Positions 1 to 36,206 of a stretch of DNA of 36,206 nucleotides are shown here, piece by piece. The position numbers were made by a program, and so were the translations under genes. The notes under the pieces were generated by a model. It saw only the letters and a list, made by a program, of their open reading frames with translations. It made no database searches and was not told where the DNA came from. Location of the stretch: the NCBI GenBank assembly GCA_026989095.1, contig JALSKA010000259.1, forward strand, positions 1 to 36,206, given 5' to 3'. The DNA comes from Ardenticatenaceae bacterium (lineage in GTDB: Bacteria > Chloroflexota > Anaerolineae > Ardenticatenales > Ardenticatenaceae). Numbering within the stretch: position 1 is the stretch's first letter; the number at the start of each line of letters is the position of its first letter.

Positions 1-1
1 C

Positions 2-1003
2 CGCCTGCGAGAAGCCTGTCGTCTCTTCGTCGAACGTATGCTCGCGCCCGACACGACGGTCTGCCTCACCGTGAGCGGGGCGCTCACGCCGGCCGGCTTG
101 GGCCACGCGGCCTTCGTGCCCCTGATCGAGGCCGGCTTCGTGGACTGGATCGTCTCCACGGGGGCGAACCTCTACCATGACGTGCACCGCTCGTTGGGCT
201 TCGACCTCTACCAAATCTCCCCGCTCGTGGACGACGTGCGTCTCCGGGAGGAGGGGATCATCCGCATCTACGACATCGTGTTCGAGCAGAAGGTGCTCTT
301 CGAGACCGACGCCTTCATCCGCCGCGTGCTCACGGCCCCCGAGTTCCAGAAGCGCATGAGCACGGCCGAGTTCCACCACCACTTGGGCCGCTACGTGCGC
401 GAACGCGAGCGCCTGTTGGGGCTTCCACACCGCTCCCTCCTCGGCGCCGCCTACGAGGCTGGCGTGCCCATCTACACCTCCAGCCCCGGCGACTCCGGCC
501 TGGGCATGAACGCCGCCGCCCTGCGCCTCCAAGGGCTCGCCGTCAGCCTCGACCCCGAGCTGGACGTGAACGAGACGGCGGCCATCGTCTACGGCGCCAA
601 GCGCGCCGGCGGCAAGAGCGGCCTGCTCATCCTGGGGGGCGGAAGCCCCAAGAACTTCGCCCTGCAGACCGAGCCCCAAATCCAAGAGATCCTTGGCCTG
701 GAGGAGCGGGGACACGATTACTTCATCCAGATCACCGACGCGCGGCCCGACACCGGCGGGCTCTCGGGGGCCACGCCGAGCGAGGCGGTCACGTGGGGCA
801 AAGTGGACCCCGACCACCTGCCCGACACGGTGGTCTGTTACACCGACACGACCATCGCTTTGCCCATCCTGGTCTCCTACGCCCTGGCCAAACGCCGACC
901 CCGCCCCCTCAAACGCCTGTACGAGCGGCGAGACCAGCTCCTCGACACCCTCCGGGCCGACTACGACGCCCGCCTGAAGGGCGCAGGGGGCACACGTGAA
1001 TAG
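2..1003 (+). CDS. deoxyhypusine synthase-family protein (5' end outside window)
   Basis: Deoxyhypusine-synthase fold enzyme. In eukaryotes and archaea this family moves the aminobutyl group of spermidine to a protein lysine using NAD; bacterial members lack the eIF5A substrate and some have been shown or proposed to make homospermidine or spermidine-like polyamines. The frame is open to the left edge, so the N-terminus is cut off; the first internal ATG (38) is not the true start. Counting from that [11 protein letters not shown] at about 201-208 contains the lysine matching the family's catalytic Lys, and [13 protein letters not shown] at about 243-255 matches the SGARPDEAVSWGK motif. [12 protein letters not shown] at 148-158 is also typical. 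It overlaps the agmatinase gene by 8 bp, which supports a polyamine role. Family assignment is firm; the exact substrate is inferred. Confidence 0.9.
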
Positions 1004-1895
1004 CTTCCTCGGCCTGCCGCCCGAGTTCACGGCCCCCGAGCGCTCGTGGGCGTGGGTGCTGCCGGTGCCCTACGAGAGCACGGTGAGCTACGAGGGGGGC
1101 ACGCGCAAGGGGCCGGCAGCCATCATCGAAGCCTCCGCTCAAGTGGAGCTCTACGACCCCATCCTCGACGCCGAACCCGCTCTGGAGTACGGCGTGCACA
1201 CCCTGCCGGCACTGCCCCCCAACCACGCCTCTCCCGAGGCGATGGTGGCCGACGTGGCCAGGGCCGTGGAGGCGTGCGCGCGGCCCGACCGGCTGCTGGT
1301 GGTGGTGGGGGGCGAACACACCATCTCCGTGGGCGTGGTGCGCGGCCTCGTGCGCGCCTTCGGGGGGGAGCTGGCCGTGGTGGTGGTGGACGCCCACAGC
1401 GACCTGCGGGACGAGTACGAGGGGAGCCGCTACAGCCACGCCTGTGCGAGCCGACGGATGCTCGACGAGGGCGTGGAGGTCCTGTTCCAGGTCGGCGTGC
1501 GCGCCATCTCCAAGGAGGAAGCCGCCTTCATCCGGGCCAACCCGGAGCGGTTGCGCGTCTGGTTCGCGGACGAAGTCCACACCACTCCGTTGGAGCTTCT
1601 GTTGGCCGACTTGGAAGCCCGCCTCGCCGGCCGGCGCCTTTTTCTCTCGCTGGACGTGGACGGGCTGGACCCCAGCATCGTTCCGGCGACGGGCACGCCG
1701 GAGCCCGGGGGGCTCACGTGGCACCAGGCGTTGGCCATCGTCCGCACCTTGGCCCGCGTGGCCCACGTGGTGGCCGTGGACTGTGTGGAGTTGGCCCCCC
1801 GTGAAGGCCTCCACATGGCCGAGTTCGCCGCCGCCCGGCTCCTCTACCACGCCATGAACGCCATCTGGCACCACCGGGGCGCGCCTAGTCCGTGA
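996..1895 (+). CDS. speB: agmatinase (ureohydrolase family)
   Basis: Hydrolyses agmatine to putrescine and urea in the cytoplasm with a binuclear Mn site. The 299-residue protein shows all three ureohydrolase metal motifs: GGEHT at about 105-109, DAHSD at 132-136 and [10 protein letters not shown] at 218-227, followed by GTPEPGG. Length fits the family (about 290-310). The start is a GTG inside the end of the previous gene (8-bp overlap), so the two are probably translated together: putrescine made here could feed the deoxyhypusine-synthase-like enzyme. Arginase or guanidinobutyrase are alternatives within the family; agmatinase is the best guess from the polyamine neighbour. No arginine decarboxylase is in the window. 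Confidence 0.88.
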
Positions 1896-1904
1896 GAGCG
1901 TGTC

Positions 1905-2651
1905 ATGTGTCGAACTATCCGGCTCGCCTTTTCCTTCCTCACCGTGTTGCCCTTCTCCGTCTCCGAGGTGGAGGATCGGGAACTCGGGAGCACGGTGGCC
2001 TGGTTCCCCCTGGTGGGCTTGGCGGTGGGAAGTGTGCTCGTGCTCACAGCGTGGATCGGCGTGCGCTCGGTCGGCGCGGGCGTGGCCGGCGTGTTGGCCC
2101 TGGCCGCGTGGGTGGGCCTCACGGGCGCGCTCCACGTGGACGGATTCTTAGACGTGTGCGACGGGCTCTTCGGCGGGCCCACGCCCCAGGAGCGGCTCCG
2201 CATTATGCGCGACGAGCGCGTGGGCGCCTTCGCCGTGGCCGGGGGCACACTGCTCTTCCTGGCCAAGTACGCGGCCCTGGTGGGCCTCCTGGAGGCCCCA
2301 TCGTGGCCCTCGGCCGCCGGCACCCTCCTCGTGGCCCCCGTGCTGGGCCGATGGGCCATGTCCCTGGCCACCGTGGCCTTTCCCTACGCGCGCCCCCAAG
2401 GGCTGGGACGGGCCATGAACGCCCACGCCGGCCTCGGGGAGATCGCCTTGGCCGGTGCCTTCGCCCTCGGGATCGCCGGGCTTGTGTTGGGAGCACGGGG
2501 CGCAGGCCTTTGGGGAGGGGCCACGGCCTTGGCCTGGCTCGCCGGCCGGTGGGCCACGCGCCGCGTGCCGGGTTTCACGGGCGACATGTACGGCGCCCTC
2601 TGTGAGGTCACGGAAGCGGCCGTGCTCGTTGTGGGCGTTGGCCTGCTGTGA
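1905..2651 (+). CDS. cobS: adenosylcobinamide-GDP ribazoletransferase (cobalamin synthase)
   Basis: Membrane enzyme of the last step of cobalamin synthesis, joining adenosylcobinamide-GDP and alpha-ribazole. The 248-residue protein is rich in hydrophobic segments and carries the family signature HVDGFLDVCDG at about 77-87, with the acidic residues that bind Mg, then RIMRDERVGAFA at 99-110. The opening FSFLTVLPF is also typical of CobS. It starts 9 bp after speB on the same strand. No other cobalamin gene (cobU, cobT, cobC) and no cobalamin riboswitch was found in the window, so it may serve cobamide salvage or work with genes elsewhere. It ends against the convergent dehydratase gene with only 12 bp between stops. 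Confidence 0.93.
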   Translation: MCRTIRLAFSFLTVLPFSVSEVEDRELGSTVAWFPLVGLAVGSVLVLTAWIGVRSVGAGVAGVLALAAWVGLTGALHVDGFLDVCDGLFGGPTPQERLRIMRDERVGAFAVAGGTLLFLAKYAALVGLLEAPSWPSAAGTLLVAPVLGRWAMSLATVAFPYARPQGLGRAMNAHAGLGEIALAGAFALGIAGLVLGARGAGLWGGATALAWLAGRWATRRVPGFTGDMYGALCEVTEAAVLVVGVGLL

Positions 2652-2663
2652 GGGCCGGCAGCC

Positions 2664-3020
2664 TCACGTCCCCTGTCCTCCCTCCCCGTAGAGCTCGTTG
2701 GTCTTGGCGGCCATGATGAAGTCGTTCTGGTGGAGCCCGCGAATCTTGTGGGTCCACCAGCGCACGGTCACGCGACCCCACTCGGTCAAGATGGCGGGGT
2801 GGTGGTCTTCGGCCTCGGCCAACTCGCCTACCCGGTTGGTGAAGGCCAGCGCCTCGGCGAAATTGGCGAAGCGGAAGACGCGCTCGAGCTGCTTGATTCC
2901 GCCGCGTTCAACCACCTGCCACCCGGGCACCTGGTCCATGAAGGCCCGAATCTCCTCCTCCGAGAGGGGAGGTTCGTCCCCACGGCAAGCGGTGCATTTC
3001 ATCTCCACCAGTTTGTTCAT
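2664..3020 (-). CDS. pterin-4a-carbinolamine dehydratase
   Basis: Dehydrates 4a-hydroxytetrahydrobiopterin, a by-product of aromatic amino acid hydroxylases; related proteins also act in molybdopterin-like or regulatory roles. The 118-residue protein has the family motif with HHP at about 73-75, a following Trp ([12 protein letters not shown]) and D100 in GLHQNDF. The ATG at 3020 is preceded by GGGGAGGGAAGGC, a clear ribosome binding site; longer readings of the frame run into the promoter and are unlikely. N-terminal Cys9 and Cys12 (CTAC) are seen. No phenylalanine hydroxylase is in the window, so its partner is unknown. It has its own promoter at 3094-3122. Confidence 0.92.
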
Positions 3021-3089
3021 GCCTTCCCTCCCCTTGAGTTCTTCCGGTGTGCCGTCCTCGTCTGAACAGGGCGTTCGCCCCTGCGGCCA

Positions 3090-3122
3090 GGGTATGATAC
3101 CCCAGATTGAGCGATATGAAAA
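3090..3122 (-). promoter_or_regulatory. promoter of the pterin dehydratase gene, with overlapping palindrome
   Basis: Read on the - strand: -35 TTTTCA (3122-3117), 17 bp, -10 TATCAT (3099-3094). The -10 lies inside a perfect 13-bp inverted repeat, GGGTAT-G-ATACCC (3090-3102), a possible operator. The distance to the start codon is about 70 bp. Seen by eye, not tested. Confidence 0.55.
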
Positions 3123-3222
3123 ACACACATAACGAGGCGACACGGGTGTTCCGTGTGGGGGAGGTGCCCTGCCGTGGCGACGAAGGAAGTAAGAATCTGA
3201 GGCCCTGGGCAACAGATGGGCA

Positions 3223-4962
3223 CTATGGCGGTGTTCTGGCCGGACGCATGACGAGTGAACGCAGGCGGTTGAGAGCCGCGGCCAGCTCCTGGGGACGGAA
3301 GGCGGCCAAGTCGCCCACCTTCCGGCTGTCGAGCACGTCGAGCCCCTGTTCGGCCACGTCTCGCATGACCAGCTCGACGATCTGGCGGAGTGGCCGCTGG
3401 CCGTCCATGTAGCGGTGCCGGGCGTAGACGAGGGCAGCGGCGATGGCGCGTGTTTGTGCCGGGTGGACGAGTTGTTCCACTGCCTCCAAGTCGATGGTCT
3501 CCCGGCCGAACTGGATGGCCCGGGTGCCGTGAACCTTGACGCGCACCTCGCGGCGCCCCTTGGAGGGGTCCACGCTGCGCGGGTCGGGTGCCCGTGGGGT
3601 CACGTCGCCGAAGCGGTCGCCCCCCTCGGGCCGGCGGCCCGTGGCGTGGCGGGCGGCAATGGCCTTGGCCTGGGCGGTGGCATCCCAAGGGCGGTAGGCG
3701 TGGAGGGCGATGACCGTGTCGGCCACGTCGAAGTAATCCCCGCTGCCCCCGATGACGAGCACCGTGCTCACCCCGAGCTCGTCGTGGAGCTGGCGCACTT
3801 TGTCGATGAAGGGGGTGATGGGCTCGTGGGCCTTGGCGATGAGCTCCTGCATTCGGTGGTCGCGGATCATGAAGTTGGTGGCCGAGGTGTCCTCGTCGAT
3901 GAGGAGCAGGGAGGTGCCCACTTCCAGCGCCTCCACGATGTTGGCCGCCTGGCTGGTGGACCCGCTGGCGTTGGCCGTGCTGAAGTGGCGCGTGCTCTGG
4001 CCGAAGGGCAAGTTGTCGATGAAGGGGCTGATATTCACGCAGGCGACGGCACGGCCATCCTCGGCGCGGATCTTGACCGCGTCCGACACGGTGACCACGA
4101 ACTCGCGCCCGTCGCCGGGGCAGTGGTTGTACACCCCCCGCTCGATGGCCCGCAACAGCGTGCTCTTGCCGTGGTAGCCCCCGCCCACGATAAGGGTCAC
4201 GCCCCGGGGCACGCCCATGCCCTCGATGGGGCCGGCGTTGGGCAGGTGGAAGCTCACCCGAAGGGAGGGGGGCGACTCGAAGGGGATGACGATGCCCTCC
4301 TCCAAGGGGCGCTCGTCCACGCCGGAGCGGCGGGGCAGAATGGCCCCGTCGGCCACGAAGGCCACCAGGCCCCGCCGGGCAAGCTGGTCGCGGAGCCAGT
4401 CGGCGTCCTCGTTGACTTCGGCGTGGCGGCGCACGACGGCGGGATCGTGTGCGCGGTAGAGGAGCGCGTGTTTCACCACGTGGGGCACATCCTCCAGCAG
4501 GAGCTCGATGGCCTGGTGGCCCAAAATGGTTCGCCCCCGGGCCGGCAGCCCCACGGTGAAACGGGCCTCGACCCACGAGTCGTTGATGGTGACCGCCGTG
4601 TGGCGGATCACCTCCTGGCCCGGGGCGTCGATGGCGATCCGCCCGCTGTGGCCGGTGCCGCGCCGCCGGTCCGTGGCGCGGGCCACGTCGGCGAAGCGGC
4701 GTGCCACGTAATTCTCCACCCCGATGGCCCGGGCGGGCGTGCTGTAGAGCTCGGGCGGGAAGCCGGCGTGCGCCTGGGGCACGCGCACGCGCAGCCGGCT
4801 CGGGGCGGCGAAGGGATCGCCCTGGACGTGGTCCACGAAGAGCACGAAGCCGGGAAACCGGTAGACCCCCGCGATCTCCTTGTACGCCTTGTAGCCGCGG
4901 CCGTCCAAGCGGGACAGCAGGCGGCGCAGTTCCTCGGCCGAACGTGTGGCCGGCATGGGCAT
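3223..4962 (-). CDS. predicted ATPase of the ABC class (COG3044-type)
   Basis: A 579-residue cytoplasmic P-loop protein of the stand-alone 'ABC-class ATPase' family, found in many bacteria and in trypanosome RNA-editing protein MRB1590; its bacterial job is not established. Walker A is GGGYHGKST at about 260-268, an ABC-signature-like [16 protein letters not shown] lies at 331-346, and Walker [13 protein letters not shown] at 352-363. The conserved N-terminal half ([16 protein letters not shown] at 19-34) is the region that distinguishes the family from transporter ATPases; there are no membrane segments. AGGAGGGTGA precedes the ATG at 4962; a second ATG six bases later is also usable. It lies 25 bp after the ftsZ stop on the same strand, so it may be read with the dcw operon. 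Confidence 0.88.
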
Positions 4963-4987
4963 TCACCCTCCTGGGCCGGCCGGCGCG

Positions 4988-6106
4988 TCAACGGCGCCGC
5001 AAGAAGGCCGGCACGTCCAAGTCATCCCGGTCGAAGCGGCGCACCGGGAACTCCTTGACCTTCTGCTGGAGGGATGGTCCTCCCTGGCCGGCCGCCATGC
5101 GCAGGCGCGGCTGGGCCTTGGCCTGAGTGTCGAACCCGGTGGCGATGAGCGTGATGCGGATCTCGTCCTGGAGCGTGGGGTCGATGACGGCGCCGAAGAT
5201 GATGTTGGCGTTCGGGTCGGTAGTGCTGCGGATCAGCTCCGCCGCCTCGTTGACCTCGAAGAGGCTGAGGTCCTCGCCGCCGGTGACGTTGAAGAGCACG
5301 CCGCGCGCGCCGTCGATGGTGATGTCGAGCAGCGGGCTGCTGATGGCCTTCTGGGCCGCTTCCGTGGCGCGGTTCTCGCCCGAGGCCACGCCCACGGCCA
5401 TGAGGGCTGCTCCGCCCTCGGACATGATGGCGCGCACGTCGGCGAAGTCCAAGTTGATGAGGCCCGGCACGGTGATGAGCTCGGAGATGCCCTGAATGCC
5501 CTGGCGCAACACGTCGTCGGCCGTCCTGAAGGCTTCCTGGATGGAGGCGCGCTTGTCCACGATCTGGAGCAAGCGGTCGTTGGGGATCACGATGAGGGTG
5601 TCCACCTCCTCCTGGAGGGCCTCGATGCCCTGCTCGGCGTTCTCCATGCGGCGGGAGCCCTCGAAGGAGAAGGGCTTGGTGATCACACCGATGGTGAGCG
5701 CGCCGCACTCGCGGGCGATGCGGGCGACAACGGGGGCCGCGCCGGTGCCGGTGCCACCCCCCATGCCGGCCGTGATGAAGACCATGTCGGCGCCCTTGAG
5801 CACGGCCTCGAGCTCATCGGCGCTCTCCTCGGCAGCCTTGCGGCCGATTTCGGGGTTGCCGCCGGCCCCCAGTCCGCGCGTCAGCTTCTCGCCGATGCGC
5901 AGCCGGTGGGGCGCCTGGCTGAGCAGGAGGGCTTGGGCGTCGGTGTTGACGGCGATGAACTCCACGCCGCGGATGCCCGCCTCAATCATGCGGTTCACGG
6001 CGTTAGCACCGCCCCCCCCAATGCCGATGACTTTGATTTGGGCGAAGTTCTCCACCTCGGGTGGGAAGAACGACGGGGATTGGGGTTCCGGCAGGTCATT
6101 GTACAT
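4988..6106 (-). CDS. ftsZ: cell division protein FtsZ
   Basis: Tubulin-like GTPase that builds the division ring. The 372-residue protein has [14 protein letters not shown] at about 27-40, the tubulin signature GGGTGTGAA at 116-124, and ends with a conserved C-terminal peptide, [12 protein letters not shown], which binds FtsA and other partners. The linker before it is short. The ATG at 6106 was chosen because AAGGAGG sits 8-9 bases upstream; an in-frame GTG at 6133 would place this ribosome binding site inside the coding region. It follows ftsA by 43 bp and precedes the ABC-class ATPase. Confidence 0.97.
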
Positions 6107-6149
6107 GGGTCTTGCCTCCTTTTCTTGATTCACAGACGTGTTCAGTGGA

Positions 6150-7385
6150 CTACTCGGGCAAAAGCGTCGTCAGCCAACGGGCCAGACGCTCCTTCCAATC
6201 GGACGAAGAGTGGCCGGCACCGTTCTGGTGGCCGCGCACTTGGTGGTGGTGCGCGCCCCAGCGGAGCAGGCCCACGGTGGCGGCGAAGGCCGGCGAGCCC
6301 AAGCTGTCAATGAGGCCGCTCAGGTGGGCCGTGTGGGGCTGGCCCACGCGCACCGGGAGCCGGAAGTAGTCGGTGGCCAGCTCCCGTAGCCCCTCCAGTT
6401 GGGCACTTCCCCCGCAAAAGACCACGCCAGCCGGCAACAGGCCATCGTACCCGGAGCGCTTGATCTCGCGCCGGATTAGGTCGAACAAGTCAAGCACCCT
6501 GTACTCCAAGATCTCGGCGATGTCGCGCCGCGTGACAGCGTGAAGCGGCGTGTCGCCGAACGTGGCCACGTCCACGGCCTCGTCCTCGCCCACCAGGGCC
6601 GTTGCCGCGCAGCCGTGGCGCACTTTCAGCTCCTCGGCCACGGGCAGGGGGCACTGGAGGCCCACGGCCAAGTCGTGGCTCAGGTGGTGGCCGCCGACGG
6701 GCAGGCTCACCGTGTGCCAGGCGGCCCCTTCGATGAAGATGCCGATGTCGGTGGTGCCGCCGCCGATGTCCACCAGGACCACGCCCAGCTCCTTTTCGTC
6801 CTCGGTGAGAATGGCCTCGCCGGCGGCGAGGGGGTCCAACACGAAAGCCTGCACGTCCACGCCGGCCCCCCGGCAGCACGTTTCCAGCGTCTGGAGGGCC
6901 GTTGTTGAGGCCGCCACCACGTGGGCCTCGACTTCCAGGCGGTAGCCGTGGAGGCCGACGGGGTTGCGCACCCCGTTTTCGCTGTCGAGCCAAAAGCCGC
7001 GCGGGATCAGGTGAATCACCTCGTGGGAGTGGGGCAGGGCGATGGCGCGGGCGGCCTCGAGCACCCGCTGCACGTCGTCGTGTTGGACGGTGTGGTTGCC
7101 GCGCGAGATGGAGACCGTGCCCCGGCTGTTGAGGGAGACGATGTGGGCGCCCGAGACGCCCACGAGGGCGCCCTGGAAGGCCACGCCGGAAGTGTGTTCG
7201 GCCCGGGTGACGGCAGCCTCCACGGCACGGGTGGCCGCTTCGAGGTCAACAATGGCCCCCTTCTTGACGCCGGCCGAGGGCACCACGCCGATGCCGATAA
7301 TGCGCAGCCGGCCGTGGTCGTCCACCTCGCCGACTAGGCACCCAATTTTGGACGAGCCTATGTCCAGTCCAACAACGTGTCGCAT
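6150..7385 (-). CDS. ftsA: cell division protein FtsA
   Basis: Actin-like ATPase that anchors FtsZ filaments to the membrane. The 411-residue protein has the phosphate-1 motif LDIGSSKIG at about 7-15, the inserted SHS2/1C domain with [11 protein letters not shown] at 41-51, and phosphate-2 VDIGGGTTD at 205-213. The last residues, [15 protein letters not shown], form an amphipathic helix of the type that inserts FtsA into the membrane; it is present and intact. ATG start at 7385. It lies between ftsQ (68 bp upstream) and ftsZ, the standard dcw order. Confidence 0.96.
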
Positions 7386-7453
7386 GGCTGTTCACCTACC
7401 TCCATCGTGTCACGGCGCGTTCGGCCTCCGTCCACCCTGTTCCCCCTCCACGT

Positions 7454-8338
7454 TCACGGCTCCCCCTCCTGGTTTTTCCCATCTCCCACACGGTAGTAGG
7501 GCCGTTCGGGCACCGACAAGTCCAGGAATGTCACGTTGCGTGCCGGCGCCACTTGGGCCCGGAACTGGCGGTAGATCAAGACCTTGAGCTTCAGGTTCTG
7601 GTGATCGCCGACCTGTACCCGCCACCCCTCGTCGGTGACGAAACTGAGCCCGGCCCCTGGGCGCCAGTCGAACACCCGCTGCTCCGGCAAGAGGCGGTTG
7701 AGCTCCAGCGCGGCGACAATGGCCTCGGGGTCCACGCGCTCGCCCGGGCGGAGCGAGGCGTTGCGCAGGTCGCGCACCACCACGGCCCTGGAGATGTCGC
7801 CGCGCACCTCGAAGAGCACGCCCTCCGCGTCCACCAGGAAGCGTTGCTCGCCGGCTTGCCACACGGCCACAGGTCGGCGCTCCACCACGCGGATGGCCAG
7901 CCGGTTGGGCAGGTCGAGCTTGACGTCCACGTCTTTGATGATGGCCAGGGCGCGAATGCGCGCCTCGACGGTCTTGGGGTCAATCCAGAAGATGTTCCAC
8001 CCGTCCACGTCCGCCAGCGCGTAGATCTCCTCGGGCGTGGTGTAGAGCGTGCCCTGCACGTCCGCCCCGTAGACGTAGAACGTGTCGCTCAGGAAGAGCC
8101 AATAGGCTGTGGCGCCCAAGAGCAGGAGCACCAGGAACGTCATCATGTGATCCCTGAGCCAGCGCACCGTGGCGTGGCGGTCCTCCGGCGTGCGGCCGTG
8201 GACGCGCAAGCCCGGCAGCGCGCTCTGGTAGACGATCAGGCGGCGCGATCGCCGCCGGCGCGGCCGCCGCCGGCGATAGCGCCTGGGAGGGCGTCTGCGA
8301 CGGTAGAGCCCCTGGCGGGCCGTGGACGCTCTGCTCAT
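7454..8338 (-). CDS. ftsQ: cell division protein FtsQ/DivIB
   Basis: Bitopic divisome protein. The 294-residue product has a very basic cytoplasmic tail (11 to about 33, mostly Arg, with RRRR runs), one membrane segment at about 65-84 (MMTFLVLLLLGATAYWLFL) and a POTRA domain at about 85-157 (from YVYGADVQGTLYTTPEEI to VVERRPVAVW), then the beta domain. The start ATG overlaps the ddl stop in an ATGA junction, so it is translationally coupled. The Arg-rich tail is longer than usual and is the odd point. The same reading frame is open much further upstream through ddl but in the wrong frame for that gene; that extension is a shadow. Confidence 0.93.
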   Translation of the reverse strand: MSRASTARQGLYRRRRPPRRYRRRRPRRRRSRRLIVYQSALPGLRVHGRTPEDRHATVRWLRDHMMTFLVLLLLGATAYWLFLSDTFYVYGADVQGTLYTTPEEIYALADVDGWNIFWIDPKTVEARIRALAIIKDVDVKLDLPNRLAIRVVERRPVAVWQAGEQRFLVDAEGVLFEVRGDISRAVVVRDLRNASLRPGERVDPEAIVAALELNRLLPEQRVFDWRPGAGLSFVTDEGWRVQVGDHQNLKLKVLIYRQFRAQVAPARNVTFLDLSVPERPYYRVGDGKNQEGEP

Positions 8339-9456
8339 CGCCTCACCCGGTTCTGGGCCACGTCGGCCGCGCGCTCGAGCGCCAGCCGAATGAGCTCCTC
8401 GACCAGTTCGCGGTAGGTTAGCCCCTCGGCCTCCCACAGCTTCGGGTACATGCTGAAGGGCGTGAACCCGGGAATAGTGTTGATTTCGTTGATGTACACC
8501 TCGCCCGTGGCGTCGTTCATGAGGAAGTCCACCCGGGCCATGCCGCTCCCGTCGATGGCCCGGAAGGCCGCAACGGCCATGCGTTTGAGTGTGCGCGCGA
8601 GGTCGTCGGGAACGGGGGCCGGAATGAGCAGGTCGCTGCCCCCTTCCGTGTACTTGGCCTCGTAGCTGTAGAACTCGTGCCCTCGCGGGCGCACTTCGCC
8701 CGGCAGGCTGGCACGGGGGGTGTCGTTGCCCAACACCGAGACCTCCAGCTCCCGAACGTGTTCCACGGCCTGTTCCACGATGAGCTTCCGGTCGAACTGG
8801 GCGGCCAGGTCGAGGGCGGCGGCGAGCTCGTCGCGGGTGCGCGCCTTGGAGACGCCCACGCTCGAGCCCAAGTTGGCCGGTTTCACGAAGAGCGGGTAGG
8901 CCAGGTGGTTCTCGATGTGTTCCACCGTCTGTTCGGGCGCAGCGCGCCACTCGCCCCGCAGGACGACGAGATAGGGCACCACCGGCAGGCCGGCGGCCCG
9001 GAAGATGGCCTTGGAGAGGGCCTTGTCCATGGCCACGGCCGAGGCAGCCACGCCACAGCCCACGTAGGGGAGCCCGATCATCTCGAGGAGCCCCTGGATG
9101 GTGCCGTCCTCCCCGTAGGGGCCGTGGAGCACGGGAAAGGCCACGTCGGCCCGGCGGAGCAGCTCGCCGGGCGGTTCTGCCGGCGAGACGAGGGCGCCGG
9201 CAACCACGTGGGCGGAATCGGCCGGCGCGGCCCTGGCCGGGGAGGTGGCGTGGCCGGCCAGGGCCTCGAGCGCGGCCAGTGGGTCGTCGCCAATGAGCCA
9301 TTCGCCGTCGAGCGTGATGCCGACGGGGAGCACGTCGAAGCGCTCGCGGTCCAAGGCGCCGAGCACGCCCCGGGCCGAGAGCAGCGACACCTCGTGTTCT
9401 CCGCTGCGGCCGCCGAAGATGACGGCCACGCACACTTTTTCGCGCCGTTGGGTCAC
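8335..9456 (-). CDS. ddl: D-alanine--D-alanine ligase
   Basis: Makes the D-Ala-D-Ala dipeptide for MurF, using ATP. A 373-residue ATP-grasp enzyme: FGGRSGEHEVS at about 14-24 is the N-terminal signature, then GPYGEDGTIQGLLE, KPANLGSSVGV in the middle, and NEINTIPGFT at about 323-332 with the Mg-binding acidic residues. It starts with GTG in a GTGA overlap with the murB stop and ends in an ATGA overlap with ftsQ, so the three are tightly coupled. The order murB-ddl-ftsQ is usual for dcw clusters. Confidence 0.96.
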   Translation of the reverse strand: MTQRREKVCVAVIFGGRSGEHEVSLLSARGVLGALDRERFDVLPVGITLDGEWLIGDDPLAALEALAGHATSPARAAPADSAHVVAGALVSPAEPPGELLRRADVAFPVLHGPYGEDGTIQGLLEMIGLPYVGCGVAASAVAMDKALSKAIFRAAGLPVVPYLVVLRGEWRAAPEQTVEHIENHLAYPLFVKPANLGSSVGVSKARTRDELAAALDLAAQFDRKLIVEQAVEHVRELEVSVLGNDTPRASLPGEVRPRGHEFYSYEAKYTEGGSDLLIPAPVPDDLARTLKRMAVAAFRAIDGSGMARVDFLMNDATGEVYINEINTIPGFTPFSMYPKLWEAEGLTYRELVEELIRLALERAADVAQNRVRR

Positions 9457-10496
9457 GGCTCCTTCTCCCCTTGTTGCCCCTCAGCGGGCGGGGGCGTATC
9501 TGGTTCGTCTCCTTCGGCCTCCTGCTCCCACCTGCCCACCAGCTCGATCTCCAGCTCCAGGGTGATGCCGAACTGCTCGCGCACGCGCTGGCGGGCCAGC
9601 TCGATGAGGGCGCGGACGTCGGCGGCGGTAGCCCCGCCCAAGTTCACGATGAAGTTGGCGTGCTTGGGGCTGAACTGGGCGTTGCCGATGCGGTGGCCCT
9701 TCAACCCCACGGCCTCGATGAGGCGGCCGGCGTAGTCGCCGGGCGGATTGCGGAAGACGCTGCCCCCGCTGGGCGCTCTGGGCTGGCTGGTGGTGCGGCG
9801 CAAGATGTAGCACCGCAGGCGACGTTGCACCTCCGCGGGATCGCCCCGTTCCACCTCGAACTTGGCCCGCAGAATGGTGGGGCGCTCCCCGGGCGGCATG
9901 TCGAGGAGGGCCGAATGGCGGTATTCCAGTTTCAGGCGCTTGGCCGGCACCTCTTCCACTTGACCGTCGGGGGTGAGCCACTCCACGCTCACCAGGCGGT
10001 CCTTGATCTCGTGGCCCCACGCCCCCGCGTTCTGGACCACGGCCCCTCCCACGGTGCCGGGAACACCGATGGCCCACTCCAGGCCGCTCACGCCTCCTTG
10101 GGCCAATTTGCCCGCCAGCCAGGGGAGGGAGACTCCCGAGTCGGCGATGAGCCGCAGGCCGGCGGGGCTGGGCCGAACGGAAAAGCGGCGCGCCCGGTTG
10201 AGGATCACCAGGCCGTCCACGCCGTCGTCGCTGACCAGCACGTTGCTCCCCCCGCCCAACACCAGGTAGGGAATGTGGGCCCGCTGGGCCACCCGCACGG
10301 CTTCCTGGAGCTCCTCCACGCTCTGAACTTTGAGAAACCACTGGGCCGGCCCGCCGATGCGGAAGCTGGTGTACGGTGCCAACGGCTCTTCGGTTGTGAT
10401 GCGGTCGCCGAAGGCACCGCGCAGGATAATGCGCACCAGGTCGGAGCGGCGCAGGCTGTCACGCGAGGCCCAGCGGCGTCGTCCGGGCGAGCTCAT
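9453..10496 (-). CDS. murB: UDP-N-acetylenolpyruvoylglucosamine reductase
   Basis: Flavoenzyme that reduces enolpyruvyl-UDP-GlcNAc to UDP-MurNAc with NADPH. The 347-residue protein shows PYTSFRIGGPA at about 41-51, the FAD-binding GGGSN at 81-85, GVPGTVGGAVVQNAGA at 144-159 and the catalytic SGGSVFRNP at 243-251 with the proton-donor Ser, and an acidic segment LELEIE near 313-318. The C-terminus carries a proline- and glutamate-rich tail not needed for the fold. Start: GGAGG is 9 bases before ATG 10496 but only 3 before an in-frame GTG at 10502, so the ATG is preferred. Its first 38 bp overlap the small ORF upstream. Confidence 0.95.
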   Translation of the reverse strand: MSSPGRRRWASRDSLRRSDLVRIILRGAFGDRITTEEPLAPYTSFRIGGPAQWFLKVQSVEELQEAVRVAQRAHIPYLVLGGGSNVLVSDDGVDGLVILNRARRFSVRPSPAGLRLIADSGVSLPWLAGKLAQGGVSGLEWAIGVPGTVGGAVVQNAGAWGHEIKDRLVSVEWLTPDGQVEEVPAKRLKLEYRHSALLDMPPGERPTILRAKFEVERGDPAEVQRRLRCYILRRTTSQPRAPSGGSVFRNPPGDYAGRLIEAVGLKGHRIGNAQFSPKHANFIVNLGGATAADVRALIELARQRVREQFGITLELEIELVGRWEQEAEGDEPDTPPPAEGQQGEKEP

Positions 10497-10692
10497 TGAC
10501 ACGTTCCTCCGTACAGATGTTCAAGGACGGCGTTTCCCTGTGCCACATGAAGGACCATGCCTCGACGTTGGGGGCCCTCATCCCGCCGGCGCAGGCGTTG
10601 GCCAGGATGATGAGGGAGGGGGCCGGTCCTAGCCGCTCGAGGAGCCGGGCGGCGATCTCGGCGGCCTTGTTGATCTCCACTGTGTCAGTCAC
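10459..10692 (-). CDS. small protein of unknown function between murC and murB
   Basis: A 77-residue ORF that I do not recognise. It fills the space between murC and murB: its GTG start (10692) overlaps the last 8 bp of murC and its end overlaps the first 38 bp of murB. GGGAGG stands 8 bases before the GTG, a good ribosome binding site. The first 30 residues (INKAAEIAARLLERL) look helical; then come ANACAGGMRAPNVEAW and SLNICTEERVNELA with two cysteines. No signal peptide or membrane segment. Without it the murC-murB gap would be the longest in the middle of the cluster, which supports it being a real gene. Function unknown. Confidence 0.6.
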   Translation of the reverse strand: MTDTVEINKAAEIAARLLERLGPAPSLIILANACAGGMRAPNVEAWSFMWHRETPSLNICTEERVNELARTTPLGLA

Positions 10693-12130
10693 GCGCTCTT
10701 CCTCCCACCGATTTTTCCTCCGCGCCGTTGCCCGGGGCTTCGGACAGCGTCCGGCCACGGGCCTCCAGGGCGTGGCGCAGGCGTGGCCCCAAGGCCGTGA
10801 TGTCGCCGGCTCCCATGATGAGGATGACCGCGTCTTCTGGCGCTTCACGGAGCAGGAGGTCGAGGGCGGCCTCCTGGGTGGGGGCGTAGGTGGCCGGCGG
10901 CCCCTGGAGGCGGCTGGCCAAGTCTTGGGCCGAGGCGCCGAACGTGTCGGCCTCGCGGGCGGCGTACACTTCGGTGACGATGACCCGGTCGGCTTGGGCG
11001 AAGGCGCCGACGAAGCGGTCGAATAAGGCAGCCAGCCGGCTGAAGGTGTGGGGCTGGAAGACTACCCACACCGGCCGGCGGCCGAAGCGCTGACGGGCGG
11101 CCCGCAGGGTGGCCTCGACTTCCGTGGGGTGGTGGGCGTAGTCGTCGAAGATGTCCACGCGGCCCACGCGGCCCACGTGCTCGAAGCGGCGGGCCACGCC
11201 GGCGAAGCGCTCGATGGTGGCCCCGGCGTCGGAGGGCTTCACGCCCACGTAGTCGGCCACGGCAATGGCCGCCACGGCGTTGAGCACGTTGTGATGGCCG
11301 GGCACCCGGAGCCGGAAGGTGCCCACCGGCTCCCCCCGACGGGACAGGGCGAAGTCCGTGCCCCCGAAGGCGTTGGGGCGCAGGTCAGTGGCCTGCCAGA
11401 TGACTCCCGGCCCGGTGCCGTAGGTGATGGCCTTTGCCGACGCCTTGGCCGGCAGGGAGCGGGCGCCAAGGTCGTCGTGGCAGACCACCAGGGCCCCCTC
11501 CGCCCGGATGCGGGACACAAAGCGGGCGAAAGCGCGCCAGACTTCGCGCTGGTCGGCGAAGATGTCGGGATGATCGTGTTCTACGTTGGTCACCACGGCC
11601 ACGAAGGGCTCAAGCCCGATGAAGGCGTAGTCGTACTCGTCCGCTTCCAGGACGAAGAGGGGGCTGCGGCCCACGCGCGCGTTGCCCCCCAACTGGGGCA
11701 CGTCGCCCCCCACGATCACGGTAGGATCATGGCCTGCTTCGACCAGCACGAGGGCAATCATGGCGGTGGTGGTTGTCTTGCCGTGGGTGCCGGCCACGGC
11801 AATCACGTCGAAGCCCCGGGTGAGCTGGGGCAACAACTGGGCCCGCTTGTAGACGGGGATGCCCCGTTCCCGGGCGGCCACCACTTCGGGGTTGTCGGGG
11901 GGCACGGCGCTGGAGACGACCACCAGGTCGGCGTTGCCCACGTGCTCGGCGCTGTGGCCCACGTGAACGCGGACGCCAGCCTCGCGGAGGGCTTCCAGGC
12001 GGGGGCTGGCCTCGCGGTCCGAGCCGCTCACGCGCCAGCCACGGCCCAGCATCACGCGCGCCAGGGCCGAGAGCCCGGCCCCGCCGATGCCCACGAAGTG
12101 AACGTGTTGTCCCCGTGCCCGTGGGGTCAT
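10685..12130 (-). CDS. murC: UDP-N-acetylmuramate--L-alanine ligase
   Basis: Adds L-Ala to UDP-MurNAc, using ATP. The 481-residue Mur ligase has the N-terminal nucleotide-binding FVGIGGAGLS at about 12-21, the P-loop AGTHGKTTTT at 113-122, the EADEYDYAF segment of the central domain and DDYAHHPTEV in the C-terminal domain, all typical of MurC. ATG at 12130 has GAGGAGAACGAGGGA before it; longer readings are not supported. It starts 14 bp after the CvpA-like gene and is followed by the small 77-residue ORF. Confidence 0.96.
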   Translation of the reverse strand: MTPRARGQHVHFVGIGGAGLSALARVMLGRGWRVSGSDREASPRLEALREAGVRVHVGHSAEHVGNADLVVVSSAVPPDNPEVVAARERGIPVYKRAQLLPQLTRGFDVIAVAGTHGKTTTTAMIALVLVEAGHDPTVIVGGDVPQLGGNARVGRSPLFVLEADEYDYAFIGLEPFVAVVTNVEHDHPDIFADQREVWRAFARFVSRIRAEGALVVCHDDLGARSLPAKASAKAITYGTGPGVIWQATDLRPNAFGGTDFALSRRGEPVGTFRLRVPGHHNVLNAVAAIAVADYVGVKPSDAGATIERFAGVARRFEHVGRVGRVDIFDDYAHHPTEVEATLRAARQRFGRRPVWVVFQPHTFSRLAALFDRFVGAFAQADRVIVTEVYAAREADTFGASAQDLASRLQGPPATYAPTQEAALDLLLREAPEDAVILIMGAGDITALGPRLRHALEARGRTLSEAPGNGAEEKSVGGRARD

Positions 12131-12144
12131 TCCCTCGTTCTCCT

Positions 12145-12777
12145 CTACGCCGAGCGCAGAATGCGGTCCAACTGGCCCACCAGGCTGAAGATGAAGCCGT
12201 GCCAGAAGATGACCAGCAGGGCCAGCAAGACCAAGCTCTGCACGCTGATGAGCTCCTCGTACACCCTGGTGGCGTCGTTCACGAAGTGAACGATGAGGGT
12301 GAGCTCGCCCGGCGTGGTGTTGAGCGACACGCCCAGGTTGACGCGCAGGGTCCAGTCGTTCAAGTTGAGCTGAATCCACTCCCGGCTCACGTCCAGGAGC
12401 AACACCATGAAGAAATAGCCGCTCAACAGCCCGAAGGAGCTGCCGATGAGCTTGTCACGCCGCTCGTCGGACGTGTTCTCGATGATCTTGTGGAACGTGA
12501 CCACGACCATGACCGTGGAGCCCACGAAGAGGCTCAAGCTGAAGAATTGGGCCAGGGGACCGCTGAAGTCGAGCCCCAGCAGGATGCGCACGGCCCTGAT
12601 GAGGAAGGCAGAAGCCTTCACGGCCACGCCCCAGGCGAAGAAGAGGCCCACCAGGGTCACGATGGCCCGCTTCCACCCTCCCAAGGCGCCCAAGATCATG
12701 AAGAAGAGGATGGAGACCACCGTGAGCACTCGGAAGTCTATGGGCAGCGTGATGACCTCTGGAATTTCGAGCGGCAT
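12145..12777 (-). CDS. polytopic membrane protein, CvpA-like
   Basis: A 210-residue membrane protein with likely membrane segments at about 15-31, 38-57, 76-95, 112-130 and 180-200. The first part (FFMILGALGGWKRAIVTLVG) resembles the CvpA/colicin V production family, whose members often lie near cell wall or purine genes, but the match is only by pattern and is not certain. AAGGAG is 8 bases before ATG 12777, which lies right after the murG stop. Its place between murG and murC, on the same strand with almost no gaps, suggests a role in cell envelope growth or division; that is inference. Confidence 0.7.
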   Translation of the reverse strand: MPLEIPEVITLPIDFRVLTVVSILFFMILGALGGWKRAIVTLVGLFFAWGVAVKASAFLIRAVRILLGLDFSGPLAQFFSLSLFVGSTVMVVVTFHKIIENTSDERRDKLIGSSFGLLSGYFFMVLLLDVSREWIQLNLNDWTLRVNLGVSLNTTPGELTLIVHFVNDATRVYEELISVQSLVLLALLVIFWHGFIFSLVGQLDRILRSA

Positions 12778-12778
12778 G

Positions 12779-13972
12779 TCACGCACTCCTTGTCCTGTTG
12801 ACAGCTTTGTCGGCCGCAAGTGCTTCCAGCAGCTCGTAGATGGCCAGGGCAGCTCCCGGCCGGGCCAGGGCGCGCATGGCGCGGCGCATGGCCGTCAGGC
12901 GGGCTTGGTCGTGGAGCAGGTGGCGCACCCGGGGAAGCAGGGCGTCGCGAATTTCGTCGTCCGGAACGATGACGGCCGCGCCGTGGGAGGCGAGGTAGCG
13001 GGCGTTGGCCCACTGGTGGGCGCCCGAGTGGGGGTAGGGCACCAGAATGGCCGGCAAGCCCACGGCGGGAAACTCCCCCAGCGTCGAGGCCCCGGCACGG
13101 GCCACCACCACGTCGGCGGCGACGAGGGCATGGGCCATCTCCTCGTGCAGGTAGTCGAAGAGGTGGTAGCGTTCCCGCACGCCGGCCGGCAGCTCCTGCC
13201 GGCGCGCGCGGAGCCACTCGCGGTCCCACCGCCCGTGGATGTGGAGCACGTGGGCCTCGGCGAGGAGCTCCTCCAGGGCGTGGCCCACGGCGGCGTTCAG
13301 GCTGTGGGCTCCCTGGCTCCCGCCGAAGATCAACACCACTCGCTCGTCGGCCGGGATGCCGAACCGGGCCCGGGCCTGCTCGCGGCTCGGCCGGCCGGCC
13401 GCGAGGGAGGTCCGCACGGGGAAGCCTGTCACCACGGCCTTGCCCCGGCGGAAGTGACCTTGGGCCGGCTCGGCGGTGACGGCCACCTTGGCGGCCAGCG
13501 GGGCCATGAGCCGCACGGCCAAGCCCGGCTCGATGTCGGGCAGGTACACGAGCACGGGCACGCGCAGCCACCGGGCGGCCAGAGCCACGGGGAAGGTGAC
13601 AAAGCCGCCGGTGGCGAGCACCACGTGGGGGCGGAAGCGGGCGAGCAGCCCCCTCGCCTGGCCGAACCCGCGGGCCAGGCGCCACGTGTGGCGCAGCCCG
13701 GCCCGCCAGCCGGCGCCGCGCAGCCGGCCGGCCTCGATGCCCACGAAGGCGAGGCCGGCCCGCTCCACCAGGGAGCGCTCCAGCCCCTCACGCCACCCTA
13801 TCCAGAGCACGTCGGCCTGCCGGCCGGCCGACAAGCCGGCCTCGATGACGGCCAGGGCCGGGTAGACGTGGCCGCCGGTGCCCCCTCCCGTGACGGCCAA
13901 GCGCAGGGGCACACGGCCCGCAGTGGCGCGTCCGGCCGCCCGCGGCCTGTGCGTGGCCGGCACAGTCAACAT
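12779..13972 (-). CDS. murG: MurG, lipid II-forming GlcNAc transferase
   Basis: Peripheral membrane GT-B glycosyltransferase that adds GlcNAc to lipid I to give lipid II. The 397-residue protein has the N-terminal GGGTGGHVYPAL at about 29-40, then LATGGFVTFPV, FGGSQGAHSLN and ARAGASTLGEFPAVGLPAI in the UDP-GlcNAc domain. The ATG at 13972 lies 2 bp after the ftsW stop, with AAAGGTGAGC upstream; a later GTG at codon 21 could be the start and would give the usual family length, since the first 20 residues are not conserved. Confidence 0.95.
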   Translation of the reverse strand: MLTVPATHRPRAAGRATAGRVPLRLAVTGGGTGGHVYPALAVIEAGLSAGRQADVLWIGWREGLERSLVERAGLAFVGIEAGRLRGAGWRAGLRHTWRLARGFGQARGLLARFRPHVVLATGGFVTFPVALAARWLRVPVLVYLPDIEPGLAVRLMAPLAAKVAVTAEPAQGHFRRGKAVVTGFPVRTSLAAGRPSREQARARFGIPADERVVLIFGGSQGAHSLNAAVGHALEELLAEAHVLHIHGRWDREWLRARRQELPAGVRERYHLFDYLHEEMAHALVAADVVVARAGASTLGEFPAVGLPAILVPYPHSGAHQWANARYLASHGAAVIVPDDEIRDALLPRVRHLLHDQARLTAMRRAMRALARPGAALAIYELLEALAADKAVNRTRSA

Positions 13973-13974
13973 GC

Positions 13975-15150
13975 TCACCTTTCCCCCTCCTGGGGCCTGC
14001 GAGCCCGGCTGATGCTCAACAGCAGCCCGACGCCGACGAGCGAGGTGACCAACGAAGAGCCGCCGTAGGAGATGAAGGGCAGCGGGATGCCCGTGAAGGG
14101 CACGGTGTTGGTCACCACGGCGATGTTCAGCAGGGCCTGGAAGAGCAGCCAACAGGTGATGCCGGCGGCCAGGATGGTGCCGAAGGCGTCGGGCGCGCCG
14201 GCGCCGATGCGAAATCCCCGGTACCCCAGGAAGAGAAACAACCCCAACACCAGCAAGGTGAAGACGAGGCCAAGCTCTTGGCCCACGATGGCCAGGATCA
14301 CGTCGGTGTGGCTGGCGGGCAGAACGCCCACGTTGCCCCGGCTGCTCCCCAGCCCTTGGCCCACCAGTCCTCCCGAGGCCAAGGCCACGAGGGTTTGTAC
14401 GATCTGGTAACCGGTGGTGTCGGCCCGGGCGAAGGGGTCCAGGAAGGTCTCGATGCGGGCCGCCCGGTAGTCGGCGCGGGTGGCCACGGTGAGAATGGTG
14501 AAGAAGGCAATGAGGCCGGTGACCACGAACTGGAGCAGGTCGGCGCCGGCGATGAAGAACATCACCCCGGCGGTCACGGCGATGAGCAGGGCCGTGCTGA
14601 AGTCGGGCTGGAGAAGAATGAGCCCACACACCACGCCCACCAACACGGAGAAGGGGATCAGGCCCGTGTCCACGTGGCGGATGCGCTCCCCCTTGCTGCT
14701 GGCCCAGTGGGCGATGTAGAGCACCACGGTCACCTTGGCCAGCTCGGCCGGCTGGACCGAATTGCCCAGGAGCCAGCGCTGGGCGCCGAAGACGGTGCGG
14801 CCGGTCATCAGGATGAGCACGAGCATGAGGAGGGTGACGCCCATGAGGGGCACGGTGTACCGCTGCCACACGCGGTAGTCTACCCGCCACAGGGCGATCA
14901 TCAGCACCAGGCCCAACAGGGCCCACAAGGCCTGTCGGCGCACGTAGTAGGTGGCGTCTTGGTAGTTCAGGTAGCCGAGGGTGTAGGTGGCGCTGTAGAC
15001 CATCAGGAGCCCGATGGTCAGCAGGCCCAAGACGGCCAGGAGGAGCCAGTAGTCGGATTGAATCTGGCGCTCCGCCCGGCGGCGGTGACGTCGCTTGGCG
15101 TAGGCGGAAGCAAAGGGTTTCGCGCGTGATGTGGCGTGTGGCACGGTCAT
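13975..15150 (-). CDS. ftsW: septal peptidoglycan polymerase FtsW (SEDS family)
   Basis: SEDS-family glycosyltransferase that polymerises lipid II during division with its partner PBP. The 391-residue protein has a basic N-terminal tail (about 1-30) and about ten hydrophobic segments. Signature regions are GNSVQPAELAKV with the catalytic-region residues, the large loop with QIVQTLVALASGGLVGQGLG, and PLPFISYGGSSLVTSL near the C-terminus. RodA is the alternative, but the place between murD and murG in a dcw cluster makes FtsW the natural call. It starts 32 bp after the murD stop. Confidence 0.94.
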   Translation of the reverse strand: MTVPHATSRAKPFASAYAKRRHRRRAERQIQSDYWLLLAVLGLLTIGLLMVYSATYTLGYLNYQDATYYVRRQALWALLGLVLMIALWRVDYRVWQRYTVPLMGVTLLMLVLILMTGRTVFGAQRWLLGNSVQPAELAKVTVVLYIAHWASSKGERIRHVDTGLIPFSVLVGVVCGLILLQPDFSTALLIAVTAGVMFFIAGADLLQFVVTGLIAFFTILTVATRADYRAARIETFLDPFARADTTGYQIVQTLVALASGGLVGQGLGSSRGNVGVLPASHTDVILAIVGQELGLVFTLLVLGLFLFLGYRGFRIGAGAPDAFGTILAAGITCWLLFQALLNIAVVTNTVPFTGIPLPFISYGGSSLVTSLVGVGLLLSISRARRPQEGER

Positions 15151-15182
15151 GGCTTGCCTGCCTTGCTCCTTTCGCGTCGCTG

Positions 15183-16610
15183 TTACCCGGTCGCCACCCG
15201 CAGCAGTCGGCCGTTGGATGTCTCCTCGTGGCGGGAGGGAAGGTGCCTCACCAGTTCCTTGAAGCGCTCGCCACGGGCCTCGAAGTCCTTGAAGGCGTCG
15301 AAGCTGGTGCCCCCCGGGCTGAGGAGCACGAGGTCACCGGAACGGGCCACGTCGGCGGCCACGGCCACGGCCTCTTCGAGGGTGTGGCAGCGGGTTATGG
15401 AGGGCGACTCCCGTTGAAAGGCCGCCGCGCGCACGGCCCGCTCGACGAGGGGGGCCATCTCGCCGAAGAGCACCAGGTGTTTGACGCGGGTCAGGATTTC
15501 GCCGGCCATCTCGTCGAGGGGCAGGTGCTTGTCGCGCCCTCCGGCCAGCAGGATGATGCGCCCTTTGTGTTGCTCGAAGGCCCGCAGGGCGGCCACGGTG
15601 CGGTCCGGACTGGTGGCGATGGAGTCGTTGATCCAGGTCACGCCGTCCACCTCGCGCACCACCTCCAGCCTGTGGGGCACGCCCTTGAAGGTGGCCACGG
15701 CGCGGGCAATGGCCGAACGGCTCACCCCGACGGCGCGGGCCACGCAGACGGCGGCGAGCACGTTTTCCACGTTGTGGTCGCCCGGCAGGGGAATCTCGGA
15801 GAGGCGGCAGATGCGCGCGCGTTGCCCTTCCACTTGGCTGACCACCCAACCGTCGGCCAGGAAAGTGCCCTCCGGCACCTCGTGCCGCCGGCTGAACCAG
15901 AGCACCCGGGCCTGGGTGAGGCCGGCAAGGGCGCGCACGTGAGGGTCGTCCCAGTTGAGCACGGCCACGTCGTCGGCGCTCTGGTGGCGCAGGATGTTGG
16001 CCTTGGCCGCGGTGTAGGCCTCGAAGGTGCCGTGGCGGTCCAAGTGGTTGGGGCGCAGGTTGGTCACCACGGCCACGTGGGGGCTCTGGCGCAGGGGTTC
16101 GAGCTGGAAGCTGGAGAGCTCCAGCACCACCCAGTCCGAGGGCCGGATCTCCTCCACGAACTCGATAAGGGGCTGGCCGATGTTGCCCCCCACCCAGACC
16201 TTCCGCCGCCGGCCGGCCTTGAGGATGTCGCCGATCAACGAGGTGGTGGTGGTCTTGCCGCTGGAGCCGGTGATGCCGATGATGGGCGCCCGGCAGAGCT
16301 CGAAGAAGAGCTCGGTGGCGCTGCTCAGGGGCACGCCGCGCGCCTTGGCCTGGTGGACGATCTCGGCCTGGCGGGGGACGCCCGGGCTGAGGAAGAGCAC
16401 GTCGGCCTCCAGGATGTCCGGCGGGTGGCCGCGCAGCACACAGGTGATGGGCAGGCCGGCCAGTTGGCCCACCTCGTCGGCCAAGTCGGCGAGACCGCGG
16501 CGGTCGCTGATGAGCACGCGCGCGCCCTGTCGCACCATGAAGCGGGCCAGGGCCATGCCTTCACGGGCCATGCCGATGATGGTTACCCGACGGTTGGCGA
16601 ATCCGGTCAT
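15183..16610 (-). CDS. murD: UDP-N-acetylmuramoyl-L-alanine--D-glutamate ligase
   Basis: Adds D-Glu to UDP-MurNAc-L-Ala, using ATP. The 475-residue ligase has TIIGMAREGMALARF at about 10-24, the P-loop GITGSSGKTTTT at 112-123, NLRPNHLDRHGTFEAY in the central domain and WINDSIATSPDRT in the C-terminal domain. In most MurD proteins the last motif reads NDSKATN; here the Lys is Ile and the Asn is Ser, a small departure. The ATG at 16610 follows GAGGGGGTAACATC. A 113-bp gap separates it from mraY, one of the longer ones in the cluster. Confidence 0.95.
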   Translation of the reverse strand: MTGFANRRVTIIGMAREGMALARFMVRQGARVLISDRRGLADLADEVGQLAGLPITCVLRGHPPDILEADVLFLSPGVPRQAEIVHQAKARGVPLSSATELFFELCRAPIIGITGSSGKTTTTSLIGDILKAGRRRKVWVGGNIGQPLIEFVEEIRPSDWVVLELSSFQLEPLRQSPHVAVVTNLRPNHLDRHGTFEAYTAAKANILRHQSADDVAVLNWDDPHVRALAGLTQARVLWFSRRHEVPEGTFLADGWVVSQVEGQRARICRLSEIPLPGDHNVENVLAAVCVARAVGVSRSAIARAVATFKGVPHRLEVVREVDGVTWINDSIATSPDRTVAALRAFEQHKGRIILLAGGRDKHLPLDEMAGEILTRVKHLVLFGEMAPLVERAVRAAAFQRESPSITRCHTLEEAVAVAADVARSGDLVLLSPGGTSFDAFKDFEARGERFKELVRHLPSRHEETSNGRLLRVATG

Positions 16611-16723
16611 GATGTTACCCCCTCACGTGATCCGTGCTCGTTCGGTCACCTGTGTGGCGACGTTTGTCGTTCCCTGCGGGCGTCTCTTCCCGCGTGGTGG
16701 TTCGGCCCGAGCTCCGGCGGGGC

Positions 16724-17695
16724 TCACACCAGGGCGAGGGCAACGCCCAACATGCCGCTCAACATGCTGATGAGCCAGAAGCGCTGCACCACTTGGACCT
16801 CGCTCCAGCCCAACAGCTCGAAATGGTGGTGGATGGGTGCCATTTTGAAGAGTCGCTTGCCGCCCGTGTACCGAAAGTAGGCCACCTGCAGGATCACACT
16901 CATGGCCTCGGCCATGAAGACCACGCCCACGATGGGCAGCAGGAGCCACTGGCCGGTCATGAGGGCCACGGTGCCCAGCGTGGCGCCCAAGGCTAAGCTG
17001 CCCGTGTCGCCCATGAAGAGCTCGGCCGGGTAGGCGTTGTACCAGAGAAAGGCCAGAATGGCCCCGGCCATGCTGAAGCAGAAGGTGACCAAGTGGGCCT
17101 GCCCCTGGCGGGCGGCGATGATGCCGTAGGCCGCGAAGGCAATGGCGGCCGTGCCCCCGGCCAGCCCGTCCAGCCCGTCGGTGATGTTTACGGCGTTGGC
17201 CGTGCCCGTGATGATGAAGACGGCCACGGGCACGTAGGCCAGCCCGATGGGGATCTTCTGGGGCACTGTAGGTATGGCGATGGACTCCAGCCTGAAGACG
17301 AAGTGGAGCACTAGGGCGGCCCCGGTGGCAATGACTGTCAGCCAGAGCATCTTGTGGCGGGCCAGAATGCCCACCTTGGGCTCCCCCCGTCGTTTCTGCC
17401 GGAGCTTGGTCCAATCGTCCACCATGCCCAGGATGCCCGTGGCCACCAAGACGGTCAACGGCAGCAGCAGCGACTGGTACTGTGGCAGGATGAAAATGCT
17501 GCTGAAGACTACCACGGGCACGATGATCATGATGCCCCCCATCGTGGGCGTCCCCACCTTGGTCTGGTGGTGTGACGGCCCCTCCAGGCGGATGGATTCT
17601 CCGATCTGGTGGGCCTTCAGGAACCGGATGAGCGGTCGCCCCCAGACCACGGAAAACAGGAACGAAAGCGTACCCAACGTGAGTGACAGGGCCAT
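16724..17695 (-). CDS. mraY: phospho-N-acetylmuramoyl-pentapeptide-transferase
   Basis: Integral membrane enzyme that moves phospho-MurNAc-pentapeptide to undecaprenyl phosphate to give lipid I. The 323-residue protein has HQTKVGTPTMGG at about 43-54, NAVNITDGLDGLAGG with catalytic Asp residues in the middle, GDTGSLALGA, and MAPIHHHFELLGWSE near the C-terminus, with about ten membrane segments. ATG at 17695. It lies between murF (75 bp upstream) and murD. Confidence 0.96.
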   Translation of the reverse strand: MALSLTLGTLSFLFSVVWGRPLIRFLKAHQIGESIRLEGPSHHQTKVGTPTMGGIMIIVPVVVFSSIFILPQYQSLLLPLTVLVATGILGMVDDWTKLRQKRRGEPKVGILARHKMLWLTVIATGAALVLHFVFRLESIAIPTVPQKIPIGLAYVPVAVFIITGTANAVNITDGLDGLAGGTAAIAFAAYGIIAARQGQAHLVTFCFSMAGAILAFLWYNAYPAELFMGDTGSLALGATLGTVALMTGQWLLLPIVGVVFMAEAMSVILQVAYFRYTGGKRLFKMAPIHHHFELLGWSEVQVVQRFWLISMLSGMLGVALALV

Positions 17696-17770
17696 ACGCT
17701 ACCTGTAGGCTTCGACAGGCCGTGGCCACGTGCCGGGCGCCCGGCCTGCGATTCTCCACGTCCACGTGTG

Positions 17771-19216
17771 CTACTCCACGCCCACGCTCAACGCGCTCAC
17801 CACGCGGTCCAGCCGCACGGCGCGAGAGGCTTTCACCAACACCATGTCCCCCGGCTGCAAGTGTGCCTTGAGGAAGGCGACGGCCTCCTCCGGCGTGTCG
17901 GTCGCCACCACGCGCTCGGGCGCCATGCCAGAGGCCAGGGCCTCCTCGGCGATGAGCCGGCCGCGCGGCCCCACGGTGACCAGCAGGTCCACCACCTCGG
18001 CAGCGCGGCGGGCCACCCGCTTGTGCCCCTCTTCCTCGTAGGCGCCGAGCTCCAACATGTCCCCCAACACGGCCACCTTGCGGCCGTTGAGGTCGTCGAG
18101 CAGGTTGAGCGCGGCCAGGACGCTGGGCGGGCTGGCGTTGTAGGTGTCGTCGATGATGGTGGTGCCGTTGATGCCGGGCACCACGATGATGCGCAACAGC
18201 TCCATCTTCTCCAACGCCCTGAGCCCGGCGATGATCTCGGCCCACGATTGCCCCTCGATCAGCCCCACGCTGGCGGCGGCCAAGGCGCTGTGGACGCTGT
18301 GGCGGCCCAACAGGGGGAGCCGGGCGAAGACTGTCTCCTCGCCGTAGTGGAAGCGGAACGCGATGCCGTCGAGCCCGTGGCTCTCGATGTGGCTGGCCCA
18401 AAGCGTGTTGTCGGGGCGGAGCCCGTACGTGAAGACGCGGCATTGGGCCAGGGAAGCCATTGCCCGCACGCGCCGGTCGTCGCCGTTGAGCACGGCCACG
18501 CCGTCGGGGGGCAAGGCTTGGACGAGCTCGGCCTTGGCGGCCGCAATGGCCTCGATGGAGCCCAGGCGTTCCATGTGGACCGGTGCCACGTTGGTCACCA
18601 CGCCGACGACCGGGCGGGCGATCTCGGCCAGGCGGGCGATCTCGCCTTGGGCGGTCATGGCCATTTCCAGGACGGCCCGCTCCGCGTCGAGGGGCATGGT
18701 GAGCATGGTCAGCGGCAGGCCGATGTCGCTGTTGTAGTTCCCCCTGCTTTTGAAGGTGCGAAACCGCTGGCCCAACACGGTGGCCGTGAGCTCCTTGACC
18801 GTGGTCTTGCCCACCGAGCCCGTGATGCCGATGACCCGCAGGGCCGGGTTGGCCCGCCGGCGCCACCAGGCGGCCAGATCCTGCACGGCCCGCAGGCTCT
18901 CCTCGGTCAGGAAGATGACCGGGGGCGCCAGGTCGCTCACCTCGTGTGGCCGGCGGACATCGACCACCGTGGTGTCGGCCATCACATCGGCCGGCACGGC
19001 GTGGCGGGAGGCAATCACCACGGCCGCTCCCCGCCGAAGCGCCTCGCCGATGAAGTGGTGGCCGTCGGTCTGTTCGCCGCGCACGGCCACGAAGGCGTAC
19101 CCCGGCTCCACCAGGCGGCTGTCGGCCACGAAGCCGGTCACCTCGGTCCGGTGGGCGTCGCCCGGAGGCGCCGGGTGGCCTGTCAATCCGGTGAACAGGT
19201 CGGCCAGGGTTGGCAT
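17771..19216 (-). CDS. murF: UDP-MurNAc-tripeptide--D-alanyl-D-alanine ligase
   Basis: Adds D-Ala-D-Ala to the UDP-MurNAc-tripeptide. The 481-residue ligase has VTGFVADSRLVEPG at about 26-39, the P-loop GITGSVGKTTVK at 130-141, NVAPVHMERLGS in the central domain and DDTYNASPPSVLAAL with LGDMLELGAYEEEGH in the C-terminal part. The NASP and DMLELG motifs identify MurF and exclude MurE. It lies right after the PBP gene, where murE would normally come first; murE is absent from the window. ATG at 19216, 36 bp after the PBP stop. Confidence 0.95.
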   Translation of the reverse strand: MPTLADLFTGLTGHPAPPGDAHRTEVTGFVADSRLVEPGYAFVAVRGEQTDGHHFIGEALRRGAAVVIASRHAVPADVMADTTVVDVRRPHEVSDLAPPVIFLTEESLRAVQDLAAWWRRRANPALRVIGITGSVGKTTVKELTATVLGQRFRTFKSRGNYNSDIGLPLTMLTMPLDAERAVLEMAMTAQGEIARLAEIARPVVGVVTNVAPVHMERLGSIEAIAAAKAELVQALPPDGVAVLNGDDRRVRAMASLAQCRVFTYGLRPDNTLWASHIESHGLDGIAFRFHYGEETVFARLPLLGRHSVHSALAAASVGLIEGQSWAEIIAGLRALEKMELLRIIVVPGINGTTIIDDTYNASPPSVLAALNLLDDLNGRKVAVLGDMLELGAYEEEGHKRVARRAAEVVDLLVTVGPRGRLIAEEALASGMAPERVVATDTPEEAVAFLKAHLQPGDMVLVKASRAVRLDRVVSALSVGVE

Positions 19217-19252
19217 GGCTCTCCCACTCCGTGTGCCCCGTTCGCAGTGGCC

Positions 19253-21010
19253 TCACGGCCGTTGGGCCGTCTGGGACCCGTCGGGCGGCACGTTCCAGTA
19301 GGTGAGCAGCCGACGGGCCAGGCGCCGGAAGGTGGGGGCCGCGCTCTGGGAGCCCCACCGGTAGACGCCCTTGGGCTTGTCCAGCTTGACCAGGATGAGA
19401 AATTTGGGCGCGCCGGCCGGCACGAAGCCGATGAAGCTGGCGATGGTGTCGGTGGGGTGGTAGCCACCTGGGATGGGCACTTCGGCCGTGCCGCTCTTGC
19501 CGCCCACGCGGTAGCCCTCAATGCGGGCGTTCTCGATGCCGAGCTCCACGGCGTTGACCAGCACCTCCTGCATGAAGCGGGCTGTCTCGGGCGCGATGGC
19601 CCGACTTCGCTCCCGGGGTGTCGTCTCTTCCAGGTGCCCGTGGTTCACCACGGCCTTGACGAGCCGCGGCTGTACGACCACGCCGTCGTTCAGGAAGGCG
19701 GTGTAGGCGTCGATCATCTGGATGGGCGTGACGGCAATGCCCTGGCCGAAGGCGTTGGTGCCCACGTCGCTGGGGTGCCAGAGCCCGTCTCCCGGCTCCT
19801 TGATGAACCCGCTGGCCTCCTCACCGAGGCCAAGGTTGGTGGGTTCGCCGAACCCAAAGCGGCGCACGTACTCGACGAAGCGCTCCACGCCGAGCTGGAG
19901 GTTGATCCACGCCACCGCCGTGTTGACCGAATAGCCCAGAATTTCGCTGATGGTGATGAGGCCACGGGAGCCGCCGTCCCAGTTGCGGATGAGCCGGCCG
20001 CCCACTTCGATCACGCCCGTGTCCCGGTAGACCAGGTTGGGCGAGATGGCGCCGCTGTCCAGGGCCGAGGCCACGGTAATGGCCTTGAAGACGGAGCCGG
20101 GCTCGTACTGCTTGGCCGTGGCCGGGTTGGCGAAGAGTTCGGGCGGCGTGGTGGCGTATTGGTTGGGGTCGTAGCTGGGCCAATTGGCCATGGCAAGTAC
20201 GTCGCCGGTGTGGGGGTCCATGACGATGATGGTGCCTCCCTCGGCGTCGTAGCGGGCGATGGCGTCGGCCAGCTCCTGTTCGGCCATGAATTGGACGTTG
20301 CGGTCAAGGGTGAGAATGATGTCCACGCCCTCCCGCATGGGGGCAAAGGGGCGCGCGCCCAGTTTGATCTCCTCGGCCGCGGGGGCGTCGGTGTTGGGGG
20401 GCACTTGCCCGTCCAGCCACTTGGCCATGGTGCGCTCGACGCCGTAGCCGGTGCCGGCCTCGTTGACGAAGCCCAGCACGTGGGCGGCCAACGGGCCGTT
20501 GGGGTAGGCCCGCTTGAGCACCGGCTCGATGACCAGGGCCGGGTTGTTCAGGTTGATGAGGGCCTGCCCCACGGTGTAGGGAAGGCCGGCGGCAATGGGG
20601 ATGTAGGCGTCGTTGCGCGAGAAGAGCTCCACCAGTTCGTCCTCCGGTCGGCCGATCAGGGGGGCCACCTCCCGGGCTAGGGATTCAGCGTGGGCCACCA
20701 AGTTGGCCGAGACGCCCAGCTTGTACTCGGTGGTGTCGATGGCCAACAGGTACCCGTTGCGGTCCCGGATGGTGCCCCGGGGAGGTTGTTGGGCCGGGCG
20801 CACTTGGGCCACGGCGCGGTGGCGCAGGACCTGCTCCCTGGCAACGAGCTGCCAGTAGGTGAGGCGCCAGGCCAACAGCAGGGCCACGCCCACGGAGACG
20901 GCCAACACCACGTAGATGCGGCGCCGGCGCCGGGCGTGGAGCCGCTGTTCGGCGGCGCCGGAGGGCTTCGAGCCCTTGTGCGCGCGGCCCCTGGTCTCTG
21001 TGGTGGGCAT
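19253..21010 (-). CDS. ftsI: class B penicillin-binding protein, FtsI/PBP2x type
   Basis: Septal transpeptidase that cross-links peptidoglycan. The 585-residue protein has a basic cytoplasmic tail, one membrane segment at about 33-50, the class B dimerisation domain (PRGTIRDRNGYLLA near 77-90) and the transpeptidase domain with SVFK at about 306-309, SVN at 361-363 and KSGT at 505-508. KSG rather than KTG is seen in PBP2x proteins too. No PASTA domains follow. ATG 21010 was chosen because GAGGA stands 5 bases before it; an in-frame GTG at 21028 overlapping the ftsL stop has no spaced ribosome binding site. Confidence 0.94.
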   Translation of the reverse strand: MPTTETRGRAHKGSKPSGAAEQRLHARRRRRIYVVLAVSVGVALLLAWRLTYWQLVAREQVLRHRAVAQVRPAQQPPRGTIRDRNGYLLAIDTTEYKLGVSANLVAHAESLAREVAPLIGRPEDELVELFSRNDAYIPIAAGLPYTVGQALINLNNPALVIEPVLKRAYPNGPLAAHVLGFVNEAGTGYGVERTMAKWLDGQVPPNTDAPAAEEIKLGARPFAPMREGVDIILTLDRNVQFMAEQELADAIARYDAEGGTIIVMDPHTGDVLAMANWPSYDPNQYATTPPELFANPATAKQYEPGSVFKAITVASALDSGAISPNLVYRDTGVIEVGGRLIRNWDGGSRGLITISEILGYSVNTAVAWINLQLGVERFVEYVRRFGFGEPTNLGLGEEASGFIKEPGDGLWHPSDVGTNAFGQGIAVTPIQMIDAYTAFLNDGVVVQPRLVKAVVNHGHLEETTPRERSRAIAPETARFMQEVLVNAVELGIENARIEGYRVGGKSGTAEVPIPGGYHPTDTIASFIGFVPAGAPKFLILVKLDKPKGVYRWGSQSAAPTFRRLARRLLTYWNVPPDGSQTAQRP

Positions 21011-21024
21011 GGCCGTCCTCTGTG

Positions 21025-21417
21025 TCACTCCTCGGCCCCTGCCCCCGCGGGAAGCCCGGCGTCGGGCGTGAGCTCGATGATGATCTCGTCGGCCTCATAG
21101 GCCGGCACGAAACCGTTCTCGCGGGCGAACTCCAACACGCGGGCAGGGCTCTCCAGCTCCGCGATTTGGCGTTCCAGCTCGCGGTTCGTCTCCTGGAGCT
21201 GCCGGTACCGGCGCTCGAGCGCTTGAATGTCGAACGCGGTCGTGTTCATCTGGCTGATTTCGGCCAAGTAGAGGAAGAGAATCAGGCCGATGAGGGAGAG
21301 CAGGAGAAGCGCGCGCCGGGCCACAGGGCCGGTCATGATTTGGGGGGCGGACAGCGTGCGGGCGGTGCCCCGCACGCGCAGGATGGATTGGTTCATCAGC
21401 CTGCTGTCAGACGCCAT
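21025..21417 (-). CDS. ftsL: FtsL/DivIC-like septum protein
   Basis: A 130-residue bitopic protein: basic N-terminus, one membrane segment at about 35-53 (ALLLLSLIGLILFLYLAEI), then a likely coiled coil at about 62-92 (LERRYRQLQETNRELERQ). Sequence conservation in this family is low, so the call rests on topology, size and its place between rsmH and the PBP gene, which is the ftsL position in dcw clusters. It begins 3 bp after the rsmH stop with GAGGAGGAG upstream. FtsB/DivIC would be the alternative name. Confidence 0.82.
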   Translation of the reverse strand: MASDSRLMNQSILRVRGTARTLSAPQIMTGPVARRALLLLSLIGLILFLYLAEISQMNTTAFDIQALERRYRQLQETNRELERQIAELESPARVLEFARENGFVPAYEADEIIIELTPDAGLPAGAGAEE

Positions 21418-21420
21418 CGG

Positions 21421-22356
21421 TCAGCTCTCCTCCTCCGGTGTGGTGAGACGTTCGGCCACGCGCAGCTTGGCGCTGCGGGCGCGCGGGTTTCGCCGGACCT
21501 CTTCGTTCGACGGCGTGATCGGCTTGCGGGTGATCACGCGCAACGAGGCCCGGTGTCCACATTGACAGACGAGCACGTGGGGCGGGCAGAGGCAGTCGGT
21601 GGCCTCGCGCCTGAACACGTGCTTGACGAGCCGGTCTTCGAGCGAGTGGAAGCTGATCACGGCCAGCCGCCCGCCGGGACGGAGCAGGGCGATGGCTTGG
21701 GGAAGGGCTGCCTCGAGGGCGTTCAGTTCGTCGTTGACGGCGATGCGCAACGCTTGGAAGGTGCGTGTGGCCGGGTGAAGGCGCACTCCCCGGCGGCGCC
21801 CCACCACACGCGCGATCAGCTCGCCCAGCTCCCGGGCTGTGTGGATAGGGCGGTGGCGCACGATGGCCCGCGCAATGCGCCGGGCAAAACGCTCCTCCCC
21901 GTACCGGGCGATCAGGCGGGCCAACTCCTCCTCCGGCAGCTTGTTGACCAGGTCGGCGGCCGTCACGGGCGCTTCTGGGTCAAAGCGCATGTCCAAGGGA
22001 CCTTCGGCGTGGAAGGAAAAGCCCCGCCGAGGGTCCTCCAGTTGGAGCGACGAGTAGCCCAGGTCGAACAGAATGCCGTCTACGCCTGTAAAGGTGTGCG
22101 CGCGGGCCAGGCGGCCCAGCTCCCGAAAGGAGCCGTGGACCAACGTCACCCGCCGTCCGAAGCGGCTCAGGCGCTCGCCGGCCACTTCCAGGGCCGAAGG
22201 GTCGCGGTCAATTCCCAGCAGCCGGCCGTCGGGCGCCGAACGTTCCAGAATGGCCTCGGCGTGGCCGCCCGCCCCCACGGTGGCGTCGATGTAACGCCCG
22301 CCGGGACGGGGGGCCAAGTGGGCCACGACTTCCTCTTTTAAGACGGGAACGTGCAT
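21421..22356 (-). CDS. rsmH: 16S rRNA (cytosine-1402-N4)-methyltransferase
   Basis: SAM-dependent enzyme (MraW/RsmH) that methylates C1402 in the 16S rRNA decoding site. The 311-residue protein opens with [10 protein letters not shown], has the SAM motif [15 protein letters not shown] at about 23-37, then [18 protein letters not shown], and ends with [10 protein letters not shown], all typical. ATG 22356 lies 5 bp after the mraZ stop and has no clear ribosome binding site of its own (the bases before it read CTGAACTCA), so it is likely translated by coupling from mraZ. Confidence 0.96.
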
Positions 22357-22361
22357 TGAGT

Positions 22362-22802
22362 TCAGATGCCAAAGTCGCCCAACTCTTCGGCAATGGCCAC
22401 CAAGTTGGCCATCTGCTCTTCCTTGAACGCCTGCCACGCTTCTGGGGACCAGATCTCGATGCGGTCGCCCACGCCGGCGATCACGGCCTCGTTGGCGAGG
22501 TTGGCGTACCGGCGCAAGTTCTCGGGAATGAGCACCCGGCCTTGGCGGTCGAGGGTGCCCTCGAACGCCTGTGAGAAGAAGAAGCGCGTGATCGTGCGCG
22601 CGTTGGCCGAGCCCGAGGGGAGCGACGCCAGCTTGGCGGCGAAGCGCTCCCACCCCTCGCGCGTGAACCCCCAGAGGCAGTGATCGAGCCCGACCGTGAG
22701 GATGATGCCCGGGTTGAAGGCGTGGCGCAGGCGGGCCGGGATGGTCAAACGCCCCTTGTCGTCAACGCTGTAGGTGTATTCCCCGACAAACCCAATGGAC
22801 AC
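22362..22802 (-). CDS. mraZ: transcriptional regulator MraZ
   Basis: AbrB-like ring-forming DNA-binding protein that in other bacteria represses its own dcw operon through repeated TGGGN boxes. The 146-residue protein has the two tandem repeats expected: [13 protein letters not shown] at about 14-26 and [13 protein letters not shown] at 85-97. The only start that fits the family N-terminus is GTG 22802 ([14 protein letters not shown]), with a weak AGGTG before it; the upstream frame runs back through the promoter. First gene of the dcw operon; its matching operator is at 22863-22902. Confidence 0.95.
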
Positions 22803-22803
22803 T

Positions 22804-22817
22804 AGAACACCTGTTCT
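22804..22817. promoter_or_regulatory. LexA-like inverted repeat before mraZ
   Basis: AGAACACCTGTTCT, arms AGAACA and TGTTCT. It fits the GAAC-N4-GTTC pattern of Gram-positive-type LexA boxes. It sits in the mraZ leader a base before the GTG start and would also overlap the weak ribosome binding site. LexA binding is a guess from pattern only. Confidence 0.35.
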
Positions 22818-22856
22818 GTTTCGTTCCCCACCGAAGTGCTGTACAGGGGGCGAAAC

Positions 22857-22873
22857 GTGGGGAAGTTCCCCAC
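22857..22873. promoter_or_regulatory. 17-bp perfect palindrome in the mraZ leader
   Basis: GTGGGGAA-G-TTCCCCAC, a perfect 8+1+8 inverted repeat overlapping the last MraZ-type repeat. It could present a MraZ box on both strands, bind another dimeric regulator, or form an RNA hairpin about 22-38 bases into the transcript. Confidence 0.5.
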
Positions 22874-22902
22874 TTTTCCCCACTCTCCACCACTTGCTCC
22901 CA
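22863..22902 (-). promoter_or_regulatory. MraZ operator: four 10-bp direct repeats
   Basis: On the - strand four units follow each other exactly every 10 bp: TGGGAGCAAG (22902-22893), TGGTGGAGAG (22892-22883), TGGGGAAAAG (22882-22873), TGGGGAACTT (22872-22863). Known MraZ boxes are TGGGN units at 10-bp steps, so this is a close match with four units, the second being TGGTG. The first T is also the last base of the -10 element, so bound MraZ would block the start of transcription. Confidence 0.85.
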
Positions 22903-22930
22903 TTGTACATGACATGTTTCAAGATTGCAA
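22902..22930 (-). promoter_or_regulatory. promoter of the mraZ/dcw operon
   Basis: -35 TTGCAA (22930-22925), exactly 17 bp, -10 TACAAT (22907-22902), read on the - strand. An AT-rich stretch CCTTAAAATTTC (22961-22950) stands 20-30 bases upstream and could act as an UP element. Start of transcription expected near 22895, giving a leader of about 90 bases. Confidence 0.8.
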
Positions 22931-23028
22931 GCGGACAGGGGCGAGAAGCGGAAATTTTAAGGTTCATGAACAGAGTGCCATCTTGGTCGCCGGAAAACGT
23001 GAACCGTGGTCAGGGAGGAGAAGGGGGC

Positions 23029-23337
23029 TTACTTCTGTTGGCAGTGGGGGCAGCGCAGGGGGTTGTCAAGGGGTTCGAGGCTGGCCGCGCAGACGGCGAA
23101 GACCCGGACGCGGGGGAAGAGGCCGAACCGGCGGACGACTTCGCCCTCCAGGACGAGCTGGCGGCAGGTGGTCTCCTCCAGGAGACGGGGAACGGGGCAG
23201 GTGCGGCAGAGCTTGAGGTGCCACATCTCGCCGTACCCGCTGCGCCGCAGGAGGCGGCATTCCATGCGCTCGCGGCCACGGAAGTAATCGTAGTGGAAGA
23301 AGCGACATCGGGGGAACTCGCGCCTGTCGGTTGTCAT
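23029..23337 (-). CDS. small eight-cysteine protein, unknown function
   Basis: A 102-residue protein that I cannot name. Cysteines are at 11, 27, 44, 47, 58, 83, 96 and 99; 44-47 (CRTC) and 96-99 (CPHC) are CxxC pairs, with CPHC at the C-terminus like a zinc ribbon knuckle. The cysteine count suggests two zinc sites or an iron-sulfur site. It is rich in Arg and aromatic residues, with no membrane segment. AAGGAGG precedes the ATG by 11 bases and a good promoter lies at 23392-23420. It is upstream of mraZ on the same strand but mraZ has its own promoter, so it need not belong to the dcw operon. Confidence 0.72.
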   Translation of the reverse strand: MTTDRREFPRCRFFHYDYFRGRERMECRLLRRSGYGEMWHLKLCRTCPVPRLLEETTCRQLVLEGEVVRRFGLFPRVRVFAVCAASLEPLDNPLRCPHCQQK

Positions 23338-23391
23338 TGCCGGTGATGCCTCCTTGTCGCGCCCAAGGTGAGCTCGCCTTGGCTTCGGTTG

Positions 23392-23420
23392 ATTGTAGGC
23401 ACGAATGGCGGTTTTCCCAA
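23392..23420 (-). promoter_or_regulatory. promoter of the eight-cysteine protein gene
   Basis: On the - strand: -35 TTGGGA (23420-23415), exactly 17 bp, -10 TACAAT (23397-23392). The start would be near 23386, immediately before the palindromic hairpin at 23363-23382, giving a leader of about 50 bases. Confidence 0.65.
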
Positions 23421-23552
23421 ATCGCCACGAGATCCACCTTTTGCTGATTGTTCAGGGCGTGACCAAGGCCGCCATCGTGTTGTGGTCCACGCCCCAATTT
23501 TCGGGAGCACGAAACCCAATTGTTTCCTCGCCGGGAGAACGGGACCTTGCGT

Positions 23553-23582
23553 TTCAGCGCTTTCGGCACTTTGGTGTATACT
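23553..23582 (+). promoter_or_regulatory. possible uvrC promoter
   Basis: -10 TATACT at 23577-23582 with a weak -35 TTCAGC at 23553-23558 (18-bp gap). The leader to uvrC would be about 100 bases. Only the -10 is convincing. Confidence 0.4.
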
Positions 23583-23691
23583 TTGTACCGGCCGGCCAGA
23601 GCGTTCTCCTTGGCATTTCGTTCCTCCAAGGATACTCCATGGCTGGCCGTGTGGGTATGGCAGAGCATTTCACTCATCTCAATCAGGTACC

Positions 23692-25563
23692 ATGTCCTCG
23701 AGCCGCCTGCCCGAACACATCCGACGTCAGCTTGACGCCCTTCCGCGTGCCACGGGCGTCTACATGATGAGAAGCGCTTCTGGCGAAGTTCTCTACGTGG
23801 GCAAGGCCGTGAACTTGCGCCAGCGGGTGCGCTCCTACTGGAGCGCCGCCGGCCAGCGCGTGCCCAAAATTCGCCACCTGACCGCTCAAGTGGAGACCAT
23901 CGAGGTCTGGACCACCGACTCCGAGCTCGAAGCCCTCCTCCTGGAGAACAACCTCATCAAGGAGCACCGGCCGCGGTACAACGTGCGCCTCAAGGACGAC
24001 AAGCGTTACCCGTACATTCGCGTCACCTGGCACGAGCCGTACCCCAAGGTGATGATGACCCGGCAGATGGTGCGCGATGGCTCCCGCTACTTCGGCCCCT
24101 TCACCTCGGTCTGGAGTGTGCGCGAGACTCTGGACCTGCTGCGCCGGCAGTTCCCCTATCTCACCTGCAACCGCACCATCACCGGCCAGGACGAGCGCGC
24201 CTGTCTCTATTACCACATCCGCCTCTGCGCAGCCCCGTGCATCGGTGCCGTTACCAAGGAGGAGTACCGGGCCATCATTCAGGGCTTGATGGCGTTCCTG
24301 GACGGCCATCACCAGGAGCTCCTCGACCGCCTCCGCCGTGAGATGGAGGAGGCGGCCGAACGGCTGGAGTTCGAGCGTGCCGCCGTGCTGCGCGACCGCA
24401 TCGCGGCGCTGGAGCGCGTGGTGGAGCACCAGAAGATCGTGGACGTGGGCGGCGGCGACAGAGACGTGATCGCCTTCGCCCGCGACCGGGACAACGCCTG
24501 TGTGCAGGTCTTCTTCATCCGGGGCGGCAGGCTTATCGGCAGGGAGTCGTTTTGGCTCGACAACGCCGGCGACGAGGATGAGGCCCACGTCATGGCCGCC
24601 TTCATCAAACAGTTCTACGGCGAATCGGTCAGCGTTCCCTCGGAGATCCTGCTCCCCAGAGATTTGGACGAGGCGCTTATCATCAAGCAGTGGCTCGGGC
24701 AAAGACGGGGGGCCGACGTGGTCCTGCGCGTGCCCCGCGAGGGGCCCGAGAAGGAGCTGGTGGAGATGGCCACGCGCAACGCCCTGGAGGCCCTGGCCCA
24801 CCTGAAAGCCCACTGGGCCTCCCAGGAACACCGCCACACCGCGGCCATCGAGGCCCTCCAACAGGTGCTGGGGCTCCCCCACCCGCCGCTGCGCGTCGAA
24901 TGTTATGACGTGAGCCACACGCAGGGAACTCACGTGGTGGGAAGCATGGTTGTCCTGGAGAAAGGCGTGCCGCGCAAGGGGCACTACCGCCGGTTCTGCG
25001 TGCGCCAGGCGCGCAACGACGACGTCGCCAGCCTCCAGGAGATCGTCCGGCGCCGGCTGAACAACTGGCAAGAGGCCCGCCAACAGCCCGGCAAGAACCC
25101 GTGGGGCCTCTTGCCCGACCTCATGGTGGTGGACGGCGGCCGGGGCCAGCTCAACGCCGTCTTGGCCGTGCTGGCCGAGTTCGAGCTGGAAGATGTGGTC
25201 CCGGTGGTCGCCCTTGCCAAGCGGGAAGAGGAGCTCCACGTGCCGGGCCGCGCCGAGCCAATACGCCTGGAGCGCTCGTCGCCGGCCCTCCACCTGCTCC
25301 AGCGGGCCCGCGACGAAGCCCACCGCTTTGCCCTCAGCTATCAGCGCCGGCTGCGCGAGCGCCAGGCACTGCGTTCCTCCTTGGACGAGATACCGGGCAT
25401 CGGCCCTAAGCGCCGCAGGCGCCTGCTCCGCCACTTTGGTAGCGTCGAGGGCATTCGGCGCGCGTCCGAGGAGGAGCTGGCGGCCATCCCGGGCATGACC
25501 AGGAAGTTAGCCCAGCGGGTAAAAGAACACCTTGGATCAGGAGAAGCTTCCCATGAGCGCTGA
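23692..25563 (+). CDS. uvrC: excinuclease ABC subunit C
   Basis: Makes both cuts beside a DNA lesion in UvrABC nucleotide excision repair. The 623-residue protein has the GIY-YIG nuclease (GVYMMR at about 22-27, YVGKAVNLRQRV at 35-46), the UVR motif that binds UvrB (LEFERAAVLRDRIAALE near 223-239), the RNase H-like second nuclease domain beginning near 402 (VECYDVSHTQGTHVVGSM) with VVDGGRGQLNA, and a C-terminal helix-hairpin-helix pair (DEIPGIGPKRRRRLL). ATG 23692 has only a weak AGGT before it; the frame is open further upstream but that part does not look like UvrC. The end overlaps the next gene by 11 bp. Confidence 0.97.
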   Translation: MSSSRLPEHIRRQLDALPRATGVYMMRSASGEVLYVGKAVNLRQRVRSYWSAAGQRVPKIRHLTAQVETIEVWTTDSELEALLLENNLIKEHRPRYNVRLKDDKRYPYIRVTWHEPYPKVMMTRQMVRDGSRYFGPFTSVWSVRETLDLLRRQFPYLTCNRTITGQDERACLYYHIRLCAAPCIGAVTKEEYRAIIQGLMAFLDGHHQELLDRLRREMEEAAERLEFERAAVLRDRIAALERVVEHQKIVDVGGGDRDVIAFARDRDNACVQVFFIRGGRLIGRESFWLDNAGDEDEAHVMAAFIKQFYGESVSVPSEILLPRDLDEALIIKQWLGQRRGADVVLRVPREGPEKELVEMATRNALEALAHLKAHWASQEHRHTAAIEALQQVLGLPHPPLRVECYDVSHTQGTHVVGSMVVLEKGVPRKGHYRRFCVRQARNDDVASLQEIVRRRLNNWQEARQQPGKNPWGLLPDLMVVDGGRGQLNAVLAVLAEFELEDVVPVVALAKREEELHVPGRAEPIRLERSSPALHLLQRARDEAHRFALSYQRRLRERQALRSSLDEIPGIGPKRRRRLLRHFGSVEGIRRASEEELAAIPGMTRKLAQRVKEHLGSGEASHER

Positions 25564-26311
25564 CGCCTCCTTCGTGATCCCCGCCCCCGCCGACGTGCCC
25601 GACGACGTGCGCTTCTACTACCGCCACGCGCGCCGCTCCCAAGAGCCGGTGGTCGAACTGGGCGCGGCCGGCGGGCGCTACTGTCTCGTCCTCGCCAGCC
25701 AGGAGATTCGCGTCATCGGCGTGGACGCCGACGCCGAGAAGATGGCCGCCCTGGAGAGCTTCGCCCGCGCCAGGGGCTATCCCCTCACCGCCGTCGGGGC
25801 GCCGTGGACGGAGTTCACGCCGGAACACCGGGTGGGCATGATCTACGTGCCCGCATCCCGGTTCACCGCCCTGCTGACGTTCGAGGAGCAGATGGCCTTC
25901 CTGCGCCGCGTGCGCGGTCACCTGCACATCGGCGGCAAGCTGGCCTTCGACGTGCCCCTGCTCCGCCAAGAGGAGGTGGCCGACTCCCGGCCCGACACGC
26001 CGCGCCTCCGTGAGACTCGCCGGGACCCCACTACAGGCCGGCTCACCTACATTTGGGAGCGCCGCGAGTTGGATGTGGTCCGCCAAGTGGAGACCCTGCA
26101 CCACATTCACGAGGAGGTGGACGCCGCCGGCCACACCCTTTCCCGCCGGCACGTGACCCGCCGGCGGGCTTTCTTCTGGCCCCACCAAGTGCGCGCCATG
26201 CTTGAGGCGGCCGGTTACTACATCGAAGCCGTCTTCGGCGGCTTCAACGATGAGCCGCTCACATCGGAAAGCCGCGTGCAAGTCTGGGTTGCCCGACGGC
26301 CCCTTGATTGA
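25553..26311 (+). CDS. class I SAM-dependent methyltransferase-like protein
   Basis: A 252-residue protein with a Rossmann-type SAM-binding start: VVELGAAGGRYC at about 33-44 (motif I) and IGVDADAEKM at 55-64 (acidic residue after strand 2), and a later RVRGHLHIGGKLAFDV that fits the motif III region of this fold. The substrate is unknown. AGGAG stands 9 bases before ATG 25553; the coding regions of uvrC and this gene overlap by 11 bp, so it is likely translated with uvrC. A hairpin GCCCCTT/AAGGGGC spans its stop codon but lacks a U-run. Confidence 0.78.
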   Translation: MSADASFVIPAPADVPDDVRFYYRHARRSQEPVVELGAAGGRYCLVLASQEIRVIGVDADAEKMAALESFARARGYPLTAVGAPWTEFTPEHRVGMIYVPASRFTALLTFEEQMAFLRRVRGHLHIGGKLAFDVPLLRQEEVADSRPDTPRLRETRRDPTTGRLTYIWERRELDVVRQVETLHHIHEEVDAAGHTLSRRHVTRRRAFFWPHQVRAMLEAAGYYIEAVFGGFNDEPLTSESRVQVWVARRPLD

Positions 26312-26335
26312 AGGGGCACGTGTTCCCACAACTGG

Positions 26336-26364
26336 TTGACAAAGGAAAGGCTCTCTGCTTTACT
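26336..26364 (+). promoter_or_regulatory. promoter of the acyl-CoA synthetase gene
   Basis: Perfect -35 TTGACA (26336-26341), 17 bp, -10 TTTACT (26359-26364). About 75 bases from expected start of transcription to the ATG at 26447. Confidence 0.6.
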
Positions 26365-26446
26365 TCACGCACCCTGAAGTGCCCACAGTGCAGCGGAACC
26401 ACAGGTGATGCCAACCTTTCACACAACCTTCACAAAGGAGTGAGCC

Positions 26447-28081
26447 ATGCGCGGACTGATAATGGACTTTCCCCTCACCCTCAAACACATCTTGAACCAC
26501 AACGAACGCCTCTACGGCAAGAAGGAAGTCGTCAGTCGCACAGAGGCCGGCGTCCACCGGTACACCTACGCCGACTTCCAGCGCCGCGTCCGCAAGTTGG
26601 CCAACGTGTTGCAGCGGCTGGGCGTCAAGAAGGGCGACCGGGTGGCCACCTTCGCCTGGAACCACTACCAACACCTGGAGCTCTACTTCGCCGTGCCCTG
26701 CATCGGCGCCGTGCTCCACACGGTCAACATCCGCCTCTTCCCCGACCAGCTCGTCTACATCTTCAACCACGCCGAGGACAAGCTCGTCTTCGTGGACCCC
26801 TCCCTCATCCCCCTGTTGGAGCGCATTCAGGACCGCCTGGAACACGTGGAGCAGTACATCGTGCTGGGCAGCGGCCCCGTGCCCGAGACTTCCCTGAACC
26901 CCACTCTGGCCTACGAGGAGCTCATGGCCGACGCCTCCGACGAGTACGAGTTCCCCGACCTGGACGAGTGGGACGCCATGGGCCTCTGCTACACCTCGGG
27001 AACGACGGGCAACCCCAAGGGCGTGCTCTACACCCACCGGGCCATCTTCCTCCATTCCTTTGCTTCGGCCATGTCCAACACCCTCAACATCTCCGAGCGG
27101 GACGTGATCTTCCCGGTTGTCCCCATGTTCCACGCCAACGCTTGGGGCCTGCCCTTCACGGCCGTGTTGGTGGGGGCCAAGCTCGTCTTCCCCGGCCCCT
27201 TCCTGAAGCCCCAGGACATGGCCCAGATGATCCAGGACGAGCGCGTGACCGTGGCCGCCGGCGTGCCCACCCTCTGGATCGGCCTCTACCACGCCCTGAA
27301 GAGCGCCTCCTACGACATCAGCTCTCTGCGCACCATGATCGTGGGCGGATCGGCCGCGCCCCGCGCCCTCATCGAGGGCTTCGAGAAGGACTTCGGCGTG
27401 CCCATTACCCACGCTTGGGGCATGACCGAGCTCAGCCCCCTTGGCACAGTGGCCAACCTCAAGTCGTACATGGAGGAGTGGCCCGAAGAAGAGCGCTACC
27501 GCGTGCGGGCCAAACAGGGGATGCCGGCCGCGGGCATCGAGCTGCGCATTGTGGACGACGAGGGGAACCCGCTCCCCTGGGACGGCAAGACCATGGGCGA
27601 AGTCCAGGTACGCGGGCCGTGGGTGGTCTCGGCCTACTACAACGACCCCGAGGCCAACGAGGGCGCCTTCACCCCGGACGGGTGGTTCCGCACGGGCGAC
27701 GTGGCCACCATGGACCCAGAGGGCTACATGGAAATCACCGACCGCACCAAGGACTTGATCAAGTCGGGCGGCGAGTGGATTTCGAGCGTCCAGTTGGAAA
27801 ACTTGCTGATGGCTCATCCCAAGGTCATGGAGGCCGCCGTCATCGCCGTCCACCACTCCAAGTGGCAGGAGCGCCCCCTGGCCGTTGTGGTGCCCGTGCC
27901 CGAGCACAAGGAGGAGATCACCAAGGAGGAGCTCATCGAATTCCTGCGCCCCCAAGTGGCCAGTTGGTGGCTGCCCGACGACATCGTCTTCGTGGACGAA
28001 CTGCCCAAGACCAGCGTGGGCAAGTTCGACAAGAAGGTGCTTCGGGACCAGTACCGCGAATACCGGTTGCCCACCGAATAA
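26447..28081 (+). CDS. long- or medium-chain fatty acid--CoA ligase (AMP-binding)
   Basis: ANL-superfamily enzyme that activates a carboxylic acid to an acyl-AMP and then to an acyl-CoA. The 544-residue protein has the P-loop-like motif YTSGTTGNPKGV at about 183-194, HAWGMTELSPLG in the middle, WFRTGDVATMDPEGYMEI before the hinge, and the catalytic lysine in KTSVGKFDKK near 521-530. The family members with ELSPLGT and the segment EEWPEEERYRVRAKQGMP are usually called fatty-acyl-CoA synthetases; chain length cannot be read from sequence. AAAGGAG lies 6 bases before ATG 26447. It has its own promoter and stands alone between uvrC and the TPR gene. Confidence 0.92.
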   Translation: MRGLIMDFPLTLKHILNHNERLYGKKEVVSRTEAGVHRYTYADFQRRVRKLANVLQRLGVKKGDRVATFAWNHYQHLELYFAVPCIGAVLHTVNIRLFPDQLVYIFNHAEDKLVFVDPSLIPLLERIQDRLEHVEQYIVLGSGPVPETSLNPTLAYEELMADASDEYEFPDLDEWDAMGLCYTSGTTGNPKGVLYTHRAIFLHSFASAMSNTLNISERDVIFPVVPMFHANAWGLPFTAVLVGAKLVFPGPFLKPQDMAQMIQDERVTVAAGVPTLWIGLYHALKSASYDISSLRTMIVGGSAAPRALIEGFEKDFGVPITHAWGMTELSPLGTVANLKSYMEEWPEEERYRVRAKQGMPAAGIELRIVDDEGNPLPWDGKTMGEVQVRGPWVVSAYYNDPEANEGAFTPDGWFRTGDVATMDPEGYMEITDRTKDLIKSGGEWISSVQLENLLMAHPKVMEAAVIAVHHSKWQERPLAVVVPVPEHKEEITKEELIEFLRPQVASWWLPDDIVFVDELPKTSVGKFDKKVLRDQYREYRLPTE

Positions 28082-28100
28082 GTGCCGGCCACATAAGGCT

Positions 28101-28128
28101 TTCGCAAACCCAAAAGATGGTGTATAAT
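28101..28128 (+). promoter_or_regulatory. promoter of the TPR protein gene
   Basis: Consensus -10 TATAAT at 28123-28128 with -35 TTCGCA at 28101-28106 (16-bp gap). It starts 20 bp after the acyl-CoA synthetase stop and gives a leader of about 185 bases. Confidence 0.7.
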
Positions 28129-28201
28129 GGAAAAAGACAACCGTCCATAACAGGGTGAAGGGATTGCCCGTGAACACCCATGTGGACACGAGCCGCCAAA
28201 C

Positions 28202-28277
28202 CGGGGCCCTTGGCCCCGCGCGGAACAGGAGTGACACGGCAGGGGAGCCCCAGGGCGCGCCGTGGCGGGGCTCCCCT
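28202..28277 (+). other. two strong hairpins in the leader of the TPR gene
   Basis: Hairpin 1: CGGGGCC-CTT-GGCCCCG (28202-28218). Hairpin 2: AGGGGAGCCCC (28241-28251) pairing perfectly with GGGGCTCCCCT (28267-28277) over a 15-base loop. The bases after hairpin 2 read CACCCCTTTATC, too poor in T for a classic intrinsic terminator. They could be an attenuator, an mRNA-stability element or part of a small RNA made from the TATAAT promoter. Confidence 0.6.
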
Positions 28278-28318
28278 CACCCCTTTATCACCGACTTTCG
28301 CTTGAAAGGAGTGGGAAG

Positions 28319-29452
28319 ATGACGAGCCTCGCGTCAGCCAGCCCTGAGTTCATTCGCGTCTTCCGCCAGGCGCTGGAAGCGTATGACAACGGTGACCTCG
28401 CCCGAGCTCACGAGCTCTTCGTCCAGGCCCAGGACATCGAACCGGACAACGTGTGGGCCCTTCTTTGGTGCGGCGCCACGGCCCCCACCCCCCAGGAGAC
28501 GATCAACTGGCTCGAACAGGCGCTGGCCATCGATCCCGGAAACGCACACGCTGAGGCTGGGCTGGCATGGGCTCGTGAACAGGCCGAGGCCCAGCCCGAG
28601 GAACAGGCCCGGCCGGCCGAGGAGGAGGCCGTCTCGCTCGAGGAATGGGCCGACGACGGCGGCGCGCCGGCAGCTCCCGAAGCCGTGGAAGAGGCCGCCG
28701 AAGGGGAACTCACCCTGGACATCGGCGAAGAGGCCGGCGAGGAGTGGCTTCTCGAAGAGACCCCCACCGACGAGGCCGAGCACGAAGCTCCCACCGCCAC
28801 GGCCGAGGAGGCGTGGGACGTGGACACGGGCCTGTTGGGCATAGACGAGGAGGACATTCCCGACTGGTTGCGCGGCGAGGAGGAGGCGCCCGCCGAGGCT
28901 GGCGAGGCCACCGCCGTGGCCGACACTGACTGGCTCCTCGAGGGGGAAGCCGAACCCGAAGCGCCGCCGGCCGAAGCGGAAGCCGAGGGGCTGCCCGACT
29001 GGCTCTCCGGCGAGGGGGAGGCGCCAGCACAGCCCCAAGAGGAGGTCACCCTGCCCACTGCCCCGCCCGAGGGCTCATTGCCTCCGCCCAACCAGGTCGT
29101 GGCCGCTTATCAGGCCGGCTTGGCCGCTTGGGAGGAGAACCGCTTGGACGAAGCTGCCCGCTACTTCGAGCAGACGGTGCGCCTTGACCCCAATCACGTG
29201 CAGGCCTACGATTACTTGGGGAGCGTCTACTTCCTGCTGGGCCAGAGCGACAAGGCCATCCAAGCGTACAAGCGGGCCCTCTCCATTGACCCCAACTACG
29301 CCGAGAGCTACTTCAACTTGGGCCTTGTCTACCAGGAGACAGGCGACCGGGACAACGCCATCGCCATGTTCGAGCAGTACCTGAAGCTGGACCCCGACAG
29401 CACCTTCGCCGAAAACGCGCGCATGTTCCTGGAGCAGCTCAAGGGCGGGTGA
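28319..29452 (+). CDS. acidic TPR-repeat protein with PDWL motifs
   Basis: A 377-residue protein with a short TPR-like region at about 9-80, a long acidic, Ala/Glu/Pro-rich linker at about 85-255, and three TPR repeats at about 259-375 (ANRLDEAARYFEQTVRLDPN-like units; the last ends DNAIAMFEQYLKLDPD). The linker repeats a short motif: EDIPDWLRGEE (179-189), ADTDWLLEGE (201-210), GLPDWLSGEGE (224-234), and EEWLLEE (141-147). No signal peptide or membrane segment. AAAGGAG stands 7-8 bases before ATG 28319; an upstream ATG (28262) lies inside hairpin 2 and is unlikely. Likely a protein-protein scaffold; partner unknown. Confidence 0.85.
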   Translation: MTSLASASPEFIRVFRQALEAYDNGDLARAHELFVQAQDIEPDNVWALLWCGATAPTPQETINWLEQALAIDPGNAHAEAGLAWAREQAEAQPEEQARPAEEEAVSLEEWADDGGAPAAPEAVEEAAEGELTLDIGEEAGEEWLLEETPTDEAEHEAPTATAEEAWDVDTGLLGIDEEDIPDWLRGEEEAPAEAGEATAVADTDWLLEGEAEPEAPPAEAEAEGLPDWLSGEGEAPAQPQEEVTLPTAPPEGSLPPPNQVVAAYQAGLAAWEENRLDEAARYFEQTVRLDPNHVQAYDYLGSVYFLLGQSDKAIQAYKRALSIDPNYAESYFNLGLVYQETGDRDNAIAMFEQYLKLDPDSTFAENARMFLEQLKGG

Positions 29453-29466
29453 AAGGGGCAAGGGCC

Positions 29467-29502
29467 GCCGGCGCGGGCGGCACCTCACTCACCCGCGCCG
29501 GC
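29467..29502. terminator. hairpin between convergent genes
   Basis: Perfect 11-bp inverted repeat GCCGGCGCGGG / CCCGCGCCGGC with a 14-base loop, 14 bp after the TPR gene stop and 9 bp after the - strand ALDH stop. No true U-run on either side, so a bidirectional terminator is likely but not certain. Confidence 0.6.
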
Positions 29503-29511
29503 ACACGGGGT

Positions 29512-31083
29512 TCACGCGCGCCGTCCCCCGATGCTCTTCCCCTGGAGGAACCACAACAGGTAATCGGGGCCACCTGCCTTGCTGTCCGTGCCGCTCATGT
29601 TGAATCCCCCAAAGGGATGCACCCCCACCAGCGCGCCGGTACACTTCCGGTTGAAGTAGAGGTTGCCCACGTGGAACTCCTCGGCCGCGCGGTCGAGCCG
29701 TTCCCGATCCCGGCTGTAGACTGCGCCGGTGAGGCCGTACTCCGTCGAGTTGGCGATGCGCAGGGCATCGTCGAAGTCCTCCGCCCGAATGATGCTGAGC
29801 ACCGGGCCGAAGATCTCCTCCTGGGCGATACGGGCGTCCCAGGGCACGTCGGCGAAGATGGTGGGCTCGATGAAATATCCTCCCTCAATATCTAGCGCTC
29901 GGCCGCCCAGCACCAGGCGCCCCTCCTGGGTCCCGATCTCGATGTACGTGAGCACCTTGCGGAACTGCTCCTCGCTGACGAGGGGGCCCATCCAGTTGTC
30001 CGGGTTGGCCGGGTCGCCCACCGTGATGCGCTTGGCGCGCTCGATCACGCGCTCGACCATCTCATCGTACACTTCCTTGACGAAGATCGCCCGGGAGCCG
30101 GCCGAGCACTTCTGGCCCTGGTAGCCGAAGGCGCTCACCACCACCCCCTCGGTGGCCGCGTCCAAGTCGGCCGTCTCGTCCACGATCACGGCGTCCTTGC
30201 CCCCCATCTCCAAAATGGCCCGCTTGAGCCACTTCTGCCCCGGGTGGACCCTGGCCGCCCGCTCGTAAATGCGGCACCCTACCTCCTTGGAGCCCGTGAA
30301 GGAGATGAAGCGCGTCTTCGGGTGATCCACCATGGCCTCGCCGACCACCTCGCCGGGGCCGGTGAGGAAGTTGAGCACTCCGCGGGGCACGCCTGCCTCC
30401 CAGAGCAGGTGGGCCACGTGGTAGCCCACCACAGGCGACTGTTCGGCCGGCTTCAGCACGGCCGTGTTCCCGGTCACCAGGGCGGAGCTGGTCATGCCGG
30501 TGACAATGGCCACGGGGAAATTCCAGGGCGGAATGATGGCCCCCACGCCCAGAGGGATGTACCGGAAGGTGACCTCTTCCGAGGGAATCTGCGCCACGCT
30601 CTTGGGCGCTTCCTCCTCCAAGCGGAGCATGTGGCGGGCGTAATACTCCAAGAAATCGATGGCCTCGGCCGTGTCCGCGTCGGCCTCAACCCACGATTTG
30701 CCCACCTCGTAGACCATCCAGGCGGAAAACTCGTGCCGGCGGGCGCGCATGAGCTCGGCTGCCCGGAGCAAAATGGCCGCGCGCTCCTCGGCGGGCGTGC
30801 GCTGCCAGCGCTCGAAGGCCTCGTAGGCCACCTCCGTGGCCTTGGCCGCGTGCTCGGCCGTGCCGTTGGCCACAAAGCCGATCACCTCATCCGGACGGGC
30901 CGGGTTGACTGAGGGAAAGACATCGTCCAGCACGATCTCATCGTCGCCGATGACCAGGGGGTAGGTGCGGCCAAATTGCTCCCGCACGCGGCCGAGGGCG
31001 TCTTCAAAAGCCCGCCGGTTCTCGGGGTCTGTGAAGTCAGTGAGCGGCTCGTTGCGAAAGGGCGGCAGGTCCTGGTAACGCAT
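29512..31083 (-). CDS. 1-pyrroline-5-carboxylate dehydrogenase
   Basis: Aldehyde dehydrogenase that oxidises glutamate-semialdehyde (from proline or ornithine) to glutamate with NAD. The 523-residue protein has [15 protein letters not shown] (cofactor loop), the catalytic Glu in [12 protein letters not shown] near 292 and the catalytic Cys in [13 protein letters not shown] near 326. The long N-terminal part and the segment [21 protein letters not shown] are typical of the RocA group of P5C dehydrogenases. A perfect AAGGAGGTG stands before ATG 31083. No proline dehydrogenase is in the window. It could be called rocA/pruA. Confidence 0.93.
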
Positions 31084-31156
31084 CGAACACCTCCTTGTGA
31101 TCGCTTTCGCCTGATGCCGGGGGCTCCCCTTCACGACGGGGAGACCTTCTGCCGGA

Positions 31157-31184
31157 AGTGTACGGGGAAAGTCGAACGTGTCAA
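31157..31184 (-). promoter_or_regulatory. promoter of the P5C dehydrogenase gene
   Basis: On the - strand: perfect -35 TTGACA (31184-31179), 16 bp, -10 TACACT (31162-31157). The leader of about 70 bases holds a small hairpin, CTCCCC/GGGGAG (31124-31143). Confidence 0.6.
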
Positions 31185-31207
31185 AGCTCCTCCGCACCAG
31201 AGCTCCG

Positions 31208-31237
31208 TTCGCACCGTGTGCCCTTCTCGGGTACAAT
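31208..31237 (+). promoter_or_regulatory. possible promoter of the DUF58 gene
   Basis: -35 TTCGCA (31208-31213), 18 bp, -10 TACAAT (31232-31237). Transcription from here would run through the DnaA-box cluster before the gene. The -10 is good; the -35 resembles that of the TPR gene. Confidence 0.45.
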
Positions 31238-31279
31238 GGGCCACGGACGATGCTCTGGTTGTGTCGTTCCGGCCGGCAA

Positions 31280-31352
31280 TGTGGAAAAAACGGGGCATAG
31301 GTGTGGAAAAACTTGGCTAGCCCTGTGGAAAACACCACCGGGGTGTGGATAA
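31280..31352 (+). promoter_or_regulatory. cluster of four DnaA-box sequences
   Basis: TGTGGAAAA at 31280-31288, 31302-31310 and 31324-31332 and TGTGGATAA at 31344-31352, all on the + strand. TGTGGATAA is the reverse complement of the classic DnaA box TTATCCACA, and TGTGGAAAA of the TTTTCCACA variant. Start-to-start distances are 22, 22 and 20 bp, about two helical turns, so all face one side of the helix. The area is clearly richer in A/T than its surroundings. It could be part of a replication origin, a DnaA-binding control element for the DUF58 gene, or a DnaA-titration site. Confidence 0.75.
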
Positions 31353-31437
31353 TTTGAAGATGATGGGAGCAGTGGACATGACACGGCCACACACGCCGAT
31401 CGCCGGCTCCGGACACGGGGAAGAGGGTGACCATTCC

Positions 31438-32304
31438 ATGCTCTTCGACGAAATGTTTCTCAGGCGCCTCAGTCGTCTCACCCTGGTCACCCACCAGAAG
31501 CGGCCCGGGCGGTTCCAGGGAGAGCGCCGGAGCCCAAAGCGGGGCCAGTCGGTGGAATTCGCCGACTACCGCCCGTATGTGCCCGGCGACGACTTTCGTC
31601 AGATTGACTGGCACGTTTACGCGCGGCTGGAGCGCTTCTTCGTCAAGCTCTTCGTCGAAGAGGAGGATATCACTGTCCACTTGCTGGTGGACGCAAGCCG
31701 CTCGATGGCGTGGGGCACGCCATCGAAGTTGGACACTGCCGTTCGGCTGGCCGGTGCTGTGGGGTACATTGTGCTCAACGGGCTCGACCGGGTGACTGCC
31801 TATGCCTTTGGCAACGCCGGCCACCGCTGGCCGGCCCGCCGTGGCCGGCGCGCGGCCACGCCCCTCTTCACGTGGCTGCGCTCGCTCGCCCCATCGGGCA
31901 CGGCCACATTTGCCCACTCCATCAGGCACTACGCCTACACCGCCGGGCAGCCAGGCCCCCTGCTGCTCTTCAGTGACCTGCTGGTGGACGATTGGGACGA
32001 AGGCGTTCGCGCGCTCGTGGCCCGCCGTTTCGAGGTCACGCTGGTTCACATCCTGTCGCCCGAGGAGCTGGACCCACCGCTCCACGGCGATCTCCTCCTG
32101 CGGGACTGTGAGCGGGGCGAAGGGGTGGAAGTCACGATCGACGACGACGTGCTGGCGAGGTACCGCCGTCACCTGGAGGCGTGGCGGGCGGGCATCCGCC
32201 GCTGGTGTGCGGAGCGGGGAGTCCGGTACCTCTTCGTCTCATCGGACACCCCCGTCGAGGATGTCATCTTCACCGACATGGTGCGCCACGGGGTGTTGCG
32301 CTGA
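31438..32304 (+). CDS. DUF58 domain protein
   Basis: A 288-residue cytoplasmic protein with the DUF58 core at about 25-75 (GERRSPKRGQSVEFADYRPY, VPGDDFRQIDWHVYARLERF), followed by a von Willebrand A-like segment with DASRSM at 85-90. DUF58 proteins are usually next to a MoxR AAA+ ATPase and act in poorly known chaperone-like systems; here no MoxR or vWA partner is in the window. Start uncertain: ATG 31438 (AGAGGGTGA upstream) gives a product beginning MLFDEMFLRRL as in relatives; ATG 31378 and a GTG at 31345 (inside the last DnaA box) are alternatives giving about 20-31 extra residues. Confidence 0.87.
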   Translation: MLFDEMFLRRLSRLTLVTHQKRPGRFQGERRSPKRGQSVEFADYRPYVPGDDFRQIDWHVYARLERFFVKLFVEEEDITVHLLVDASRSMAWGTPSKLDTAVRLAGAVGYIVLNGLDRVTAYAFGNAGHRWPARRGRRAATPLFTWLRSLAPSGTATFAHSIRHYAYTAGQPGPLLLFSDLLVDDWDEGVRALVARRFEVTLVHILSPEELDPPLHGDLLLRDCERGEGVEVTIDDDVLARYRRHLEAWRAGIRRWCAERGVRYLFVSSDTPVEDVIFTDMVRHGVLR

Positions 32305-32312
32305 AAGCAAGA

Positions 32313-32354
32313 GCCGCCTTCCCGAAGGCCCGTGTTCTCCTCCGGGAAGGCGGC
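32313..32354. terminator. terminator hairpin between DUF58 gene and rplL
   Basis: Perfect 12-bp inverted repeat GCCGCCTTCCCG / CGGGAAGGCGGC with an 18-base loop between the convergent stops at 32304 (+) and 32373 (-). On the - strand it is followed by TCTTGCTTTC, moderately T-rich, so it probably ends the ribosomal protein transcript. Confidence 0.75.
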
Positions 32355-32372
32355 AGCGTGCCGAGAGGACGG

Positions 32373-32753
32373 TTACTTGATCTCCACCTTGGCGCCCACG
32401 CCCTCCAGCTTCTTCTTGATCTCCTCGGCCTCTTCCTTGGAGATGCCCTCTTTGAGCGTGGTGGGCACGTCTTCCACGGCCTGCTTGGCCTCGCGCAAGC
32501 CCAGGCCCGTGATCTCGCGCACGGCCTTGATGACCTGAATGCGGTTGTCACCGGCCGCCGTGAGGACCACGTCGAATTCGGTCTTCTCCTCGGCGGCCTC
32601 GGCCTCGCCGGCGGCCGCGCCGGGCACAGCCGCCACGGCCACGGCCGCAGCCGCGCTCACACCCCAGTGGTCCTGGAGCCGCTTGGCCAGCTCGGCCGCC
32701 TCGACGAGCGTCAGTTGATCGAGCTGCTGGATGATGGCGTCCAAATCGGCCAT
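32373..32753 (-). CDS. rplL: 50S ribosomal protein L7/L12
   Basis: Stalk protein of the large ribosomal subunit that recruits translation factors. The 126-residue protein has the N-terminal dimerisation helix region, an Ala-rich hinge (about 34-52) and the C-terminal domain ([20 protein letters not shown] to the GVGAKVEIK end). ATG 32753, 18 bp after the rplJ stop. Last gene of the rplJ-rplL unit, followed by a terminator hairpin. Confidence 0.97.
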
Positions 32754-32771
32754 GTCTCTATCCTCCTCTTC

Positions 32772-33311
32772 TCATGAAGTTTGTTCAGCCGTCTGTTCCG
32801 CACGGGCTTGCAGGGTCAACACCAAATCGCGGTGAGGTGCCTGCAAGAGGGAGACCAACTGTTGGGCCGGCCCCTGAATGGTGGCCACCAGGGTGGCCAG
32901 AATCTCCTCGCGGGAGGGCAGGGTGGCCAAGTGGTTGACGTCCTCCACGGAGAGCACTTGGTCGCCGAAGAGCCCTCCCTTGATTTGCAAGTTCTCGTTC
33001 TCGTCGGCGTACTTCTTGAGCACCTTGGCCGGCGCCACCGGGTCCTCGAAGGCGAAGAGCACCGCCGTGGGGCCGACCAAGATCTCCTCGGGGACGGGCT
33101 TCTCGGCCTGCTGAAGGGCCAGGCGGAGCAACGTGTTCTTGGCCACGGTCAAGCGGCTATCGGGAGCAGCCTCGCGCAGCCGGCGGCGCACTTCGTCCAT
33201 GTCGGCCACGGTAAGCCCCCGGTAGTCGGCGAAGATGACCGCCTGGGACTCGCGGAAGGAGCGCGTGTATTCGGCCACCAACTGTTCCTTCTTCGAGCGT
33301 GGGATGGGCAA
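32772..33311 (-). CDS. rplJ: 50S ribosomal protein L10
   Basis: Base of the ribosomal stalk; holds the L7/L12 dimers and, in many bacteria, represses its own synthesis by binding its mRNA leader. The 179-residue protein begins PIPRSKKEQLVAEYTRSF and has FADYRGLTVADMDEVRRRLR, VAKNTLLRLAL and GPTAVLFAFEDPVAPAKV, typical of L10; the C-terminal helix region that binds L12 is present. The TTG at 33311 is chosen as start because AGGAGGTG stands 8 bases before it; the GTG at 33320 is part of that ribosome binding site. Confidence 0.94.
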   Translation of the reverse strand: MPIPRSKKEQLVAEYTRSFRESQAVIFADYRGLTVADMDEVRRRLREAAPDSRLTVAKNTLLRLALQQAEKPVPEEILVGPTAVLFAFEDPVAPAKVLKKYADENENLQIKGGLFGDQVLSVEDVNHLATLPSREEILATLVATIQGPAQQLVSLLQAPHRDLVLTLQARAEQTAEQTS

Positions 33312-33340
33312 TGTGTTCACCTCCTTTCCGGTTCCTCGGA

Positions 33341-33383
33341 CAAACAAAAAGGCCTTTGGGCAGCACGCGCCGCCACAAAGGCC
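33341..33383 (-). terminator. intrinsic terminator (attenuator) before rplJ
   Basis: GGCCTTTG (33383-33376) pairs with CAAAGGCC (33358-33351) and is followed by TTTTTGTTTG on the - strand: a classic stem plus U-run 30 bases before the rplJ start. As part of the L10 leader it probably acts as a regulated attenuator. Confidence 0.85.
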
Positions 33384-33475
33384 ACGGGAAGATGCTCCCG
33401 TTCAACCTCTGCCTCGGCAGGCGCGTGCACACGCTTTCAGCCCCACAGGGACACCTGCTGTCTTCAGCATTCCCC
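33341..33475 (-). promoter_or_regulatory. L10 leader ahead of rplJ-rplL
   Basis: The - strand transcript contains AAGACAGCAGGTG (33464-33452) and CCTGCCGAGGCAG (33421-33409), the conserved internal-loop sequences of the L10 leader (Rfam-type), and then an intrinsic terminator. Known role: L10 (with L12) binds the leader and favours termination before rplJ. The match was judged by eye. Confidence 0.8.
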
Positions 33476-33489
33476 TATTTGATTGGAGA

Positions 33490-33505
33490 GCCCCCACTAG
33501 GGGGC
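33490..33505. repeat. hairpin right after rplA
   Basis: GCCCCC-ACTA-GGGGGC, 6-bp stem with a 4-base loop, 5 bp beyond the rplA stop. No U-run follows, so it may be a processing or RNA-stability element between rplA and the L10 leader. Confidence 0.45.
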
Positions 33506-33510
33506 AAGGT

Positions 33511-34224
33511 CTACGACGTGCGCAACTGGAGAGCCTCGGGCACAGAGACGCGCACGCCCGGCCCCATCGTGCTCGCCAGGGCAATCCGGCGGAACATCTG
33601 CCCCTTGGCCCCGCTCGGGCGATTGGCCTGAATGGCCTCGATCATCGTCGCCATGTTCTCGAGCAACGCCTCGTCGCTGAAGCTCACCTTGCCGATGGGC
33701 ACGTGGAGGTTGGCGCTCTTGTCCAAGCGGTACTCCACGCGCCCCTGGCGTGCCTCGCGGATCACGCGGGGCAAGTCCTCCGCCGGCACGACCGTGCCCG
33801 TCTTGGGGCTCGGCATGAGCCCCCGAGGGCCGAGGATGCGTCCCAGCCGGCCGACGATGGGCATCATGTCAGGCGTGGCAATGGCCACGTCGAAATCGGT
33901 CCACCCCTGTTGGATCCGCTTGACCAAGTCGTCGGCGCCGACGAAATCGGCCCCGGCCTCCTCGGCCAGGCGGGCCGCTTCGCCCGTGGCGAAGACCAGC
34001 ACGCGGACTGGCTTGCCCGTGCCGTGGGGCAGCACGACGACGCCGCGCAGTTGCTGGTCGGCCTTGCGCGGGTCCAAGTTGGTGCGGATGTGCAACTCGA
34101 CGGTCTCGTCGAAGTTGGCATACGAGGTATCCTTGACGAGCCGGATGGCCTCCAACGGCGAGTAGTCGCGCGAGCGGTCAATCTTCTTTCGGGCCTCGAC
34201 GTACTTCTTTCCTCGTTTGGCCAT
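33511..34224 (-). CDS. rplA: 50S ribosomal protein L1
   Basis: Binds 23S rRNA at the L1 stalk near the E site and in many bacteria represses the rplK-rplA mRNA. The 237-residue protein begins [18 protein letters not shown], has [20 protein letters not shown] and [18 protein letters not shown], the family signature. ATG 34224, 51 bp after the rplK stop. About 200 bp, holding the L10 leader, separates it from rplJ. Confidence 0.97.
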
Positions 34225-34275
34225 GGGTCACTCCTTGTGGTCGAACGAGTCCAAGACTCTCCCACTGTGTTGATG

Positions 34276-34701
34276 TTAGTCCACCACTTCAATGCCCATG
34301 CTGCGGGCCGTGCCCTCGATCATGCGCATGGCGGCCTCGATGGATGTGGCGTTCAAGTCGGGCATCTTGAGCTCGGCAATCTCGCGAATTTGTTGGCGGG
34401 TCACCGTGCCCACCTTGTTGCGGTTGGGCTCGCCACTTCCTTTCTCAATGCCGGCCGCTTTCTTGAGGAGCGCGGCGGCCGGCGGGGTCTTGGTCACAAA
34501 CGTGAAGGAGCCGTCCTGGTAGACGGTGATTTCGACGGGGATCACCTGCCCCATCTGTGCCTTGGTGCGCGCGTTGTACTCCTTGCAGAACTGCATGATG
34601 TTGACGCCGTGCTGGCCCAAGGCAGGGCCGACAGGCGGCGCCGGGTTGGCCTTGCCGGCCTCCAACTGGAGTTTGATAATCGCCTTCACTTTCTTGGCCA
34701 T
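34276..34701 (-). CDS. rplK: 50S ribosomal protein L11
   Basis: Part of the GTPase-associated centre of the large subunit. The 141-residue protein begins [20 protein letters not shown], has the Pro-rich [16 protein letters not shown] (thiostrepton-site region) and ends [10 protein letters not shown], all as expected. ATG 34701. A pair of competing hairpins stands 22-57 bp upstream, between nusG and this gene. Confidence 0.97.
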
Positions 34702-34717
34702 CGTCCTCCTCTCCGCA

Positions 34718-34758
34718 CAAGAAAGCCCCTTGGTATCAGGGTTCAGGGGCTATACCAA
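34718..34758 (-). promoter_or_regulatory. candidate attenuator between nusG and rplK
   Basis: On the - strand, in order: TTGGTAT, AGCCCCT, GAACCCTG, ATACCAA, AGGGGCT (sharing one A with the unit before), TTTCTTG. TTGGTAT (34758-34752) can pair with ATACCAA (34736-34730), and AGCCCCT (34751-34745) with AGGGGCT (34730-34724). The two stems cannot form together; the second is followed by a short U-rich run like an intrinsic terminator. This is the layout of an antiterminator/terminator switch or of a plain terminator with an extra repeat. Confidence 0.65.
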
Positions 34759-34775
34759 TGGTATTTGGCTCTGGC

Positions 34776-35426
34776 TCAGGTGCGCTCCACTTGGAGGAAG
34801 TCGAGCTCGATGGGCGTCTCGCGCCCGAAGAAGCTCACCAGCACCCGCACCTTGCCCTTCTCGCGGTCGATGTAGTCCACGGTGCCGGGGAAATCCTTGA
34901 AGGGGCCATCGATGATGCGCACCTTATCCCCTTCCCGGAAGTTGATCTTGAACGTGGTGGGCTTCGTCTCCATGCGCTTGAGGATGCGGTCCACTTCCTC
35001 CTGGGAGAGGGGCGTGGGCTGATTGCCCATGCCCACGAAGCCGGTCACGTCGGGGGTGTGACGCACCACGGACCAGGAATCATCGTCCAAGATCATCTGG
35101 ACGAGCACGTAGCCGGGGAAGATACGCCGCTCGACCGTGCGCCGTTGTCCTCCCTTGAGCTCCACCACCTCCTCGGTGGGCACAATGACCTGGAAGATGC
35201 GGTCTTGCATCCCCATTGCCCTGATGCGCTGTTCGAGGTTTTTCTTGACCTTGTTCTCGTACCCCGAGTAGGTGTGAATCACGTACCAGCGCCGGCCGTC
35301 ATCCTCGGCCGCCTCGGCCTCTTCTTGAGGCGGCGCAGGTTCTTTTTCCCCCGAGGGCTCGCCGTCGAGGTTTTCCTCTTCCACGGCCTCTGGGATGCGA
35401 GTTGTCTCTTGGCGCTCTTCCACCAC
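34776..35426 (-). CDS. nusG: transcription antitermination factor NusG
   Basis: Binds RNA polymerase and links it with Rho or the ribosome. The 216-residue protein has an unusual acidic N-terminal tail of about 44 residues, then the NGN domain (RRWYVIHTYSGYENKVKKNL at about 45-64) and the C-terminal KOW domain (FREGDKVRIIDGPFKDFPG). The start is one of two consecutive GTG codons (35426 or 35423), preceded by AAGGTAGAGAACC. The family usually starts a few residues before the NGN domain, so the tail is an addition or the true start is further in; no ATG stands at the domain border. secE precedes it, as is usual. Confidence 0.95.
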   Translation of the reverse strand: MVEERQETTRIPEAVEEENLDGEPSGEKEPAPPQEEAEAAEDDGRRWYVIHTYSGYENKVKKNLEQRIRAMGMQDRIFQVIVPTEEVVELKGGQRRTVERRIFPGYVLVQMILDDDSWSVVRHTPDVTGFVGMGNQPTPLSQEEVDRILKRMETKPTTFKINFREGDKVRIIDGPFKDFPGTVDYIDREKGKVRVLVSFFGRETPIELDFLQVERT

Positions 35427-35528
35427 GGTTCTCTACCTTCGCGAAGTGTTTCGGGAGAGACCTCGCGCCCTCCCGTCCGTTTCACAATTCACAAGGGGAA
35501 CACAGCACGCCTCCGGGCCATACCGTGC

Positions 35529-35747
35529 CTAAAAGGTGACGATCAAGAACTCAACCAGCCGGGAAAAAATGAAGTCGAAGCTTCCCAGGAAGAGGCTGAG
35601 GGCCACGGTGACGGCCGTCACGACTATCGTCAGGTTCACCGCTTGCTCCCGAGTAGGCCACGTCACCTTTCTAAGCTCGGCGCGCACGTCGCGCACGTAA
35701 CGTGTAATCGGATTGGAGTCCTTGGCCGCCGTCCTAGCTTTCGCCAC
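35529..35747 (-). CDS. secE: preprotein translocase subunit SecE
   Basis: Small essential subunit of the SecYEG channel. The 72-residue protein has the typical ITRYVRDVRAELRKVTWPTR amphipathic segment before a single membrane helix at about 39-62. It sits between rpmG and nusG in the normal order. The 102 bp between it and nusG show only weak palindromes (CTTCGCGAAG at 35437-35446). Confidence 0.95.
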   Translation of the reverse strand: MAKARTAAKDSNPITRYVRDVRAELRKVTWPTREQAVNLTIVVTAVTVALSLFLGSFDFIFSRLVEFLIVTF

Positions 35748-35762
35748 GGGATTCCTCCCTCA

Positions 35763-35927
35763 CTACTTCGTTTCCCGGTGTAACGTGTGCCGGCGGCAAC
35801 GTCGGCAGTACTTGCGCAGCTCGAGCCGCTGCGGGTCGTTGCGCCGATTCTTCTGTGTGGTGTAGTTGTGTTCCTTGCACTCCGTACAGGCCAACGTTAT
35901 GACCATGCGGATGGCTTTCTTGGCCAT
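35763..35927 (-). CDS. rpmG: 50S ribosomal protein L33
   Basis: A 54-residue ribosomal protein found by direct translation of the - strand. It begins [20 protein letters not shown], continues [20 protein letters not shown] and ends [14 protein letters not shown]. The two CxxC pairs (residues 14-17 and 41-44) make it a zinc-binding (C+) form of L33. GAGGGTGAAAGC precedes the ATG. It lies between tuf and secE, as in many bacteria. Confidence 0.95.
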
Positions 35928-35977
35928 GCTTTCACCCTCGAAGAACAGAGGCTTTTGGGTTCACAAACTGCTCCGGC

Positions 35978-36013
35978 AAAACGGGAGGGGGCCCCTTGCC
36001 ACGCCCCCTCCCG
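35978..36013 (-). terminator. intrinsic terminator after tuf
   Basis: CGGGAGGGGGC (35982-35992) and GCCCCCTCCCG (36003-36013) form a perfect 11-bp stem with a 10-base loop; the - strand continues with TTTTG. It stands about 100 bp after the tuf stop. A second hairpin with one bulge (36067-36097, arms GCTCCCGGCACG and CGTGCCCGGGAGC) lies nearer the stop without a U-run. Confidence 0.82.
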
Positions 36014-36111
36014 GAAGACCGTCGTTCCCCTGGTTCTGCCGGCTCACGTCTCGGCCGTAGAGCCCGGCTCCCGGCACGTCCGGGCGTGCCCGGGAGCAGG
36101 CCAAGCCGCGC

Positions 36112-36206
<95 letters not shown>

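Follow-up and report, generated by a model that had tools for sequence, protein, structure and literature searches.

A compact array of DnaA boxes in the genome of an Ardenticatenaceae bacterium raises the question of what such an array does away from the dnaA gene. The array lies in the window, the stretch of 36,206 nucleotides that was analysed, at positions 31280-31352 of the plus strand, and consists of four 9-mers in the same direction whose starts are 22, 22 and 20 bp apart. The first three boxes (31280..31288, 31302..31310 and 31324..31332) read TGTGGAAAA and the fourth (31344..31352) reads TGTGGATAA, the consensus; all four are on the plus strand exactly where the first-pass annotation had placed them, with starts at 31280, 31302, 31324 and 31344. 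That annotation had offered a replication origin, a DnaA titration or reactivation site, and DnaA control of a DUF58 gene as explanations; the analysis described here speaks against the origin and leaves both of the others standing. The array is flanked by the DUF58 gene (31378..32304, plus strand; Pfam PF01882, E 3e-37) and by a divergent gene for L-glutamate gamma-semialdehyde (P5C) dehydrogenase (29512..31083, minus strand; NCBIfam TIGR01237, 748 bits with a cut-off of 660), and these matches bear out the identities that had been given to both genes. The motif TGTGGAWAA occurs four times in the window, always within the array, whereas 100 dinucleotide shuffles yield it 0.13 times per window on average and once at most, so the earlier view that a chance origin is very unlikely holds. 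Across the whole genome (a metagenome-assembled genome of 3.29 Mb in 262 contigs), same-strand pairs of TGTGGANAA separated by 2-30 bp are found in this array only, and the reversed-pattern control gives 0 matches.

Identification of the 9-mers as DnaA boxes draws on a comparison with other members of the class. Among 249 genomes of the class, 62 have three-box arrays on one strand with gaps of 10-14 bp (reversed-pattern control, 0), and many of these arrays adjoin dnaA. Within these arrays TGTGGAAAA occurs beside TGTGGATAA, which supports the boxes upstream of DUF58 as DnaA boxes. The DnaA protein of the organism itself carries GGRDHSTV, the usual motif in the DNA-binding domain of DnaA.

We examined the region upstream of DUF58 in the genome under study (G000), two genomes of the same genus (G001 and G002) and three of the same family (G003-G005). 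The array precedes the DUF58 orthologue in five of these six family genomes, the exception being G001; the first-pass annotation had named a lack of such conservation as evidence against its proposals, and the relatives show the opposite. G002 also has four boxes, spaced nearly as in the window, while G003, G004 and G005 have five or six when variants are counted. A core of three boxes, corresponding to boxes 2, 3 and 4 of the window, keeps its spacing of 22 and 20 bp invariant in all five genomes. Across the ten pairs that these genomes form, the 27 box positions of the core are 94% identical, a value that is partly a matter of construction, since the positions compared had been selected as boxes; identity at the 24 spacer positions is 28%, which is about the level of chance. 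A fixed place and fixed spacing combined with diverged spacers are, in our view, real evidence that selection has acted on putative binding sites. In G001 a single box is left, at approximately the same distance from DUF58 as box 4, and the array is thus not essential in every family member. Nor is it a general feature of the upstream region of DUF58 genes, an idea that we rejected: none was found at about 35 loci of DUF58 relatives outside the family, including those in other families of the class, in Herpetosiphon and in other Chloroflexota.

Within the family, the array has stayed with DUF58 while the other neighbor changed. The divergent P5C dehydrogenase gene stands upstream of DUF58 in G000 and G002, and moxR, co-directional with DUF58, takes this place in G003-G005. 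It follows that the array was kept with DUF58 through a change of neighborhood, and that P5C dehydrogenase is probably a mere neighbor outside the system. Most window genes that could be matched in the sampled parts of G004 map away from its DUF58 locus (FtsZ and FtsA are on contig C6), and in both G000 and G002 the surroundings of the array have lost synteny with the origin region of G004. The best named relatives of the DUF58 protein, at 80% and 68% identity, come from Ardenticatenia/Ardenticatenaceae metagenome-assembled genomes (MAGs), and on this basis the window is assigned to that family of the Chloroflexota. Open frames 3' of DUF58 (198, 546 and 341 aa, within 32181-35783) have no Pfam match at E 0.001, and those of 546 and 341 aa have no NCBIfam match either. 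At the other end, positions 38-1895 hold a gene of the homospermidine/deoxyhypusine synthase type (NF001980) directly followed by an agmatinase gene, forming a polyamine pair.

The position of the array relative to the DUF58 gene suggests that it belongs to the leader of this gene. The most likely start codon is the ATG at 31378: when leaders are aligned, the closest relative has an ATG at the same place, and other relatives also have one shortly upstream of the conserved LFDE region; the array therefore ends 25 bp before the start codon. A likely ribosome-binding site, GGGAG, can be read at 31365..31369 (plus strand). A promoter-like element directed toward DUF58, TTCGCA-18-TACAAT, is predicted at 31208..31237 (plus strand) from its match to the consensus, and the segment TGCCCTTyTCGGGTACAAT of this element is conserved in the sister genome G002. 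Another, TTGACA-16-TACACT (31157..31184, minus strand), points toward the P5C dehydrogenase gene and is largely conserved in G002. With the DUF58-directed element ending at 31237, transcription would start near 31244, and all four boxes would then fall within the leader, some 36-109 nt downstream of the start. The predicted promoter is conserved in two genomes only; in G003-G005, where moxR precedes the array and DUF58 follows it, an internal promoter is putative. The locus thus has the boxes at a predicted promoter and leader, conserved together with the gene, that one expects of a gene regulated by DnaA.

The array also has the box cluster that one expects of an oriC. No box within one mismatch was found in the 20 kb surrounding the dnaA gene of the organism (contig C135), and sampled skew is uniformly negative on the dnaA contig of G004; on these grounds we rejected an origin at dnaA in the genome under study. 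The suggestion that the origin of this organism is off its usual place is supported by the box-free surroundings of dnaA, but its placement in the window is not: contig C225 carries the origin-like locus, upstream of tsaD. An origin-like module is present upstream of tsaD/gcp in five of the six family genomes (G000, G001, G002, G004 and G005). It is composed of a three-box array with a spacing of about 21 and 20 bp, further boxes mostly in the opposite direction, and, 295-300 bp past the array's first box, an element in which a DnaA box is followed by a GC-rich stretch and CTACTA-type DnaA-trios. In the genome under study this element reads TTGTCCACATCTCCACAGCCCCTACTATGATGAC, next to tsaD, with boxes and trio within 3061-3387 of C225 (locus L234). 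The combination of DnaA box, spacer and DnaA-trio is the unwinding element known as BUS (PMC8287927). A loose DnaA-trio pattern is noisy genome-wide, control matches being as frequent as matches to the true pattern, so we used it only in combination with boxes; at tsaD the element was detected by pattern in G000, G002, G004 and G005 and by eye in G001. Between the boxes and the DnaA-trios upstream of tsaD are words that recur and are partly palindromic, ACACAACATCTTGTGG and CACTACATGTTGTAGG among them (G000, G001, G002, G004 and G005; loci L206-L210), possibly the sites of another origin-binding protein.

GC skew turns from negative to positive at tsaD in G000 (-0.020/+0.062), G001 (-0.045/+0.030), G002 (-0.028/+0.016) and G005 (-0.137/+0.040); the value for G000 comes from a contig of 9.5 kb and is individually weak, and the weight lies in the agreement of four genomes. 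In the ten-contig assembly of G004, sampled skew stays negative along the whole of C4 (the contig with dnaA), C6 and C9, changes from positive to negative in a terminus-like manner at about 650 kb of C3, and shows a single origin-like switch from negative to positive at about 430-450 kb of C5. Two box clusters lie in this switch region, one being the DUF58 array at 437.0 kb and the other, at 450.87-451.2 kb, lying between genes upstream of tsaD. G004 alone leaves the choice between them undecided, because the minimum of cumulative GC skew is broad (431-451 kb) and reaches its lowest value at 435.1 kb, closer to the DUF58 array, which is 2 kb away. Another same-strand pair of DnaA boxes, nearly identical in the two genomes, was observed at G004:C5:463344-463373, 12 kb from the origin-like locus of G004, and at G005:C1:42809-42838. 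Taken together, the module and the skew suggest that the origin of the species under study is upstream of tsaD.

The sixth family genome, G003, separates the array from the origin. By DnaA identity G003 is the most distant of the six (about 65% to each of the others, which share 69% or more). Its origin-like module, with a DnaA-trio element, is found just downstream of dnaA and has degenerate boxes with 21/20 spacing, followed by TCCACATATCCCCAGCCCCTACTAC; G003 is a MAG with 83% completeness, 1070 contigs and 4% contamination, in which tsaD was not found. In G006, from the same order, an origin-like module with a DnaA-trio element likewise lies near dnaA. Since G003 has both an origin-like module at dnaA and the array at DUF58, the array and the origin are independent of each other. 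The simplest history that we can infer places the move of the origin from dnaA to tsaD after the split of G003, with the DUF58 array already present by then and staying in place. In the class, an origin may have moved away from dnaA on more than one occasion. In G033, which belongs to another family and is a single contig (C1), a three-box array lies at about 501-506 kb (L258, L281 and L282), near a gene for a small SpoVS-like protein and far from dnaA (3.07 Mb); the skew switches locally at about 501 kb, 4-5 kb from the array, and the sampled skew is weak genome-wide.

With this information, the possible roles of the array can be weighed against each other. An origin role for the array, whether as the chromosomal replication origin or as a second active one, seems highly improbable to us, even though the skew minimum of G004 falls close to it and origin-like loci in the class are marked by three-box arrays like this one. 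The combination of box, spacer and DnaA-trio is absent by pattern, on either strand, at all five DUF58 arrays, and the skew does not switch at the array in the window (-0.047 on the left and -0.025 on the right) or in G002 (-0.054 and -0.047 on either side), both measured with short flanks only on one side. Instead, five genomes have the origin-like module at tsaD, where the skew does switch, and G003 carries the same DUF58 array while its module still adjoins dnaA. We therefore rejected the array as an origin; a skew minimum elsewhere, which the first-pass annotation had named as the result that would count against this reading, is what we observe as far as the fragmented genome allows. It is also quite improbable that the 9-mers are sites for another DNA-binding protein or a chance repeat. 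Binding by DnaA is itself a prediction, and three of the four boxes, being TGTGGAAAA, fall short of the full consensus. However, the shuffles hardly ever produce such words, place and spacing are conserved where the spacer sequence has diverged, and identical 9-mers occur at the origin-like loci of the class.

The main rival is that the array serves principally as a chromosomal DnaA sink, or as an inactivation or reactivation element similar to datA or DARS, and that its position at DUF58 is incidental. In E. coli, titration by a dense region of boxes near the origin has been reported (PMC12371093). The array is the sole near-consensus same-strand array of the genome, its boxes are closer to the consensus than those at the origin-like locus of the same genome, and in G004 it is part of a box-rich region, 14 kb away from the origin-like locus; a titration site in a tolerant intergenic region could look much the same. 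Nevertheless, the array stayed with DUF58 despite changes of neighborhood and the loss of synteny in G000 and G002, and a pure sink need not remain just ahead of one start codon. This linkage, which is read directly from the genomes, speaks against pure titration, and we regard such a role as possible but unlikely. We consider the array to be a real, conserved cluster of DnaA boxes outside the origin, with several near-consensus and non-random copies, for which a regulatory function is most likely on the basis of the sequences compared. Specifically, we favor with moderate confidence a DnaA-binding cluster in the 5' leader of DUF58 that represses or tunes the gene and possibly also holds DnaA.

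Under this regulatory reading, DnaA molecules would line up along one face of the helix, since successive boxes are about two turns apart, on an array that ends just ahead of the ribosome-binding site of DUF58. Bound DnaA could block or throttle transcription of DUF58, and expression of the gene would thereby depend on how much DnaA is present or on its nucleotide state, and in this way be linked to replication. The occupied array could also retain some DnaA. Activation of DUF58 by DnaA, rather than repression, is possible as well. A broader proposal, that the array is a DnaA switch coupling DUF58 (MoxR-DUF58 in the relatives) to the replication cycle and that this control site stayed behind when the origin moved from dnaA to tsaD, is plausible, and we advance it tentatively.

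Non-origin clusters of DnaA boxes are known from E. coli, where they include datA, DARS1 and DARS2. The DUF58 array is likewise a non-origin cluster, but it appears to sit in the leader of a gene. In B. subtilis, DnaA clusters outside oriC are located at ywlC, ywcI/vpr, yydA, sda/yqeG, gcp and trmE, and from such clusters DnaA activates sda and seems to repress several genes (PMC4447404). The DUF58 array resembles them in being a set of intergenic DnaA boxes away from the unwinding site, several of the B. subtilis clusters being regulatory regions under DnaA control (PMC4447404). It differs from them in its target gene and in its four same-strand boxes with 22/22/20 spacing before DUF58 in a member of the Chloroflexota. 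With the origin-like modules of Anaerolineae the array shares the box sequences, their placement on one strand and a distance of approximately two helical turns. Those modules have three same-strand boxes spaced by about 21 and 20 bp and, where seen, a box with DnaA-trio about 290-300 bp away, whereas the DUF58 array has a 22/20 core without opposing boxes or DnaA-trio and, in G000 and G002, no skew switch.

What is known of genes under DnaA control and of sites that hold DnaA comes, to our knowledge, mainly from a few model bacteria. The conserved array in Chloroflexota points to a testable target, DUF58, and no paper mentioning DUF58 together with DnaA was found in the literature searched. 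A search for work on Chloroflexi origins returned few papers, none of which describes these loci in its title or abstract. The analysis also locates the likely origins within the family and suggests that the origin shifted from dnaA to tsaD during its history; because the origin has likely moved to tsaD, gene neighborhood alone would misplace it here. The origin-like locus at tsaD instead of dnaA may therefore equal the array in interest.
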